This document shows positions 1-64,000 of a DNA stretch of 64,000 nucleotides, piece by piece (positions within the stretch are counted from its first letter, which is position 1; each line of letters starts with the position of its first letter). The translations under genes were made by a program, and so were the position numbers. The stretch is from positions 1,297,589-1,361,588 of the forward strand of contig NZ_QPMJ01000001.1 of NCBI RefSeq assembly GCF_003369835.1, written 5' to 3'. Source of the DNA: Halorussus rarus. Lineage in GTDB: Archaea > Halobacteriota > Halobacteria > Halobacteriales > Haladaptataceae. Below the pieces are notes generated by a model. It was not told where the DNA came from. It saw nothing but the letters and a program-made list of their open reading frames with translations, and made no database searches.

Positions 1-1
1 G

Positions 2-613
2 GTGCTGGACGACATCGCGCGCGTCACGGACGGCCGGGCCGAGGTGGTCTGCGTCGACGGGTCGTCGGACCGGACGCCCGACATCGCCCGCGAGCGTGGC
101 GCTCGCGTGGTCGAACAGGAACCGCAGGGGTACGGCGTCGCGGTCCGCGAGGCGCTGCTGACCCCCGACCGGCCGGTGATCGTGACGACCGACTGCGACG
201 ACACGTACCCCATGGAGCAGCTTCCCGAGTTCCTCGACTGGGTGAACCGGGGGTACGACGTGGTGAGCGGCGACCGGCTCTACTGGGGCGCCGAAGCGAT
301 GCCGGACCTCAACCGGTGGGGCAACTACGCGTTCGCGGGGCTCGCGAGCCTGCTGACCGGCGAACTCGTCCGCGACACCACGACCGGGATGCGGGCGTAC
401 CGCCGGCGCGTCGTCGAGGATATCGCGTGGACCGAGAACACCGGTCTCTCGGCCGAGCTGCTGATACGCCCGCTGCTGCGGGGCTACGACGTGCGCGAGA
501 TTCCCATCGAGTACGACGAGCGAGCCGGCGAGACCAAGCTCGACCCGTTCGCCGGCGGCGCGGCCATCGCGAAGTCCATCGTGACGGTTGCCCTGGAGGA
601 GCGACGGCGATAG
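2..613 (+). CDS. Glycosyltransferase family 2, dolichol-phosphate sugar synthase type (5' truncated by window)
   Basis: The gene begins before the window; 203 residues are visible. The GT-A fold is shown by VCVDGSSDRTP near the visible start and an acidic metal-binding motif, TTDCDDTYP, about 45 residues later. Members of this family move a sugar from a nucleotide sugar onto a polyprenol phosphate at the inner face of the membrane, feeding N-glycosylation or other surface glycans. No membrane segments are visible in the remaining part, which fits the soluble DPM1/AglJ-like type rather than forms with a C-terminal membrane domain. The in-frame GTG at position 2 is probably internal. The donor sugar cannot be told from sequence. 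Confidence 0.85.
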   Translation: MLDDIARVTDGRAEVVCVDGSSDRTPDIARERGARVVEQEPQGYGVAVREALLTPDRPVIVTTDCDDTYPMEQLPEFLDWVNRGYDVVSGDRLYWGAEAMPDLNRWGNYAFAGLASLLTGELVRDTTTGMRAYRRRVVEDIAWTENTGLSAELLIRPLLRGYDVREIPIEYDERAGETKLDPFAGGAAIAKSIVTVALEERRR

Positions 614-692
614 CACCGACGAGACGGGCCGAGAATCGCCTCCCCCGGCAAACGCCCGCAGAGTTAATCCGACCGCCGCCGTACCTCCCGAT

Positions 693-1622
693 ATGCCAGC
701 CGACATCCCCGGTATCCACCACGTGACCGCCATCGGCAGCGACCCCGCGAGGAACCTCGAGTTCTACACGGAGACCCTCGGGCTCCGACTCGTCAAGCGG
801 AGCGTGAACCAGGACGACGTGTCGGTCTACCACCTGTTCTACGGCGACCGCTCGGGCTCTCCGGGGACGAGCATGACGTTCTTCCCGTACCCCGGCGCTC
901 GGCAAGGTCGCGTCGGCACCGGGCAGGTCAGCACGACCGCCTTCCTGATTCCGGCCGGCTCGGTCGACTACTGGGTCGACCGCCTGGACGAAGCGGGCGT
1001 CGACGCCGACGACCCCCGCGAGCGGTTCGGCGACACGGTGATTCCGTTCCGGGACCCCGACGGCCTCCAGCTGGAACTGGTGGCCCGCGGGGACGCCCCC
1101 GACGGTGACCCGCCGGAGGGGCCGGTCCCGGAGGAGCACGCCGTCCGGGGGTTCTTTGGAGTGACGCTCTCGCTGGCGTCGGCGGGACCGACCGTCGACC
1201 TCCTGGAGGCGATGGGGTTCCGCGAGACCGAGCGCGAACGCACCCGCCGGCGGTTCGAGGCCGACGGCGACCTCGGATACGTCGTCGACGTCCTCGAAGA
1301 CCCGCAGGCGGCCCGCGGCCAGCCCGGGGCGGGCACCGTCCACCACGTCGCGTTCCAGGTGACCGACGAGGACCAGGCGGACTGGCGCGAGGTGCTGATG
1401 GATCACGGGCTCAGGCCGACCGAGATCATCGACCGGAAGTGGTTCAGGTCGGTGTACGCCCGCACCGAGGGCGGCGTCCTCTTCGAGTTCGCCACCAAGT
1501 CGCCGGGGTACACGGTCGACGAGGACCTCGACGAACTCGGCGAGCGACTCGTCCTCCCGGAGTGGCTGGAGGACCGCCGCGGCGAGATCGAGGCGGGCCT
1601 GGCGGACCTGTCCAGCGAGTAG
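693..1622 (+). CDS. VOC-family (glyoxalase/ring-cleaving dioxygenase-like) protein
   Basis: The protein has 309 residues and two tandem vicinal-oxygen-chelate modules. The first opens with GIHHVTAIG (residues 7-15) and closes with LQLELV; the second has TVHHVAFQV and ends with VLFEFATKSPGY. The His and Glu residues in these motifs are the expected metal ligands. The two-module layout matches proteins annotated as putative ring-cleaving dioxygenases (MhqO/YkcA type), but the substrate is unknown. I chose the ATG at 693 because it directly precedes the first VOC motif; the open frame extends 35 codons further upstream with unlike composition. It stands alone and converges on the NUDIX gene. Confidence 0.85.
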   Translation: MPADIPGIHHVTAIGSDPARNLEFYTETLGLRLVKRSVNQDDVSVYHLFYGDRSGSPGTSMTFFPYPGARQGRVGTGQVSTTAFLIPAGSVDYWVDRLDEAGVDADDPRERFGDTVIPFRDPDGLQLELVARGDAPDGDPPEGPVPEEHAVRGFFGVTLSLASAGPTVDLLEAMGFRETERERTRRRFEADGDLGYVVDVLEDPQAARGQPGAGTVHHVAFQVTDEDQADWREVLMDHGLRPTEIIDRKWFRSVYARTEGGVLFEFATKSPGYTVDEDLDELGERLVLPEWLEDRRGEIEAGLADLSSE

Positions 1623-1826
1623 TCGTCGGAGCAGGGCCGCGGCCGAACCTTCAAGTACGAAGCCGGGATGACTCCCGGCCGGACGCCTCGTGCGGTCGTC
1701 CGGAATCCGAACCGCAGATCACGGTCTGAATTCGAGCCGAGCGCGACCGCCAGTCCGGGTAGCCCGCCAGGGCCGAGCCTCATATCCGGAGTAGCTGGTC
1801 GGTAGTGACGAGTCTAACACTCCAGT
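1623..1826. other. Intergenic gap between convergent genes
   Basis: About 200 bases lie between the stops of the VOC protein and the NUDIX hydrolase. I see no gene, RNA or clear repeat here. Confidence 0.5.
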
Positions 1827-2336
1827 TCACAGATGTCGAGCCACGAGGTCGGCGTATTCGCACTCTTCGGGCACCGACTCGAACCACCCCGCGGCCTCGA
1901 TCTCGTCGTCGTCCACGCCGAGGTCGTCGCCGAGCGCCGGGTCGTCGGCCCGCACCTCGAAGACCGCGAAGTGACCGGAGACGGGGCCCTCGTCCCGCGT
2001 GTCGGACCCCTCGCTCACGAACGTCTGCTCGACGACCTCCAGCGGTCGCTCGACGGTCGCGTCGACGCCGGTCTCCTCGCGGACCTCGCGGACGACCGCC
2101 TCCCGCAGCGTCTCGTCGGACTCGACGTCCCCGCCGGGGAGCACCCAGCCGTCGCTCCAGCGGTTGCTGACGAGCGCGACGCGGCCGTCGCCGTCGCGGA
2201 CGAGCGCCCCGACCCACCGGTCCGCGCCCGCGGCGACGTTCTCGCGCACAGTCTCGAACGCCCCGGCGTCGAGCGGAATCGTCTGCTCGCTGCGGACCAC
2301 GCCGTCCCGGTCGGCGAGTCGTTCGAGGTCCGTCAT
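1827..2336 (-). CDS. NUDIX hydrolase
   Basis: The protein has 169 residues. The NUDIX box runs from about residue 68 to 92: GG at 68-69, E75, and REVREETGV at 83-91, matching the GX5EX7REUXEEXGU consensus with all metal-binding glutamates present. It should hydrolyse a nucleoside diphosphate linked to another group; the substrate cannot be told. The ATG at 2336 overlaps the TGA of the upstream membrane protein by four bases (ATGA), so the two genes are very likely cotranscribed and translationally coupled. Confidence 0.9.
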   Translation of the reverse strand: MTDLERLADRDGVVRSEQTIPLDAGAFETVRENVAAGADRWVGALVRDGDGRVALVSNRWSDGWVLPGGDVESDETLREAVVREVREETGVDATVERPLEVVEQTFVSEGSDTRDEGPVSGHFAVFEVRADDPALGDDLGVDDDEIEAAGWFESVPEECEYADLVARHL

Positions 2337-4522
2337 CTGTCCGAAAACTCCGCAGAGATTCGCTCCTGCGTTTCGACGCGCGGAACGCTCGGGCGCCCCG
2401 AACCGGTCCGAGCGGTCGCGTTCCCGTCCACCGACTCGACGGCGGTCGGCGACGACGCCGCGCGGAGCGACGTCTCCATCCGGACCCCCTCGGGTACCGC
2501 GTTGGCCACGTAGGCGGCCGCGCCGTTGCAGTTGGCCGGGACGACGCAGGCCTCCCGGACGGGCGAGAGCGCGGCGACCGTCCCGTTCGCCCGCCGGACC
2601 GGGAGTTCGAGCCGGTAGGAGAACCCGCCCGCGGTCCGGCCGACGAACACCTGCGCGACGACGGTGTCCTCGCGGGCGACCGGGACGGAGGCGTTCTCGC
2701 CGACTGGTGCGACGCTCGGTCCCGCGAGTCGGGCGGTCCCGTTGGCGACGCGGAGCGACACCGAGAGGTTCGACGGCGTGCCATCGAACGCGTAGTAGGC
2801 GACCTCGTCGCCCGTCGAGAGCCGTGCCGACACGTCGGTGGCGTAGTCGGGTATCCCGAGCGTGGCGTTCGCGGTCACGCGCTCGCCCCGGACGGCCCGG
2901 ACCCTTCGGAGCGCCGGTTCGACCGGATCGCCGGAGCCGGGCGCCCACTCGCCGCGGTAGACGTAGCGGTAGTGGGTCCGGTCGGGGTACGCCGCGACCA
3001 CCGCGAGGTCGTCGGGTCCGTCGGAGGCGGCGTACACCGTCTCGCCGCCGAAGCCCGGCTCGTTCCGGAGGTGCTGGAACGGGTGGTTGAGCCAGTCGCC
3101 GTACGGCGTCGGCAGGAACACCACCGCGTCCGAGAGCTGCCGGTCATCGAACGGCTGGTAGGCCTGCCGATACTCGCGGGTGATGTCGGCGTTCTCCGAA
3201 ACGGTCGGGGCGAGGACCCCCGCGGTCGCCGCCGCGAGCAGGACGACGCCGACGAGCGCGGCGCCAGCGGTCAGCCATCGAGCGCGATTCGGATCGCCAA
3301 ACCGCCGAACGGCGACCGAATCCACGCCGTCGAGGGCCAGAAGCGCGCCGCGGGCCGCGAACGCCGCGGTCGGCACGAGCAGATCGAAGTGGTAGTAGGG
3401 CCCGAGCGTGGCGACCAGCCCGTCGCCGGGGGCCGACAGGTCGCCGAGCACGTTGAGGTTGCCCCAGAAGTAGACGTTGCCGGCGACGACCGTGAAGAAC
3501 AGCCCGGCCAGCACCGCCCGGGCCTGCGCGTCGGTGAAATCGGGGGTTCGGTCGAAGTCGACGCGCCCGAGGAAGACGCCGACTCCGACCGCCGCGAGCA
3601 GCGTGCCGACCGCGCCGCCGACCACCCACTCGGTGAACAGCAGCCGAACCACCTCGGCGTTCGCCCGGAGCGCCAGCGCCGGCGTGTAGGTCCGCTCGTA
3701 GCCCAACAGTTGGCGGTGGCCGAAGCCCAGGCCGTCCTCCGGCGCGAACGCCTGGTAGGGGAACGTCAGCGCGGACCCCGTCATCGCGGCGTTGTAGCCG
3801 AGCGCGGCCCCCACGCCCGCCAGTCCACCGAGCGCGGTCAGCGAGAGCCGGGTCAGCCGGTCGGCCGAGGGACCGGTCCACAGCGCAAAGAGTGCGTGGA
3901 CGACGAACGGCGCCGCGAACAGGACCGCGGTGTAGGGCCGCGCGAAGAACGCCGCGCCGATAGCGAGGCCTGCCAGGAGCGCGTAGCCGTGGGTCCGGCG
4001 GTTGCCCGCGTCCCAGGTTTCGGACCGGGCCGACTTGAAGTACGCCAGCGCGAACACCAGGTTCCAGAACGTCATCGGCGCGTACGGGAGGAACACCGAC
4101 GCGTCTATCAGGAACAGCGGCGAGGCCAGCAGGAACGCGCCCGCAAGGAGGCCCGTCCGGCGGTCGAACGCTTCGGCGGCGACGGCCGCCGTCAGCGCCA
4201 CGCTCCCCGCTGCGATGAGCGCCAGCGAGAGCCGGTAGCCGCCGAGCAGCTCCCCGACCGCGAACATCGCGGCGGCCACCGGCGCGTACTTGGGGTAGAG
4301 CCGGCCGCCGTCCCGGACGAAGAACCAGGGTCGGAACGACTCCGGGACCGGCGGGGACAGCGAGAGCTGGCCCTCCAGCAGCATCGCGGCCTGCTGGAGG
4401 TAGACGCCCTCGTCGTGGTTGACGGTGTGGTACGGAAACAGCTCGGTGGCGACGAGGAACACGACGGCGCCGGCGAGCGCCGCGAGCGCCGTGACGAGCA
4501 GTCGGAAGCGACGGCGGTCCAT
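2333..4522 (-). CDS. GT39-like integral membrane glycosyltransferase
   Basis: The protein has 729 residues. The first about 450 hold many hydrophobic segments, starting with one at residues 8-28. They are followed by an extracytoplasmic C-terminal domain rich in N-x-S/T sequons. Just after the first segment lies VNHDEGVYL (D37, E38), the acidic loop-1 motif typical of GT-C enzymes of the PMT/ArnT (GT39) group. These enzymes use a polyprenol-linked sugar as donor and act on the outer face of the membrane. This is a family-level assignment; the acceptor is unknown. Its stop overlaps the start of the NUDIX gene. It lies four bases downstream of the ABC ATPase gene on the same strand. Confidence 0.75.
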   Translation of the reverse strand: MDRRRFRLLVTALAALAGAVVFLVATELFPYHTVNHDEGVYLQQAAMLLEGQLSLSPPVPESFRPWFFVRDGGRLYPKYAPVAAAMFAVGELLGGYRLSLALIAAGSVALTAAVAAEAFDRRTGLLAGAFLLASPLFLIDASVFLPYAPMTFWNLVFALAYFKSARSETWDAGNRRTHGYALLAGLAIGAAFFARPYTAVLFAAPFVVHALFALWTGPSADRLTRLSLTALGGLAGVGAALGYNAAMTGSALTFPYQAFAPEDGLGFGHRQLLGYERTYTPALALRANAEVVRLLFTEWVVGGAVGTLLAAVGVGVFLGRVDFDRTPDFTDAQARAVLAGLFFTVVAGNVYFWGNLNVLGDLSAPGDGLVATLGPYYHFDLLVPTAAFAARGALLALDGVDSVAVRRFGDPNRARWLTAGAALVGVVLLAAATAGVLAPTVSENADITREYRQAYQPFDDRQLSDAVVFLPTPYGDWLNHPFQHLRNEPGFGGETVYAASDGPDDLAVVAAYPDRTHYRYVYRGEWAPGSGDPVEPALRRVRAVRGERVTANATLGIPDYATDVSARLSTGDEVAYYAFDGTPSNLSVSLRVANGTARLAGPSVAPVGENASVPVAREDTVVAQVFVGRTAGGFSYRLELPVRRANGTVAALSPVREACVVPANCNGAAAYVANAVPEGVRMETSLRAASSPTAVESVDGNATARTGSGRPSVPRVETQERISAEFSDR

Positions 4523-4526
4523 GCGG

Positions 4527-5744
4527 TCAGACCGACGACCCGGAGACCCGGTCGGCCAGCGATTCGGCGTCCCCGTCCTCCTCGGGCGGATACCACGCGA
4601 GCGTGTGGTCGGCGTCGAGTTCCACCCGGACCGGTTCGCCGACGTCGAGCTCCTCGGCGTGGTTGTGCTGGCAGTGGACCACGTCGCCGTTGTCGAGTTC
4701 GACCCGGTAGACGAACGACGGGCCGGTGTACTGGCGCTGGCGGATGTAGCCGTCGGCCTCCGACTCGGCGACGACGGTCGCCCGGAGGTCGTCGGGCCGG
4801 ACGAGCACGTCGAGGTCGGTGCCCGCGTAGTCGTCGGTGAGGCCGTCGAGGCGCTGGGGCGCGAAGGTGCCGATGGGCGTGACGACCGACCCCTCCTCGT
4901 GCCACGCCGAGAGGAACCCGGCCTGGCCGAGGAACGATGCGACGAACCGCGACTCGGGGTGCTCGAAGACGCGCTCGGGCCGGCCGACCTGCTCGACCCG
5001 GCCGTCGTTCATCACGGCCACCCGGTCGGAAATCGAGAGGGCCTCCTCCTGGTCGTGGGTGACCGACACCGCGGTGACCCCCGCCTCCTTGAGGATGCGC
5101 CGGACCTCCTCGCGCATCTCGACCCGGAGTCGGACGTCGAGGTTCGAGAACGGCTCGTCGAGCAGTAGAATGTCGGGCTCGGGCGCGAGCGACCGCGCCA
5201 GGGCGACCCGCTGCTGTTGGCCGCCCGAGAGCTCGCCGGGCGTGGCGTCGCGGTGGCCCGCGAGGTCCACCAGGTCGAGCAGGTCGGACACCCGGCGCTC
5301 GGTCTCCTCGTCGCCGACGTCCGCGAGCCCGAAGGCGATGTTCTCGGCCACGGTGAGGTGGGGGAACAGCGCGAAGTCCTGGAAGACGAGCCCGACGTCG
5401 CGGCGCTCGGGGTCGACGTGGCGGTCGGCGCCCGAGACCACCTCGCCGCCGAGCCGGACCTCACCGGCGTCGGGGCGCTCGAGCCCGGCCATCATCCGGA
5501 GCGTCGTGGTCTTGCCACAGCCCGAGGGGCCGAGCAGGGTGAGCAGTTCGCCCGCGCGGACCGACAGCGACAGCGAGTCGACCGCCGTCTCGGCGGCGTA
5601 CTCCTTGACCACGCCGTCGAGTTCCAGCACCGTCTCGCGGTCGGCGTCGGCACCGCTCCTGCGGTCGGGTCCGGTCGCCGTCCCGAATTCGAGGTCGGTT
5701 CCGTCCATCGTCTCGACGTCGTCGTGTACTGGTTCGCTAGTCAT
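4527..5744 (-). CDS. ABC importer ATPase, iron(III)/FbpC-PotA type
   Basis: The protein has 405 residues with a complete ATPase core: Walker A GPSGCGKTT (72-80), Q-loop Q122, signature LSGGQ (172-176), Walker B ILLLDEP (192-198) and switch His230. A C-terminal TOBE-like region follows. It would energise uptake by the permease and binding protein just upstream. I chose the ATG at 5744, which overlaps the permease stop by eight bases; an internal Met at residue 13 is an alternative. The N-terminal 38 residues before the conserved domain are acidic and probably disordered. Family members carry ferric iron, spermidine/putrescine, thiamine or sulfate; iron is favoured here by the upstream DtxR-like box. 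Confidence 0.9.
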   Translation of the reverse strand: MTSEPVHDDVETMDGTDLEFGTATGPDRRSGADADRETVLELDGVVKEYAAETAVDSLSLSVRAGELLTLLGPSGCGKTTTLRMMAGLERPDAGEVRLGGEVVSGADRHVDPERRDVGLVFQDFALFPHLTVAENIAFGLADVGDEETERRVSDLLDLVDLAGHRDATPGELSGGQQQRVALARSLAPEPDILLLDEPFSNLDVRLRVEMREEVRRILKEAGVTAVSVTHDQEEALSISDRVAVMNDGRVEQVGRPERVFEHPESRFVASFLGQAGFLSAWHEEGSVVTPIGTFAPQRLDGLTDDYAGTDLDVLVRPDDLRATVVAESEADGYIRQRQYTGPSFVYRVELDNGDVVHCQHNHAEELDVGEPVRVELDADHTLAWYPPEEDGDAESLADRVSGSSV

Positions 5745-7386
5745 CGGTTCCTCCCTCCTGCCGGACGAGGCTGCCGTCCTGCTTGAGCAGGACCAGCATC
5801 GAGAGCGCGGAGACGCCCACCAGGGCGAGCGCCGGCACCGCGGCCTGCCCGTAGTAGCCGGCCTCCTGTACGCGCCAGATGTAGGTGACCAGGGTTTCAA
5901 AACCTGTCGGACGGAGGAGCAGCGTCGCGGGCAGTTCCTTCATCGTCGTGAGGAAGACCAGCGCCGCGCCCGCGACCACCCCCGGCGCGATGAGCGGCAG
6001 CGTGACCCGCCGGAACGCCTCGCCTGGCGGCCGGCCGAGCGTCCGGGCGGCCTCCAGGAGTTCGGCGTCGACCTGCAGCACCGACGAACGGGTGGTCCCG
6101 ACCGCCTGCGGGAGGAACCGGACGACGTAGGCAAACACCAGCAGCGGGATGGTCTGGTAGAGCGCGGGCGCGTACGACGACCCGAAGTAGACCAGCGAGA
6201 TGCCCAGCACGATGCCGGGGGTCGCGTAGCCGACGTAGGTCGCCCGGTCGAACAGCGACGTCAGCGCCGACCGGTAGCGCGCCGCGAGGTAGGCGACCGG
6301 GACCGCAGCGAGGGTCGCGACCGCGGCCGCCAGCGCCGAAACGGACGCCGAGTTCCAGCCGTACGTCCAGTCGAACGCGAACCCGCCGCCGGCGTAGCCC
6401 GGGCCGCTGCGGACAAGCCACATCGCCAGCACGCCGAGCGGAACCACGAGCGCGAGCAGGACGACCGCCGCGCAGAACACCAGCGCGGGCAGTTTCCACG
6501 CGCCGAGGGGAGTTCGCGCCGCACTGCCGCCGCCCCCGGCGTAGCTCCCGCTGTCTCGGCCGCCGACTCGGGACTCGAGCGCCACGATGACGGCCGTGAC
6601 CGCCAGCAGTTCGAGCGACAGCAGGGCGGCGGTGTCCCGACCGAAGGTGTTGAACTCGACGTAGATCGCCCGCGTGAACACCCCGAAGTGCATGATGGAG
6701 GGCGTCCCGAAGTCCGAGAGGGTGTAGAGCGCGACCAGCAGTGCGCCGGCCGCGATACCGGGTGCGATCTGGGGGAGCGTGACGCGCCGGAACGCCTCGC
6801 GGCGCGAGTGGTTGAGGGTCCTGGCGGCCTCGACCAGCGTCCCGTCGAACGACAGCAGCGCCGCCCGGGTCGTCAGGAAGACGTAGGGATAGACGTACAG
6901 CGTGAGGACGAGGGCGGTGCCAGCAAAGCCGTAGATCTGGGGAATCGACTCGACGCCCAGCGGCGCGAGCGCGTCGGCGAGCGCGCCGCGGGGGCCGAAC
7001 GCCGAGACGAACGCGAACGCGCCGATGTAGCTCGGGACGACGAGCGGGAGCGCGAGCGCGACGGTCCAGAACCGTCGGAACGGGAGGTCGGTCTGGACGG
7101 TCAGCACCGCGAGCGGGACGCCGAGCAGCACGCACGCGACCGTGACGACCGTCACGAGCCCGACGCTGTTCAGCAGGATGTCGACCATCGAGGGCCGGGC
7201 GAGCAGCGCGAGCGAGGAGTCGACGCCGACGTCGGCCGCCCGGAGCAGTATCCACAGCACGGGCGAGAGCACCGCGACGGCGACCGCGGCGCTCGCGAGC
7301 GTCACGCTCACCGGGGGCGAGTCGCCTTCGGCGGCGCCGACCCCCGCTCGGCGTCCGGCGCGGCGCAGTCGATCGCCGGCCGACAT
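5737..7386 (-). CDS. ABC importer permease, fused two-domain FbpB type
   Basis: The protein has 549 residues with about 12 hydrophobic segments. It has two copies of the cytoplasmic EAA loop that docks on the ATPase: EAARTLNHSRREAFRRVTLP in the first half and EAARTLGRPPGEAFRRVTLP in the second. This shows that two permease domains are fused in one chain, as in ferric-iron FbpB/HitB proteins. The start lies one base after the stop of the binding-protein gene, and the end overlaps the ATPase gene, so the three genes form one operon. Confidence 0.92.
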   Translation of the reverse strand: MSAGDRLRRAGRRAGVGAAEGDSPPVSVTLASAAVAVAVLSPVLWILLRAADVGVDSSLALLARPSMVDILLNSVGLVTVVTVACVLLGVPLAVLTVQTDLPFRRFWTVALALPLVVPSYIGAFAFVSAFGPRGALADALAPLGVESIPQIYGFAGTALVLTLYVYPYVFLTTRAALLSFDGTLVEAARTLNHSRREAFRRVTLPQIAPGIAAGALLVALYTLSDFGTPSIMHFGVFTRAIYVEFNTFGRDTAALLSLELLAVTAVIVALESRVGGRDSGSYAGGGGSAARTPLGAWKLPALVFCAAVVLLALVVPLGVLAMWLVRSGPGYAGGGFAFDWTYGWNSASVSALAAAVATLAAVPVAYLAARYRSALTSLFDRATYVGYATPGIVLGISLVYFGSSYAPALYQTIPLLVFAYVVRFLPQAVGTTRSSVLQVDAELLEAARTLGRPPGEAFRRVTLPLIAPGVVAGAALVFLTTMKELPATLLLRPTGFETLVTYIWRVQEAGYYGQAAVPALALVGVSALSMLVLLKQDGSLVRQEGGTDD

Positions 7387-7387
7387 C

Positions 7388-8557
7388 TCAGAGCACGCCG
7401 ACTTCCCGCATCAGTCGGAGCGTCGGTTCGAGGTTCGAGAGCTTCTGGAGGTCGAGTTCGGGCGGGTTGAGCTCGTCGATGGAGGGCAGGCCGCCGACCG
7501 GCGGGACGCCCGGGATCATGGGGTAGGCGAACGTCGTCGTCGCGAAGAACTCCTGGGCCTCGACGGTCAGCAGGTGGTCGATGAAGTTGGCCGCCAGCTC
7601 CTGGTCGTCCGAGCCCTTCAGGATCTCGGCGCCGCTGACGTTGATGAGCGACGCGGCGTCGTTCCGGGTGAACGCCAGGTCGATGGGCGCGTTCGGCCGG
7701 GCGGCCTTCACCCGGAGCGCGTAGTAGTGGTTCGCGAACCCGGCGCCGATCTCGCCGTCGGCGACCGCGTTCGAGACCAGGAACTCGTTGGGGTACTCGG
7801 TGACGTTCTGCTCTAACATCCCGCGGAGCCACTGCTTGGTGGTCTGCTCGCCCCGGAGCAGCCGCATCGCGGTCACGAACGACTGGAACGCGCCGTACGT
7901 CGGCGCCCAGCCCATCGACCCGGAGAGGCCGTCGTTCCCGGTGAACTCGGCGACCTTGTTCGGGATGTCGTCGGCAGAGAACTGGTCGGTGTTGTACGGG
8001 ACGCTGCGCGCTCGGCCGGCGACGCCGACCCACTGGTCGTTCGGGTGGAAGGTGTCCGGGACGGGGTCGGTCACATCCGTCGGGAGCTCGGTCGTCAGCC
8101 CGTTCTGGGACACGTAGGCCAGCGAGCCGGCGTCGACGGCCCAGAACACGTCGGCCGGGCTCGACCCGCCCCGCGACTCCTCGACGATGGTGTTGGCGAG
8201 CTGTGCGGACGGCGCCGACCGCACCTTCGGCGTGAAGTCGGAGTAGATGTTGCCGAGCCGGTCGAGGAGGTTTCGGTAGAGGCCGCCCTCGCCGCCGCCG
8301 AGGTAGACGTTGAGCGTGCCCGACAGCGCGGGCAGCTCCTCGATGCGCGTGCCCGACAGCTCGGGGCGGTTCTCCGCGAGCGGCCCCGACCCCTGGAACA
8401 GGTCCACGCCGGTCTCGTTGCCCGATCCGGTCGTCGTCGCGTTCGTCGTGGTCTGGGTCTCCTGGCTCGACCCGCCGGTACAGCCCGCGAGCCCCGTCGC
8501 CGCGACCGCGCTCAGCGCCAGGAACCGGCGCCGAGTGGCGCTGTCTCTGTCAGCCAT
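7388..8557 (-). CDS. ABC importer substrate-binding lipoprotein, iron(III) type
   Basis: The protein has 389 residues. The N-terminus has twin arginines (RRRF, residues 9-12), a hydrophobic stretch and the lipobox LAGC, so it is probably exported folded by Tat and lipid-anchored outside the cell. A Thr/Ser/Gly linker follows. The body has the periplasmic binding protein type II layout of iron(III) binding proteins, including NVYLGGGEGGLYRNLLDRL near its start. It is the first gene of the operon with the permease and ATPase. A DtxR-like palindrome sits 12 bases upstream of the start, so expression is probably repressed when iron is plentiful. Other oxidised metal ligands cannot be excluded. 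Confidence 0.88.
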   Translation of the reverse strand: MADRDSATRRRFLALSAVAATGLAGCTGGSSQETQTTTNATTTGSGNETGVDLFQGSGPLAENRPELSGTRIEELPALSGTLNVYLGGGEGGLYRNLLDRLGNIYSDFTPKVRSAPSAQLANTIVEESRGGSSPADVFWAVDAGSLAYVSQNGLTTELPTDVTDPVPDTFHPNDQWVGVAGRARSVPYNTDQFSADDIPNKVAEFTGNDGLSGSMGWAPTYGAFQSFVTAMRLLRGEQTTKQWLRGMLEQNVTEYPNEFLVSNAVADGEIGAGFANHYYALRVKAARPNAPIDLAFTRNDAASLINVSGAEILKGSDDQELAANFIDHLLTVEAQEFFATTTFAYPMIPGVPPVGGLPSIDELNPPELDLQKLSNLEPTLRLMREVGVL

Positions 8558-8568
8558 CTCTGCCTAGA

Positions 8569-8582
8569 TTAGGCCAGCCTAA
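8569..8582 (-). promoter_or_regulatory. DtxR/IdeR-like operator in front of the ABC importer operon
   Basis: The sequence TTAGGCCAGCCTAA is a perfect 6-bp inverted repeat with a 2-bp centre, matching the core of DtxR-family (iron or manganese regulator) sites. It lies 12 bases upstream of the binding-protein ATG. An AT-rich TATA-like stretch (about 8584-8592, CTATAAGAG on the minus strand) adjoins it, so a bound repressor would cover the transcription start. The regulator is not in this window. Confidence 0.8.
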
Positions 8583-8609
8583 AACTCTTATAGCTACTGG
8601 TTTATTCCT

Positions 8610-9773
8610 TCAGTCGTCGGCCGGAGCGAGGTCGGCCTCCAGCGGTCGGAGTTCGTCGAGGGCTGCGAGCCAGTCGAGCATGTACTCGCCGACGTAGTTG
8701 AGGAAGCCGCCGTTCTCGTACCGCTCGTAGTCGCCCTCGGCGAGCCGGCGCCCCATCGCCTCGAAGACGCCGGCGTAGGAGTCGGCGCCGCCGCCCGCAT
8801 CGTCGACGAGCTCCCAGAGGTGCTCGTTGAGTTCGAGCCCGGGCACCTCGTTGGTCAGGTCGCCGAACGTCGAGCGCGGCGCCTTGTTGTGCTCGCACAG
8901 CGGCGCGCCGTTGTAGATGGTCTTGCCGAGGACGTCGCAGGCGCGCTTGAGGAACACGCCCGACCAGATGTCGTCGAACCGGCCGACGTCCCACCGGTTG
9001 TCGTCCATCGGGAGCTGGTAGAACGCCGGGATCACCTCGCGCTCGAACGCGAGGTTCATCGAGCAGACGGTGAGGTAGTTGCCCGGGGCCGCCACGAAGT
9101 CCCGGTCGTAGTCGGCCTTCGTCGTCCGGGTCCGGGACTGTCCCTGCAGGTCGCCGTCCATCAGGATGCGGACCGCGTCGAGGTCCGGCACGTTGGTCCA
9201 GAGCCCCTGGGAGGCCACCACGTCCGAGACCCGGGCGGTCTCGGTCTCGACGGTCTCGTCCATCGCCGAGTAGGGGTAGCCGCGGGGGTAGAGGCCGTGC
9301 TCGTCGGCGTTCTGGTAGAGGACGTTGACCCAGTTCTCGTCGGAGGAGACCGCCTCGATCTCGCCCTCGAAGTCGAGGTTCGCGAGGTGACGGCCGAAGA
9401 AGTCGACGTCGTCGTGGGGTAGGGTGTCGTCGTCGAGGAAGACGACGTAGTCGAAGTCGTTGGCCCAGACGTACAGCAGGCCGAAGCTCGTCTGGGCGTG
9501 GCTGGCCGCGGGCACGAGGTGGGCGTACTCGGCGATGCCGCGGTCGTCGTACCACCGCTCGCGGCTGCTGCCGTCGAACACCGCGCCCGAGACGCCCTCG
9601 TCGTCGAGCATCGCCCGCATCTCGCGGGTGTCGCAGAAGTCCTCGGTGACCAGCAGGACGTGCAACCGGTCGACGTCGAAGCCGTGGTGGCGGGCGTTCT
9701 CGAGGTATGCCCGCACGCACTCGTACTCCCGGATCGTCGGGACGACGACGCAGATGTCCTCGCTCGGACTCAT
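8610..9773 (-). CDS. Reversibly-glycosylated-polypeptide-like (alpha-1,4-glucan-protein synthase type) glycosyltransferase
   Basis: The protein has 387 residues and no signal peptide or membrane segment. The N-terminus (ICVVVPTIREYECVRAYLEN) is a GT-A-type beginning, and FLDDDTLP (D114-D116) is a plausible DxD metal/nucleotide-sugar motif. Overall it resembles the plant-type reversibly glycosylated polypeptide/UDP-arabinopyranose mutase family, which several archaea carry under the name alpha-1,4-glucan-protein synthase. Family membership is inferred from motifs; the reaction here is unknown. A DtxR-like palindrome lies 17 bases upstream of the ATG, and the gene ends 53 bases before the iron importer start on the same strand. 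That links an apparently sugar-active cytosolic enzyme to metal homeostasis, which is unexpected. Confidence 0.7.
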   Translation of the reverse strand: MSPSEDICVVVPTIREYECVRAYLENARHHGFDVDRLHVLLVTEDFCDTREMRAMLDDEGVSGAVFDGSSRERWYDDRGIAEYAHLVPAASHAQTSFGLLYVWANDFDYVVFLDDDTLPHDDVDFFGRHLANLDFEGEIEAVSSDENWVNVLYQNADEHGLYPRGYPYSAMDETVETETARVSDVVASQGLWTNVPDLDAVRILMDGDLQGQSRTRTTKADYDRDFVAAPGNYLTVCSMNLAFEREVIPAFYQLPMDDNRWDVGRFDDIWSGVFLKRACDVLGKTIYNGAPLCEHNKAPRSTFGDLTNEVPGLELNEHLWELVDDAGGGADSYAGVFEAMGRRLAEGDYERYENGGFLNYVGEYMLDWLAALDELRPLEADLAPADD

Positions 9774-9790
9774 TCGTTGTCCACCAATGA

Positions 9791-9806
9791 TTTAGGCAGG
9801 CCTAAA
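9791..9806 (-). promoter_or_regulatory. DtxR/IdeR-like operator in front of the RGP-like gene
   Basis: TTTAGGCAGGCCTAAA is a perfect 7-bp inverted repeat with a 2-bp centre. It has the same TTAGGC/GCCTAA half-sites and spacing as the site at 8569-8582. It lies 17 bases upstream of the ATG at 9773. Confidence 0.8.
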
Positions 9807-9959
9807 AAGATGTCTATCCGCGTCCGACCGGCTGTGGCGTCGTTCCGGGACCGCGGGGGCGTTCCGGACCCGCGGTCCTTTTGAGCGGTTGTCGGCCAGT
9901 CGGCGAACATGTCCGGAATCGAACTCACGGGGGAAGGCGTCGTAACAGCCGGTACAGCC

Positions 9960-10136
9960 ATGACTGACAGACAGACCGCGGTCGGCGTCGTACTGCTCGT
10001 CTTGGCCGGCGTCCTGCTGGTCGCCCCGGTCGCGCTCGGCCTGTCCATCGCCCACGAGGCGGGTGCGATCTCGGTCCTCGGGCTCGCGGCCGGCGCGGTG
10101 CTGGTCGGCACCGCGGACGACGGTCGGCCGGTCTGA
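9960..10136 (+). CDS. Small two-helix membrane protein (first of a tandem pair)
   Basis: The protein has 58 residues with two predicted membrane helices (about 8-29 and 34-52) and a short polar C-terminus ending DDGRPV. I chose the ATG at 9960 because the product then matches its downstream neighbour in length and layout; an in-frame ATG at 9909 would add 17 residues. No known function. The start codon at 9960 and the paralog at 10212 suggest a local duplication. Confidence 0.6.
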   Translation: MTDRQTAVGVVLLVLAGVLLVAPVALGLSIAHEAGAISVLGLAAGAVLVGTADDGRPV

Positions 10137-10211
10137 CGGGACGACCCGGTACCGCTGTGCGAGGGTCCGACGGCAACCGGAGCTAAGTTCCTCCGCGGTG
10201 ATGCGCGGTGT

Positions 10212-10391
10212 ATGGACGACGACACGCAGCTCTGGGGCGGTGCCGGACTCATCGTCCTCGGAGCGCTCGTCCTGTTCGCGCCGCTGGTGCTGGAGCTGAC
10301 CTACACCACGCTGTTGCTGTCGGCGGCGGTGCTCGTGCTGGCCGCAGGGTCGCTCCTCATCGGGCTGTCGCGGCGCGGCCGGGCGGTCTGA
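10212..10391 (+). CDS. Small two-helix membrane protein (second of the tandem pair)
   Basis: The protein has 59 residues: polar start MDDDTQLW, two hydrophobic helices separated by a short turn, and a basic end GLSRRGRAV. Compared with the protein at 9960, the pattern V-L-A-x-V-L-L-V-A-P-x-x-L-x-L near the middle of helix 1 and a final G-R-x-V are shared, suggesting a duplicated pair. It lies 75 bases downstream in the same direction. Function is unknown. Confidence 0.6.
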   Translation: MDDDTQLWGGAGLIVLGALVLFAPLVLELTYTTLLLSAAVLVLAAGSLLIGLSRRGRAV

Positions 10392-10494
10392 GGTCCGGCG
10401 ACGAGCGCACCGACCGCGGCGACGTCGACCCGGCCACTCTGCGATTCCGCGAGCGGCGGTACAATCAAGTCATCGTCACACGAAAGTATTGACC

Positions 10495-12132
10495 ATGTCC
10501 GTCGATTACGAGCGCGAGCGGGCGAGCTTCGAGTGGGCGATTCCGGACGACTACAACCTCCCGTCGGTCATCGAGGACCACGCCGACTCGTTCGGCGACC
10601 GGCTGGCGGTCAGGTTCCGCGACGACGAGGGCCGCGAGGCCGAGCGGACCTACGCCGACCTCCGGGACGACGAGAACCGGTTCGCGAACGCGCTGGCGGA
10701 CCTCGGCGTCGGCGAGGGCGACCGGGTGATGCACCTGTTCCCCCGCCACCCCGACGCCTTCGCCGTGCAGCTGGGCGCGCTGGCGCGCGGCGCGCTGCTG
10801 GTCCCCTGCTCGGCCATGCTCAAGCCCAAGGACCTCTCGTTCCGGGCGAACGACTGCGAGGCCGAGACCGTCGTCGTCCACGAGAGCCTGACCGACATGG
10901 TCGAGCCCATCCTCGACGAGACGCCCCTGGAGCGCGTCATCGTGATGGACGCGGACGGCGAGCCGGAGGGCGACGGCTGGCACTCCTTCGGCGACCTGAT
11001 GGACGGGCGGTCGACCGACCACGACGGGCCCGCGCTGTCGGCCGAGGATCCAATGTCCATCAACTACACCAGCGGGACGACCGGCCAGCCCAAGCCGGTG
11101 CTCCACCGTCACCGGTGGCTCCGGTGCTTCGAGCTCATCAACGCGCCCTACTGGTGGGGCGTCACCCGGGACACCGACTTCTCGGACGAACTGCTCTGGG
11201 CGACGACCGGCACCGGGTGGGCCAAGTGGTTCTGGAGCCCGGTGGGCGCGGCGCTGACGACCGGCGCGCCCCAGTTCATCTACGACGGCGACTTCGATGC
11301 CGAGACCTTCCTCGACCTGATGGCCGAGGAGGACGTCACGCGGCTCTGCGCCGTCCCGACCCAGTACCGGATGTTCACGCAGGTCGACGACCTGGCCGAC
11401 TACGACCTCGCGCTGACCGAGGCCGTCTCGGCTGGCGAGCCGCTCAATCGCGAGCCCATCCAGGAGTTCGACGAGGCGTTCGGCGTCACGCCGCGGGACG
11501 GCTACGGCCAGACCGAGACGGTCGCGCTGGTGACCAACTACCCCGGCATCGACGTCAAGCCCGGCAGCATGGGCAAACCCGTGCCGGGCATCGACGTCAC
11601 CCTGCTCGACACGCAGGACGAGGAGGAGGTCGGCCCGGGCGAGACCGGCGAGGTCGGCGTGCCGGTCGACAGCCCGGCCATCTTCGACGGCTACTACGAG
11701 AAGCCCGACCTCGACGCGGAGACGTTCCACGGCGACTACTACCGGACCGGCGACCTCGCCCGGAAGGACGAGGACGGCTACTTCTTCTTCGAGGGCCGGG
11801 CCGACGACATCATCATCTCGTCGGGCTACCGCATCGGCCCGTTCGAGGTCGAGGACGCGCTGGTCGGCCACGACGCGGTCGCCGAGGCCGCGGCGGTCGC
11901 CAGCCCCCACGACGAGCGGGGTAACGTCGTGAAGGCCTACGTCGTCCTCGCCGACGACCGCGAGGGGAGCGAGACGCTGACCGACGAGCTCCAGTCGTAC
12001 ATGAAGGAGGAGACGGCGCCGTACAAGTACCCGCGCCGCATCGAGTACGTCGACGAGCTCCCGACCACGTCCAGCGGGAAGATCCGCCGGATCGAGCTTC
12101 GGGAGGAAGAGCGGGAGAAGTTCGGCGAGTGA
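10495..12132 (+). CDS. Acyl-CoA synthetase (AMP-forming, medium-chain AcsM-like)
   Basis: The protein has 545 residues. The adenylate-forming motif YTSGTTGQPKP lies at 191-201, GYGQTE in the middle, the hinge region YRTGDLARKDEDGYFFFEGR after it, and the catalytic Lys in TTSSGKIRR near the C-terminus. It activates a carboxylic acid to its acyl-CoA via an acyl-AMP, spending ATP to AMP and PPi. Length and motifs fit the medium-chain or aromatic-acid branch rather than acetyl-CoA synthetase (about 650 residues). I chose the ATG at 10495 over a TTG two codons upstream. It stands alone. Confidence 0.88.
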   Translation: MSVDYERERASFEWAIPDDYNLPSVIEDHADSFGDRLAVRFRDDEGREAERTYADLRDDENRFANALADLGVGEGDRVMHLFPRHPDAFAVQLGALARGALLVPCSAMLKPKDLSFRANDCEAETVVVHESLTDMVEPILDETPLERVIVMDADGEPEGDGWHSFGDLMDGRSTDHDGPALSAEDPMSINYTSGTTGQPKPVLHRHRWLRCFELINAPYWWGVTRDTDFSDELLWATTGTGWAKWFWSPVGAALTTGAPQFIYDGDFDAETFLDLMAEEDVTRLCAVPTQYRMFTQVDDLADYDLALTEAVSAGEPLNREPIQEFDEAFGVTPRDGYGQTETVALVTNYPGIDVKPGSMGKPVPGIDVTLLDTQDEEEVGPGETGEVGVPVDSPAIFDGYYEKPDLDAETFHGDYYRTGDLARKDEDGYFFFEGRADDIIISSGYRIGPFEVEDALVGHDAVAEAAAVASPHDERGNVVKAYVVLADDREGSETLTDELQSYMKEETAPYKYPRRIEYVDELPTTSSGKIRRIELREEEREKFGE

Positions 12133-12255
12133 GCGGCCGTTCGCGGACTTGATTATTCAAGCAAATACGTTGTGCGTCCGGATGAATGCCGGCCACGGGA
12201 ACGTGTTCCCCCGACTTTTGCCGGCAGTTCTCATCTGCGATAACGTTACAAATTG

Positions 12256-12260
12256 TTATA
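12256..12260 (+). promoter_or_regulatory. TATA box of the histidine kinase gene
   Basis: TTATA within an AT-rich island (AAATTGTTATACC) lies about 27 bases before the ATG at 12285, the usual spacing for a leaderless haloarchaeal transcript. Confidence 0.5.
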
Positions 12261-12284
12261 CCGTGTCGGGGGTCTCGTTACATT

Positions 12285-13568
12285 ATGCTTCGGGACTCGC
12301 CGCCGGTCCGACCGCGGTCGCCGGAGTGGATACCGGCTCTCATCGCCGGGTCCGGAGTCGTCTTCACGCTGTCGTTCTCCGTCGAGACGTTCCTCCTCTA
12401 CGAGAACGGGTTCGTTCGCTCCGAGGACTTCGTCGTCAGCCTCTTCCTCTTGCTGGTCGCGGCCATGCCGCTCGTGGCCGGCGGGTACTGGCTCTCTCGG
12501 AGCGGCCTTCCGCCCGAGCGGTATCCGCGCATCGCGAACTGGGTCGCGGGAGGACTGGTCGGCTTCCTCCTCATCAACGTCCCGATGATTGCGGTCTGGA
12601 ACCTGGGCGGGTTCGCGGCGGCGTTCGGCTGGGGCCGGTGGGCGGCGAACTTCGGAGCCGCCGGCGGCATGGTGCTGGGTATCGTCGAAGCACGGGCGAT
12701 TCAGCGCGAACTCGACGCCCAGCGGGCCTCGATTCGGGCCGAGGCGGCCGAGAACCAGCAGCAGTGGCTCGACTACCTGAACGGGCTCCTCCGCCACGAG
12801 GTGCTGAACAGCGCGAACGTCATCACCGGGTACGCGGAGCTCCTGCTCGAAGACGACGACCTCGACGACGAGGCCAGGAAACACCTCGAGCGGATCTCCC
12901 GACAGGGCGAGGACATGACCCAGGTCATCCGCGACGTCCAGGTGCTGATCGAGTCGGCGAGCGACGCCGACCGACTGGGACCCAGGAACCTGTCCGCGCT
13001 GCTCGACGACGAACTCGACCAGCTCCGCGACGTTGCCGGGTCCGTGACCGTCGACGCCTCGATACCCGACGGCGTGTTCGTGCGGGCCGACGACCTGCTC
13101 CCGCGGGTGTTCTCGAACCTGCTCCGGAACGCGGTCGAGCACAACGACGGCGACCGGCCGCGAGTGGAGGTGACGGTCGAACGGGACGCCGAGACGGTGA
13201 CCGTCAGCGTCGACGACGACGGACCGGGAATCCCCGAGAGCGAGCGCGCGAGCCTGTTCGAGCGGAGCGACAACACCGGTAGCTCACACGGGCTCGGACT
13301 CTACCTCGTCCGAACGCTGGTCGAGCGCTACGGCGGCACCGTCGAGCTGGCCGAGACGGGTCCCGACGGGAGCCGGTTCACCGTCGAACTGCCGACGGCC
13401 GACCCGCCGGCCGACGATTCGCTGGCAACCGAGTCCATCGCTGCGGGTCGGGACGACCGACCCCGCGACCGCCTCCGAGGCGGGAACGCCGCCAGCGGCA
13501 ACGACCGAGACGAGGGCCGTAGCCGATGCGACCGCGCCGGAGAGGGTAGCCCGCGTCTCACGGACTGA
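12285..13568 (+). CDS. Membrane-bound sensor histidine kinase
   Basis: The protein has 427 residues. Four hydrophobic segments (about 15-38, 48-69, 85-105, 118-134) form an N-terminal membrane domain without a large outer loop. A short coiled linker leads to the dimerisation domain with phospho-acceptor H171 in LLRHEVLN. The ATPase domain has the N box NLLRNAVEHN, the G1 box DDGPGIP and the G2 box GLGLYLV. A polar, low-complexity tail of about 50 residues follows. No response regulator gene is adjacent, so this is an orphan kinase, common in haloarchaea. The start is supported by the TATA spacing. Confidence 0.88.
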   Translation: MLRDSPPVRPRSPEWIPALIAGSGVVFTLSFSVETFLLYENGFVRSEDFVVSLFLLLVAAMPLVAGGYWLSRSGLPPERYPRIANWVAGGLVGFLLINVPMIAVWNLGGFAAAFGWGRWAANFGAAGGMVLGIVEARAIQRELDAQRASIRAEAAENQQQWLDYLNGLLRHEVLNSANVITGYAELLLEDDDLDDEARKHLERISRQGEDMTQVIRDVQVLIESASDADRLGPRNLSALLDDELDQLRDVAGSVTVDASIPDGVFVRADDLLPRVFSNLLRNAVEHNDGDRPRVEVTVERDAETVTVSVDDDGPGIPESERASLFERSDNTGSSHGLGLYLVRTLVERYGGTVELAETGPDGSRFTVELPTADPPADDSLATESIAAGRDDRPRDRLRGGNAASGNDRDEGRSRCDRAGEGSPRLTD

Positions 13569-13632
13569 CCGACCCACCGTTTCCGATACTGACGGACCGA
13601 TCGCCGGCGAATCACCGACGGCTCGGTCGAGA

Positions 13633-14646
13633 TCACCCGTCGTCGAAGTAGCGCCGTACCTCGTCGACGGTGCGGTCCGAACCGGTCGCGTTCTCTGCGG
13701 CCGCCAGCGCCAGCGCGAGCCTCACCCGCGCCTTCCAGGCCGGGAGGTCGCCGCCCGGTATCGCGCCGGCGTCCCGCAGCGTCTTCCCGCCGCCGGGGGT
13801 GCCGTACACCGCGCCGGTCGCGCCCCTGGCGCACCGGGAGGTCAGGACGACCGGCACGTCGGCGTCGATGGCGTCGACGACGGCCTCGCCGAGTTCGCTC
13901 GTCGCGTTCCCGAGGCCCGTCCCGGCGACGACGACGCCGTCCGCACCTGCGTCGACCGCCCGGGCGACCTGCGCTCCGTCGACGCCGGCGGCCGAGAGGA
14001 CGAGTTCGACGCGGGCGTCCGGTGCCTCTACGCTCCCGCTCTCGCCCGTGTTCGGAATCGAGACCGATTCGCTCGTCGGCTCGCGGTGGAACCTGATCTC
14101 GTCGCGCGTCAGCGTGGCGACCGGACCGTCGTTCGGCGAGGCGAACGCCGCGAGCCGGTGGGTGTCGACCTTCCGGACGTCGCGGGCGGGGTGGAGCTGG
14201 TCGTCGAACGCCAGGAAGACGCCCGAGTCGACCCGCGGGTGGGTGGCCGCCCGGACCGCCGCGAGGAGGTTCGCCGGCGCGTCGGAGCTGGGTTCGTCCA
14301 GCCGGCGCTGGGCGCCCGCGAGGACCACCGGCACCGGGAGCGAGCAGGTCAGGTCGAGGAAGTAGGCGGTCTCGGCCATGGTGTCGGTGCCGTGGGTCAC
14401 CACGACGGCGTCGGCCTCCGCCTCGGCCGCGGCGCGGGCCCGGTCGGCGACCGCGGCCATGACCTCGAAGTCGACGTCGAACCCCGGCACCTGCGAGACC
14501 GACTCGGCGCTCAGTTCGACGTGCGAGTCGAGGTCCGGGACCGCTTCGAGCAGGTCCGACCCGTCGAGACTCGGAGCCGCCCCGTCCTCGCCGGGCGTGC
14601 TCGCGATGGTGCCGCCGGTCGCGACGACGCGTACGTGCGGGAGCAT
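13633..14646 (-). CDS. ansA: Type I L-asparaginase
   Basis: The protein has 337 residues. Both Thr-containing active-site motifs are present: TGGTIAS (residues 10-16) and VVTHGTDTM (near residue 85), holding the catalytic Thr-Asp-Lys set of the asparaginase/glutaminase fold. It hydrolyses asparagine to aspartate and ammonia in the cytosol; no signal peptide is seen. It lacks the extra N-terminal domain of the GatD subunit of archaeal Glu-tRNA(Gln) amidotransferase, so asparaginase is favoured over GatD. It converges on the histidine kinase gene. Confidence 0.88.
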   Translation of the reverse strand: MLPHVRVVATGGTIASTPGEDGAAPSLDGSDLLEAVPDLDSHVELSAESVSQVPGFDVDFEVMAAVADRARAAAEAEADAVVVTHGTDTMAETAYFLDLTCSLPVPVVLAGAQRRLDEPSSDAPANLLAAVRAATHPRVDSGVFLAFDDQLHPARDVRKVDTHRLAAFASPNDGPVATLTRDEIRFHREPTSESVSIPNTGESGSVEAPDARVELVLSAAGVDGAQVARAVDAGADGVVVAGTGLGNATSELGEAVVDAIDADVPVVLTSRCARGATGAVYGTPGGGKTLRDAGAIPGGDLPAWKARVRLALALAAAENATGSDRTVDEVRRYFDDG

Positions 14647-14843
14647 GACGACCGGAGGTCGTCGCCGCCGGATGTTAGAGGTGACGGGTGCGGACCGCGC
14701 GACGGTCGAAGCGAGCGGCCGGCGGAGCCGCTCAACCCGGATATATAAGTGTCAAAAGTAGGACTAGACGCGGCACGAGACGGCTCCCCGACCGATGTCA
14801 AAGCTGCCCCGAGATTTATATTTCAATCCGTCGTAGCTGTCGT
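14647..14843. promoter_or_regulatory. Divergent promoter region with two TATA-like boxes
   Basis: This gap separates ansA (minus) from the membrane protein gene (plus). GATATATAAG (about 14742-14751) could serve the minus-strand gene with a leader of about 70 bases. TTTATATT (14815-14822) lies about 27 bases before the GTG at 14844 and supports that start. Confidence 0.5.
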
Positions 14844-15512
14844 GTGTTCGGTATCTTTCCCGCGGAAGCGGAGCCGGATGGAGCGGTGTTCGGGCCGCAC
14901 CACTTCTACCTGGGCGTCCTGCTGATACTGCTGGTCTGCTGGCTGGCCCGCGACCCCGAGTCGGAGGCGGCGCCGTGGGGCGTGGCGGGGCTCACCCTGC
15001 TGTCGGTGTTCTCGTTCGCGCTCACGTGGCCCTACTACCCCGTGGTGGGCGCGGCCGGGGTGCTGGTTCTGCTCGCGCTCGCGACGACGCTGTCGCTGTT
15101 TCGACCGTTCTGGTGGCGCTACGGTCCGGTGTCCCGCGGAGTGCTCACGGCCGGCCTGTTTCTGGCGTGGGACGACGCGGTCAGCCACGCCTTCGGCTGG
15201 TGGACGCCGATGGACTCGGTCTGGAGTCGGTACCTCTACCCCTACGTCTCGGACCCCTACGTCCCCGAGGGCGTCCGGTTCCCGCGGGAAGTTCCGTCGG
15301 ACGTCGAGCTTCCGCGATTCGTTTCCTCGGGCGTGCGGTTGCCCACGACGGGCCGACTGTTACCGGACGTGCAGTTTCCCGCGGTCGGGCTCCCGGCCGA
15401 CGCGCTGGTCTCCACGGACGTTCGACCGCCCGCCGGCGGGGACGTGCTACTCCACCTGGAACCCCTCGTCGCGGAGAATCTCGGCGACGCGCTCGCGGTG
15501 GTCCCCCTGTAG
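14844..15512 (+). CDS. Hypothetical membrane protein with a repeated [G/D]-V-x-[F/L]-P tail
   Basis: The protein has 222 residues. After a short start there are four or five membrane helices up to about residue 110 (for example HHFYLGVLLILLVCWLA). A soluble C-terminal region follows, in which the pattern GVRFP, DVELP, GVRLP, DVQFP recurs between about residues 140 and 180. The GTG start is chosen from TATA spacing; the frame is open further upstream but with unlike composition. The last 66 bases overlap the convergent SUI1 gene, so the true end of the biologically used protein is less certain. I do not recognise the family. Confidence 0.55.
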   Translation: MFGIFPAEAEPDGAVFGPHHFYLGVLLILLVCWLARDPESEAAPWGVAGLTLLSVFSFALTWPYYPVVGAAGVLVLLALATTLSLFRPFWWRYGPVSRGVLTAGLFLAWDDAVSHAFGWWTPMDSVWSRYLYPYVSDPYVPEGVRFPREVPSDVELPRFVSSGVRLPTTGRLLPDVQFPAVGLPADALVSTDVRPPAGGDVLLHLEPLVAENLGDALAVVPL

Positions 15513-15749
15513 CTCGATGCTCCCGTCGTCGACGGTGCCACCGGTCGCCAGCTGGCTCTTGAGCGTCGAGGCGAGGTCGCCAACGTCGACCGACGCGTCG
15601 TCGAACCCCTCCACGATGGTCATCGCCTTGCCGTAGGTGCGCTCGTCGACGCGGATCGAGAGCCGCTGCTCGGCGCGTCCGAGGTCCTCGTCGATGCCGA
15701 GTTCGTCAGGCAGCCCGGACACGTCGCTGATGTCTTTGTCATCCCCCAT
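15447..15749 (-). CDS. Translation initiation factor SUI1/aIF1 family protein
   Basis: The protein has 100 residues, the usual length for archaeal aIF1. An acidic start (MGDDKDISDVSGLPDELG) leads to the SUI1 core with QRLSIRVDERTYGKAMTIVE, then a Lys-Ser-Gln segment before GGTVDDGSIELQGDHRERV and a C-terminal strand. These match the beta-alpha-beta SUI1 fold, which monitors start-codon selection on the small ribosomal subunit. The Gly-Gly before the last strand and the motif order are canonical. The ATG at 15749 is chosen by family length. Confidence 0.9.
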   Translation of the reverse strand: MGDDKDISDVSGLPDELGIDEDLGRAEQRLSIRVDERTYGKAMTIVEGFDDASVDVGDLASTLKSQLATGGTVDDGSIELQGDHRERVAEILRDEGFQVE

Positions 15750-15887
15750 GGGTCCGGATAGGGGCTGTGCACTCTTGAGGTTTCGGCGGGGTGCCAGTCG
15801 TCGCTCGCCGAGATTCGTAACGAGCACCGGTGCGGAGCCGAGGACACGGAGAGTACCGGTCGAAGGGTGCCGCGCCGGTCGAAGGAT

Positions 15888-15913
15888 GTGACACGCCTAA
15901 ACGGGAGTGTCAC
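15888..15913. promoter_or_regulatory. Inverted repeat GTGACAC-N12-GTGTCAC upstream of the antiporter
   Basis: A perfect 7-bp inverted repeat, 26 bp overall, ends 47 bases before the NhaP-like gene. Two direct repeats of CCGGTCGAAGG (about 15856 and 15876) lie just before it. The spacing fits a dimeric regulator site, but no regulator is identified. Confidence 0.4.
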
Positions 15914-15960
15914 GCCCGAAACGTTGAACGGCGGACAGGTGTAGTGATACGAATGCGACC

Positions 15961-17193
15961 ATGTCGGCTCTCTTTCGCTGGCTGTTCGTCGCGGGCGTGC
16001 TCGTCCTGCTCCTCGGACTGCTCCAGAAGTGGTTCCAGGAGCGGTGGTGGCTCACGGAACCGCTGACGGCGCTCGCGCTCGGCATCGTCGCCGGACCGGT
16101 GGGGTTACAACTGCTCAACCTCCCGCCGGCCGCGGACTCGCCCCGCGTGCTCACCCAGGTCTCGCGGGTGACGCTCGCCGTGGCGGACATGGGCGTGGCC
16201 CTGCGACTTCCGCGGGGGTACCCGGTCGACCACTGGCGGTCGCTCGCGACCATCCTCGGCGCCGGCATGGTGCTGATGGGACTGATCAGCGGGCTGCTCG
16301 TCTGGAGCCTGCTGGGCGTCTCGTTCTGGATGGCGATGCTGGTCGGCGCGACCGTCACGTCGACCGACCCCATCGTCGCCACGACCATCGTCACGGGCCC
16401 GGTCGCCAAGCGGAACATCCCGGGACGGATTCGACACTTCATCTCGGCCGAGTCCGGCGCCAACGACGGCGCGGTGTACCCGCTGGTCCTCCTGCCGATT
16501 CTGCTGCTCGCTCGACCGACGAGCGAGGCGCTCTGGCGCTGGGTCACGTACGTCATCGGGTGGCAGGTCGGCGGCGCCGTCGTCCTCGGGGCGGCGCTCG
16601 GGTACGCTGCCGCGCGGCTGTTCCAGCGGGCCGACATGGACGACATCGTCGAACAGCAGGGGTTCGTCGCGTACACGCTCGCGCTCACCTTCACGGTGCT
16701 GGGCGCGGCCCGACTGCTGACCGTGGACGCCATTCTGGCGTCGTTCGTGGCGGGGATCGCCTACCGGATGGCCCCCGGCAGGCAACAGCCGTCGACGGAG
16801 CGGGACGTCCAGAAGGCGATGACGAAGTTCTTCGTCCTCCCGACGTTCGTGCTCGTCGGCGTCGCGATCCCCTGGGCCGGGTGGGCGTCCCTCGGCTGGC
16901 GCGGCCTCCTGCTGGCCGTCCTCGTGCTGGTCGTCCGCCGACCGCCGGTCGTGCTGGCGCTCGCGCGGTGGCTCCGTCCCCTGCAGACGCGGAAGGACGT
17001 CGGCTTCACGGCCTGGTTCGGCCCCATCGGCATCTCGACGCTGTTCTACGCGATGCTCGCGGTTCAGCGGACGGGGTCGCGCCGGATCTGGTCGATCGCG
17101 TCGCTGCTGATCGTCGCCTCGCTGCTCGCGCACGGCCTCTCGGCCACGCCGCTGGGTAAACGGATGCCCCCGGACCCGGCGGAGCGACGGTAG
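15961..17193 (+). CDS. Cation:proton antiporter, CPA1/NhaP type
   Basis: The protein has 410 residues and about 12 hydrophobic segments covering most of its length. The ion-site motifs of CPA1 exchangers are present: STDPIVA with D136-P137, and SAESGANDG with N168-D169 (the ND pair of electroneutral antiporters). It probably exports Na+ in exchange for H+, part of salt and pH balance. There is no large cytosolic regulatory tail; the chain stops shortly after the last helix, giving a compact form. A palindromic site upstream may regulate it. Confidence 0.88.
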   Translation: MSALFRWLFVAGVLVLLLGLLQKWFQERWWLTEPLTALALGIVAGPVGLQLLNLPPAADSPRVLTQVSRVTLAVADMGVALRLPRGYPVDHWRSLATILGAGMVLMGLISGLLVWSLLGVSFWMAMLVGATVTSTDPIVATTIVTGPVAKRNIPGRIRHFISAESGANDGAVYPLVLLPILLLARPTSEALWRWVTYVIGWQVGGAVVLGAALGYAAARLFQRADMDDIVEQQGFVAYTLALTFTVLGAARLLTVDAILASFVAGIAYRMAPGRQQPSTERDVQKAMTKFFVLPTFVLVGVAIPWAGWASLGWRGLLLAVLVLVVRRPPVVLALARWLRPLQTRKDVGFTAWFGPIGISTLFYAMLAVQRTGSRRIWSIASLLIVASLLAHGLSATPLGKRMPPDPAERR

Positions 17194-17219
17194 CGGCCGC
17201 CGGCATCGCCATCCCCGAC

Positions 17220-17226
17220 CTATAAA
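17220..17226 (+). promoter_or_regulatory. TATA box of the thiolase-like operon
   Basis: CTATAAA lies about 28 bases before the ATG at 17251, consistent with a leaderless transcript of the thiolase-like/DUF35 pair. Confidence 0.55.
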
Positions 17227-17250
17227 CCCCTTCTCCGCTATCTGGCAGGC

Positions 17251-18408
17251 ATGGACCGCGTAGCGATCATCGGGGCGTCGATGACCCGGTTCGGCGAGCG
17301 CGAGGCGTGGCTCCGGGACCTGCTCGCGCAGGCCGGCCGCGAGTGCCTCGCCGACGCCGGCGTCGGCCCCGACGACGTCGAGCACCTGTACGTCTCGAAC
17401 ATGGCCAGCGGCGAGTTCGAGGGCCAGACCGGCGCGCCGAACGCGCTGGCCCACGACCTCGGGGCGATGCCGGCCTACACCCAGCGCGTCGACCAGACCT
17501 CGGCCTCGGGCGGGGCGGGCATCTACGCCGCGTGGCAGTCGGTCGCCTCCGGGGCGTCGGAGATGACCCTGCTGGTCGGCGGGGAGAAGATGACCCACAA
17601 GACGACCGCCGAATCGACGGACATCATCGCGTCGCTCACCCACCCGGTCGAGTACAAGCACGGCGTGACCCTGCCGAGTTTCGCGGGGCTGACCGCGCGG
17701 CGCTACCTCCACGAGTACGACGCGCCGCGCGAGAGCCTCGCGAAGGTCGCGGTGAAGAACCACCGGAACGGCCTCGACAACCCCCACGCCCAGTTCCGGA
17801 AGGAGGTCGACCTCGAGACCGTGATGGAGTCGCCCGTCGTGGCCGATCCCCTCCGGCTCTACGACTTCTGTCCCATCACCGACGGGAGCGCCGGCCTGCT
17901 GTTCTGCCCCGAGTCGGTGGCCGAGGAGCACGTCCCCGAGGACGAGTACACGGTCGTCTCGGGCATCGGCGGCGCGACCGACACCCACGTCGTCCACGAG
18001 CGCGACGACCCGACCGTGATGGGCGGCGCGGTCGAGAGCTCCGACGACGCCTACGAGATGTCCGGCCTGGGCCCGGACGACGTCGACGTGGCCGAGCTCC
18101 ACGACATGTTCACCATCCTGGAGTTCCTCCAGAGCGAGGCGGTCGGCTTCTTCGAGCGGGGCGAGGGCTGGAAGGCGGTCGAGGAGGGCGTCACCGACCG
18201 CGACGGCGATCTCCCCATCAACACCTCGGGCGGCCTGAAGTCCAAGGGCCACCCCCTCGGCGCGAGCGGCGTGGCACAGGCATACGAGATCCACCAGCAG
18301 TTGCTCGGCGACGCCGGCGACCGGCAGGTCGAGGCCGAGGTCGGCCTGGCCTGCAACGTCGGCGGGTTCGGCAACTGCGTGACCACCACTATCCTGGAGG
18401 AGCCCTGA
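17251..18408 (+). CDS. Thiolase-fold protein (SCP-x/lipid-transfer type) with Ser at the usual nucleophile position
   Basis: The protein has 385 residues. The fold is shown by the N-terminal strand VAIIGASMTRFGER, the nucleophile-elbow region RVDQTSASGGAG (79-90), HDMFTILE, the GHPLGASG His motif and ACNVGGFGNC near the end. In catalytic thiolases the elbow reads C-A/S-S-G; here Ser84 (codon 17500-17502) occupies the Cys position, while the His motif and the late Cys remain. It is followed one base later by a DUF35 gene, as for archaeal thiolase/HMG-CoA synthase complexes and bacterial Ltp2-type retro-aldolases, which also lack the Cys. It may therefore not be a condensing thiolase. The reaction is unknown. 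Confidence 0.85.
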   Translation: MDRVAIIGASMTRFGEREAWLRDLLAQAGRECLADAGVGPDDVEHLYVSNMASGEFEGQTGAPNALAHDLGAMPAYTQRVDQTSASGGAGIYAAWQSVASGASEMTLLVGGEKMTHKTTAESTDIIASLTHPVEYKHGVTLPSFAGLTARRYLHEYDAPRESLAKVAVKNHRNGLDNPHAQFRKEVDLETVMESPVVADPLRLYDFCPITDGSAGLLFCPESVAEEHVPEDEYTVVSGIGGATDTHVVHERDDPTVMGGAVESSDDAYEMSGLGPDDVDVAELHDMFTILEFLQSEAVGFFERGEGWKAVEEGVTDRDGDLPINTSGGLKSKGHPLGASGVAQAYEIHQQLLGDAGDRQVEAEVGLACNVGGFGNCVTTTILEEP

Positions 18409-18409
18409 G

Positions 18410-18775
18410 ATGACACTTGACGCACACCGTTGTCCGAACGACCACCTGACCTACCCGGGCCACGAACTCTGCCCGGAGTGCGGCGAGGAACAGACCGAAA
18501 CCGTCGACCTGAGCGACGAGACCGCCGAGGTCGTGACGTGGACGACCAGCACTGCCACGCCGCCGGGCGTCCGCCAGCCCAACTCGCTAGCCATCGTGGA
18601 GTTCACCGTCGCCGGCGAGTCGGTGCGCGCCATCGGCCAGTTGACCGAGGACACCGAAGTGGAAATCGGCGACGAGGTCCGGCCGGTGTACGCCGAGGAA
18701 CTGCGCGACCCCGACGCCGGCATCCGGGAGGCAGAGAGCCAGAAGTGGGACGGGTACAGATTTGAATCCGTCTGA
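18410..18775 (+). CDS. DUF35 Zn-ribbon/OB-fold acyl-CoA-binding partner protein
   Basis: The protein has 121 residues: an N-terminal rubredoxin-like knuckle with C8, C21 and C24 (the fourth ligand may be H12 or D11 instead of Cys), then an OB-fold domain with AIVEFTVAGESVRAIGQL. In this family the OB fold binds the CoA part of substrates and bridges subunits of thiolase-type complexes. The start lies one base after the stop of the thiolase-like gene, so the two form an operon and probably a heteromeric complex. Confidence 0.88.
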   Translation: MTLDAHRCPNDHLTYPGHELCPECGEEQTETVDLSDETAEVVTWTTSTATPPGVRQPNSLAIVEFTVAGESVRAIGQLTEDTEVEIGDEVRPVYAEELRDPDAGIREAESQKWDGYRFESV

Positions 18776-18908
18776 GCGAACGCCTGTGTGAACGATCGGA
18801 TTCACATCTGAGGTTTCGAGTCGACCTAAGCGAGCGACCGGAATCGCGATTCTCGTATCGGGAGAACCACCAACGACGCCTTGACGCCCGCCGTCGTACG
18901 GTCACTCG

Positions 18909-19766
18909 GTGACCGACGTGTCCATCTCCCTTCCGAAGTGGCAGGTCCGCTCGACGATAGCCATCCTCGTCCTCTCGGTCGTCGCGACGCTGGTCGGGCT
19001 CCTCCGACCGGGCCACTACCGCGACGCCGCGATCACGCTCCCCCAGCTCTACGGCCAGGACGCGGTGACACTCGGGTTTGCCGTTCCGCTGCTCGCGGTC
19101 GGCACCTGGTACGCCGCCCGCGGATCGCTCCGGGGGTACGTCGTCTGGCTCGGTGCGCTCGGCTACATGCTCTACACCTGGGCCTCGTACGCCTTGATGC
19201 TCTACTTCAACGAGCTGTTTCTGGCGTACGTGGCGCTGTTCGGCCTCTCGCTGTTCGCGTTCGTCGGCGGCGTGATCCGTCTCGACCCGACCGACGTGCG
19301 CGACGGCCTCGGGGGCCGGCTCCCCGTCCGGCTCACCGCCGGGTTCCTCGCGGCGATTGCGCTGTTCTTCGCCGCGGGGTGGCTCTCCGAGATCGTCCCC
19401 GCCACGCTCGCGGGGAGGGCACCCGAGGGCGTCCGACTCGCCGCGGTCCCGGCGAACGTGATCCACGTCCTCGACCTCGCGGTCCTCCTCCCCGGCACGC
19501 TCCTGACGGCGGTCTGGCTCCGGCGCGACCGGGCGTGGGGTTACGCGCTCGCGGGCGTCCTGCTGGTGAAGTTCGCCGCGCTCGGCCTGGCCGTCCTCGC
19601 GATGGCGGCGTGGCTCCGAGCCACCGGGCAGGGCGGCGGACTCGGCGAGATGGCGCTGTTCGGCTTCGTCACGGCGGTCAGTCTCGCGCTCGGCGCGGCC
19701 TATCTCCGGGCCATGTCCCCGCGGTCGGGCAGCGGGGAGGTCCGGACGGAGACCGCTACGGAGTAG
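18909..19766 (+). CDS. Hypothetical multi-pass membrane protein
   Basis: The protein has 285 residues and about eight hydrophobic helices from residue 16 (TIAILVLSVVATLVGLL) to residue 268, with short loops and a Ser/Glu-rich tail. The start is a GTG; no ATG fits as well. I see no conserved catalytic motif. It stands alone between the thiolase operon and a hotdog protein gene; no function can be offered. Confidence 0.65.
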   Translation: MTDVSISLPKWQVRSTIAILVLSVVATLVGLLRPGHYRDAAITLPQLYGQDAVTLGFAVPLLAVGTWYAARGSLRGYVVWLGALGYMLYTWASYALMLYFNELFLAYVALFGLSLFAFVGGVIRLDPTDVRDGLGGRLPVRLTAGFLAAIALFFAAGWLSEIVPATLAGRAPEGVRLAAVPANVIHVLDLAVLLPGTLLTAVWLRRDRAWGYALAGVLLVKFAALGLAVLAMAAWLRATGQGGGLGEMALFGFVTAVSLALGAAYLRAMSPRSGSGEVRTETATE

Positions 19767-19830
19767 CGCAGTCCGGCCAGCCGCTCCGGAATCGGACCAT
19801 CTTTTGCGGACCGCCGCGTCGTGGTGAACG

Positions 19831-20211
19831 ATGACGCCACCGGAAGAAGGCGACACGCGGACCGTCGAGCGCACGTTCACGCCCGAGGACGTCCGGCAGT
19901 TCGCCGACGTCTCGGGCGACGAACAGCCCCGCCACCTCGAACCCGACGACGAGGGGCGACTGATGGTCCACGGTCTGCTCACCGCCACGCTCCCGACGAA
20001 GATCGGCGGCGACCTCGAAGTGCTGGCGCACTCGATGGAGTTCGAGTTCCGCCGGCCCGTCTACACCGGCGAGACCGTCGTCTGCGAGATGGCGACCGAG
20101 AAGGTCGAGGAGCGCGAGGACCGCTACGAACTGACTTCGTCGGTCATCTGCGAGAAGGAGGGCGGCGAGACGGTGCTGACCGGGGCGGTCGAGGGACTGA
20201 TCTGGAAGTAG
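19831..20211 (+). CDS. MaoC/hotdog-fold dehydratase-like protein
   Basis: The protein has 126 residues, a single hotdog domain. The hydratase-2 type active-site region appears as VSGDEQPRHL with D30 and H35, then LMVHGLLTATLP corresponding to the usual (A/V)HG segment. A central strand FRRPVYTGETV matches the family's P-V-x-x-G-x-T/D pattern. Enzymes of this type hydrate or dehydrate enoyl-CoA substrates. The canonical Asn before Pro is Gln32, so activity is plausible but unproven. It may serve fatty-acid or related CoA metabolism with the nearby thiolase-like gene, although they are not in one operon. Confidence 0.8.
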   Translation: MTPPEEGDTRTVERTFTPEDVRQFADVSGDEQPRHLEPDDEGRLMVHGLLTATLPTKIGGDLEVLAHSMEFEFRRPVYTGETVVCEMATEKVEEREDRYELTSSVICEKEGGETVLTGAVEGLIWK

Positions 20212-20352
20212 TCTGACGCGTCGTCGGTGCGAGCGGCCGGAGGGTACGGCCGGTCCCGAACGCGTTCTTGGCCGACCGTGCTTCCGGCGTGTTGTCCCGC
20301 CAACACCTCATAAACCGGTAGATTGACATTGAATCACTCGCCTCGTCCCACC

Positions 20353-20907
20353 ATGTTCCCGCCGGGCCACTACGGGATGGCGCTCGCGCTCTACGCGGTG
20401 GTCGGGTACGCGCTGCTCAGGCGGGGCTACGTCAGGGACGCGCTCTCGGGCGGCGGCATCGTCCTGGCGTACACCCTGTTCCCGGACCTGGACGGTCGGT
20501 TCGACTTCCTCGTCCACCGCGGCGTGACCCACACCCTCTGGTTCGCGGCCGCCGTCGGGGCGCTCTGCGTGCTGGCCGTGGCGACGTCCCTCCGGGGGCG
20601 CCCGCGCCGCGAGGCGGTCCGCGGAGCGCTCTGGGCGTTCTTCCTCGGCTCGTTCGCGGTCGTCGCTCACCTGCTCGCCGACGTCATCAACCCCTGGGGC
20701 GTGATGCCGATCTATCCCGTCTCGCCCGCGCTCTACTCGCTGGACCTCGTCCGGGCGACCAGCGACGCCGCCAACTACGCCATGCTGGCCGGCGGGGCCG
20801 CGGTCGCGACGGCCGCGTGGCTGGCTGGCCGACCGGGACGCCCCCGCCCGTCGCTCGCTCGCCGGCTCTACCGCCGGGTCCGCGACCGGGCGACGGTGGC
20901 GGAGTGA
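20353..20907 (+). CDS. Membrane-bound metal-dependent hydrolase, YdjM/DUF457 type
   Basis: The protein has 184 residues and four or five hydrophobic segments. The metal-site motifs of this family are visible: PPGHYGMAL near the start, LFPDLDGRFDFLVHRGVTHT (about 50-69) and HLLADVINPWGV. His and Asp residues in these loops are the expected ligands. Family members are inner-membrane proteins of poorly defined hydrolase activity. The ATG at 20353 is preferred over a TTG ten codons upstream. Confidence 0.8.
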   Translation: MFPPGHYGMALALYAVVGYALLRRGYVRDALSGGGIVLAYTLFPDLDGRFDFLVHRGVTHTLWFAAAVGALCVLAVATSLRGRPRREAVRGALWAFFLGSFAVVAHLLADVINPWGVMPIYPVSPALYSLDLVRATSDAANYAMLAGGAAVATAAWLAGRPGRPRPSLARRLYRRVRDRATVAE

Positions 20908-20966
20908 CCCCTCTCGAAGCGATCTCGACCGAGCAGCGACCGAATCAGAAGGGAGCGACCGAGTAG

Positions 20967-21860
20967 TTACGCGCCGGTCGAGTCGTGCGACCCGTCGGCG
21001 TCGTCGGAACCGCCGTCATCTCCGGTATCTGCGTCGCTGCCCTCGGTCTCGGCGTCCTCGCCGGCCGCTGCTTCGTCCGTTTCGTCGCTGGCGTCTTCGT
21101 CGGCGTCGTCCGCCGCGGAGCGGTCCTCGCGCTGCCGGTTCTCCATCTCGTCCTTGATGGATTCGAGCTCGGCCTCCACGTCGACCTCGGCGCTGTCGTC
21201 GTCCGCTGCGTCCTGCTCGCCGTCCTCCTCTTCGTCCTCGCGGTCGCTCTCGTCGGTGAGTTCGATGGTCGTCCCGCCGTCGAGTCCGGTGGAATCGTCG
21301 CGCTCGGGGTCGGTCCGGCCGCGCTCGCGATTGATGTCCCGCTCGCGCCGGCGCTCCTCGTCGACTTCCCGGCGCTCGCGCTCGATGCGGTCGCGGATCT
21401 CGCGGTTGATGCGCCGGGCGTCGTCGAGGATGCCACGCGCCTCGTCGTCGCGGGGCAGGTCGCTCTCCCGGATGGTGGTCTCGACGTCCTCCAGCGCCGA
21501 CTCCAGCCGGTCGAGGGTGAGCCGGCTCGCGTCGGCGGCCCGCGACTGGAGCCGGTCGCGCTCCTCGTCGACGACGCTGCGCTCGGGGTCGACCAGCCGG
21601 ATGACCTGCTGGAGCGCCTTCAGCGCCCGGACGTTGGCCTCCAGCATCGCGATGGCGGTCGGGATGGCGTACTCGCCGGTGAACGACAGTACCTCGCGGG
21701 GGGTCGGCGGCCGGGGCAGGCCGAGCGGTCCCTCCGGCGGGCGGCCGAGCTCCGTCCGGAGTTCGCGCACGCGAGTCTCGAGTTCCTCGACGCGGTCGTC
21801 GAGTCGCTCGGGGTCGCGGGGGTCGTCCCGGTCGCGCCGGTCGTCGGGGTCGTCTCTCAT
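20967..21860 (-). CDS. Acidic coiled-coil protein, haloarchaeal conserved hypothetical
   Basis: The protein has 297 residues and no membrane segment. Residues 1-40 are charged and helical with heptad-like Leu (RLDDRVEELETRVRELRTEL). A central domain (about 50-100) contains a short apolar helix SFTGEYAIPTAIAMLEANVR. Residues 100-180 form another long charged helix. The last about 110 residues are Asp/Glu/Ser/Ala-rich and disordered. I do not recognise a characterised family. The ATG at 21860 is the first Met of the charged region. Confidence 0.75.
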   Translation of the reverse strand: MRDDPDDRRDRDDPRDPERLDDRVEELETRVRELRTELGRPPEGPLGLPRPPTPREVLSFTGEYAIPTAIAMLEANVRALKALQQVIRLVDPERSVVDEERDRLQSRAADASRLTLDRLESALEDVETTIRESDLPRDDEARGILDDARRINREIRDRIERERREVDEERRRERDINRERGRTDPERDDSTGLDGGTTIELTDESDREDEEEDGEQDAADDDSAEVDVEAELESIKDEMENRQREDRSAADDADEDASDETDEAAAGEDAETEGSDADTGDDGGSDDADGSHDSTGA

Positions 21861-21955
21861 GGGCGGCCGTACGTGTCGCGGCGTAAAGAAGTTGGCCCGC
21901 GTTCCGGAGCGCGGTCGGCGCCTCCTCGGCGCGGCGCGAGACGCCGGGTCGACGT

Positions 21956-23164
21956 TCAGAACCCCTCGCGCAGGAAGACCTCGCGCTCGGGGAACATCGC
22001 TGCCAGCGCCTCGCGCGCCGCGGCCGTCCGGACGTCGAGGTCGGCGAGTCGCTCGGCGTCGGCGACCGAGTGGTAGCCCACGTACACCTGCGAGAGCGCG
22101 CCGACGCCGGCGGTCGCGTCGGCGTCCGTCGTCGCCACCCCGTCGCCGATCCGCTCGCAGGTGGCCCGGCCGTCCTCGACGGCGACCCGGAACGTCGCGT
22201 CGTTCCGGTCGACCAGCGGGTCCGAGACCGCGAGGGTGAACGCGGCGTCGGGCCCGTCCGGGTACTCCATCGCCTCGATGGCCGCCGGCACGTCGACGAG
22301 TCGGACCATCGGCCCGGCCTCGACCTCGCAGTCGACGGCCGCGGGGTCGGGCGACAGGTCGAGCAGGTCCGTGCCCGGCGGCCCCCTGAGCCGCACGCGC
22401 TCGACCTGCGAGTCGTGGTCGGCCAGGAAGCGCAGGCAGTTGACCCGCGCGGCGTGGTCGGCGGCCGCGAACTCCGGGACGGTGAGGACCTTGCCCTCGT
22501 CCTCCTCCTCGACCCGATAGACGACGTACCCCCTGAGGTCGCCGTCGGGAGACTCCCAGCCGTAGGCGTAGGGCTCGCCCCGCCAGCTGTCGAAGATGCG
22601 CTTGCGCCACCACTTCTCGGTGCGCTCGATGTTCAGTTCGTACCCCTCGTCGGCGGCCCGCAGGACCCGGCCGAGCCGCTCGTGGTCGTCGGCGTCGACG
22701 GGGCGGAACTCGCCGCCTGCGAGGGGGTCGTCGCGGGTCCACGCCAGGGCGTCGGGGGGACACTCGTAGCGGGTCCACTTGTTCGCGGTGCCCCAGCCCT
22801 GTCGCTCGTAGAAGGCGTGCTCGAACGCCCAGAGCGCGGTCAGGACGTCGCCGCGGTCGCGGTACTCCGCCAGCGACTCCGCGAGCAGCCGGGCGACGTT
22901 GCCCTGCCGGCGGTGTTCCGGCGGGGTGGCGACGGCGGAGAGACCAGGCATCTCGATGTGCCTGCCTCGCAGGCGGGTCCGGAACCAGTAGTGGCGACAG
23001 ACGCAGAGCATCCGGTCGCCGTCGAACAGCGCCCGCGGCTCGCCCGGCTGGTCGTCGACGTCCCAGTCGAACTCCTCCTGCGGGCCGTCTTCGAGGCTGA
23101 AGGCGTAGTGGACGTACTCCTGGAACTGCTCGCTCCGGTCCTCGGGAAGCTCCCGGTACTCCAT
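21956..23164 (-). CDS. GNAT-family N-acetyltransferase, Eis-like
   Basis: The protein has 402 residues with the three-part layout of Eis-type enzymes: an N-terminal GNAT domain with an acetyl-CoA loop, VATPPEHRRQGNVARLL (about 78-94), a second degenerate GNAT domain, and a C-terminal sterol-carrier-like domain. The first domain ends with AFYERQGW. Such enzymes acetylate amino groups on small molecules or proteins; the substrate here is unknown. A TATA-like CTATTTAT about 25 bases upstream of the ATG supports this start and a leaderless transcript. Confidence 0.85.
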   Translation of the reverse strand: MEYRELPEDRSEQFQEYVHYAFSLEDGPQEEFDWDVDDQPGEPRALFDGDRMLCVCRHYWFRTRLRGRHIEMPGLSAVATPPEHRRQGNVARLLAESLAEYRDRGDVLTALWAFEHAFYERQGWGTANKWTRYECPPDALAWTRDDPLAGGEFRPVDADDHERLGRVLRAADEGYELNIERTEKWWRKRIFDSWRGEPYAYGWESPDGDLRGYVVYRVEEEDEGKVLTVPEFAAADHAARVNCLRFLADHDSQVERVRLRGPPGTDLLDLSPDPAAVDCEVEAGPMVRLVDVPAAIEAMEYPDGPDAAFTLAVSDPLVDRNDATFRVAVEDGRATCERIGDGVATTDADATAGVGALSQVYVGYHSVADAERLADLDVRTAAAREALAAMFPEREVFLREGF

Positions 23165-23186
23165 GTCCCAACCGCGTCTGGACGGG

Positions 23187-23194
23187 ATAAATAG
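23187..23194 (-). promoter_or_regulatory. TATA box of the Eis-like gene
   Basis: CTATTTAT on the minus strand lies 23-30 bases upstream of the ATG at 23164. Confidence 0.5.
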
Positions 23195-23292
23195 GTTGGT
23201 TCGGTGTGCGAACGGGTCACAGCGGGACGACGAGCGAGCGTCCCGGAGTCGCGGTCGGCGTGCCGCGGCGGACCTGCCGAGCCGGCTCTCGG

Positions 23293-23376
23293 TCGCCAGC
23301 GATGGTCGGGTTGCCGCGGCCCTCAATCGCCCGCATTAATCGAGTCGTCGTGGTCTTCAATCGCCAGCGATGGTCG
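23293..23376. repeat. 16-bp direct repeat at the 3' end of the formate dehydrogenase gene
   Basis: TCGCCAGCGATGGTCG occurs at 23293-23308 and again at 23361-23376. The second copy encodes the last codons of the large dehydrogenase subunit; the first lies downstream of its stop. A related TCAATCGCC sits between them. This may be a remnant of a small tandem duplication. Confidence 0.55.
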
Positions 23377-26300
23377 AGTCGTCGCCGGTCAGTTCGTCGG
23401 GCGAGGTCGGCTCCTCCTCGGGGTCCGGCCCGAGCGGCCGGACCCGGACGTTCGTCACCTTGTACCGGGGGATCCTGCTGGTCGGGTCGAACTGCTCCTC
23501 GGTCAGCCTGTTGACGGCACCGTTGACGAAGTGCATCGGGATGAACAGGACGTCCGGCCCCGAGGTCTCCTCGACGTTGGCCCGCACCACGATCTCGCCC
23601 TGCGCGGACTCGACGGCGACGTACTCCCCGTCGTCGATGCCGAGGCGGTCGGCGGCGTCCGGGTGGACGGTGACGAAGCTCTCGGGGACGTGCTGCATCG
23701 ACGTCTCGACCCGGCGGGTCATCGACCCCGTGTGCCAGTGGTAGAGGACCCGCCCCGTCGAGAGCGTGAACGGGTACTCCTCGGTCGGAGCCGGGAGTCG
23801 CTCCTCGGGCAGTTCCGACGGGACGAACCGGGCCCTCCCGTCGTCGAAGTTGAACTCGTCCTCGTAGAGATACGGCGTCCCAGGGTGGTCCTCGTCCCAG
23901 CAGGGCCACTGGAGGCCGTCCTCCTTCTCCTCCAGTCGCTCGTGGGTGACGCCGCCGTAGATGGGCGCGAGGTCGTTGATCTCGTCCATCACGTCGGCGG
24001 CGCTCCCGTAGTCCCAGTCGAAGCCCATGCGACCCGCGAGGTCCTGGAGGATGGCGGCGTCGGTCCGGGCCTCGCCCGGCGACTCGACGGCCGGCCGGAC
24101 TAACTGGACCCGCCGCTCGGTGTTCGTGATGGTGCCGTACTTCTCGGCGAGCGAGGCCGCCGGCAGCACCACGTCGGCGTGCTTGGCGGTCTCGGTCATG
24201 AACAGCTCCTGGACCACGAGGAAGTCGAGCGCCGCCAGCGCCTCCTCGACGTGGTCGAGGTCCGGCTCCGAGACGGCTGGGTTCTCGCCGACGATGTACA
24301 TCCCGCGCAGGTCGGTGTTCTCCGGGGTGTAGCCCTCCTCGGCGCTCGGGTCGTCGGTCCCCCGGCGCTGTTCGTCGGACGCCTCCGTCTCCCGCTCGCC
24401 GGAAGCGCCCGCATCGGTCGGCTCTCCCTCGTCGCCGACAGCGCCCGCGCCGGTCGACCCGGCTTCGTCACCAGCGCCGTGGTTCGCGTCGTCACCGCCG
24501 TAGGCGTCGTCGCCGTCCCCGCCCGTGACGGTCTCCTCGACGCCCGGGATGGCGCTGAACATATCGGTGACGCGGAGGCCGACCTCGTCCGGCGGGCGGA
24601 CGCCCCACTCCGCCTCGAACTTGTCGAGGACCTCGTCGTCTTCGACCGACTGGTACCCCGGCAGGTTGTTGGGAATCGGTCCCATGTCGCCGCCCCCGCC
24701 CTGCACGTTGTTCTGGCCGCGGAACGGCGACAGTCCCGAGCGGGGCTCGCCGACGTGGCCGCACAGCAGCGCCAGGTTGGCGATGGCGAGCGCGTTGCGC
24801 GTCCCGTGGGTGTGCTGGGTCAGCCCCATCGCCCACCCGTAGACGCAGGTGTCGGCGGTCGCGATGGTCTCGGCGGCGTGCTTCAGTTCGACGGGCGGCA
24901 CGTCGGTCAGCTCCTCGACCACCTCGGGCGTGTACGGCTCGACGGCCTCGACCAGTTCGTCGAAGTGCCTGGTGCGCTCGTCGACGAACGCCTCGTCGTA
25001 GAGGTCCTCCGCGACGATGTGACGCATCATCCCGTTGAGCCACGCGATGTCCGCGCCGGGCTGGGTCCGGGAGTACTGGTCGGCGTGCTCGGCGACGGTC
25101 GTCTCCCGCGGGTCGAAGACGAACAGGTCCGCGCCGTCCCGGACGTTCTGGACGATGCGGGTCGCCAGCACCGGGTGGCTCTCGGTCGTGTTCGACCCGG
25201 TGATGAGGTAGCAGTCGGTCTCGCCGATGTCCTCGTTGATGCGGTTGGTCATCGCGCCGTAGCCGACGGTCTCCTTGAGCGCGGCGACGGTCGAGGAGTG
25301 ACAGAGCCGCGTGCAGTTGTCGACGTGGGGCGTCCCGAGCACCTGGCGGGCGAACTTCTGGGCGAGGAAGTTCTCCTCGTTGGTCGCCTTCGAGGAGGAC
25401 GTGACCGCCAGCGACTCCGCCCCGTGCTCGTCGCGGATCTCCGAGAGCCGCCCGGCGACGCGGTCGAGCGCCTCCTCCCACGACGCCTCGCGGAACTCCC
25501 CGTCCTCCTTGACCAGCGGCGTCCGCAGCCGGTCGTCGGAGTCGACGAAGTCGTAGCCGAACTTCCCCTTCACGCAGGTCGAGAAGTCGTTCGCCGGCGC
25601 CTGGTCGGGGTCGGCGGGACGGGCGCCCAGCACTTCCTCGCCCCGCCCGTAGAGCTCGAACCGACAGCCGACCCCGCAGTAGGTGCAGGTCGTGTCTGCC
25701 ACCGTGAGGCTCCGCTTCCGGCCGCGGCTGACGACCTCCGCCGCGTCGAACAGCTGCCCGACGGTGAGCGTCTCCTCGGCGACGCTCTCGGCGGCGTGTT
25801 CGACGCTCTCCAGCGCATCGTCGGCGGCCGCCTTGGAGGCGTCGGTCGCACGCCGTTTGGCCCGCTCCGACGCCTCCGTCGCCTGCTGCTTCGCCTTCGC
25901 CATGAACCCCGCGACGCCCGACCGGTCGTCCGCCTGGTGCGCCCGAGTGTCGGTCGCCGGAGTCGACCGGTCGTCGGTCGCCGAATCCGGCCCCGTCGCC
26001 CCGCCGGCTCTGGCGGTCTCGGGCACGTCGCGGTTGGGCGCCTCGGCGGTGTCGGCCGTCTCGACCGCCGGGCGCTCTTGGACCTCGCCGATGGAGTTCT
26101 TCTGGGTGAAGCCGGGGAGCGGAATCGTCGTCGCGTCCGTGAGGCCGTCCTCGACCAGCGACCCGGTCGGACAGACGGTGACGCAGTGCCCGCAGGAGAT
26201 GCAGGTCGACTCCGCCATCGTCTCGGCCTCGTGCTTCTGGAAGTCGACGTGGATGTCGTCGCCCTGGCCGGACATCCGGAGGACGCCCGCGTTCTGCACG

Positions 26301-26968
26301 TCGTTACAGGCCTCGACGCACCGGTTGCAGAGGATGCACTTGTTGCGGTCGATCTGGATGACCGACGTGTCGTCGATGGGGGCGTAGGCGTCGCGCTCGT
26401 CGAAGACGCCGTACCGGGGTCGGTTCACCCCGTGGTCGATGGCGGTGTCCTGGAGCTCGCACCGGCCGTTCTGCCCGCAGGTCGTGCACCGCAGGTTGTG
26501 GTTCGCGAGGACGAGATCGAGGTTCACGTCGCGTGCCTCCGCGGCGTCGGTGGCGTCGGTGCGCACGTCGAGGCCGTCCTCGGCCGGGAAGCTGCAGGCC
26601 GGGACGACCCCGTGCTCGGCCGTCTCGACCATGCAGGTCCGACACGTGCCCCGCGGCCCGATCTCGTCGCCCTGCTCGGTGTCGCGGTCGTAGTAACACA
26701 GCGCCGGCACGTCCGACTCGGCGTCGACCGCCTCGACGGCGTCGATGAGCGTCGAGCCGGGCGCGACCGCGACGCGGTCGCCGTCGACCGTGAGGCTGGT
26801 CATCCCGCCGTCGTCGGTCCCGACGTCCGGGTCGTTGGCCGTCCCGGTCCGGAAGTCCTCGGTCAGCGGCGTGCTCGACCGCGGGTCGTCGACGTTCGGG
26901 ACGCCGGGGGTCGCTTCTGTCGGGCTGTGCTCGGTCGGTCCGGGGGTGTCGGATTCGTCCTTGCTCAT
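23357..26968 (-). CDS. Formate dehydrogenase-like molybdopterin subunit with NuoG-type N-terminus
   Basis: The protein has 1203 residues. The N-terminal part matches NuoG: [2Fe-2S] Cys 91, 109, 112, 125; a His-Cys cluster H157, C161, C164, C170; and two [4Fe-4S] sets C211/214/217/221 and C256/259/262/266. A polar linker with a long Ala/Lys/Glu helix (about 350-400) leads to the catalytic domain: Fe-S ligands C428, C431, C435, C465, then NCTRLCH with C556 as the expected Mo/W ligand. A Gly/Asp/Glu-rich insert fills about 816-880. It probably oxidises formate at a bis-MGD centre and passes electrons to the partner subunit. No Sec codon is used. Its ATG overlaps the partner's stop (ATGA). Confidence 0.88.
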   Translation of the reverse strand: MSKDESDTPGPTEHSPTEATPGVPNVDDPRSSTPLTEDFRTGTANDPDVGTDDGGMTSLTVDGDRVAVAPGSTLIDAVEAVDAESDVPALCYYDRDTEQGDEIGPRGTCRTCMVETAEHGVVPACSFPAEDGLDVRTDATDAAEARDVNLDLVLANHNLRCTTCGQNGRCELQDTAIDHGVNRPRYGVFDERDAYAPIDDTSVIQIDRNKCILCNRCVEACNDVQNAGVLRMSGQGDDIHVDFQKHEAETMAESTCISCGHCVTVCPTGSLVEDGLTDATTIPLPGFTQKNSIGEVQERPAVETADTAEAPNRDVPETARAGGATGPDSATDDRSTPATDTRAHQADDRSGVAGFMAKAKQQATEASERAKRRATDASKAAADDALESVEHAAESVAEETLTVGQLFDAAEVVSRGRKRSLTVADTTCTYCGVGCRFELYGRGEEVLGARPADPDQAPANDFSTCVKGKFGYDFVDSDDRLRTPLVKEDGEFREASWEEALDRVAGRLSEIRDEHGAESLAVTSSSKATNEENFLAQKFARQVLGTPHVDNCTRLCHSSTVAALKETVGYGAMTNRINEDIGETDCYLITGSNTTESHPVLATRIVQNVRDGADLFVFDPRETTVAEHADQYSRTQPGADIAWLNGMMRHIVAEDLYDEAFVDERTRHFDELVEAVEPYTPEVVEELTDVPPVELKHAAETIATADTCVYGWAMGLTQHTHGTRNALAIANLALLCGHVGEPRSGLSPFRGQNNVQGGGGDMGPIPNNLPGYQSVEDDEVLDKFEAEWGVRPPDEVGLRVTDMFSAIPGVEETVTGGDGDDAYGGDDANHGAGDEAGSTGAGAVGDEGEPTDAGASGERETEASDEQRRGTDDPSAEEGYTPENTDLRGMYIVGENPAVSEPDLDHVEEALAALDFLVVQELFMTETAKHADVVLPAASLAEKYGTITNTERRVQLVRPAVESPGEARTDAAILQDLAGRMGFDWDYGSAADVMDEINDLAPIYGGVTHERLEEKEDGLQWPCWDEDHPGTPYLYEDEFNFDDGRARFVPSELPEERLPAPTEEYPFTLSTGRVLYHWHTGSMTRRVETSMQHVPESFVTVHPDAADRLGIDDGEYVAVESAQGEIVVRANVEETSGPDVLFIPMHFVNGAVNRLTEEQFDPTSRIPRYKVTNVRVRPLGPDPEEEPTSPDELTGDDSTIAGD

Positions 26969-28584
26969 GAGCGAGATACCTCGCAGACGCCGCTGGGACA
27001 GCGGCCGTCGGCGTGCGCCTCGAACTCGGTCTCGAACCGGTCGAGTGCGGTGCCGACGGTCCGGCCGGCCGACTCGCCGAAGAGACAGAGGCTCGACGCA
27101 CCCATCGTCCGGGCGAGTTCGCGTATCATGTCGTCGTCGTAGCTGCCGTCGTAGACGTCCCGCAGGAGGTCGAGGAGCTGCTTGGACCCCTCGCGGCAGG
27201 GGAAGCACCGCCCGCAGTTCTCCTCGGTGGCGAATCGCACCCGCCGGCCGGTCGTCGCCACCGGGCAGCGGTCCTCGCCGAACAGTTCGACCGCGCCCTC
27301 GGTCCCGAGGTCGGCGTCCGTCAGCGCGGGCGAACTCGCCGACAGGTCGAGCGACCGGGCGAATCCGCCGAACTGGCCGCCGACGCACGCCGTCGCGACC
27401 CGGCCCTCCGGCTCGACGGCGTCCCGAACGCGGGCGAGCGATTCGCCGGTCGGCAGTTCGACGGTCGCGGGCGCCTCGACGTCGCCGGTGACCGTGAACA
27501 GCCGCGTCCCCGGGTCGGGGCCGGCGTCGAAGCTGTCGGGGTCGAGCAGCGCGGCGCGGATCTGGGCGAGCGTCCGGGGCGTGTGGACGACGGTCGGCCG
27601 ACCGTACAGGCCGTGCCTGGCGGGGCCGGGCGGGCGCAGGCGCGCTTCCAGCCGGTCGTTGCCCTCCAGCGCCTCGAGCGCCATGGTGGGTTCGCCGGCG
27701 ATGAACTCGTCCGGCCCGGCGACCACTTGGGGCGTCTCCGCGTCGTCATCCGCACCGCCACCGACGCGCTCGGCGATCGCGCGCGCCGCCCGGCGCGTCC
27801 GGTCCCGGGCGAGGTCGTCGGCCTCGTTCGTGTACACGACGACGTCGCCCGGGTCGGCCCCCACGACGGCGGCGACGGCCAGCGCCCCGTCGAGGACCGA
27901 CGCCGGCGCCCCGCCGAGCAGCGTCCGGTCGGTCTCGTTGCGCCGGTCGCTCTCGTTGGCGTTCACGACCACGACCGGGTCGCCCGGCGTCTCGCGCACC
28001 GTCGATAGGTCGTCGGCGACGGGAGCGTCTGCGCTGGCATCGCCCCGGCCGCGACCGAGGACGCCGATCTCCCGGAGCCGGTCGAGCGCCGCGTCCGGGT
28101 CGTCGCGCGCGAGCGCCGTCGCGTCCGCGTAGGCGGCCACGCGGCCTTCGGGGTCGGTCCACCCGCACCCGCCGAGCGCGCGGCGAGTGCCGACCGAGAG
28201 CGGCCCGTCCGGCGGTCTCGGCAGCGTCTCGACGCCGGGGTCGTGTTCGACGACCCACGCCGCGTCGTCGGCGCCGACGCCGCCCGACTCGGCCGCCTCG
28301 ACGAGCGCCCGCGTTCGCTCGGCCGACGGTCGGGGGTGGTACGCGGTCCGGCCCTCGCGGGTGACCAGCACGAGCGGTTCGAGCGCCCGAGCGCCGGTCG
28401 AGCCCACTTCGAGCACGTCGACCCCGTCGGCGGCGTCGCTCGCGGTCTCCAGCGTCCGTCGGTCCCGCCTCGCGGGCGACGTCCGGTCGTCGGCCGGCCA
28501 CTCGGTCGCCGACTGCGACTCGAAGCCGCCGACCGTGACGCGGACGAGAGACGAGTCGCGGCCGGAGGGTTCCGTCCTACTCAC
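26965..28584 (-). CDS. NuoF-like electron-transfer subunit of the formate dehydrogenase
   Basis: The protein has 539 residues. The C-terminal third is clearly NuoF-like: a 51-kDa-type region with GLYGRPTVVHTPRTLAQI, a SLBB-like stretch, then the [4Fe-4S] motif ENCGRCFPCREGSKQ with the fourth Cys in SSLCLFGES. The usual Gly-rich FMN/NADH motifs are weak, and the first about 180 residues form a degenerate domain. So the binding of NAD and FMN is likely by family but not visible by motif. The frame has no good ATG; I chose the GTG at 28584. It is translationally coupled to the large subunit. Confidence 0.8.
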   Translation of the reverse strand: MSRTEPSGRDSSLVRVTVGGFESQSATEWPADDRTSPARRDRRTLETASDAADGVDVLEVGSTGARALEPLVLVTREGRTAYHPRPSAERTRALVEAAESGGVGADDAAWVVEHDPGVETLPRPPDGPLSVGTRRALGGCGWTDPEGRVAAYADATALARDDPDAALDRLREIGVLGRGRGDASADAPVADDLSTVRETPGDPVVVVNANESDRRNETDRTLLGGAPASVLDGALAVAAVVGADPGDVVVYTNEADDLARDRTRRAARAIAERVGGGADDDAETPQVVAGPDEFIAGEPTMALEALEGNDRLEARLRPPGPARHGLYGRPTVVHTPRTLAQIRAALLDPDSFDAGPDPGTRLFTVTGDVEAPATVELPTGESLARVRDAVEPEGRVATACVGGQFGGFARSLDLSASSPALTDADLGTEGAVELFGEDRCPVATTGRRVRFATEENCGRCFPCREGSKQLLDLLRDVYDGSYDDDMIRELARTMGASSLCLFGESAGRTVGTALDRFETEFEAHADGRCPSGVCEVSRS

Positions 28585-28667
28585 GGACGTTCGTTCGGCA
28601 GAAGACCGGAAACCGTTGTGGGCCGATCTCGTCTCCGTCTCCCGTTCACAGCGTACCGTACGCTCGG

Positions 28668-28871
28668 TTACAGCGGGTCGGTCCCGGGTTCGCGCTGGGG
28701 ATTCGGGCCGTCGCGCTCCGCGTCGGCCTTGCGCTTCCTGCGTCGATACCACCGAGCGAGCGGCGCTCGCCTGCGCCACTGCCAGAACAGTACGCCGCCG
28801 ACTGCCGCGAGCAGGACCGCCGCCGCGCCGAGGGTCCGGCCGCGGGTCGGCTCCATGGGTTGGTCTGACAC
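28668..28871 (-). CDS. Small single-helix membrane protein
   Basis: The protein has 67 residues with one hydrophobic helix (about 14-31: LGAAAVLLAAVGGVLFWQW) followed by a strongly basic segment (RRRAPLARWYRRRKRKAD), the positive-inside pattern. It starts with GTG, or with an ATG five codons in (28856). It lies 83 bases upstream of the formate dehydrogenase genes on the same strand, but there is no evidence for a shared job. Function is unknown; short high-GC frames can be spurious. Confidence 0.5.
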   Translation of the reverse strand: MSDQPMEPTRGRTLGAAAVLLAAVGGVLFWQWRRRAPLARWYRRRKRKADAERDGPNPQREPGTDPL

Positions 28872-28967
28872 GTGCGGGCTTGCCGTTCGACCGGTGTTAT
28901 CGCTTCGGGCCGGCGGTCAGGTGTTCGCGCCTCGGCCGCTCGCCACGGGCGCCGGCGGCGTCGCCGT

Positions 28968-29240
28968 CTACCGAAGTTCCATCTGCTCGGCGCGTTCCGC
29001 CGCGAGGTCGGTGAGCTCCTCGACGGTGCTCTCCGAGCGGTCCGCGAGCACCCGGACCATCATCCCCAACTGGACCGCGGCCGTCTCCCGGAGCTTCTCG
29101 CCGTCCTCGGTGTCGTTGCCGAAGTAGTACTCGCGCCCGCCGTCCTCGCCGACGAGTCCGGCGTACACCGAGACGAGCTCGTCGTCGGCGACCGCGTCGG
29201 CCGCCCGCTCCTGCAGTTCCTCGAACCCTGGCTCTCCCAT
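28968..29240 (-). CDS. Small helical hypothetical protein
   Basis: The protein has 90 residues, acidic and mostly helical, with no membrane segment. A short strand pair (ELVSVYAGLVGEDGGREYYF) sits between two helices, and the end is a charged helix, VEELTDLAAERAEQMELR. Composition is typical of a real haloarchaeal cytosolic protein. The ATG at 29240 is preferred over an upstream alternative at 29270. Family not recognised. Confidence 0.65.
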   Translation of the reverse strand: MGEPGFEELQERAADAVADDELVSVYAGLVGEDGGREYYFGNDTEDGEKLRETAAVQLGMMVRVLADRSESTVEELTDLAAERAEQMELR

Positions 29241-29313
29241 GTCTCGGAGGTGGAGCGCTCGCCCCCTCAACCCTTCGGCGGGGCGGCCGAGCGGGTCGGG
29301 GAGCGCTGGCCGT

Positions 29314-30429
29314 TCACTCCGCCGCCCGCCGGTACTGGACCGGCCACTCGACCTCGTCCTGCATCCCGAGTTCCTCGGCGGCGTGGAGCGCGAAGTAGGG
29401 GTCCCGGAGGTGCTCCCGGCCCACGATGGCGAGATCCGCGCGGTCGTTGCGAATCAGGGCGTCGGCCTGCGCGGATTCGGTGATGCCGCCGACCGCGCCG
29501 ACGAGCGCCTCGGTCGCCTCGCCCACGCGCTCGGCGTACCGCACCTGGTAGTTCGGTCCCGTCTGGGGAATCTGCTGGTCGGGATGGATACCGCCCGAAC
29601 TCACGTCCACGAGGTCCGCGCCGGCCTCGGCGAGCAGCGGCGCGAGGCGGGCGGTGTCCTCGACGGTCCACGACTCGCGGTCGGGCAGCCAGTCGCTCGC
29701 CGAGACCCGGACGAAGACGGGGCGGTCGCCGGGCCAGACCTCCCGGACCGCCGCGACGACCTCCCGGACCAGCCGGGTCCGGCCCTCGAAGTCGCCGCCG
29801 TACTCGTCGTCGCGGCGGTTCGTGACCGGCGACAGGAACTCGTGGAGCAGGTAGCCGTGGGCGGCGTGGACCTCCGCGATCTCGAAGCCGGCGTCGAGCG
29901 CGCGCTCGGCCGCCGCGACGAAGCTCCCTTTGACGGCCTCGATGTCCTCGCGGTCCATCTTCCGGGTCGCGGCCGGTTCGACGGTCTCGCCGTCGTCGGC
30001 CGCTTCGCCGTACGGATAGGGGTTCGCGCTCGGCGCGACGGTCTCCCAGCCGCCGTCGTCGGGGCCGAGTGGGCGGCTCCCCTCCCACGGTCGGGTCTTG
30101 CTGGCCTTCCGGCCGGCGTGGGCGAGCTGGATGCCGGGCGTCGCGCCGCGCTCCGCGATGAACTCCGCGATCGGAGCGAGCGCCCCGGCGTGGTCGTCGC
30201 TCCAGATGCCCAGGTCGTTCGGCGTGATGCGACCTCGCGGTTCCACGGCGGTCGCCTCGGTCATCACGACGCCAGCGCCGCCGGTGGCCCGGCTCCCGAG
30301 GTGGACCTCGTGCCAGTCGGTGGCCAGGCCGTCCCGGTCGCAGGAGTACTGGCACATCGGCGATACGGCGACCCGGTTCCGGACCGTCGTCCCTCGGATC
30401 TCCAGCGGACTGAACAGGTGGTCGGTCAT
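29314..30429 (-). CDS. NADH:flavin oxidoreductase, Old Yellow Enzyme (YqjM-like)
   Basis: The protein has 371 residues, a full TIM barrel. The N-terminus LFSPLEIRGTTVRNRVAVSP is the classical OYE beginning, followed by MCQYSCDRDG, where the first Cys matches the redox-tuning Cys of the YqjM class. AEVHAAHGYLLHEFLSP, NRRDDEYGG and the late phosphate-binding segment VGAVGGITESAQADALI for FMN are all present. It probably reduces activated alkenes with NAD(P)H. The ATG at 30429 is chosen because the domain starts at once; upstream Met codons add a basic stretch. Confidence 0.9.
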   Translation of the reverse strand: MTDHLFSPLEIRGTTVRNRVAVSPMCQYSCDRDGLATDWHEVHLGSRATGGAGVVMTEATAVEPRGRITPNDLGIWSDDHAGALAPIAEFIAERGATPGIQLAHAGRKASKTRPWEGSRPLGPDDGGWETVAPSANPYPYGEAADDGETVEPAATRKMDREDIEAVKGSFVAAAERALDAGFEIAEVHAAHGYLLHEFLSPVTNRRDDEYGGDFEGRTRLVREVVAAVREVWPGDRPVFVRVSASDWLPDRESWTVEDTARLAPLLAEAGADLVDVSSGGIHPDQQIPQTGPNYQVRYAERVGEATEALVGAVGGITESAQADALIRNDRADLAIVGREHLRDPYFALHAAEELGMQDEVEWPVQYRRAAE

Positions 30430-30555
30430 CGCCTCCCACTCGGCACCGCGGACCCGAAAGGCCTCGGCTCGCCCACGGTTCTTGCCGAGGCCTCGGAGTC
30501 GGCCTTTCACATGTTCGAAACACTTATTGTACAGATAGACGTTATTGGTGAATCA

Positions 30556-31272
30556 ATGTCCGGGGAGGAACGAAGGGGGAACAGGTCGGCGGCGCGGTTT
30601 CGCCATCGGCTGGCCGACCTGAAGCGCAACGGGAGCAACATCCTGCTCGTCGGCGCCGAGGGACTCGACGCGGCCTGCGTCCGCCTGCTGGGCGAGTCGA
30701 GCGCCGGCCGACGGTACCGACTGTTCGTGACGACCGACGCCGGACCGGCGACGGTCCGGTCGAAACTCGGCGGAATCGAATCTGGGCAGGCCGACGAGGA
30801 AGCCGTCGTCGTGGACTGGCCGGCCGACGTGCGGGGGAGCGCGGCCGGCGTCGCCCGGAGTACCGGCGACCGACCGAACGCCGACGACCGGTCGATTCAA
30901 TGGGTTCGCGTCGACGGCGGCGACCTCCGGGAACTCGGCGAGACCGTCGAGGCCGCCGTCGAGCGGTTCGATCCCGGGGTCGAGGGGTTCTCGCCCGCGG
31001 AGCTCCGGCTCTGCTTCGACTCGATAACGCCGCTGATCGCCGACTACGACGACAGGGACGTCCGCCGGTTCCTGCTCGGGATGACCGAGACCGTCGAGCG
31101 GTTCGACGGGATGGCCCACTACCACCTGCCGGTCGCGTACGACTCGGAGGCGGTCGAGTCCGTCGAGGCGCTGTTCGACGCGGTGGTCGAGGTCCAGTAC
31201 GGCGAGGAGGGGCTCGAACAGCGCTGGCACCTCGCCGACCCCGACATCACGACCGACTGGCTTCCCCTGTAA
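30556..31272 (+). CDS. DUF7504-like protein with degenerate P-loop fold
   Basis: The protein has 238 residues and no membrane segment. The segment GSNILLVGAEG (27-37) resembles the first strand and loop of RecA/KaiC-like ATPases but lacks the Lys-Ser/Thr of a Walker A, so nucleotide binding is doubtful. LRLCFDSITPLIADYD looks like the Walker B region of that fold. This matches a haloarchaeal group (DUF7504) often found with signalling genes. The ATG at 30556 follows an AT-rich promoter-like stretch (CTTATTGTAC, about 30522-30531). Confidence 0.6.
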   Translation: MSGEERRGNRSAARFRHRLADLKRNGSNILLVGAEGLDAACVRLLGESSAGRRYRLFVTTDAGPATVRSKLGGIESGQADEEAVVVDWPADVRGSAAGVARSTGDRPNADDRSIQWVRVDGGDLRELGETVEAAVERFDPGVEGFSPAELRLCFDSITPLIADYDDRDVRRFLLGMTETVERFDGMAHYHLPVAYDSEAVESVEALFDAVVEVQYGEEGLEQRWHLADPDITTDWLPL

Positions 31273-31395
31273 TCGCGACTGTTCTGCCGTGGTCGCAGTT
31301 CCTCGGTAGCCGCGACGTCCGCCGGCGTTGCGACTGCTCTCCCTGTCGATATCGTCGCCCGAGGTGTCGCAACGCCCTCGCCCCCGGAGGCGTCG

Positions 31396-32217
31396 CTACC
31401 CCTCCGCTTCGCTGCGGGCGGTGACGGCCTGCTCGGTCTCTCGACCGACGTACCACGGGTACGTGTCGAGCAGGCGCTTCCAGACCCGGGCGTCGGAACC
31501 GGGCGACTCCCGGTTTATCCGCCGGATCCGGCGCAGGTCGCGCCTCCCGAGCCGCGTGAAGTGCGGCTTGGCGAGCAGTTCCCGGATGCCCCGGGACTCC
31601 TCGGTGCCCTCGATGCGCTGCTTGCGTCGTTCCCTGTCCTCGGCCACCAGTTCGCCGGGGCTGAGGCTGTAGTAGTACGACTCGATGATCGGGAACCAGC
31701 CGTCGCTGACGACCCGGTCGGTGCAGGCGAGCAGCGTCGACTGCACCGCCGAGCGGGCCCGGTCGCGGTCGGACTCGGACGTCGTTCGGCCCACCGCCTC
31801 GTCGGCGGTCTCGACCAGCCGGTCGTGGGCCGAGAGTACCGCGCGGAGGTCGTCCACGCAGTCGCCCAGTCGCTCGGCGGTCTGGATCCGGAACCGTCGC
31901 TCCGCGCGCTCGTCGTGCTTGAGATACTTCCCCTTGGCGTCGTCCTCGTACTCCCGGGCCGCGAAGTAGCGTTCGTTGACCCGGACGAGCGCCTTCAGAT
32001 ACGCGGCCTTCGCCTCGTCGGCGGCCTCGGCCGCGGCAGACTCGGCCTGACCGCCCGAGGAGAGTTCCTCGGAACCGAACGGCGCTCGGACGACCTTCTG
32101 ACCAGTCGCCGACAGTGCCGCCAGAAATCGCTCTCCGTCGTACCGGACGTAGTCGTGTCGCCCGTCGTTCTCTTCGACGAGGTACTTCGAGCCCGTGAAG
32201 AACGCTTTCGACACCAT
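31396..32217 (-). CDS. Hypothetical protein, acidic/basic helical
   Basis: The protein has 273 residues and no signal peptide or membrane helix. A short beta-rich start (MVSKAFFTGSKYLVEENDGRH) is followed by long charged helices. The central part has WFPIIESYYYSLSPGEL, and the C-terminal 80 residues are rich in Arg (RRDLRRIRRINRES), which could bind nucleic acid. I cannot name the family. It is monocistronic, between the DUF7504-like and Dps genes. Confidence 0.7.
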   Translation of the reverse strand: MVSKAFFTGSKYLVEENDGRHDYVRYDGERFLAALSATGQKVVRAPFGSEELSSGGQAESAAAEAADEAKAAYLKALVRVNERYFAAREYEDDAKGKYLKHDERAERRFRIQTAERLGDCVDDLRAVLSAHDRLVETADEAVGRTTSESDRDRARSAVQSTLLACTDRVVSDGWFPIIESYYYSLSPGELVAEDRERRKQRIEGTEESRGIRELLAKPHFTRLGRRDLRRIRRINRESPGSDARVWKRLLDTYPWYVGRETEQAVTARSEAEG

Positions 32218-32322
32218 CGGCGCTGGTTCGAACTGACCGACCCTCGCGTAATAAACCTCTCGCGCGTTATCACCTGCGAAAATCGGGCGGCGGTACGGGG
32301 GTAGCGGACCGGACTCGGCGAC

Positions 32323-32868
32323 TCACCGACGCGCCGCCGCGTCGGGCGCGAGGAAGCCGTGGATGGCGTGGGCGCGGGCTTCGAGGTCGACCAGTTGCTC
32401 GCGGAGGACGGTTCCGGTGGCGTGATCGCCGAGGCTCTCGGCGAGTTCGATGTGGCTGCTCACGCTCTCGATGAGGTCGCCGTACGCGTCGAGGTCGCTC
32501 GACAGCGAGGACCGGACGTCGTAGACGTCCTCGCCCTCGAAGGGGACGGGGCTGTGGCGCTCGAACGCCGCCGGCCCGCTCACGGGCACGCCGCCGACGG
32601 CGCCGATGCGGCGGGCCAGCGCGTCGGCGTGGCGCTCGGCCTCGACGGCCGCGTCGTCGAAGAACCGCCGGAGGTCGGCGGCCCGGAGTCCGTTTACGCT
32701 CCAGGAGTGCTTGCGGAGCTGGTGGTAGAGGACGTAGGTCGCCGCGAGGTCGGCGTTCAGCGCCTCGACCATCTGGCCGGCCTTCTGGGCGTCGAACCGG
32801 ACCGGGTTGTCCTCGACGGTGCCCGCCCGCTGGAGTACCTGCCGCTGTTCGCTCACGTTCGTGGTCAC
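32323..32868 (-). CDS. dpsA: Dps-family ferritin-like DNA-protection protein
   Basis: The protein has 181 residues, a four-helix bundle. Helix 1 contains TYVLYHQLRKHSWSVNG with the two His ligands, and helix 2 contains FFDDAAVEAERHADALARRI with the Asp/Glu ligands of the inter-subunit ferroxidase site. Dps proteins oxidise Fe(II) with peroxide and store iron, protecting DNA. The opening VEDNPVRFD resembles archaeal DpsA. The start is a GTG at 32868 (a TTG at 32874 and a GTG at 32856 are possible), chosen because a TATA-like CTTAAG lies about 28 bases upstream. Confidence 0.85.
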   Translation of the reverse strand: MTTNVSEQRQVLQRAGTVEDNPVRFDAQKAGQMVEALNADLAATYVLYHQLRKHSWSVNGLRAADLRRFFDDAAVEAERHADALARRIGAVGGVPVSGPAAFERHSPVPFEGEDVYDVRSSLSSDLDAYGDLIESVSSHIELAESLGDHATGTVLREQLVDLEARAHAIHGFLAPDAAARR

Positions 32869-32874
32869 CCGCAA

Positions 32875-33152
32875 CCGGGTACCACCGGCGGCCGCTTAAG
32901 GCTGTTCGCGGGGTGTCGTCTGTCGGAAAGATGTGCGCCTGCTCGTCGTTCCAGAAACGGCGCGCGCTGGCGGACCCTCGTGGTCCGCCAATGCGCGCGA
33001 GGGAGGCGGCCGCGGTCAGGCGGCCGCCGAGGCTGGGGAGGGGTGAGGTCGGCGGTTGCGGTGCTGTGCGGAAATTCACTGGTAACGGCAGTAGCTAGCC
33101 TCAATCGGGAAAACACCCGAAGTAGTCGAGCGGACAGAACCGATATTCTGCT
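32875..33152. other. Gene-free stretch holding two strong hairpins
   Basis: Between the Dps gene and the nitrilase-type gene there is no convincing reading frame. The Dps promoter is at its left end, and the central part carries the hairpins at 32961-33028, followed by a purine-rich stretch. Confidence 0.5.
32961..33028. ncRNA. Two adjacent perfect hairpins, candidate structured RNA or mobile repeat
   Basis: Hairpin 1: CGCGCGC (32961-32967) and GGCGGACC (32969-32976) pair with GGTCCGCC (32982-32989) and GCGCGCG (32993-32999) around loop CTCGT. Hairpin 2: GGCGGCCGC (33005-33013) pairs with GCGGCCGCC (33020-33028) around loop GGTCAG. They are intergenic and non-coding. They could be a small RNA, a terminator or a MITE-like repeat; strand is undetermined. 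Confidence 0.4.
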
Positions 33153-33944
33153 TCACTCGAACACCGGGATGAACTCCCGACACTCCGCGAGCACCGCGGG
33201 GTCGAGGTCGGCCACCAGGTCGCGCTCGCCGCGGTTCAGGCCGGCCTGGACGCTCCCGTCCGGTCTGACGACCCGCGAGCGCCCGGCGTACGCGGTGGGG
33301 TCGCCGACCGTTTTCCGACCGGTCCGGCCCGCGCCGACGACCCAGCGGACCCCGTCGAGCGCCCGGGCGCGGAGCAGGAGCTTCCAGTTCTGGCTGTGGG
33401 CGGCGGGCCACGCGCCCACTACGAAGAGGGCGTCCACCTCCGAAACGGCGAAGGCCGCGCTCTCGCCGACGAAGTTGAGGTCGTAGCAGGTGAGCAGTCC
33501 GGTCGTGCCGACCGGCGTCTCGACCGTGACGCGCTCGCGGCCCGGAGCGAGCACCTCGCGCTCGTCGGCCCAGAGGTGGCGCTTCCGGTACACCGTCCGG
33601 TCGCCGTCAGGGTGAAGGTAGGCGACGGCGTTGTAGCAGGTCGATTCACACCCACTCGCCTCCTCGACGAACCCGACGAGGAGGCCGCAGCCGGCGTCGG
33701 CCGCGAGGTCGCCCAGCCGGGCGAGTGCGTCGCCGTCGCGCGAGAGAGCGGCCTCGCGAACGCGCCCGTCGGCGACGAAGCCGGTCAGCGCGTACTCGGG
33801 GAACAGGGCGACGTCGACCGCCGGCGGGAGGTCGCGGACGCGCTCGCAGACGGCGTCGACGTTCGCCGGCACGTCGAGGTCGGTGACCGCCATCTGGCAG
33901 GCCGCGACGGTCGGCGGTCCGACCGAGGACTCGGCGTCAGTCAC
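33153..33944 (-). CDS. Carbon-nitrogen hydrolase (nitrilase superfamily)
   Basis: The protein has 263 residues. The Glu-Lys-Cys triad is visible: Glu in ALFPEYALTGF, Lys in VYRKRHLW and Cys in LLTCYDLNFVGE. Such enzymes hydrolyse amides or nitriles, for example N-carbamoyl compounds or omega-amides; the substrate is unknown. The GTG at 33944 gives the usual family length. An in-frame ATG at 34070 would add 42 Pro/Arg-rich residues. That ATG lies 20-27 bases from an AT-rich promoter shared with the divergent aldehyde dehydrogenase gene, so the longer form cannot be excluded. Confidence 0.85.
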   Translation of the reverse strand: MTDAESSVGPPTVAACQMAVTDLDVPANVDAVCERVRDLPPAVDVALFPEYALTGFVADGRVREAALSRDGDALARLGDLAADAGCGLLVGFVEEASGCESTCYNAVAYLHPDGDRTVYRKRHLWADEREVLAPGRERVTVETPVGTTGLLTCYDLNFVGESAAFAVSEVDALFVVGAWPAAHSQNWKLLLRARALDGVRWVVGAGRTGRKTVGDPTAYAGRSRVVRPDGSVQAGLNRGERDLVADLDPAVLAECREFIPVFE

Positions 33945-34086
33945 GTCAGCAGGCTCGGAGCCCCGGGAGAAAAGCGGTCCGGTCGCCGGAGGGGTTCGGG
34001 GAGGACGTCGCCGGAGTGGCTCGGGGAGGACGAAGTCGCCGATTCGCGCAGGGCCGGGTATCGGAATCATCGTTAATCCAATCGTG

Positions 34087-34098
34087 AGTAAATATTTT
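34087..34098. promoter_or_regulatory. AT-rich bidirectional core promoter
   Basis: The AT-rich stretch TAAATATTTTAT can be read as a TATA box in both directions. It lies about 27 bases before the ATG of the aldehyde dehydrogenase (34124) and about 20-27 bases from the ATG at 34070 on the other strand. Confidence 0.5.
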
Positions 34099-34123
34099 AT
34101 CCGCGGAGCGCAAAGGGTTGCGT

Positions 34124-35557
34124 ATGTCCCAACAACCACTCCAGCGTCGGGAACGTCTCTACATCGACGGCGAATGGCTCGACGCCGACGACGTGCTCGA
34201 AGTCACCGACCTCGCGGACGGCGGCACGTTCGCGCAGGTCGCGGCCGCCAGCCCCGAACTGGCCGACCGGGCGCTCGCGGCGTCACAGGCGGCCCAGGCG
34301 GCGATGCGCGAGACGACCATCCCCCAGCGCGCCGCGTGGATGGACCAGATCGCCGACGGGCTGCTCGACCGCAAGGAGGAGCTCGCGGAGGTCGTCGTCC
34401 GGGAGGCCGGCAAGCCCGTCTCGTCGGCCCGCGGCGAGGTCGAGAGCGCGGCCGAGCGGTTCCGCCGGGCGAAGGAGGAGATCCGCGCGATGAAGGGCGA
34501 GTTCCGCGAGGGCACCACGGCGGGCCACGAGGGCTGGAACGCCATCGTCAAGCACGAGCCCATCGGGACCGTGCTGGCCATCACGCCGTACAACTACCCC
34601 CTCGCGACCACGGCGCTGGAGGTCGCGCCCGCGCTCGCGACCGGTAACTCGGTCATCCTCAAGCCCGCCAGCGACACGCCGGTCAGTGCGGCTATCCTGG
34701 CGGACATAATTTCTGAGGTCGAGGAGATTCCGAGCGGCGCGTTCAACTTCGTCTCCGGGAGCGCGAGCCGGATCGGCGACGTCCTGGCGGGCGACGACCG
34801 CATCAACATGGTGGCGATGACCGGCTCCAGCGCGGCCGGCAAGCACGTCGCCAAGGAGAGCGGGATGGTCGAGCTCCACATGGAGCTCGGCGGGAACGCG
34901 CCCGCGGTCGTCTTCCCCGACGCGGACCTCTCGGAGGTGGCCGGCGCGTGCGCCAAGGGCTCGTTCAAGTACGCCGGCCAGCGGTGCTCGGCGGTCAGCC
35001 GGGTGCTGGCCCACGAGTCGGTCCACGACGAGATCGTCGACCGACTGGAGGCCGAGATGGACGGCTGGCAGCCCGGCGACCTCTTCGACGAGGACACCAC
35101 GATGGGGCCGCTCATCAACGAGGGCCAGGCCGAGTGGGTCGAGGAACTGGTCGAGGACGCGGTCGAGAAGGGCGCCGACCTCGTGCGCGGGGGCGAGCGC
35201 GACGGCATCCACTTCGAGCCGACGCTGCTGGCGAACGTCCCCCACGACGCCCGCATCGTCCACGAGGAGCAGTTCGGCCCGGTCGCGGCGGTCACGACCT
35301 TCGAGACCGAGGACGAGGCGGTCGAGATCGCCAACCGCGGCGAACTCGCGCTCGACGCCGCCGTGTTCACCAAGGACTACGACCGCGCGATGGACCTGAG
35401 CGACCGGCTGGACGCGGGCGCGGTCCGCATCAACGGCGCGCCGAGCCACGGTCTCGGCGACATCCCGTTCGGCGGCAACAAGGCCTCCGGCATCGGCCGC
35501 CAGGGCCTTCACGACACCATCCAGGAGATGGTTCGCCAGAAGAGCATCATCCTCTGA
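34124..35557 (+). CDS. Aldehyde dehydrogenase family protein
   Basis: The protein has 477 residues with every key ALDH residue: N157 in TPYNYPL, E254 in MELGGNAP and the nucleophile C288 in KYAGQRCSAVSR. NAD(P)-binding segments (VILKPASDTP, MTGSSAAGK) are intact. The profile is closest to the GapN/lactaldehyde-dehydrogenase side of the superfamily, so a non-phosphorylating glyceraldehyde-3-phosphate or short-chain aldehyde substrate is plausible, but not shown. The start is supported by the TATA spacing. It is monocistronic, ending in a T-rich region. Confidence 0.9.
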   Translation: MSQQPLQRRERLYIDGEWLDADDVLEVTDLADGGTFAQVAAASPELADRALAASQAAQAAMRETTIPQRAAWMDQIADGLLDRKEELAEVVVREAGKPVSSARGEVESAAERFRRAKEEIRAMKGEFREGTTAGHEGWNAIVKHEPIGTVLAITPYNYPLATTALEVAPALATGNSVILKPASDTPVSAAILADIISEVEEIPSGAFNFVSGSASRIGDVLAGDDRINMVAMTGSSAAGKHVAKESGMVELHMELGGNAPAVVFPDADLSEVAGACAKGSFKYAGQRCSAVSRVLAHESVHDEIVDRLEAEMDGWQPGDLFDEDTTMGPLINEGQAEWVEELVEDAVEKGADLVRGGERDGIHFEPTLLANVPHDARIVHEEQFGPVAAVTTFETEDEAVEIANRGELALDAAVFTKDYDRAMDLSDRLDAGAVRINGAPSHGLGDIPFGGNKASGIGRQGLHDTIQEMVRQKSIIL

Positions 35558-35582
35558 GGCCGGCGCTCGCGGATTCCGTCCT

Positions 35583-35638
35583 CAGGTTTCGGTTTTCCGC
35601 TTTCGATTCTCCGTATTCTCCGTTTTCGATTTTTGCTG
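35583..35638 (+). terminator. Pyrimidine-rich repeat, probable transcription terminator
   Basis: Downstream of the aldehyde dehydrogenase stop, a run of TTTCGGTTTTCCGCTTTCG-like units ends in CGATTTTTGC. Repeated T-runs are the usual archaeal termination signal. Confidence 0.5.
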
Positions 35639-35663
35639 GAGTGGCCCGTTCCTCGGTCGTCCC

Positions 35664-36962
35664 CTACTTACTGCGCGAGTCGAGTCCGAGCGCGTCCTTG
35701 AGACGGTCGACCATCGTCTCGTGGAGGTCGCGGATGAGGGTCGGACCGTCCGCGACCGGTGCGGGGGCGTCGGCGGTCTCGGCGTCGTCCGGCCGGAGGC
35801 CGGACCGGAGTGAGCCGTCGGGGGCGCCCCCGTCGGACTGAGTCGCGTCCGCCGACCGGATCGGCCCGTCGGCCATCGGTCCCGGATACGGGAACCGGTG
35901 GGCGTTCCACGACGCCGGCAGGGCGTGGCGGTCCGGGACCGCGAGCGGGCGGCCGGCCAGCACCTCCGCGTCGGCCCGGGAGTAGACCGCGCCGTCGGCG
36001 TGGAACAGCCCGTTGACCCGGCCCTTCTCGCGGGGTCTCCGCAGGTAGGCCGGCCGGAGCATCAGGCTCCAGAAGTAGTCGCCGTCGATCTTCCCCTCGG
36101 CGTGGGCCTTCCGGACGGTCGGCGCGAGGCTGGCGAGGTTCGGCGCGAACCGAGAGGGCGGCTCCTCCAGGGTGCGCTGCCACTCGGTGCACCAGAGGGG
36201 GACATGCGATTCTGAACTGTCACTCCGCTCTGCTCGGGCCTCCGCGGCGATCTCGTCGGCGAGCGCGCGCTGCTCGGTCACGTACTCGTAGGCCTCGGCC
36301 GGTCGCTTCGGGAGGTTCATGTGGAACTGGTAGGCGTCGAGGCCGGGGAGGTCGTCGAGCGCCTCGCAGTCGTAGTACCGGGCGTACCGCACGTCCCTGG
36401 TTCCCATCGTGAGCGGGGCGTCTGGCGCCGCCGTCCTGACGGTTCGGAGCGCGTCGGTCACGAAGTCCCGCCGAGGCTGGACGTCTCCGGGTTCGTTCAT
36501 GATCTCGGTGGCGAGCAGTCGGCCGTCGCCGGCGTACTCCTGGGCCCACCGGCGGGCGAAGTGGATCGGCGACCGGTCGTACCCCTTCCAGTTGCGCGGC
36601 TGGAGTATCTCCGGCCGGGAGGGCGAGTGGACGCCGAACGCGCGCTTCGGGTCGGTGGCGCGGAGGTTCTCCTCGCTCGGCGGGTCCTCGGGCGGGGCCT
36701 CGAACAGGACGACGAGCGGGCGGATGTCCCGCGCCTCGCAGGCGGTGAGGAAGTGTTCGACGTGCGCGAAGAAGGAGGGGCCGTCTTCCCGCCAGTACTC
36801 GTAGGACGCGAGGACGCGGAGGCTGTTCAGTCCGATTCCGGACGCGTATCCCAGGTCGCGCTCGACGACGTCGTTCCGGTAGTCGGCCCACATCTGGTAG
36901 GCGTTCCAGTCCTTCTGGGGGAGGTACACCGCCCCGCTGACGCCTCGGAGGTCCTCGTCCAC
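35664..36962 (-). CDS. Glycoside hydrolase, GH5/cellulase-like
   Basis: The protein has 432 residues, with a TIM-barrel region of about 340. Acid/base Glu157 lies in ATEIMNEPGDV and the probable nucleophile Glu260 in LWCTEWQ, the two-Glu layout of clan GH-A family 5. No signal peptide is present, so it may act in the cytosol or be exported by an unusual route. The C-terminal about 90 residues (from PMADGPIRSAD) are low-complexity and disordered. The start is GTG. Its TATA box is intact but an IS6 element is inserted about 15 bases further upstream. Confidence 0.78.
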   Translation of the reverse strand: MDEDLRGVSGAVYLPQKDWNAYQMWADYRNDVVERDLGYASGIGLNSLRVLASYEYWREDGPSFFAHVEHFLTACEARDIRPLVVLFEAPPEDPPSEENLRATDPKRAFGVHSPSRPEILQPRNWKGYDRSPIHFARRWAQEYAGDGRLLATEIMNEPGDVQPRRDFVTDALRTVRTAAPDAPLTMGTRDVRYARYYDCEALDDLPGLDAYQFHMNLPKRPAEAYEYVTEQRALADEIAAEARAERSDSSESHVPLWCTEWQRTLEEPPSRFAPNLASLAPTVRKAHAEGKIDGDYFWSLMLRPAYLRRPREKGRVNGLFHADGAVYSRADAEVLAGRPLAVPDRHALPASWNAHRFPYPGPMADGPIRSADATQSDGGAPDGSLRSGLRPDDAETADAPAPVADGPTLIRDLHETMVDRLKDALGLDSRSK

Positions 36963-36985
36963 AGGCAGGTGGAGCGAGCGATTCG

Positions 36986-36995
36986 ATAAAAATAT
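36986..36995 (-). promoter_or_regulatory. TATA box of the GH5-like gene
   Basis: ATATTTTTAT on the minus strand lies 24-33 bases upstream of the GTG at 36962. The IS6 target duplication begins eight bases upstream of it. Confidence 0.55.
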
Positions 36996-37010
36996 TCGGG
37001 TCGTTTTGAA

Positions 37011-37701
37011 GGCCGTGTTCAGTTAAGAGTGAGGCGGTCGTGCTTCGGTTGTCCTATGACCAAAAACGACCGCCTCAGTGGTTCTAGTCCGTGGATCGAC
37101 TTGGCGTTTGTGGAGCGAGAACGGACACCCCAGCCTGCGATTGAAGTAGGTATTCGCCTCCACTTGGCGGGACTTTCACTCTCGAATACCAAACGAGAAC
37201 TTGAAAAGTTGGGTGTCGAACGGAGTCGCACCGTGATCCACAACTGGGTGCAGAAAGCCGATCTACAGCCGACTAGCGATTCAGTTCCGAATCAGATTGC
37301 AGTAGACGAGACGGTGATTCGGGTCAATGGTGAACGGTGTTGGCTGTACGCCGCGGTCAATCCCGCAACGAACGAATTCCTCCATGTACGGTTGTTTCAG
37401 ACACTTACGACTCAACTCACGGTGCTGTTCTTGAGAGAACTCCGCGAGAAACAGCAGGTCGAGCAAGCCACGTTTCTGGTCGATGGAGCGCAGCATCTTC
37501 ACACGGCGCTGACCCGGCTAGGGCTCCGATTTCAGTATGTTCGCCATGGAAATCGGAACCGCGCTGAACGTGTCTTCCGCGAGGTAAAACGACGAACCTC
37601 ATCGTTTGCGAATGCATTCCGCAACACTGAGATAGAAACAGCTGAATCGTGGTTGCAAGCCTTCGCCGTCTGGCACAACTCATGCCAAACTTAACACGAC
37701 C
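37011..37701 (+). mobile_element. IS6-family insertion sequence, 691 bp, apparently intact
   Basis: The left end GGCCGTGTTCAGTTAAG (37011-37027) and the reverse complement of the right end (37685-37701, GGTCGTGTTAAGTTTGG) match at 13 of 17 positions. One transposase gene fills the element. GC content is clearly below that of the neighbours. The perfect target duplication suggests a recent insertion. It lies between the GH5-like promoter and the replication origin. Confidence 0.9.
37056..37694 (+). CDS. IS6-family transposase
   Basis: The protein has 212 residues: an N-terminal helix-turn-helix (SLSNTKRELEKLGVERSRTV) and a DDE catalytic domain with D84 in AVDETVIRVNGE, D143 in LVDGAQHL and E171 in NRAERVFREVKRR. 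Family members transpose by cointegrate formation. The frame is complete with no stop or frameshift, so the element may still be active. Base composition is less GC-rich than in adjacent genes. Confidence 0.93.
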   Translation: MTKNDRLSGSSPWIDLAFVERERTPQPAIEVGIRLHLAGLSLSNTKRELEKLGVERSRTVIHNWVQKADLQPTSDSVPNQIAVDETVIRVNGERCWLYAAVNPATNEFLHVRLFQTLTTQLTVLFLRELREKQQVEQATFLVDGAQHLHTALTRLGLRFQYVRHGNRNRAERVFREVKRRTSSFANAFRNTEIETAESWLQAFAVWHNSCQT

Positions 37702-37774
37702 GTTTTGAAACAGCCGGTACGGAGATGCGGCGTCACCGGACGTGACCAACACCCGTGCCACCGCCAACCACCAT

Positions 37775-37839
37775 TTCCGCTGTTTCATCTGTCCGGATTC
37801 CTTTATAAATTCCCCCACCCCACGGTTCCGCTGAACCGG
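37775..37839 (+). repeat. Origin repeat, left arm
   Basis: The arm starts TTCCGCTGTTTCATCTG, passes through CCCCCACCCC and ends GTTCCGCTGAACCGG. It is matched, in the other orientation and with some mismatches, by 38010-38075. Confidence 0.75.
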
Positions 37840-37903
37840 CATTCGGGGCGGGTGGGTGGGTGTCGTCCGGTCGCGCGAACCGGATTCCTTCTCGGACTGT
37901 CGA

Positions 37904-37924
37904 GTCGAAATAGACTATTTTGAC
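37904..37924. repeat. AT-rich palindrome between the origin arms
   Basis: GTCGAAATAG, one base, then CTATTTTGAC: a 21-bp palindrome with one mismatched pair. It is the most AT-rich part of the spacer between the two arms. Confidence 0.6.
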
Positions 37925-38009
37925 GGGTATGCGGATGTGGTTTCGAGGACTAGGACAAGAAGCTTCCTCTTCTAGAGCGGTCTCGTGGCCACCCCTCCCC
38001 ACCGCGCGG

Positions 38010-38075
38010 CGGATTCAGCGGAACGGCGGGGTGGGGGTGTTTCATAAACGATTCGCTCAGATGAAACAGCGGAAT
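38010..38075 (-). repeat. Origin repeat, right arm (inverted)
   Basis: Read on the minus strand it begins TTCCGCTGTTTCATCTG, identical over 17 bases to the left arm. It also holds CCCCCACCCC and GTTCCGCTGAATCCG. Confidence 0.75.
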
Positions 38076-38134
38076 CAGCGGAACGGGTGGTTTCGACAGC
38101 TTCATACCTCCGCCTCGATTCCGCCCCGAACACG

Positions 38135-39349
38135 ATGGGCTCTTTCGACTTCGTCAGGGAGTACTCACCCTACACCAACCGCGAGGCGCTGCTGGACGAC
38201 TACACGCCCGACACGCTGGTGGGCCGCGACGACGAACTGGACGAGTATCACGGCGCGCTCCAGCCGGCCATCTACGGCGAGCAGCCCGACAACATCTTCC
38301 TCTACGGCAAGGCCGGGGTGGGCAAGACCGCGGCCACGCGCTTTCTCCTGAACAAGCTCGAGGACAACGCCGAGCAGTACGACGACCTCGACGTCCGGAC
38401 CGAGATCATCAACTGCGACGGGCTCAACTCCTCGTACCGGGTCGCCAGCAACCTGGTCAACACGATGCGGAACCCCTCGAACCACATCAGCGAGACGGGC
38501 TACTCGCGCTCGCAGGTGTACGACCTGATGTGGGAGGAGCTCGACGACTACGGCGGCATCATCCTCATCGTGCTCGACGAGATCGACCACCTCAAGGACG
38601 ACTCCATTCTCTACCAGCTCTCGCGGGCCCGCGAGAACGAGAACCTCACCGAGGCCCGCATCGGCCTCATCGGCATCAGCAACGATCTCACGTTCCGCGA
38701 CTCGCTCTCGCCGAAGGTCCGCTCCTCGCTCTGCGAACGGGCCATCTCGTTCTCGACGTACGACGCCAACGAACTCCGGGCGGTGCTCGAACAGCGCAAG
38801 AACGTCGCGTTCAAGGACGACGTGCTGACCGACGACGTGGTCCCGCTCTGCGCCGCGTTCGGCGCCCAGGAGTCGGGCGACGCCCGGAAGGCGCTCGACC
38901 TCCTGCTGAAGGCCGGCGACCTCGCCCGCGAGGAGAACGACGAGGAGGTCACCGAGCAGCACGTCCGCCGCGGCCGCGAACTGTTAGAGCGCGAGCAGGT
39001 CGCCCGCGGCATCGCGGACCTCAACGACCACGAGCGGCTCGTCGTCTACGCCCTCGCCACGCTCGAAGCCGAGGGCGACACCCCGGCCCGCTCTCGCGAG
39101 ATCTACACCCGCTACAAGTCGCTGGCCGACGCCGCCGGTAAGAGTCCGCTCACGGCCCGCTGGCTCCGCGAGCACCTCGACGACCTCGCCATGCTCGGCA
39201 TCCTCAACGTCACCGAGATAAACGAGGGGTCGGCCGGCGGCAAGTACCGGGAGTACGACCTCCAGCAGGACCTCGCGGTCGTGCTCGACGCGCTCGAGGA
39301 GACGTTCGAGTCGATGGGCGTCCACGCGAGCGTGAAGGACTACCTCTAG
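38135..39349 (+). CDS. orc1: Orc1/Cdc6 replication initiator
   Basis: The protein has 404 residues. The AAA+ core has Walker A GKAGVGKTA (58-66), Walker B LIVLDEIDHL (DEID 148-151) and sensor 1 GISNDL. A C-terminal winged helix (from about 300, RLVVYALATLEAEGDTPARS) binds origin DNA. The N-terminal DDYTPDTLVGRDDELDEY is the typical Orc1/Cdc6 lead-in. It would bind the repeats just upstream and load the MCM helicase. The ATG at 38135 gives the conserved start; a TATA-like TTCATA lies about 30 bases upstream. A T-run follows the stop. Confidence 0.95.
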   Translation: MGSFDFVREYSPYTNREALLDDYTPDTLVGRDDELDEYHGALQPAIYGEQPDNIFLYGKAGVGKTAATRFLLNKLEDNAEQYDDLDVRTEIINCDGLNSSYRVASNLVNTMRNPSNHISETGYSRSQVYDLMWEELDDYGGIILIVLDEIDHLKDDSILYQLSRARENENLTEARIGLIGISNDLTFRDSLSPKVRSSLCERAISFSTYDANELRAVLEQRKNVAFKDDVLTDDVVPLCAAFGAQESGDARKALDLLLKAGDLAREENDEEVTEQHVRRGRELLEREQVARGIADLNDHERLVVYALATLEAEGDTPARSREIYTRYKSLADAAGKSPLTARWLREHLDDLAMLGILNVTEINEGSAGGKYREYDLQQDLAVVLDALEETFESMGVHASVKDYL

Positions 39350-39353
39350 AGAC

Positions 39354-39364
39354 CACCTTTTTCT
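39354..39364 (+). terminator. T-run terminator after orc1
   Basis: CACCTTTTTCT lies within 15 bases of the stop codon, a typical archaeal poly-T termination signal. Confidence 0.5.
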
Positions 39365-39374
39365 TCGTCGGGTG

Positions 39375-39475
39375 TCCTCGCTCGCTCCTTTCAGTCGCTC
39401 GCTGCGGTCACCCTCCTCGAAAAAATCTGGACCAAAAAACCCCGCTCGCTCACTGCGTTCGCTCGCGGTACTGCA
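39375..39475. repeat. Haloarchaeal intergenic repeat pair (CGCTCGCT type)
   Basis: TCGCTCGCTGCGGTCACC (about 39400) and GCTCGCTCACTGCGTTCGCT (about 39447) are related copies around A-rich GAAAAAATC and CCAAAAAACC. This repeat type is common between haloarchaeal genes; its function is unknown. Confidence 0.5.
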
Positions 39476-39593
39476 ACTGGTTTGGACTGTAACCAGAGCG
39501 GCTTCCACAACCCCGACTCCGAAGCTCACTCACCCCAAAATCCGCATCTATTCGGTACTCGACAGAATACCGACGCCCCACGAGGAACCACAG

Positions 39594-39887
39594 ATGGTCG
39601 AAGTCGGCGAACACTACCGGCCGGCAGACAGAATCCGCGACGCCGAAGGAGTGCCCCTCACTCCCGGCGTCTACCGCGTCGTGGGTGCGACCAGGGGAGT
39701 TGTACTGCTCCGGGTCACCGACGAGGACGGTCGGCGCGCGCACACCGGGGAACTCCGGCACGTCGCTCCCGAAACGCTCGATTCGGAGTTCGAGCCGGCG
39801 GACGACCCCGACGCCGGCCTCTCGCCGGTCAGGGACGCTCGGAACCTCTTGTCCGGGATGTACTGGAACGTCCGGCGGTTCTTCTAG
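39594..39887 (+). CDS. Small hypothetical protein
   Basis: The protein has 97 residues, soluble and acidic. It looks like a small beta domain: PGVYRVVGATRGVVLLRVTDEDGRR, followed by a disordered acidic part and a C-terminal aromatic end, MYWNVRRFF. I do not recognise a family. The ATG at 39594 is chosen; upstream sequence is repeat-derived. It precedes the RND exporter gene by 160 bases on the same strand. Confidence 0.65.
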   Translation: MVEVGEHYRPADRIRDAEGVPLTPGVYRVVGATRGVVLLRVTDEDGRRAHTGELRHVAPETLDSEFEPADDPDAGLSPVRDARNLLSGMYWNVRRFF

Positions 39888-40047
39888 CGAGGGTTCGAAC
39901 GCTACCGCCTCCCGCGGAACGCGATCTCCGTTCCTGAGAGAGCACGTAGGAACGACAGTCCGAGACATCCTCGACGCTCCGTCGCTACCCACCCTCGGCT
40001 ATTTCCTGCTCGGCGTCCTACGCTCCCCGTACTCCGCCGGTCGGGTA

Positions 40048-42657
40048 GTGCAGAACGGGGACGGGGACTCGACAGTGGCACTCGACTACCAGCGCGTCAT
40101 CGACTGGCTGGACGACCGCATCGTGGAGCGACCGGGCCGGGTTGTCGCCGCCTTCCTCATCGTGACCGCGGTCTTCGCGGTGGGCGCGTTCCAGGTCTCC
40201 ACTGAGTCGGGCACCGAGAGCTTCGCCGAGGACGTGCCCGAGCAGACCGCGCTGGAGGCGGTCGACCGGGAGTTCGAGTCGCCCTTCGGCCCGGCCACGA
40301 CCACGACCCAGCTCGTCCACACCGGCGAGAACGTCGTCTCGAAGCGCGGCCTGACCCGGATGCTGACGCTGCTCTCCCGACTCGACGACCGGACCGAACT
40401 CCGGATCGTCGGGACGACGAGCCCCGCGAGCGTCGTCGCGCGCACGCTCGACCCGAACGCCACCACCCCCGAGGAGCAACTCCGCGCGGTCGAGCGTGCT
40501 TCGCCCGCGCGCGTCGATGCCGCGGTCCGGGCCGCCGCCCGCGATAATCCGGCCTTCCGGACCCTGCTGAGCGAGGACTTCAATCCCGTGTCGGCTCGCG
40601 CGTCCGCGTCGGTCTCGCTCGTCGAGCACGCCGTCCCGGCGCTCGCCGACGAGGGGTCGACCGGAACCGACCCGCTGACGCCCATCCAGCGCCAGATGCA
40701 GCGAGTTGCGGCCTCGGTCGGCGGCGACGTCCGGGTGTTCGGCGCGGGCATAATCGCCGACGAGTTCGGGAGCGTCATCGGCGACACGCTCGTCATCGTG
40801 GTCCCGGCCGCCGCGATTCTCATCGTCGTCTTCCTCCTCGTCGCGTACCGCGACCTCGCGGACCTGCTGGTCGGCGTCGCCGCGCTCGTGATGGCCATCA
40901 TCTGGACGTTCGGCTTCATGGGGTTCGCGGGCATCGCGTTCAACCAGTTGCTCATCGCGGTCCCGCCGCTCCTGCTCGCGGTCGGCATCGACTTCGGTAT
41001 CCACGCGGTCAACCGCTACCGGGAGGACCGCGAGGCGCTGGTCGCGGGCGAAACGGCCGCCGGACCCGGCGACGACCTCGTCGGGGCCGCGATGCGGCGC
41101 GCGACCGACCAGTTGCTCGTCGCCTTCTTCATCGTCACCGCCACCTCGGTCATCGGGTTCGCCTCGAACCTCACCAGCGCGATCGGACCCATCCGGGACT
41201 TCGGCGTCGTCGCCAGCGTCGGCATCGTCTTCACGGCGCTCATCTTCGGCGTCTCCGTCCCGGCGGCCAAGGTCCTGCTCGACCGCGCCCGAGAGCGCTA
41301 CCCGATCCCGACGTTCAGCCAGCGACCGCTCGGCTCCGAAGACTCGGCGCTGGGTCGGGCGCTGACCGGCGGGGTCGTCGTCGCCCGGCGCGCGCCGATC
41401 GTCTTCCTCGTGGTGACCGCGGCGCTCACGGCCGGCGCGACCGGCTACGCGACCGGGGTGGACACCTCCTTCAGCGAGGAGCAGTTCCTCCCGCCCGCGG
41501 AGACGCCCGGCTACCTCCGGGCGCTGCCCGAACCGTTCAGGCCGAACGAGTACACCGTCACGCGGGATATCAATTTCCTCCGGGACAACTTCGAGACCGG
41601 GGAGGACGAGCAGGTCGTCGTCTACGTCGAGGCGCCGATGACCCGCGACACCGCCCTGGAGACCGTCCACCGGGCCGGCGCGGACCCGCCGGACACGTTC
41701 GTCGTCGAGGACGGCCGCGCCAGCGAGCGGAGCATCGTGACCGTCGTCCGGTCGCTGGCCGCCACCGACCCCGAGTTCGCCCGGCTGGTCGCGCGCAACG
41801 ACCGGGACGGCAACGGGGTCCCCGACGACGACCTCGGAGCGATCTACGACGCGCTGTTCGACTCGGAGTACGCCGCGCTCGCGAGTCAGTACCTGGCAGA
41901 GGACCGCCGGAGCGCCCGCGTGGTCTACGCGGTCGAGGCCGACGCCGACCCCGCCGAGGTCACCGAGGACGCCCGAACGGTCGCCGACCGCTACCGGTAC
42001 GAGGCCGTCGCCACGGGCGACATCGTGGTGTTCCAGGCCATCGCGGACCTCATCTTCGAGTCGGCCATCGTCAGCCTCGCGGTCGCGCTCGCCGGCACCG
42101 CGGTCTTCCTGGTCCTGGTCTACGGTATCCTCGTGGGCCGGCCCTCGCTCGGCGTCGCGAACCTGATTCCCATCGTGGTGACGGTCGCGGCGCTCGCGGC
42201 CACCATGCGCGCGGTCGGCATCTCGCTCAACGCCTTCACCGCGACCGTCCTGGCCATCACCATCGGACTCGGCATCGACTACTCGGTCCACGTCGTCCAC
42301 CGGTTCGTCGACGAACTGGAAGCAGGAGCCGGGTCGGACGAATCGCCGGCGTCCGCAGGCCGGTCCGACTCGCCCGGCGGAAGCGACCCCCGTGCCGCGC
42401 TCTCGCGGACCATCACCGGCACGGGCGGCGCGCTGACCGGCAGCGTCCTCACGACCGTCTTCGGCATCGGGGTGCTCGTGCTCGCAGTGTTCCCGGCTAT
42501 CGGCCAGTTCGGCCTGCTCACCGCGCTGAGCGTGGTCTACTCCTACGTCGCGTCGCTCGCGGTCCTCCCGTCGGTGCTCGCCGTCTGGGCGCGGTACCTC
42601 GGCCCGGGCGCGTCGCTCGACGCGGCCGACGGAGCCGTCGCTCGAGAGGCGGAGTAG
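40048..42657 (+). CDS. RND/MMPL-family exporter
   Basis: The protein has about 869 residues. After one N-terminal helix (RVVAAFLIVTAVFAVGAF) there is a large outer domain, a first helix bundle (about 40780-41280), a second outer domain and a second bundle (about 42050-42620). Each bundle has the sterol-sensing-type motif: GIDFGIHAVNRY and GLGIDYSVHVVHRF. The Asp residues are likely proton-relay residues. Such proteins export lipids or hydrophobic compounds using the proton gradient. The start is a GTG at 40048 (or 40075); no ATG fits. It converges on the S-layer glycoprotein gene, so it could serve the envelope, but this is inference. Confidence 0.85.
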   Translation: MQNGDGDSTVALDYQRVIDWLDDRIVERPGRVVAAFLIVTAVFAVGAFQVSTESGTESFAEDVPEQTALEAVDREFESPFGPATTTTQLVHTGENVVSKRGLTRMLTLLSRLDDRTELRIVGTTSPASVVARTLDPNATTPEEQLRAVERASPARVDAAVRAAARDNPAFRTLLSEDFNPVSARASASVSLVEHAVPALADEGSTGTDPLTPIQRQMQRVAASVGGDVRVFGAGIIADEFGSVIGDTLVIVVPAAAILIVVFLLVAYRDLADLLVGVAALVMAIIWTFGFMGFAGIAFNQLLIAVPPLLLAVGIDFGIHAVNRYREDREALVAGETAAGPGDDLVGAAMRRATDQLLVAFFIVTATSVIGFASNLTSAIGPIRDFGVVASVGIVFTALIFGVSVPAAKVLLDRARERYPIPTFSQRPLGSEDSALGRALTGGVVVARRAPIVFLVVTAALTAGATGYATGVDTSFSEEQFLPPAETPGYLRALPEPFRPNEYTVTRDINFLRDNFETGEDEQVVVYVEAPMTRDTALETVHRAGADPPDTFVVEDGRASERSIVTVVRSLAATDPEFARLVARNDRDGNGVPDDDLGAIYDALFDSEYAALASQYLAEDRRSARVVYAVEADADPAEVTEDARTVADRYRYEAVATGDIVVFQAIADLIFESAIVSLAVALAGTAVFLVLVYGILVGRPSLGVANLIPIVVTVAALAATMRAVGISLNAFTATVLAITIGLGIDYSVHVVHRFVDELEAGAGSDESPASAGRSDSPGGSDPRAALSRTITGTGGALTGSVLTTVFGIGVLVLAVFPAIGQFGLLTALSVVYSYVASLAVLPSVLAVWARYLGPGASLDAADGAVAREAE

Positions 42658-42658
42658 C

Positions 42659-42664
42659 AAAAAA
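42659..42664 (-). terminator. Poly-U terminator after the S-layer gene
   Basis: Six T residues on the minus strand lie 35-40 bases after the S-layer stop, in the short gap between the two convergent genes. Confidence 0.5.
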
Positions 42665-42698
42665 GAACTGCGTCGATTCTGCTCGAGAGCCGGCGGGG

Positions 42699-45600
42699 TT
42701 ACGCCGAACCGCCGACCGCCGGAGCGACCGCCGCGGAACTGCTCGCGGTGGTGTTCGTGAGCTCTCCGGGCTCGATCTCCTCGCCGTCGAGGACGAACAC
42801 CGCGTTGGTGAGGTCGCCCTCGGCCGACACGTCGAGGACCTGGCCGACGAACTCGTAGACGTCGGCGTCGTCACCGGTGACCTGACCGGTCACGGTGCCG
42901 TCGTCCCGGACCTCGTCGGTCTCCTCGACCTGGTCGTCGACGGCCTGAACGTTGCCGGCGAACGAGATGGTGTAGTTCAGCGACTCACCCTCGGTCCGGA
43001 TCTCGAGCGTGTGTCCTGCCTGTGCTACGTCCTGGGTCTGGTTACCCGCGGCGGCGGTCGTCTCCTCGCCTACGTCGCCGTCATCTTGCCCCGCCGCGGT
43101 CGTCTCATTTCCCTCTGCGGTCGTCGTGGTCGTCTCGTTACCTGCCTGGTCTGTCTGTTCGGTCGTAGTGGTCGTAGTCGTCTCGTCCTGCTGGCCCGCC
43201 GGTACGACCTCGAACTGGACGATGTCGGTGTTGTCACCGTCGTCCACCTCGAGGGTGTAGGTACCGGGCTCGACGTTCTGAGCGCTCAGGTTGACCGACC
43301 AGACGCCGTTCCGGCCCCACTCGTCGGTCGCGGCCGAGTCGAACTCGCTCGCGCTCGGGCCGTCGATGACCTCGACAGTGATGGTGTTGTCGTCGGGCCG
43401 CCGGTTGGTCAGCCCCCGGACGGCGATGTCCTGGCCGACCTCGATGGGCTGGACCTGCGTCTGGAACCCGGGCGTCACCGGCTGGTCGGCCTGGGCCTGC
43501 GGCAGGATGGCCGACACCGACGTCGCCGCGTCGGCGTACCGGAACGTCTGGGTGAGCGTCAGGTCGTCGCTGCCCGCCTCGTCGGTCGTCTCGTCCGTGA
43601 TCCGCTCGCTGACCTGTTCCTGGGTCAGACCGGCGCCGAAGCTCGCGATCCACGACTCGAGCGAGGCGAGGTCGGCGTCGTCGACGCCGGGCAGGACGCC
43701 GTCACCGACGACGGTGTCCCGACCGAGGCCGATGACCATGCCTCTGATCTGTCCCTCGTTGAGCTGCCGGCCCTCGCGGGTGACCAGCTCGATGTCGTCC
43801 TCCTCGAAGACGTCGTTGTCGTCGACGCTCACCGTCTCGGTGACGGTGCGGCCGCGCGAGTCGATCATCACGACCAGCACCTCGTCGAGACCGGGCGCGA
43901 CGCCCGTGACCTCGACGGTGCCGTCCTCGACGGCGACCTGTTCGTTGTAGGTGCGGAAGACCCACGTCGGGTTCCGGGTGGGCTCGGCCTCCGGCTGGGT
44001 CGTGTTGTTCTCCTGGTCCTGGAGCGCCATCGGCGAACCCGCGCCGAAGGTCGCCGCCAGCGAGGCGTTACCGCCGCCGCCGAGCGTCGGCTCGGTGACG
44101 ATGATGGAAGTCTGCTCGCTGGTCGCACTGCTGAAGTCGGACGTCGACAGCGTCTCGGCGACGTTCCCGTTCTGGGCCACGTCGACAGCCTCGACGACCC
44201 CGAGCCGGTAGCGACCGGGGATGCTCAGGATGTCGTTGGCCTGCGAGAGGGTGACGTCGCGCTCCTCCCACTCGCCGTCGGCGTCGACGCTGATGAAGTC
44301 CTGCTGGCTGAGCTCGCCGTCCTCGTTGATGTCGACGAGTTCCCAGTCGCCCTGGTCGCGGACGTAGACCGCGACGTCGTCCACGCCGGGTGCGGCCGTC
44401 CCCCGCACGTCGATTTCCTGCCCGGCGATGTAGGTGCCGGCCGGACTGTCGACGTTGAGCTCGCCCTCGGAGATGTCGAGCGAGAGGTCGTCCTCCGTGT
44501 CGCCGACGTCGTCGGCGATCTCCGAGAGGTTCTGGTCGGCCTCGTAGAGGTTGACGTCCACGCTCGTGTCGTCGAGGTACGTCGTGTCTATCTGTCCGAC
44601 GCCGAGGCCGGTGTCGTCGTCGACCTCGACCTGCGCCCACGCGAGGTCGGCGTTCCCGTCGTCGTTGGTGTCGAGGCTACCGCGGTCGATGGTGTCCTCC
44701 ACGTCGCGGAAGACGCGCTCGTCGACCTGGTTGTTCCGGAAGTCGGTGTCCTCGATGGTGACGAAGTGGGTCGCGCCGGCGGCCGAGCCGCGGATGGTGT
44801 AGCGGACGTTCTCGCCGCGCGTCGCGTCGTCAGTCTCGAGGTCGAGGACGACGTTCTCGTCGCCGGTCACCGAGACGACCGTCGACCGGGTCGCGGCCCC
44901 GTAGTCGAGGTTGTCCCAGCCCTCGACCGTGATGGTGTAGTCACCGGCGTTCTGGTCGCTCAGGTCGATGGCCCAGTAGGCCGCGTCGAGGTCCTGCGTG
45001 GGTCCTTCGGTCTCGTTGAGCTGACCGAGTCCCTGCAGGTACTCGATACCGGTCTCGGTACCGCGCTGACCCGGGTTGGCGACCAGCGCGGGGTTCTGGG
45101 CGTAGGGGCCCTGGAGGCGCTCGCGCTGCTGGTCCGAGAGCTGGCCGACCTCGGTGAGCACGTCGCCCGTGATCTCGTTGCCGTCCTCGTCGGTGACCTC
45201 GAGCGAGAGGTCCTCAGCGCGCTGGAAGTTCCACTCGGCGCTGATGAGGAGGGTCTCGTCCTCCTGGACGGTCGACCCCTCGACGTCGACGCCGCGCTCG
45301 TTGAACACCTCGAGGTCGGTCACGCGCGGCGTCTGGACCGTGACGCCGATGTTCGCGGCCCGACCGTCGATGGCGTACTGACCGAGCTCCTGGTCTTCCG
45401 GGATGGGCGATTCGAGCGGGATGCCCTCCGCGTTCCCGGAGACCCCGATGAGGTTCGAGGGATTGATCTCCTGGCCGTTCTCGGTTATGAAGTCGATGTC
45501 GTCCTCACCCTGGAAGACGACCGGTTTCTGCTGGGAGACGACGACGTCGTTCGGTCCGCCGACCCCCGGATCGAACGTCGGCTGCTCGCCCCCGCGCTGT

Positions 45601-45704
45601 ACGTCGGCACCTAGGACCGCCCCCGACATCGCGATCGTCGAGAGCACCATCAGTGCCGTAAGTACGAGCGCACTCGATTTATTTCTCGTTAATCGTGTAT
45701 TCAT
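42699..45704 (-). CDS. csg: Major cell surface (S-layer) glycoprotein
   Basis: The protein has 1001 residues. A signal peptide of the haloarchaeal S-layer type (RNKSSALVLTALMVLS, residues 8-23, cleaved near ADVQ) starts it. A long acidic beta-rich ectodomain follows (about 35-835), with about ten N-x-S/T sequons (for example N230, N392, N805). Then comes a Thr/Glu stalk (about 840-890, with TTTTTTT) suited to O-glycosylation, and a further small beta domain (about 897-980). The chain ends AVAPAVGGSA without the PGF motif, hydrophobic helix and basic tail that normally anchor such proteins, and no other frame supplies them. It should form the crystalline wall lattice. Confidence 0.92.
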   Translation of the reverse strand: MNTRLTRNKSSALVLTALMVLSTIAMSGAVLGADVQRGGEQPTFDPGVGGPNDVVVSQQKPVVFQGEDDIDFITENGQEINPSNLIGVSGNAEGIPLESPIPEDQELGQYAIDGRAANIGVTVQTPRVTDLEVFNERGVDVEGSTVQEDETLLISAEWNFQRAEDLSLEVTDEDGNEITGDVLTEVGQLSDQQRERLQGPYAQNPALVANPGQRGTETGIEYLQGLGQLNETEGPTQDLDAAYWAIDLSDQNAGDYTITVEGWDNLDYGAATRSTVVSVTGDENVVLDLETDDATRGENVRYTIRGSAAGATHFVTIEDTDFRNNQVDERVFRDVEDTIDRGSLDTNDDGNADLAWAQVEVDDDTGLGVGQIDTTYLDDTSVDVNLYEADQNLSEIADDVGDTEDDLSLDISEGELNVDSPAGTYIAGQEIDVRGTAAPGVDDVAVYVRDQGDWELVDINEDGELSQQDFISVDADGEWEERDVTLSQANDILSIPGRYRLGVVEAVDVAQNGNVAETLSTSDFSSATSEQTSIIVTEPTLGGGGNASLAATFGAGSPMALQDQENNTTQPEAEPTRNPTWVFRTYNEQVAVEDGTVEVTGVAPGLDEVLVVMIDSRGRTVTETVSVDDNDVFEEDDIELVTREGRQLNEGQIRGMVIGLGRDTVVGDGVLPGVDDADLASLESWIASFGAGLTQEQVSERITDETTDEAGSDDLTLTQTFRYADAATSVSAILPQAQADQPVTPGFQTQVQPIEVGQDIAVRGLTNRRPDDNTITVEVIDGPSASEFDSAATDEWGRNGVWSVNLSAQNVEPGTYTLEVDDGDNTDIVQFEVVPAGQQDETTTTTTTEQTDQAGNETTTTTAEGNETTAAGQDDGDVGEETTAAAGNQTQDVAQAGHTLEIRTEGESLNYTISFAGNVQAVDDQVEETDEVRDDGTVTGQVTGDDADVYEFVGQVLDVSAEGDLTNAVFVLDGEEIEPGELTNTTASSSAAVAPAVGGSA

Positions 45705-45860
45705 TTTGTTTGTCTCGTTTCGCTAGTGCGAAATTCCGTACCGCATCGCTGTTCTGCTGACGGTACCCCCCATCCTGCCGTCCGTGTTCGTCAAATCGTA
45801 CTCACCGCCTCCTGCTTGCTCGCGTGTTTCACCTCGGGGAAAGTGGACGCCAGAATCGGG

Positions 45861-45868
45861 TATAAAGC
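45861..45868 (-). promoter_or_regulatory. Probable TATA box of the S-layer gene
   Basis: CTTTATAC on the minus strand would place transcription start near 45836, giving a leader of about 130 bases. This is unlike most genes here, which look leaderless. Confidence 0.55.
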
Positions 45869-45957
45869 GGGTTGAACGTTTTCGAGCGGAGGTCCTAGGT
45901 ATGCCCTAATACGACGGGTCCACGGCTGACTGACTCTGAGTAACCCCGATTACCCCC

Positions 45958-46001
45958 ATAGGCCGAGAATATATGCGAACTGGACCGGAGATAGGCCGAG
46001 A
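45958..46001. repeat. Direct repeat ATAGGCCGAGA in the S-layer upstream region
   Basis: The 11-mer occurs at 45958-45968 and 45991-46001, 33 bp apart, about three helical turns. A shorter match, ATAGGCCG, lies near 46240. It could be an activator site. Confidence 0.5.
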
Positions 46002-46464
46002 GTAGTGTCGGAATTTGCTCACTCCGGGATTCGGTCACTCGCTGTCTCTACGTCACTCTCCGACGGAGAAATACGGACAGGACTCCCCGTTACGGCCGAT
46101 TTCGGCGCAGTGGGACCTGCCAGATATATCGGAAATATAACTGTACGGTGAACGTCAGGTTAGGGTAAGCCAACTGAACTGTAAAATTTCCCGAATTATC
46201 GGTTCCCGGCCGGAACAGACGCTCGCTCGCAACCACTTATAGGCCGTTATCAGTCGATTGTCAGCGGACGCTCCGGCTAGCGGGGCGATGGTCAGCGGGT
46301 AGCGCGGGTAACTGACCACATCACGTAGTCGGGCGTTCGTTACCGGAATCGACATCGGGAATTACGGCCGCTGCTGGGGCAGAAGATTCACCCGAATAAT
46401 CACACAACTACGTTTGCCGGTTCCCGTGCTCGCGCGCGGACAGACGACGAGCGTACTGTCGCGT

Positions 46465-47523
46465 TCAACCGCGGACGTCGCTCTGCGAACGCACGCCTGC
46501 CGTGCGGTTCGCTGCCGATTCGCCCTCCCGCGGAAGGACGCGGACAACGAAGCTGTCCGAGTCGTCGCCGTCATCGGCCTCGACCGTGTAGGTCCCGGGT
46601 TCGACACCGGTGGCGTTCAGTTCGACCTGCCAGACGCCGTCGGTCCCCCACGTGTCGGTCGCACCGAAGTCGAACGCGTCGGCGCTCGGCCCCTCGGTCA
46701 CCTCGACAAATATCGTGTTGTCGTCGGGCCGGAGGTTCGTGAGCCCCCGGACGACCACCGTGTCGCCGGCCCTGATCGGTTCGACCGGCCCGGTCCCGTC
46801 GAGCGCCGACGCCGGGAGGACGCGCTCGATGGTGGTCCGTCCGTCGGTGTAGACGAACTCCTCGGCCAGCAGGAGGTCGTCGCTGCCGGCGTCCTCGACG
46901 GTCTGGTCGTAGAAGAGCTCCACCACCTGTCGCTGGGTCCGCGAGATAGTCCGATTCGCCACCCGCTGGCCCACGATGTCGCGGAACGCCGTCTCGAAGT
47001 CCCCGAGGTCCGCCCGGGTGACACCCGATATCTCGCCGTCCCCGACCAGCCCGTCACGGCCCGGCGAGAGGACCGTCGCCACGACGCGGCCCTCGCTGAG
47101 CGGCGTCCCGTCGTCGGTGACGAGCGCGAGGTCGTCCTCCTCGAACGCCCTGTCGTCGACCGAGACGAGTTCCGTCACGACCCGGCCGCGGCGGTCGACG
47201 AGGACGGCCAGCACCGCGTCGGTTCCGGTCGCGTTCCCTCGGACGGTCACGGTGCCGTCCTCGGTCGCCACCTGTCCGGCGACGTCCCGGTAGACGGTCG
47301 CGTCGTACTCAGGCGACGACCGGTTGTCGTCCGCCGCCTGCGACGCCGGAACCGGATCGAAGGCGGCCGCTGATTCCACCGTCCTCGTCGGTTTCTCCGT
47401 CGCGAGCGACGTTACCGCCCCGAGCGACGCCGCCGTTAGAGACGATGCTGCCACGAACAGTGCGACGCCGACGGCGAGAGCCGTCCGCTCTCGGTGCGTC
47501 AGCCGCGCGTTCGAATCCCCCAT
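46465..47523 (-). CDS. Secreted paralog of the S-layer glycoprotein C-terminal half
   Basis: The protein has 352 residues with an N-terminal hydrophobic signal (ALAVGVALFVAASSLTAASL). From about residue 88 to 330 it aligns with residues 593-835 of the S-layer protein: shared are EDGTV, RGRxVTE, VSVDD, FEEDDxxLVT, RPDDNTI, EPGTYT and others. It ends soon after, lacking the Thr stalk and any membrane anchor. Three N-x-S/T sequons are kept (N97, N303, N339). Tandem placement upstream of the S-layer gene on the same strand suggests partial duplication. It could be a minor lattice or adapter subunit. Confidence 0.85.
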   Translation of the reverse strand: MGDSNARLTHRERTALAVGVALFVAASSLTAASLGAVTSLATEKPTRTVESAAAFDPVPASQAADDNRSSPEYDATVYRDVAGQVATEDGTVTVRGNATGTDAVLAVLVDRRGRVVTELVSVDDRAFEEDDLALVTDDGTPLSEGRVVATVLSPGRDGLVGDGEISGVTRADLGDFETAFRDIVGQRVANRTISRTQRQVVELFYDQTVEDAGSDDLLLAEEFVYTDGRTTIERVLPASALDGTGPVEPIRAGDTVVVRGLTNLRPDDNTIFVEVTEGPSADAFDFGATDTWGTDGVWQVELNATGVEPGTYTVEADDGDDSDSFVVRVLPREGESAANRTAGVRSQSDVRG

Positions 47524-47623
47524 CCGGGCCGGACGTTCGGTCGCGACCGACAAGAGTGTTCGCGGCGGCCCGAGCGGGAGGGCCGTCGTCTGAACCTCCG
47601 CACCCCTATCGGTCGACGCCGAC

Positions 47624-49975
47624 TCAGGACAGCAGTCGGGCGATGGCCTCGTGCTTCCACCAGACCACCGCGCCGAGAACGACCACGGCCCCGAGGCCGA
47701 GCAGGACCGGCGCGACGCCCCCGGTCGGCAGCGGGAGCCCCCGGCCCTCGGGTTCGACCACCTCTATCGGCACCCGATACGTGTCCGACAGCACCGTATC
47801 GCCCCGCGCGTTCTCGTACGTGAAGTCGACCGACACCGGGTAGGTCTTGGGGATCGCGCCGCCGGCGGCGCCGAGGCCGAACCGGAGGACCGTCGACTCG
47901 TCGGGTTCGAGTCGCGAGACGAACGCCTCGTCGTTGTCGGTCGACAGCGGATCGCTGGCGAACAGCTTCGCCTCCACGTCCCGGAGCGTCTCGTTCGCGG
48001 CGTTGGTCACCCGGAACGCGACGACCGTCGAGTCGCCGGCCGGGAGGGTCGCCTCGACCGGCTCGACCCGGAACTCGTCGACGTCCTCGGCGACCTCGAC
48101 CCGGGCGTCCGCGCTGTCACTCAGCCGCAGGTCGCCCTCCCGGTTCCGGTACCGGACCCGGAACGACACCTGGCGCGGTCCGGCCTCGGCGTCGCCGGTC
48201 ACGTCCACCGTGAACTCGAAGGGAGCCGACTCGCCGGCGGCGAGCCTGCCGACCGCGTACTCGGTCTCGCGCGGGTCGAGCGTCGGGTTGTTCGTCCGGA
48301 GCACCACGACCGCGTTCGAGACCGGGCGGTCGCCGGCGTTGACCACCTCGCCGACGAGGTCGCCCGCGTCGCCGACCCGGAGGTCGCCGGTCACGTCCTC
48401 GACCCGGAACGTCTGTTCGGCGCCGACCCGGACGCTGGCCGGCAGCGAGTCGCTGACCCGGGTCTCGCCCTGGTCGTTCCGGTACCGAATCCGGAACGAC
48501 ACCTGCCGGACGCCCGGATCCGTGTCGTTCGGCACCGCGGCGTCGAAGCTGAAGTCGGCGGACTCGCCGGGCGCGAGCGTCCCGACCGCGAACTCGGTGG
48601 TCCGGGGCTGGAGCGTCGTCCCCTCGGTTCGCAGGACGACCACCGCGTCGGAAGCGTTCGTCTCGCCGGTGTTGACCACGGTGCCCGAGACGGTCCCCCG
48701 GTCGCCGACCTGTAGGCCGGTCGCGGTCGCGTTCACCGCGAAGCTCTGCTCGCGGGCGACCGCGACGCGGGCGTCGATGGGGTCGCTCCGCCGGGTCTCG
48801 CCCTCGGCGTTCCGGTACCGGACCCGGAACGACACCTGCCTCGGGCCGGGGTCGGTCGTGTTCGCGGTGTCGATGCGGAAGCTGAAGTCGGCGGACTCGC
48901 CCGGAGCGAGCCGGCCGACCGCGACCTCGGTCGAGCGCGGCCGGAGGTCGGTCTCGTTGCTCGCGAGAACCACCACGGCGTCCGAGACGTTCGTATCGCC
49001 CGTGTTTTCCACCCGGCCGGTGACCAGCCCCGCGTCGCCGACCCGGAGCGAGCCGTCGACGCCCCGGAGCGCGAACGTCTGCTCGGTGCCGACCGCGACC
49101 CCGAAGGTGAGCCCCTTCGACCGCCCGGACACGCCGTTGGGGGTCTCGTAGGCCACCACCGCGTTGGCGAGGTACGTCCCCGGCGCGGTGTCGGCGGACG
49201 CGCCAACGGTGACCTCGAAGGTCCGAGAAGCGCCGGGGTCGAGCCGGTCGACGAAGACGCTGGTCCGCTGCTGGGGCGCCTCGCCCCCGCCGAAGAACAC
49301 CGACGAGTTCGCCGCCGAGAGGGTCACCTGGGCGTCGACGGCGGGCTGGGTCCCGGTGTTCGTCAGGTTCAGCCGGTAGGTCGTCGTGTCGCCCGCGGTC
49401 ACGCGCGTGAGGTTCTGCGCTCGAATCGCGAACCGGGGCTGGTCCTCGACGACGACGGTGACGTATGCCGTGGTCGAGCGCGAGGCGTCGCCGTACTCGG
49501 GGGCCCGCCCCGGGCCGTAGCGCACGAAGTTGGTGTAGTCGTAGCTCACCTCGACCGGGAGCTCGTACGTGCCGGGCGAGAGCGAGTCGGCGATCTCCAG
49601 ATTGAACGCGTACGGGCCGGAGACGCCTTCGGGGACCGAGCCGGCGAAGACCGTACCCGTCTGGACCTCGACGTTCCGCGCGAGCCGGCCGCTCATCCGC
49701 GACTCGTCGACGTCGAGGCGCACGTTCCGGGCGGTCGTCACCCGCCGTTCGTACTCGGCGGGTCCGCCCCGGTCGAGGTCGCCGCTGTTCGAGACGAACA
49801 CCTCGAGGGTAGCCTGCTCGCCCGCGCCGAACCGGTTGTCGGTCGCCGAGAGCTCCAGGTCGGGGCGACCGACGACCGTCCCCTCCTGCTCCTGGGCGAG
49901 CGCGGGGGCGGAGGGGGTCGCCGCGGTCGCGGCGAGCATCGCCGCCGCCACGACTGCGAGCGCGGTGACTCTCAT
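47624..49975 (-). CDS. Membrane-anchored COG1361-type envelope protein with 111-residue repeats
   Basis: The protein has 783 residues: a signal peptide (LAVVAAAMLAATAATPSAPALA), then CARDB/COG1361-type beta-sandwich domains. The domains include three tandem repeats of exactly 111 residues (297-407, 408-518, 519-629), each with RVGDAG-like, DAVVVL, LAPGESADFSF and RQVSFRVRYRN blocks. A C-terminal helix (about 755-774, APVLLGLGAVVVLGAVVWW) and a short basic cytosolic end anchor it. Many sequons suggest glycosylation outside. Proteins of this type often accompany exporters or S-layer genes as structural surface proteins. No enzymatic site is seen. Confidence 0.85.
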   Translation of the reverse strand: MRVTALAVVAAAMLAATAATPSAPALAQEQEGTVVGRPDLELSATDNRFGAGEQATLEVFVSNSGDLDRGGPAEYERRVTTARNVRLDVDESRMSGRLARNVEVQTGTVFAGSVPEGVSGPYAFNLEIADSLSPGTYELPVEVSYDYTNFVRYGPGRAPEYGDASRSTTAYVTVVVEDQPRFAIRAQNLTRVTAGDTTTYRLNLTNTGTQPAVDAQVTLSAANSSVFFGGGEAPQQRTSVFVDRLDPGASRTFEVTVGASADTAPGTYLANAVVAYETPNGVSGRSKGLTFGVAVGTEQTFALRGVDGSLRVGDAGLVTGRVENTGDTNVSDAVVVLASNETDLRPRSTEVAVGRLAPGESADFSFRIDTANTTDPGPRQVSFRVRYRNAEGETRRSDPIDARVAVAREQSFAVNATATGLQVGDRGTVSGTVVNTGETNASDAVVVLRTEGTTLQPRTTEFAVGTLAPGESADFSFDAAVPNDTDPGVRQVSFRIRYRNDQGETRVSDSLPASVRVGAEQTFRVEDVTGDLRVGDAGDLVGEVVNAGDRPVSNAVVVLRTNNPTLDPRETEYAVGRLAAGESAPFEFTVDVTGDAEAGPRQVSFRVRYRNREGDLRLSDSADARVEVAEDVDEFRVEPVEATLPAGDSTVVAFRVTNAANETLRDVEAKLFASDPLSTDNDEAFVSRLEPDESTVLRFGLGAAGGAIPKTYPVSVDFTYENARGDTVLSDTYRVPIEVVEPEGRGLPLPTGGVAPVLLGLGAVVVLGAVVWWKHEAIARLLS
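48089..49087 (-). repeat. Three 333-bp in-frame tandem repeats
   Basis: The copies at 48755-49087, 48422-48754 and 48089-48421 encode the 111-residue repeats. Length is conserved exactly, while sequences have drifted, so the duplications are not very recent. Confidence 0.75.
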
Positions 49976-50051
49976 GGGTCCGGGTGCGTCCCGGAGCGCA
50001 ATAATGCCACGCGGGGTCGGCGGTCGTTGAATCGCGACAACCGCGGATTGA

Positions 50052-50795
50052 CTACGGTCGGGCCGTCGTTTCCCCGCCCGCCTCGCGGTCCCGCGAGAAC
50101 AGGAAGAGCGCGAACAGCAGCGGCGAGATGAACGCGAGCACGACCCCGGCGGCCAGCACCAGCATCCGGGTCGGGATGCCGCCACCGCCGCCCTCGAGTT
50201 CGCCGGTCACCTCGACGTCGCCCACCATCGTCGTCGGGTGGATGGTGCAGATGTACTGGGTCATCTGGGGCGTCGCCGTGAACGTCACCGACGCGGTGGC
50301 CCCCTCGCTGGAGACGAGCGAGCTCTGGGCGATGGTGTTGCCCTCCGAGTCCTGCATCGTGATGTTGTGGGGCGCGCCGTCGATGTTCTCGAACCAGAAC
50401 TCGTACTCGGTGCCGGCCTCCAGTTCGATGGTCGGGTTGTCCTGGCCCTCGATGGCCGCCGGCGCCCGGCCGTGCCACGCCGCCACCTCGCCGCCGAACC
50501 GGTAGGTCTCGGACTGCGCCGCCGCCTCGTCGGCGCCGACCGCAGCGGCCGCCCCGGCCGCCGCGGCGGTGCCGCCGGCCGCCCGGACGAACGACCGGCG
50601 AGTCATCCCGCCGCCCTCGCCGGCGGTCTCCCGATCCCCGGCCTGCGGGTCTCCTGGCTCCGGATTGTCGGTCCCCGAGTCTCCCGCCAGCCGGTCCCCG
50701 GATCGTCGGTCCGCGGTCTGCTGGTCCTCCGTCGGGCCACCGGTCTCTCCTCGCGTCGACTCCGTACTCTCGGCAGGTGTCGCGTCCCCCGTCAT
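50052..50795 (-). CDS. Blue-copper (halocyanin/plastocyanin-like) membrane-anchored protein
   Basis: The protein has 247 residues. A Ser/Thr/Asp-rich stretch of 63 residues precedes a Tat signal (TRRSFVRAAGGTAAAAG). The cupredoxin domain has its His in GAPHNITMQD and the loop CTIHPTTM (Cys, His, Met of a type 1 copper site, C-x2-H-x3-M). A C-terminal helix (MLVLAAGVVLAFISPLLFAL) anchors it. It probably carries electrons at the outer membrane face. I chose the ATG at 50795 for its GA-rich ribosome-binding site (GAGGGGGAACGAAG); starting at 50606 would put the Tat motif at the very N-terminus and is possible. Confidence 0.85.
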   Translation of the reverse strand: MTGDATPAESTESTRGETGGPTEDQQTADRRSGDRLAGDSGTDNPEPGDPQAGDRETAGEGGGMTRRSFVRAAGGTAAAAGAAAAVGADEAAAQSETYRFGGEVAAWHGRAPAAIEGQDNPTIELEAGTEYEFWFENIDGAPHNITMQDSEGNTIAQSSLVSSEGATASVTFTATPQMTQYICTIHPTTMVGDVEVTGELEGGGGGIPTRMLVLAAGVVLAFISPLLFALFLFSRDREAGGETTARP

Positions 50796-50953
50796 CTTCG
50801 TTCCCCCTCGGGATTGGTCGGGGAGGGGTAAGAGTCCACGGGCCACCTGACCGAACGTTCGGCGCCGTGGGCGGCCGACGGCGGCGTTCCGGCGGCGAGT
50901 CGACAGGCCCGTCGGTAAATCCTTTTCCGGCGGCCCGCCGATTGTCACAACCG

Positions 50954-51943
50954 ATGACCGACTCCGAGCGCGACCCCGACGTTCTGGTCGCCGGCGAAGC
51001 CCTCGTCGACTTCCTGCCCGACAGCCCGGGCCTGCTCGCCCAGGTGGCGGAGTTCTCGCGGCGTGCGGGCGGCGCACCCGCCAACGTCGCGGTCGGCCTG
51101 GCCCGCCTCGACGCGACCCCGTGGTTCTGGACCCGCGTGGGCGAGGATCCCTTCGGCGACCACCTCGCCGGGACATTGGCGTCGTTCGGCGTCCCCGACC
51201 GGTTCGTCGAGCGCGACCCCGCGGCGAAGACCGCGCTGGCGTTCGTGAGCCACGACGAGGACGCCGACCGGGCGTTCACCTTCTACCGCGACGGCACCGC
51301 CGACACCCGGGTCGAACCCGGCGGCGTCCCCGACGAGACCCTCGAGTCGGTCGAGTGGGTGTACGTCGGCGGCGTGATGCTCGCGGCCGACCCCGGCCGG
51401 ACCGCCACCCTGGACCTGGCCGAGCGCGCCGGCGAGCGCGGCGCGACCGTCGTCTTCGACCCCAACTACCGGCCGGAGCTCTGGGCGACGAGCGACCGGG
51501 CGTACTCGGACCTGATCGCGGAGATGCTCGGTCACGCCGACGTGGTGAAGGCGACCCCGGAGGACCTGGACGCGGCCGGGTTCGAGGGCGAGTCGCCCGA
51601 GGGCCTGGCGTCGGCCGTCGCCGACGACGGCCCCCACACCGTGCTGCTGACGCTCGGCGACGCCGGCGCCTTCGCCGCCGCGACCGACCGGGCGCCGTGG
51701 GGCGCCGGCGCGGCCTCCCACGGCGGCTACGGCGTCGACGCGGTCGACACCACGGGCGCGGGCGACGCGTTCACCGCGGGCGCGCTCGCGGCGCTCGCCG
51801 ACGGGGACGGCGCCGGGGCGGCCGACCGCTCGCTCTCGGCGGTGCTCGGCTTCGCGAACGCGGTGGCGGCGGTCACGACCACCGCGGCTGGCGCGATGAC
51901 CGCGCTGCCGACCCGCGAGCAGGTCCGGGCGCTCCGGGAGTAA
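50954..51943 (+). CDS. PfkB-family carbohydrate kinase
   Basis: The protein has 329 residues. The family signatures are present: the N-terminal GG motif (RRAGGAPANVAVGLARL) and the C-terminal ATP/anion-hole motif DTTGAGDAF with the catalytic Asp. PfkB kinases phosphorylate sugars such as fructose, ribose or 2-keto-3-deoxygluconate. Haloarchaeal members include ketohexokinase and KDG kinase; which one this is cannot be told. No sugar transporter or dehydrogenase lies next to it. Confidence 0.88.
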   Translation: MTDSERDPDVLVAGEALVDFLPDSPGLLAQVAEFSRRAGGAPANVAVGLARLDATPWFWTRVGEDPFGDHLAGTLASFGVPDRFVERDPAAKTALAFVSHDEDADRAFTFYRDGTADTRVEPGGVPDETLESVEWVYVGGVMLAADPGRTATLDLAERAGERGATVVFDPNYRPELWATSDRAYSDLIAEMLGHADVVKATPEDLDAAGFEGESPEGLASAVADDGPHTVLLTLGDAGAFAAATDRAPWGAGAASHGGYGVDAVDTTGAGDAFTAGALAALADGDGAGAADRSLSAVLGFANAVAAVTTTAAGAMTALPTREQVRALRE

Positions 51944-52117
51944 ATCGAACGCCGCGCGCCACCCCAAACAAAAAGAGGGTGTACGCCTTCTCTAGATGGA
52001 CATGAGTCTATCGACCGTGGTCCGGCCTCACCCTGATGGGCGCCGCTCCTCCGACCGGGACGCGACTCTGCAGCGCGGCGACGCCGCCCCGAACGCATCC
52101 GACCTCGCACCGGAGGG

Positions 52118-53608
52118 ATGACGGGCGAGTCGTCCCCCGACGCCGACGGGTCCGCGCCGACCGAGGGCCTGGTCGTCGTCTCGAACCGCGAACCGTACAG
52201 CCACTCGTACGACGGCGACGAGATCACCGTCGACCGCCCGGTCGGCGGGCTGACGGCAGGCCTCGACCCGGTGATGCAGCGGGCGAAAGGGACCTGGGTC
52301 GCCTGGGGCGACGGCGACGCCGACCGCGAGGTCGTCGACGAGCACGACCGGGTCGGGGTGCCGCCCGAGGACCCGGCCTACACCCTCCGGCGCATCTGGC
52401 TCGACGACGACGAAATCGAGGAGTACTACTACGGCTACAGCAACCAGGTGCTGTGGCCGCTGTGTCACAGCGACCGGGGCCGCATCACCTACGAGCCGCG
52501 GTTCTGGGACCGCTACGAGGCGGTCAACCGGCGGTTCGCCGAGGCGGCCGCGGAGGAGGCCGACCCGGGGTCGCTCATCTGGTTCCAGGACTACCACTTC
52601 GGCCTCGCGCCCCGGATGGTCCGACGCGAACTCGGCGACGACGCCACGCTGGCGCACTTCTGGCACATCCCGTGGCCGACGTGGGACGACTTCCGGGTGT
52701 GCCCCCAGAGCCGCCAACTGATGGAGGGCCTGCTCGCCAACGACCTGATCGGTTTCCACGTCGACCGGTTCTGCGCCCAGTTCCTCGAGGGGGTCGACGC
52801 CTGCTTCGACGACGCCGCCATCGACTGGGACAGCGGGGAGGTCCACCGGGGCGACTCGACCACGCTGGTCAAGTCGTTCCCGATGGGCGTCGACACCGAG
52901 CGCATCGAGCGGCTGGCCGGCAGCGACGGGGCCGAGGCGTTCTGGGACCGCTTCCGCGAAGAGCGGGGCATCGCCGACGACGCCGTGGTCGCGGTCGGCG
53001 TCGACCGCCTCGACTACACGAAGGGCATCCCCGAGCGCATCCGGGCCATCGAGTACTTCCTCGACTCGCACCCCGAGTTCCGCGGCGAGTTCGTCTACGT
53101 CCAGAAGGCCAGCGAGAGCCGGAGCGAGATCCCGGCGTACCAGGAGATACAGGACGAGGTCTCCGAGACCGCCGAGCGGGTCAACGACCGGTTCGGCACG
53201 GACGACTGGGAACCGGTGGTCGGCGTCACGGAGATGCTCCCCGCCGAGTCGCTGTACGGCCTCTACCGCCACGCCGACCTCGCGCTCGTGAGCTCGGTCC
53301 GGGACGGGATGAACCTCGTCGCCGAGGAGTACGTCGCGGCACAGCTCGACAACGGGGGCGCGCTGGTGCTGTCGGACTTCGCCGGCGTCGACGAGACGCT
53401 CGGCGACTACGCCTACACCATCAACCCGTACGCGACCAAGGAGTTCGCCGAGTCCATCCACCGGGCGATCACCGACGACCCGGGGAAGCGTCGCGAGCGC
53501 ATGCGACACATGCGCCAGCTCGTCACGGCCTACGACCTCGACGCCTGGATGGACGACATCTTCGAGACCGCCGCGGCCCTCCGCGACGACCCCACCGAGT
53601 CGGACTGA
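52118..53608 (+). CDS. otsA: Trehalose-6-phosphate synthase-like glycosyltransferase (GT20)
   Basis: The protein has 496 residues with the GT20 motifs in order: VVVSNREPY, RPVGGLTAGLDPVM, QDYHFGLAP, HIPWPTWDDF, GVDRLDYTKGIPERIRA (the Arg and Lys that hold the donor phosphates) and SVRDGMNLVAEEYVAAQ. It transfers glucose from a nucleotide donor to a sugar phosphate, giving trehalose-6-phosphate or glucosylglycerol-phosphate, both compatible-solute precursors. The ATG follows GGAGGG closely, an unusually tight ribosome-binding site. No matching phosphatase gene lies in the window. Confidence 0.85.
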   Translation: MTGESSPDADGSAPTEGLVVVSNREPYSHSYDGDEITVDRPVGGLTAGLDPVMQRAKGTWVAWGDGDADREVVDEHDRVGVPPEDPAYTLRRIWLDDDEIEEYYYGYSNQVLWPLCHSDRGRITYEPRFWDRYEAVNRRFAEAAAEEADPGSLIWFQDYHFGLAPRMVRRELGDDATLAHFWHIPWPTWDDFRVCPQSRQLMEGLLANDLIGFHVDRFCAQFLEGVDACFDDAAIDWDSGEVHRGDSTTLVKSFPMGVDTERIERLAGSDGAEAFWDRFREERGIADDAVVAVGVDRLDYTKGIPERIRAIEYFLDSHPEFRGEFVYVQKASESRSEIPAYQEIQDEVSETAERVNDRFGTDDWEPVVGVTEMLPAESLYGLYRHADLALVSSVRDGMNLVAEEYVAAQLDNGGALVLSDFAGVDETLGDYAYTINPYATKEFAESIHRAITDDPGKRRERMRHMRQLVTAYDLDAWMDDIFETAAALRDDPTESD

Positions 53609-53683
53609 TCCGGGGCGTTCGAGCGTCGGTCGGCTCCGAGCGATTCAGGACATTTACGTGTCGGTCCTGCGTCAGTCGCGTCG

Positions 53684-55012
53684 ATGACAGAACGGTGGCT
53701 GTACGCGTGGGGGCTCGGGTCGGTCGCGCTCGGCGCGGCGTCGCTGCTCGTCCCGCTGTACGTCGTCGCGCTCGGCGGAGACCCGACCGCGCTCGGCCTG
53801 CTCGCGGGGAGCGTCGCGCTGCTCGGCACGCCGGGCGCGCTGCTGTGGGGCCGGCTGGCCGACCGGACCCGCGACCGCCGGGCGGTCGTCGTGGGGAGTC
53901 TGCTCGGGTCGGCGGCCGCGCTCGCCGCGCTGCCGTTCCTCGAGTCCGTGACCGCGGTCCTGGCGGTCAACGCCGTCCTCTGGTTCGTCTCGGCCGCCGC
54001 GGGACCGGTCCTGACGCTGCTCGTCGTGGCCGACGCGCCCGAGCGCGAGTGGTCGCGGCGGATCGCGGCGCTCAACCGGTACCAGGGGTTCGGCTGGGCC
54101 GGCGGCCTGGTGCTCGGGACCGCGTGGCTCGGCGTCCTCGCGCCGCGGTTCGCATCGCCGCTTGCCGCCCGCCGCTGGCTGTTCGCCGTCGGCGCGGGGC
54201 TGACCGCGGTCTCGGCTGTCGCGGCCGCGGCGTGGGTGCCCTCGCCCGCCGCGGCCGACCTCCGGCGGAGTGACCGCCGACGAATCGCCCGGTTCCTCTC
54301 CCGGACCAACCGCCACGTCAGGACCGCGACGTTCGCCTTCTCGCCGAACCGGCTCTACTGGACCACGCTGGGGATCCGCCCCCGGCAGGTGGGCCGGCGG
54401 TTCACGCCCCGGCTCGCCGGCTACTTCGCCGCGGTCGCGCTGTTCTCGACCGGATTCGCGGCGTTCTGGGCGCCGCTGCCGGCGTACCTCTCGGCCGCGG
54501 GCCACGGCGGCGACGCGACGTTCGGGCTGTACCTCGCCACGAGCGTCGCGTCGGTGGCCTGCTACGGACCGGTCGGCGACCTCGTCGACCGGGTCGACGC
54601 GCGACTGTTCCAGAGCGGGGCGCTCGGCGTCAGGGCGGTCGCGTTCCCCGCCGTCGCGGTCGTCGGCGCGCTGGTCGGCCTCCCCGCGTTGACCGGCGCG
54701 GTCGGCGTCTTCCTCGTCCTCGGCGCGACGTGGGCCGTCATCGCGGTGACCGGCACGGGACTGGTGACCCGTCACGCGCCCGCCGCGGTCCGGGGCGAGG
54801 CGCTGGGCGTCCACGCCGCGCTGGTGGCGGCGGCCGGCGGCGTCGGCGGCCTGCTCGGCGGCTGGACCGCGCAGTTCGGCTACCCGACCGCCTTCGCGGT
54901 CGCTGGCGGACTGGTCGCGGCGGGCGCGGGCGTTGTCGCCGGGCTCCGGGGGCTCTCGACGCCCGGCGGGACGAACGCGGAAGCGACCGGACGGGAGGAC
55001 ACGACCGACTGA
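53684..55012 (+). CDS. Major facilitator superfamily transporter
   Basis: The protein has 442 residues and about 12 membrane helices. The MFS loop-2/3 motif is present as WGRLADRTRDRRAV, and an inter-domain loop rich in Arg/His separates the halves (about residues 195-235). The substrate is not inferable; the chain is Ala/Gly/Leu-rich as in efflux permeases. It starts 75 bases after the OtsA-like gene, same direction, with a GC-rich gap, so cotranscription is possible but unproven. Confidence 0.85.
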   Translation: MTERWLYAWGLGSVALGAASLLVPLYVVALGGDPTALGLLAGSVALLGTPGALLWGRLADRTRDRRAVVVGSLLGSAAALAALPFLESVTAVLAVNAVLWFVSAAAGPVLTLLVVADAPEREWSRRIAALNRYQGFGWAGGLVLGTAWLGVLAPRFASPLAARRWLFAVGAGLTAVSAVAAAAWVPSPAAADLRRSDRRRIARFLSRTNRHVRTATFAFSPNRLYWTTLGIRPRQVGRRFTPRLAGYFAAVALFSTGFAAFWAPLPAYLSAAGHGGDATFGLYLATSVASVACYGPVGDLVDRVDARLFQSGALGVRAVAFPAVAVVGALVGLPALTGAVGVFLVLGATWAVIAVTGTGLVTRHAPAAVRGEALGVHAALVAAAGGVGGLLGGWTAQFGYPTAFAVAGGLVAAGAGVVAGLRGLSTPGGTNAEATGREDTTD

Positions 55013-55096
55013 CCCTCGTCGGGCCGAGAGGACAGTTTCCGGAGGGGTCGGCGAGTACCTATATCGGAGCGGGCCGATGGTAGGCGCGGTGGGGAA

Positions 55097-55636
55097 GTGA
55101 CAGCGAAAACGACAGAATCGACCGCAGTGGGCCGGGCGCGGCGCCGCCGGTGGGCCGCCGGGGTCGTCGCTGGCCTGGTCGCCGGCGTCGGCATGGGTCT
55201 CGTGCTCCACTTCGGCGCGGGCACGATGGCGCTCGTCGGCGCGCTCTACGGGCGACCGACCGTCCTCGCGGGGTGGGTCGCCCACCTGGTCAACAGCGTG
55301 GTGTTCGCGCTGCTCTTCGTCGCCGTGGTATCGCAACCGCTCCTGGGCGACTACGCGTCGAACACGGCCGCGCTCGCGGGCGTCGGCGCGGGGTACGGCG
55401 CGGCGCTCGGCGTCCTGACCGGCGGGGTCCTGCTCCCGCTGGGACTCAACGCGACGGGTGCGACCGAACTGCCGGTACCGCTCCTGCCGGTTCCTGGCCT
55501 CGTCGGGGAACTCGCGTTCCCGGTAGTGCTCGGGGTCGCGCACCTCGTCTACGGGACGCTGCTCGGCGTAGTGTACGCCGCCGTTGCGGGCACCGGGTCC
55601 GAGTTACGACGCGACGAGACTGTACGCAGCTGGTGA
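55097..55636 (+). CDS. Hypothetical membrane protein, four to five helices
   Basis: The protein has 179 residues and begins with GTG preceded by GGTGGGGAA. A basic start (VGRARRRRWAAG) is followed by helices spanning most of the chain, with GVGMGLVLHFGAGTMALVGA first. It resembles small haloarchaeal membrane proteins of unknown role. No motif suggests an enzyme. Confidence 0.65.
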   Translation: MTAKTTESTAVGRARRRRWAAGVVAGLVAGVGMGLVLHFGAGTMALVGALYGRPTVLAGWVAHLVNSVVFALLFVAVVSQPLLGDYASNTAALAGVGAGYGAALGVLTGGVLLPLGLNATGATELPVPLLPVPGLVGELAFPVVLGVAHLVYGTLLGVVYAAVAGTGSELRRDETVRSW

Positions 55637-55714
55637 CCGCCGGTCGGCATGGGCACCGTCGGGCGCCCGGCTCGACCCCGACCTATTTGAGCCGCGCCGA
55701 CGCTACCCACGGGC

Positions 55715-56191
55715 ATGCATCGGAGAGCGCAGGAGTTCGCCGACCGCGCCGCGCGCGAGTACGACTTCGAGGTCGACGTCGAGGAGTTCCCGGAGGGGAC
55801 GAAGACCGCCGCGGACGCCGCCGACGCCGTCGGCTGCGACGTCGCCCAGATCGCCAGCAGCATCGCGATGCGCGCCGACGACCGGCTCGTCGTGGTCGTG
55901 ACCAGCGGCGCGAACCGGGTCAGCGAGGCCAAGCTCGCCGACCTGCTCGACCTCGACGAGGCCGACGTGGAGATGGCCGACGCCGGCGAGATCAAGGCCG
56001 CGCTCGGCTGGTCCATCGGCGGGGTACCGCCGTTCTGCCACGACGCCGACGTCCCGGTGTTCCTGGACGAGACGCTCGCGGAGTTCGGGACGGTGTGGGC
56101 CGCCGCGGGCACCCCGGAAGCGGTGTTCCCCATCGACCCCGACAGACTCCAGGAGCTCTCGGGCGCGAAGGCCGTCGACGTAGCGGAGTGA
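55715..56191 (+). CDS. YbaK/ProX-family aminoacyl-tRNA deacylase-like protein
   Basis: The protein has 158 residues, a single YbaK domain. Features include GTKTAADAADAVGCDVAQIASSI, where the family's Lys and the helix binding the CCA end lie, and WSIGGVPPFCHD, the G-x-P loop of the domain. Related proteins deacylate mischarged tRNA(Pro) or tRNA(Cys). Whether this one edits tRNA is inference from family. Confidence 0.85.
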   Translation: MHRRAQEFADRAAREYDFEVDVEEFPEGTKTAADAADAVGCDVAQIASSIAMRADDRLVVVVTSGANRVSEAKLADLLDLDEADVEMADAGEIKAALGWSIGGVPPFCHDADVPVFLDETLAEFGTVWAAAGTPEAVFPIDPDRLQELSGAKAVDVAE

Positions 56192-56276
56192 ACGGTCGGG
56201 AACACTTTTGTCGGGGGTGAGAGAATAACTCACGAGGAACGCCGCATCGCGCCGTCGGCGTTCCCTCTCGTCAGCC

Positions 56277-56720
56277 ATGTTCGACCGCATCCTCGTTCCC
56301 ACGGACGGCACGCCCGCCTCCGAGTGCGCAGTCACGAACGGCGTCGAACTCGCCGCGAAGCACGACGCGGAGGTCCACGCCCTCTACGTCGTCGAGACCG
56401 ACTCCGAGATGGGACACGTCGACTTCAACGTCGAGCGCATGGAATCGGAGGGCGAAGCGGCGGTCGAGGCGGTCGAAAGACGCGCGTCCGAGCGCGGCGT
56501 GCCGGTCGTCAAGGCGCTCCGGTACGGCGACCCGACCGAGGAGATACTCGACTACGTCGCCGACCACGACGTCGACCTCGTGATGATGGGCACGGCCGGC
56601 CGGACCGGCTTCGAACGGTTGGTCCGCGCCGGCAGCGTCGCCGAGCGCGTGGTCCGGACGGCCACGGTCCCAGTGATGGTCGCCGGCCGGGAGGCGTGTC
56701 GGCTCCCGGACCGGTCGTGA
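56277..56720 (+). CDS. Universal stress protein (UspA family)
   Basis: The protein has 147 residues, one Usp domain. The N-terminus MFDRILVPTDGTPASE and the ATP-loop region MMGTAGRTGFERLVRAGSVAERVV are canonical, except that the usual G-x2-G-x9-G-S spacing is one residue longer here. Many such proteins bind ATP and respond to stress; haloarchaea carry dozens. It stands alone. Confidence 0.9.
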   Translation: MFDRILVPTDGTPASECAVTNGVELAAKHDAEVHALYVVETDSEMGHVDFNVERMESEGEAAVEAVERRASERGVPVVKALRYGDPTEEILDYVADHDVDLVMMGTAGRTGFERLVRAGSVAERVVRTATVPVMVAGREACRLPDRS

Positions 56721-56811
56721 GGAGCGTCGAGGCTGTCGCGGGGCGCGACTTCGGTCTCCCGGCGGTGGCGCATCCGAACCATTGATTTTGCGAGGGTTCC
56801 AACCGTCGGAC

Positions 56812-57231
56812 ATGAGCTTCCTCCAGACCGGCGCCGCGGTCGTCCTCGACGCCGCCCTCGGCGTCTGGCTCGGGAGCATCGTCTTCTTCTCGTTCGTCGG
56901 GGCGCCTACGACGTTCGACGTGCTGGGGGGCGAGGCGGTCCGGGTGGTCAACGCAATCTTCCCGAAGTACTACGCGTTCGGCGAGATCCTCGGCTGGCTG
57001 GCGCTCGGCACCTCGTTCGTCGTCGAGACCGGCGGCCCGCTCGACGGGAACGCGCTGACGCTGCTCGTGCTGGTCGGCGTCGTCCTCGACCTCTACGCCC
57101 GGCAGGTCCTCATCCCGAAGATGGACCGGGCGGGCGACGACGCCTTCGCGCAGTACCACAGGCAGTCGGTCGCGCTCAACGGCGTGACGATGCTCGCGGT
57201 CGCCGCGGCGCTGGTGGTGTCGCACCTGTAG
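56812..57231 (+). CDS. DUF4149-type (TMEM205-like) membrane protein
   Basis: The protein has 139 residues with four hydrophobic helices. The family pattern is visible: an early GSIVFFSFVGAPTTFDVLG, then FPKYYAFGEILGWLALG, and a late QYHRQSVALNGVTML. No enzymatic role is known for this group. The ATG at 56812 starts right at the first helix. Confidence 0.75.
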   Translation: MSFLQTGAAVVLDAALGVWLGSIVFFSFVGAPTTFDVLGGEAVRVVNAIFPKYYAFGEILGWLALGTSFVVETGGPLDGNALTLLVLVGVVLDLYARQVLIPKMDRAGDDAFAQYHRQSVALNGVTMLAVAAALVVSHL

Positions 57232-57264
57232 ACGCAGTCGCAAGAAGAACGACGAACTCCGACC

Positions 57265-57702
57265 ATGGCGAAGGGAACCTACACGCTGCTCGTGCAACTC
57301 GCCGAGGACGCGACCGTCGCGTTCGGCGCGGCCGGCGAGCGCGACCTGGTCGCGGGGTGGTACGCCTACACCGGCAGCGCGTTCGGGACCGGCGGGTTCG
57401 CCCGGGTCGAGCGCCACCGCGAACTCGCCGCGGGCGAACGCGACGCCCGCCGCTGGCACGTCGACTACCTGCTGGGTCACCCCGCGTCACGGATTGCAGA
57501 CGTCGTGAAGACCCGAGACGAAGACATCGAGTGCGCCGTGAACCGGGGCATCGAGGCCGACGAGCGGGCGAAGACCGAGGCGGTCGCCGGTCTCGGAGCG
57601 TCGGACTGCAACTGCGACTCCCACCTCCAGTTCGCGCCGGACCACCAGTCGCTGGCGCGGGCGGTCCGTCGAGCCCACGACGCTGCGGCAGACGGGGCGT
57701 AG
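57265..57702 (+). CDS. DUF123 (GIY-YIG-like) protein
   Basis: The protein has 145 residues. The motif pattern is that of the DUF123 group: GTYTLLVQL, WYAYTGSAFG, GFARVERH and RRWHVDYLL. The segments WYAYTGSAFG and GFARVERH correspond to the GIY-YIG core and its Arg. The C-terminal end holds a Cys cluster, DCNCDSHLQF, a likely metal site. Some relatives are nucleases and some are fused to EndoIII. Activity is unknown. Confidence 0.82.
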   Translation: MAKGTYTLLVQLAEDATVAFGAAGERDLVAGWYAYTGSAFGTGGFARVERHRELAAGERDARRWHVDYLLGHPASRIADVVKTRDEDIECAVNRGIEADERAKTEAVAGLGASDCNCDSHLQFAPDHQSLARAVRRAHDAAADGA

Positions 57703-57733
57703 AACTAACTGTCCGGCGCTCCGGACTCCGAGC

Positions 57734-57949
57734 ATGGCGCACGAACCGAACGTCGGCGGCCGCGACAGACTCGCTCGCGGGGTCCTCGGCGTCGCGCTGG
57801 TCGCGGCGGCGGGCGGCGCCCTCATCGGCGGTCACACCGGAGTCGGCCTCGCCGCGGCCGTCCTGGGTGGGGCGCTCCTGTTCAACGCCGCGACGCGGTT
57901 CTGCGTCGTGAACGCGCTGCTGGGCATCGACACCTGCTTGCGGAAGTGA
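57734..57949 (+). CDS. DUF2892-type small membrane protein
   Basis: The protein has 71 residues: a polar start, one or two helices (ARGVLGVALVAAAGGALI and AAAVLGGALLFNAATRF), then CVVNALLGIDTCLRK. The Cys-x3-9-Cys arrangement near the end (C59 and C68) and the LGIDTC motif are typical of this family, which is sometimes fused to rhodanese domains. It probably relates to sulfur or redox handling in the membrane; this is inference. Confidence 0.8.
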   Translation: MAHEPNVGGRDRLARGVLGVALVAAAGGALIGGHTGVGLAAAVLGGALLFNAATRFCVVNALLGIDTCLRK

Positions 57950-57962
57950 GAGGAAAGAAAAG
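57950..57962 (-). terminator. T-rich terminator after pckA
   Basis: On the minus strand CTTTTCTTTCC lies just after the pckA stop, in the short gap between convergent genes. Confidence 0.4.
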
Positions 57963-57970
57963 TCCCGCCG

Positions 57971-59482
57971 TCAGTACACCGCGTCCCGGATCTCCTCGTC
58001 GAGGTCCTCGAAGGTGTCGAGGTGGGTCCGGCGCTCGGTCCGGAGTCGGGCCAGTTTCTCATCTAGGTTCTCGACGTTGTCGGCGACGTCGTACGCCGAG
58101 ACGTCCATTCCCGGCACCTCGCTCGGGACCGTCAGCCCGGTCGCGTCGTCGTCGGTCCACTCGACGGTGCCGCGGGCGAGCTCCCGGAGGATGGTCACCG
58201 ACTCCTCGACGCCGACGTCGCGGCCGCCGAGGTGGCCGGTGTTGAGTACGAAGCAGTCGACGTCGAGGTCGGCCACGAGGTCGCGGAAGCGGTTGCCCTC
58301 TTCGCCCTTCGAGCCGATGATGAACGGGTTGGTGCCGACCACGCGGATGGACTCGCCGGCCTTCGAGGGGTCGCCCGCGCTGGTCTGGATGGACTCGCCG
58401 AGCATGAACGCCGCGGCGGCCTCCCGGGCCGAGAGCTTCGCGACCGGCGGCATCACGGGGTTGCGCGTGATGAAGAACACCTGGTCGACCCCGTCGAGAT
58501 CGATGTCATCGCCCGCCGACGAGAGCTGGTCGCGCTCGATGACCGCCCGGCCGTTGGTGGTGTAGCGGTCTGAATCGAAGTCGACCGTCCCGTCGTCGGC
58601 CACGTCGACGTTGTCGAGCACGGCCGACTCGTGGGTCACCGCGTCGTAGAGGGCGGGCTGCTCGTCGGAGTCGAGGCCGATGGTCTTGACGAACAGGCCG
58701 TTGCCCTCGCTGCCGGCGACGGTCCCGTCGGGCAGCAGCGCGCAGACGTCGTCCTGGAGCATCGTGGCTTCCTCGGGGTCGTCGAGCCGGAGCCCGTGGG
58801 CGGTCAGCGTGGACTTGCCGGTGGCCGAGAGCCCGAGGAACGCCTGGCCGACCGTCTCGAGGTCGCCGTCCTCGTTCTTCAGGCGGACGCGCTTGCTCCC
58901 GGCGTGGAGGCCCAGCCCGCCCTCCCGCTTGGCGTAGTACATGAACAGCCGGAGGAACGACTTCTTGGCCTCGCCGGTGTAGTCGCTGCCGAGGACGGCG
59001 GTGACCCCCTCGTCGGGCAGGATGCGGATGGCGATCTCGTCGGCGTCCGGAATCTGGACCGTCACGAAGTCGGGGTCGGGGTCGTCGTCGGCCACCGGCT
59101 CGAAGAGCTTCGCCCAGGCCAGCGCGATTCGACCGTACTCCTTCGGGACGTAGAGCCGGCAGACGTACGAGTGGTCGTCGTGGCGACCCATCCGGCGGTC
59201 GACGCAGACCATCTCGCGCTCGCGGGCCGCCTCGAACGCGTCTTCGACGTGCGCGAAGTCGTCCGCGCCGAAGTCGGCGTCGACCGCGTTCTCCGTCAGG
59301 TCGGCGTTGCGCGACCGCTCGTCGCTGACGTACGACGGGGCGCCGAACTCGGTCGTGGTCTCTAAGTGCTCGGAGAACTCGCGGAGCCGTTCCACCGACG
59401 GGCCGTACACCACGTTGTCGGCCGTCGTCGGGTCTGGAAGCGCAGTCTCCAGCGAGCGGACCGTCTTCCCGGATTCTGACAT
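57971..59482 (-). CDS. pckA: Phosphoenolpyruvate carboxykinase (ATP)
   Basis: The protein has 503 residues. The ATP P-loop GLSATGKSTLT lies at 217-227, followed by MLQDDVCALLPDG with the metal-binding Asp pair. The substrate-binding part, RRMGRHDDHSYVCRLYVP, and the Arg in FFITRNPVMPP are also present. It converts oxaloacetate plus ATP to phosphoenolpyruvate plus CO2, the first step of gluconeogenesis. A TATA-like TAATTATA (59508-59515) lies about 26-33 bases upstream of the ATG. It faces away from the acyl-CoA synthetase operon. Confidence 0.93.
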   Translation of the reverse strand: MSESGKTVRSLETALPDPTTADNVVYGPSVERLREFSEHLETTTEFGAPSYVSDERSRNADLTENAVDADFGADDFAHVEDAFEAAREREMVCVDRRMGRHDDHSYVCRLYVPKEYGRIALAWAKLFEPVADDDPDPDFVTVQIPDADEIAIRILPDEGVTAVLGSDYTGEAKKSFLRLFMYYAKREGGLGLHAGSKRVRLKNEDGDLETVGQAFLGLSATGKSTLTAHGLRLDDPEEATMLQDDVCALLPDGTVAGSEGNGLFVKTIGLDSDEQPALYDAVTHESAVLDNVDVADDGTVDFDSDRYTTNGRAVIERDQLSSAGDDIDLDGVDQVFFITRNPVMPPVAKLSAREAAAAFMLGESIQTSAGDPSKAGESIRVVGTNPFIIGSKGEEGNRFRDLVADLDVDCFVLNTGHLGGRDVGVEESVTILRELARGTVEWTDDDATGLTVPSEVPGMDVSAYDVADNVENLDEKLARLRTERRTHLDTFEDLDEEIRDAVY

Positions 59483-59507
59483 CGTGTAGTTCGAGAGTAC
59501 CCTGGCG

Positions 59508-59515
59508 TATAATTA
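59508..59515 (-). promoter_or_regulatory. TATA box of pckA
   Basis: TAATTATA on the minus strand at 26-33 bases upstream of the ATG supports the start at 59482. Confidence 0.55.
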
Positions 59516-59733
59516 TGCACCATTTACTCGGCGTCTCGGGGCCGCTATCTCCGATTTTTGATTTCACATCCGAGTAAATACTTTGGAATTCGTCGCGGAT
59601 GGCGAGGATTGTATCCGAGTAGGCGCCGGTTATTCCAACCGACGACCGGAGGGGACGGCCGAACCGGTCTCGCACGGAAGCCGGCCGAGACCGGTCGACG
59701 CCGCCGATTCCCGCCGCCGGAAAACGGGACACC

Positions 59734-59741
59734 ACTTTTAA
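59734..59741 (+). promoter_or_regulatory. TATA-like box of the acyl-CoA synthetase operon
   Basis: CTTTTAAG lies about 27-33 bases before the GTG at 59767, supporting a leaderless start at that GTG. Confidence 0.5.
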
Positions 59742-59766
59742 GCGCGACTCGGGCGAACCCACGAAC

Positions 59767-61878
59767 GTGGACGAGAACACCGGAGAGTTGTCGGGACTGT
59801 TCGCGCCCGAGCGGGTCGCCGTCGTCGGCGCGACCGAGAGCGAGGGCTCGGTCGGCCGCGCGATAACGGCAAACCTGCGGGCCGACTTCGCGGGCGAGAC
59901 CGTCCCGGTGAACCCGAACTACGACGACGTGCTGGGGCTGGACTGCTACCCCGACATCGGCGACGTCCCGGGCGAACTGGACCTCGCGGTGATCGTCGTG
60001 CCGCCGAAGATCGCGGTCGACGCGGTGCGGCAGTGCGGCGAGGCCGGCGTCCGGAACGTGGTGGTCATCACCGCGGGCTTCGGCGAGACCGGCAGCGAGG
60101 GCGCGAGCCGCGAGCGCGAACTCACCGAGGTCGCCGAGGAGTACGATCTCAACCTGGTCGGCCCGAACAGCCTCGGCGTGATGAGCACGCCGACCGGGCT
60201 CAACGCCACGTTCGGGCCGGACAACGCGCTCGCCGGCTCCATCTCGTTCATGAGCCAGTCGGGCGCGTTCATCACCGCGGTGCTCGACTGGGCCAACGAC
60301 CAGGGCATCGGGTTCAAGGACGTGGTGTCGCTCGGCAACAAGGCCGTCCTCGACGAGACCGACTTCGTCGAAGCGTGGGGCGACGACCCCGACACCGACG
60401 TCATCCTGGGCTATCTGGAGGGCGTCGAGGACGGCGGGCAGTTCATCCGGTCCGCGCGCGAGGCGACCGACGACACCCCCATCGTGATGGTCAAGTCGGG
60501 GCGGACCGAGGCCGGCGCGCAGGCGGTCTCCTCGCACACCGGCACCCTCGCGGGCAGCGAGCAGGCCTACGAGGCCGGCCTCGAACAGGCCGGCGTCCTC
60601 CGGGTCGAGAACGTCCAGGAGCTGTTCGACTTCGCCCAGATACTGTCGGGCCAGCCCCTGCCCGAGACCGACGACGTGGCCATCGTGACCAACGCCGGCG
60701 GTCCGGGCGTGATGACCACCGACGCGGTGGGCGACTCCCGGCTCTCGCTGGCCTCGTTCTCCGAGGAAACCCTGGAGGCGCTCGCCGAGGCGATGCCCGA
60801 GGAGGCCAACATCTACAACCCCATCGACGCCATCGGCGACGCCGACATCGAGCGGTTCAGGACCGCCATCGACCTCGCGCTGGCCGACGACAACGTGGGC
60901 TGTGCGGTCGTCCTCTCGGCGCCGACGGCCGTTCTCGACTACGGCGAACTCGCCGACGCCGTCACGGACCTCCAGGCCGAGCACGGCAAGCCGGTCGCGG
61001 CGGTGCTGATGGGCGGCGAGCGCACCGAGGCGGCGGCCGAGCGCCTGCGGGAGGGCGGCATCCCCAACTACTTCGACCCGGCCCGGGCGGTCCGGAGCCT
61101 CGACGCCCTCTCGCGCTACCGCGAGATCAGCGAGCGCGAGTACGAGGCGCCCGAGACGTTCGACGTGGACCGCGAGCGCGCACGCGGAATCCTGGAAACC
61201 GCCGAGGAGCGCGGCGACAACCGGCTCGGCGTCGAAGCGATGGGACTGCTCGACGCCTACGGGATTCCGACGCCCGAGGGCACCGTCGCCGAGAAGCCCG
61301 AGGACGCGGTCGCCGCCGCCCAGAGCATCGAGGGCGACGTCGTGATGAAGATCGTCTCGCCCGACATCCTCCACAAGTCCGACATCGGCGGCGTGAAGGT
61401 CGGCGTCCCGCCCGAGGAGGTGTACGACGCCTTCGAGGACCTGGTGACCCGCGCGCGGAACTACCAGCCCGACGCCGACATCCTGGGCGTCCAGGTCCAG
61501 GAGATGGTCGACCTCGACGCGGGCACCGAGACCATCATCGGGGTGAACCGCGACCCGCAGTTCGGCCCGCTGCTGCTGTTCGGCCTGGGCGGCATCTTCG
61601 TCGAGGTCCTGGAGGACACCGAGACCCGGGTCGCGCCCGTCAGCGAACGGGAGGCGACCGAGATGGTCGACGGCATCCGGTCGGCGCCGCTGCTCCGGGG
61701 CGCCCGGGGCCGCGAGCCGGCCGACCGCGACGCCATCGTCGAGAGCCTCCAGCGGCTCTCCCAGCTCGTGACCGACTTCCCGGCCATCCTCGAACTCGAC
61801 GTGAACCCCCTCGTCGCCGGCCCGGACGGCGTCCAGGCCGTCGACGTGCGGCTGACCGTGGACACCGACGAACTATGA
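59767..61878 (+). CDS. acd: Acyl-CoA synthetase (ADP-forming), fused alpha-beta type
   Basis: The protein has 703 residues. The alpha part has a CoA-binding Rossmann start (VAVVGATESEGSVGRAI), the succinyl-CoA-ligase segment and the phospho-His H257 in VSSHTGTLAGS. The beta part is an ATP-grasp domain, from about residue 480. It makes ATP from ADP and phosphate while releasing acetate or another acid from its CoA ester, the archaeal route of acetate formation. The start is GTG. The Pta-like gene follows 13 bases after the stop, an operon. Confidence 0.93.
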   Translation: MDENTGELSGLFAPERVAVVGATESEGSVGRAITANLRADFAGETVPVNPNYDDVLGLDCYPDIGDVPGELDLAVIVVPPKIAVDAVRQCGEAGVRNVVVITAGFGETGSEGASRERELTEVAEEYDLNLVGPNSLGVMSTPTGLNATFGPDNALAGSISFMSQSGAFITAVLDWANDQGIGFKDVVSLGNKAVLDETDFVEAWGDDPDTDVILGYLEGVEDGGQFIRSAREATDDTPIVMVKSGRTEAGAQAVSSHTGTLAGSEQAYEAGLEQAGVLRVENVQELFDFAQILSGQPLPETDDVAIVTNAGGPGVMTTDAVGDSRLSLASFSEETLEALAEAMPEEANIYNPIDAIGDADIERFRTAIDLALADDNVGCAVVLSAPTAVLDYGELADAVTDLQAEHGKPVAAVLMGGERTEAAAERLREGGIPNYFDPARAVRSLDALSRYREISEREYEAPETFDVDRERARGILETAEERGDNRLGVEAMGLLDAYGIPTPEGTVAEKPEDAVAAAQSIEGDVVMKIVSPDILHKSDIGGVKVGVPPEEVYDAFEDLVTRARNYQPDADILGVQVQEMVDLDAGTETIIGVNRDPQFGPLLLFGLGGIFVEVLEDTETRVAPVSEREATEMVDGIRSAPLLRGARGREPADRDAIVESLQRLSQLVTDFPAILELDVNPLVAGPDGVQAVDVRLTVDTDEL

Positions 61879-61891
61879 GTACTGATACCCA

Positions 61892-62974
61892 ATGAGAACG
61901 ATACTCGTCACCGCGACCGAGGAGAGCACAGGCAAGACCGCGGTCGCGCTCGCGCTGGCCGAACTGGCCGCCGAGCGCGGCCTCTCGGTCGGCTACATGA
62001 AACCGAAGGGGACCCGCCTCCAGAGCAACGTCGGGAAGACCCTCGACGAGGACCCGATGCTGGCCCGCGAGGTGCTCGGCCTCGACGCCGAGATGCACAA
62101 CCTGGAGCCAATCGTCTACTCGCCGACGTTCATCGAGCAGGCGATCCGGGGTCGGGAGGACCCCGACGAGCTCCGCGAGCAGGTCCGCGAGAGCTTCGAC
62201 AGCCTGGCCGAGGGCAAGGACCTGATGGTGGTCGAGGGCGGCGGGAAGCTCACCACCGGCGGCATCGTCGACCTCACCGACCCCGAGGTGGCCGACCTGC
62301 TCGACGCCGAGGTGCTGCTGCTCTCGAAGTACGCCAGGGCCGGCGACGTCGACGACGTGCTGGCGGCGGTCGACGACGTGGGCGACCGGCTGCTCGGCGT
62401 GCTGTTCAACGCGGTCCAGGACGGCAACTTCGACGGGCTCGAGACCGAGGTGGTCCCCTTCCTCGAAGGCCGGGGCGTCCCGGTGCTGGGCGTCCTTCCG
62501 CGCGAGCAGCAACTGGCGGGCGTGACCGTCGACGACCTCGCCGCGGAGCTGTCGGCCGAGCAGCTCAACGACGCGCCCGGCGACGCCTTCGTCGAGCGGT
62601 TCCTCGTCGGCGCGATGTCGGGAGACTCGGCGCTCCGGCACCTCCGGCGGACGAAGGACGCCGCGCTGGTCACGGGGGGCGACCGGCCCGACCTCCAGCG
62701 GGTCGCGCTCGAAGCTCCGGGCGTGAAGTGCCTCATCCTGACCGGCGGGTTCCGGCCGCCGGGCGCCGTCGTCGGCGCCGCCGAGGAGAAGGGCGTCCCG
62801 GTCCTGCTGGTCCAGTCGGACACCCTGACGACCATCGAGCGCGCCGAGGATGTGGTCCGGAGCGGGCGCACCCGGGACGCCGAAACGGTCGCGGTGATGG
62901 GGGACCTGCTCCACGACCACGCCGACGTCGAGGCCATCGTGGGCGACAGGGAGCAGAACGGCAGTGACGAATAA
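61892..62974 (+). CDS. Pta N-terminal-like P-loop/DRTGG protein
   Basis: The protein has 360 residues. The first part is a dethiobiotin-synthetase-like P-loop domain (ILVTATEESTGKTAVALALA, with K15) and the second a DRTGG-like domain (GAMSGDSALRHLRRTKDAALVTGGDRPD). Both domains occur at the N-terminus of long bacterial phosphate acetyltransferases, but the catalytic acyltransferase domain is absent. The gene is in an operon with the ADP-forming synthetase, so it is probably a regulatory or sensor subunit for acetyl-CoA/acetate metabolism. No activity can be stated. Confidence 0.85.
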   Translation: MRTILVTATEESTGKTAVALALAELAAERGLSVGYMKPKGTRLQSNVGKTLDEDPMLAREVLGLDAEMHNLEPIVYSPTFIEQAIRGREDPDELREQVRESFDSLAEGKDLMVVEGGGKLTTGGIVDLTDPEVADLLDAEVLLLSKYARAGDVDDVLAAVDDVGDRLLGVLFNAVQDGNFDGLETEVVPFLEGRGVPVLGVLPREQQLAGVTVDDLAAELSAEQLNDAPGDAFVERFLVGAMSGDSALRHLRRTKDAALVTGGDRPDLQRVALEAPGVKCLILTGGFRPPGAVVGAAEEKGVPVLLVQSDTLTTIERAEDVVRSGRTRDAETVAVMGDLLHDHADVEAIVGDREQNGSDE

Positions 62975-63007
62975 ACGATCTCGAGTGTTTCGAGAGTCAA
63001 TAGAGGG

Positions 63008-63418
63008 CTACAGGTAGAGAGTCTGAATAACTTCAATTAGTACGTATCCGACAATCAGTAGTGCAAAAAGCGCAGATCCGATCTGAACGATCCAATCCAC
63101 AGTCGTTTCCGGTTCTTTCAAAGAGAAGTCTTCGACAGCTGGAGTCGTGTTTCCTCCGCCCCTCTTCGAGCCACTCTGCTGGTCATTCGCTCCGGCACCT
63201 AAGCCCATCCCGTCGAGCATCCGGTCGAGTTCGCGCTGATCCTGAATCATCTGGTCATCCATCGCTTCCAACACGCCGTAGTCTTCGTATCTGTTGAGAA
63301 CCGTACTGACGTACGAACTAGAGCAATCACATCGGTCGGCGATTTCCTTGTTCGTCAGATCCGGGTTCTGATGCGCCGTCAAGAGAATCTCTCGTTGAAG
63401 GTCCGTTTTTTGACTCAT
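63008..63418 (-). CDS. Winged-helix protein with C-terminal membrane helix
   Basis: The protein has 136 residues. The N-terminus is a winged helix (LTNKEIADRCDCSSSYVSTVL, where the recognition helix is SSSYVSTVL). A flexible middle (SKRGGGNTTP) follows, and then a single helix near the end (IVQIGSALFALLIVGYVLIEV). It is a candidate membrane-tethered DNA-binding regulator. Base composition is visibly less GC-rich than its neighbours, and the upstream region (63430-63475) is AT-rich, with TATA-like GTATTATTTG. It may be of later origin in this genome. Confidence 0.75.
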   Translation of the reverse strand: MSQKTDLQREILLTAHQNPDLTNKEIADRCDCSSSYVSTVLNRYEDYGVLEAMDDQMIQDQRELDRMLDGMGLGAGANDQQSGSKRGGGNTTPAVEDFSLKEPETTVDWIVQIGSALFALLIVGYVLIEVIQTLYL

Positions 63419-63552
63419 TCTCGTTTTCTCCCGGTGGTGTATTCCACCGACATGTTTTATTTCAAATAATACTTAAACATTCGCCCTTCGCCAGTCAGAG
63501 TTCGACGAGAAGTGCTGATTCAAATTTTCCTAATTGAGCGGTCTGTTATCGT

Positions 63553-64000
63553 TCACTTGCCGACCGTCACCATCCCCTTCACGGTCTCCGGATTCGTCGC
63601 GCGCTCGAACGCCGCCTCGACTTCGTCCAGGTCCATCTCGAAGTCCACGATGCCGGCGACGTCCACCGCGCCGTCGGCGATAAGGCCGACGGCCGCGGGG
63701 TACGTGTTCCGGTAGCGGAACGACCCGCGGACGTCGAGTTCGCTGTCCACGATGCCCACCACGTCGAGCGGAATCTCCGACGCGGAGGCGAGACCGACGA
63801 AGACCACGGTTCCGCCGCGCCGGACCGCGTCGAGCGAACCGGCGATGGCAGATTCGGCGCCCGAGGCCTCGACGACGACGTCGACGCCCTCGCCGTCGGT
63901 CTCGGCCGCGACCGCCGCCGCCAGGTCCCGCTCGCCGGAATCGACGACCGCGTCCGCGCCGCGCTCGCTCGCCCGCCGGAGTTTGGCGTCGACCACGTCC
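63553..64000 (-). CDS. Zinc-type alcohol/polyol dehydrogenase, C-terminal part (cut by window end)
   Basis: About 149 residues are visible, the end of an MDR-family dehydrogenase. The Rossmann part shows VDVVVEASGAESAI and GGTVVFVGLAS, followed by LDVRGSFRYRNTYPAAV and a final EAAFERATNPETVKGMVTV, the usual C-terminal segment of sorbitol/threonine dehydrogenase-like enzymes. The N-terminal catalytic zinc domain lies beyond the window, so the substrate class cannot be judged. Confidence 0.85.
   Translation of the reverse strand, partial: DVVDAKLRRASERGADAVVDSGERDLAAAVAAETDGEGVDVVVEASGAESAIAGSLDAVRRGGTVVFVGLASASEIPLDVVGIVDSELDVRGSFRYRNTYPAAVGLIADGAVDVAGIVDFEMDLDEVEAAFERATNPETVKGMVTVGK

Follow-up and report, generated by a model that had tools for sequence, protein, structure and literature searches.

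A csg-type S-layer glycoprotein of the haloarchaeon Halorussus rarus retains the lattice core of its family and lacks each element of the C-terminal signal associated with dependence on the archaeosortase ArtA. S-layer proteins of the Euryarchaeota typically end in a PGF motif, a transmembrane (TM) helix, and a basic tail, with ArtA mediating their lipid anchoring (PMC8559796; PMC7157517), the same three elements being common to the haloarchaeal S-layer proteins of several genera (PMC8875312). The loss of this signal is almost certainly real and clade-wide. Non-covalent attachment of the protein to the cell is probable, and the fuller reading, that of an ArtA-independent csg branch held non-covalently by a membrane-bound partner, likeliest a CARDB-repeat protein encoded beside it, falls just short of an even chance.

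The csg-type Gene and Its Product

The window analyzed here comprises 64,000 nucleotides of H. rarus contig NZ_QPMJ01000001.1. Within it, the csg-type (HVO_2072 family) gene occupies positions 42699-45704 of the minus strand, from an ATG at 45704 to a TAA stop at 42701-42699, and encodes 1001 residues; a plus-strand frame across the same interval was rejected as the gene. A first-pass annotation of this DNA had called the product an S-layer glycoprotein, an assignment borne out by a score of 549.7 bits against TIGR04216 (HVO_2072 family ArtA-dependent S-layer glycoprotein), for which the cut-off is 400, and by the match of a profile of its orthologs to the Haloferax volcanii csg structure 7ptp (E 1e-123) and to three more entries. 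The alignment to 7ptp falls into three stretches (profile positions 75-192, 247-545, and 584-882) that cover nearly the whole lattice core, so that the Ig-like lattice domains of csg are present in the H. rarus protein. The protein is a candidate for forming the cell-surface lattice.

The domain order can be followed along the minus strand. A Sec-type signal peptide (residues 1-33; 45606-45704; hydropathy maximum 2.21), with Ala preceding the presumed cleavage site (-1), is matched weakly by TIGR04207 (16.1 bits, under its cut-off). The lattice core, which corresponds to the Ig-like domains in Haloferax csg, spans residues 75-836 (43197-45482) and leads into a fast evolving Thr-rich stalk (about residues 837-896; 43017-43196), a C-terminal beta domain (about residues 897-987; 42744-43016) that takes the place of the PGF-CTERM tail, and a short tail ending in AVAPAVGGSA (42702-42743), in which the ortholog alignment shows VA to be invariant and P nearly so. 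Signal peptide, Ig-like core, acidic composition, and Thr stalk are shared with H. volcanii csg (TIGR04216; 7PTP and related entries), whereas the Halorussus stalk ends in a beta domain and has no PGF-CTERM tripartite tail. Judged on its sequence, the protein belongs to the csg family by its core and lacks the mark of ArtA dependence. The AlphaFold2 (AF2) model of the whole protein is too poor for use (pLDDT 43.6).

The coding region is preceded by a conserved, long upstream region (45705-46464, minus strand) in which a TATA-like box is located at -162 and two exact, inverted copies of TTAGGGYAWRCC at 45898-45909 and 46160-46171. Even when one mismatch is allowed, the window contains no others; the two are possible regulator sites, defined by a pattern derived after the sites had been seen. 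A hidden small membrane gene in this region was considered and rejected, as there is no conserved open reading frame with a TM helix. Elsewhere in the window, an IS6-family transposase gene (37029-37694) lies near an orc1/cdc6 gene (38087-39349).

Absence of the ArtA-dependent Anchor

The first-pass annotation had described a C terminus in which a Thr stalk, a beta domain, AVAPAVGGSA, and a stop follow one another with no usual anchor and no hydrophobic helix in the downstream frames, and each part of this description holds. Beyond the signal peptide no hydrophobic helix was found in the protein, the top Kyte-Doolittle 19-residue mean being 1.41 and the last 40 windows all lying at or below 0.80. 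It contains no internal hydrophobic or tripartite segment, and a lipobox is ruled out by the lack of cysteines. In about 600 bases downstream, read in three frames, neither a PGF motif nor a hydrophobic helix occurs (maximum 0.97). None of the three elements of the ArtA-dependent signal occurs in any of the 11 Halorussus copies.

These copies comprise the H. rarus protein and its orthologs in 10 further Halorussus genomes, which are full-length, 68-84% identical, and of identical ending type (NSS-VAPAV-like, then stop); those of H. salinisoli, H. ruber, H. aquaticus, and H. amylolyticus (68-83% identity) occupy the same locus. Proteins above the family cut-off occur in 11 of 18 Halorussus genomes, H. 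rarus included, and in none of the other 7. The C-terminal domain evolves faster than the core yet mostly under purifying selection, with dN/dS at about 0.3-0.5 for four comparisons out of five and 0.87 for the fifth, against 0.12-0.37 for the core. Because all 11 copies end alike and the terminal domain is mostly under purifying selection, the anchorless ending has become fixed in the lineage.

Two explanations would remove the need for any other form of attachment or for any loss at all. An uncleaved signal peptide could act as the membrane anchor, the N terminus being the sole strongly hydrophobic helix of the protein; this is very improbable in view of the Ala at -1 in nearly all orthologs and the correspondence of the region to an ordinary csg signal peptide. 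Errors of sequencing, assembly, or annotation that delete a PGF-CTERM tail do exist, as in genome G384, where a run of N (an assembly gap) precedes a PGF-CTERM in another frame, but for Halorussus this cause, which the first-pass annotation had thought worth checking at the 3'-end, has a negligible chance of being correct: the 10 congeners with the same ending, the conservation of the domain, and the absence of PGF from every downstream frame mean that neither chance nor sequencing error explains the missing anchor.

Distribution and Phylogeny

The distribution of the anchor was surveyed in 392 genomes of the order, 52 of which contain TIGR04216 proteins over the cut-off. The best 30 of these proteins outside Halorussus, read directly, all end in PGF-CTERM; matches that stopped early were inspected singly, and the few remaining proteins were judged only by whether the match reached the end of the model. 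Inspection removed three apparent exceptions, G384 for the assembly gap described above, G198 since its contig end cuts inside the PGF tail, and G336 since a real PGF-CTERM is present. In three further genomes the lack of PGF is genuine. The csg protein of G353 has nothing after the stalk (TPETNESS, then stop), and those of G284 and G311 (L167, L168) end in PARSG, a terminal hydrophobic helix, and RRR, a tripartite arrangement without PGF that may represent a different sorting signal or simply a TM anchor.

In a maximum-likelihood tree, the Halorussus proteins and those of G353, G284, and G311 form one clade with 100/100 support, set on a long stem apart from the PGF forms. Its 14 members (11 from Halorussus, three from two other genera) span three families, and outside it essentially all csg family proteins in the sample retain PGF-CTERM. 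The simplest reading of the tree would be a single loss of PGF-CTERM that has given rise to three different present-day ends; as the clade members span three families, horizontal transfer of the csg locus is also possible. Full-text searches of a collection with few subscription papers turned up no csg-type protein described as lacking the PGF-CTERM tail.

A CARDB Protein as Candidate Partner

The first-pass annotation had suggested that a nearby repeat-containing membrane protein might hold the lattice. This protein, of 783 residues with CARDB repeats (47624-49975, minus strand), has a signal peptide at its N terminus and, near the C terminus, a TM helix (47663-47719; 19-residue Kyte-Doolittle mean 2.46), and is the best candidate for a membrane anchor of csg. 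All 14 clade members have a CARDB-type gene immediately upstream of csg, and none occurs within about 9 kb at four PGF-anchored csg loci. Close orthologs of csg, of the CARDB gene, and of an RND/MMPL-type permease gene occur together, in one identical set of 11 among the 18 Halorussus genomes, with no CARDB ortholog in the other 7, a coincidence that for one linked locus counts as roughly one observation. The permease gene (40050-42657, plus strand, start uncertain) is convergent with csg and is recognized by its HAE3/MMPL matches.

CARDB (COG1361-like) proteins pair with RND/MMPL permeases, and the make-up of the Halorussus protein bears on which of its two neighbors it serves. In G353, G284, and G311, the protein encoded directly upstream of csg matches only CARDB residues ~1-295 and has no second TM helix; no RND gene was found near csg in the roughly 20 kb examined in each of these genomes. 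In the csg-less congener G017, a CARDB protein with a TM helix, matching residues 296-774, is encoded a few bases from an RND gene. The N-terminal part of the Halorussus protein aligns end to end with the TM-less secreted protein of G353 (35.7% identity, E 8e-57) and its C-terminal part, TM helix included, with the RND-operon protein of G017 (37%, E 1.6e-86), the cross-matches being much weaker. Thus, the Halorussus protein resembles RND/MMPL-paired CARDB proteins in its C-terminal part and TM helix and differs from them in an extra N-terminal module that in other genomes is encoded beside csg by a gene of its own; apparently, a secreted module linked to csg has been fused with a membrane-anchored one linked to RND. 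The fusion is thus seen where csg itself lacks a membrane tail, which makes the strongest case for a partner that serves as anchor.

The distribution of TM helices across the clade is largely in keeping with such a division of labor. Exactly one of the csg and CARDB genes encodes a C-terminal TM helix in 13 of the 14 members: the TM-bearing CARDB gene adjoins csg in all 11 Halorussus genomes, and the csg neighbor is TM-less in G353, G284, and G311. The counter-case is G353, in which neither protein has a TM helix. Moreover, because a CARDB protein pairs with RND in G017, the Halorussus protein could instead serve the RND transporter as an accessory. The earlier suggestion is supported as to the choice of candidate. 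As the main anchor of csg, the CARDB protein is a tentative choice, somewhat below even odds.

The locus contains a further csg-like gene. Between the CARDB and csg genes in 5 of the 11 genomes lies a truncated csg paralog (46465-47523, minus strand; 188 bits against TIGR04216, below cut-off), secreted and without an anchor, that corresponds to the last third of the lattice core (model positions 481-714) and may cap the lattice or form its edge. Another shortened csg-like protein, also secreted and encoded by a 424-residue frame at C2:207004-208182 of the same genome (L003, L076; model positions 350-730), has counterparts in G002, G007, and G008. In the H. ruber genome, a second fragment of csg, N-terminal and interrupted by in-frame stops, looks degenerate (G016:C1:251971-252918; L043).

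The C-terminal Beta Domain and a Proposed Two-component Coat

The beta domain at the tip of the stalk (AF2 model, pLDDT 83) is not confined to csg. The H. rarus genome contains 10 further copies in 7 other reading frames (L087-L096), with E values no higher than 1.2e-4 for 8 of the copies; most of these proteins carry a twin-arginine signal and lack any recognizable membrane anchor, and the domain is sometimes terminal on beta-helix proteins. It also occurs on many haloarchaeal plasmids, in proteins annotated as "hypothetical" or "right-handed parallel beta-helix". No Pfam family was found for it, a sequence search of the PDB returned nothing credible, and a Foldseek search of the PDB gave no match at E < 0.001, the top hits, to cellulose-binding and cohesin-like beta folds, reaching no better than E 0.06.

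A plausible two-component model can be framed around this domain. Sec would export the csg-type protein, lattice assembly would depend on its Ig-like domains and on divalent cations, and the beta domain at the stalk tip would dock non-covalently on a membrane-bound partner, likeliest the single-pass CARDB protein encoded just upstream. An analogous strategy is represented by the SlaA (lattice) and SlaB (anchor) proteins of the Sulfolobales (crenarchaea), with which a csg protein lacking its own anchor and a separate membrane-anchored partner would work alike; the likeness is one of working only, implying no homology, and the part given to the CARDB protein in it is inferred. That haloarchaea have evolved a two-component S-layer of their own, in which an unlipidated csg is tethered via its stalk-tip beta domain to a dedicated CARDB fusion membrane protein, is a more tentative proposal again, with roughly a one-in-three feel to it.

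Other Coat Proteins and Other Modes of Attachment

The cell retains the ArtA system. Genome-wide searches, on which these counts rest, identify ArtA (322.7 bits) and at least 16 PGF-CTERM matches over cut-off, and beside artA lie two tandem genes for S-layer-like proteins of 812 and 846 residues, each with a BGTF domain, Thr stalk, and PGF-CTERM (L137:964-6409). Like csg, ArtA-dependent NF041335/BGTF proteins encoded beside artA are S-layer-like with a Thr stalk; unlike it, they keep PGF-CTERM and have a core of a different family. The pair are candidate main coat proteins, and a second, lipid-anchored coat protein may therefore be present in the cell. As the csg protein coexists with ArtA and this pair and is missing from 7 of 18 congeners, it may be neither the sole nor the main lattice protein, and the first-pass claim that the lattice must be held in another way was too strong. 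That annotation had also looked toward another PGF-CTERM-anchored protein that binds csg; the two proteins beside artA are further membrane-bound candidates for that role.

A related possibility is that the ArtA-lipidated pair builds the main lattice and csg is an accessory or outer layer that rests on it and needs no anchor of its own. The tandem arrangement beside artA, the presence of a PGF-CTERM stalk protein near artA in nearly all Halorussus genomes examined, with or without csg, and the patchy occurrence of csg all favor this arrangement. It is nevertheless unlikely, given that csg keeps a full lattice core and that the pair, at 170 and 145 bits, fall far short of the 1100 required by the S-layer equivalog model NF041335. 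Codon adaptation, an uninformative proxy for expression here as ribosomal proteins are not outliers, did not decide whether csg or the pair is expressed more.

Less likely still is that the CARDB protein belongs to the RND transporter alone, with its adjacency to csg an accident of the locus and csg held otherwise, for example by Mg2+ bridging to lipids or glycans. Mg2+-dependent binding of a haloarchaeal S-layer extract to liposomes (PMC8875312) is consistent with such bridging, as is the csg-free CARDB-RND pair of G017 with a transporter role. In G353, G284, and G311, however, the CARDB N-terminal module adjoins csg with no RND gene found across the roughly 20 kb examined, and the link to csg is therefore independent of RND.

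However the protein is held, the clade bears on how the family is understood. The designation "ArtA-dependent" is misleading for the whole PGF-less csg branch, and the occurrence of that branch in cells that retain ArtA suggests that the lattice core needs no lipid anchor of its own. The PGF-less csg proteins thus constitute a natural system for testing what anchors the archaeal S-layer.
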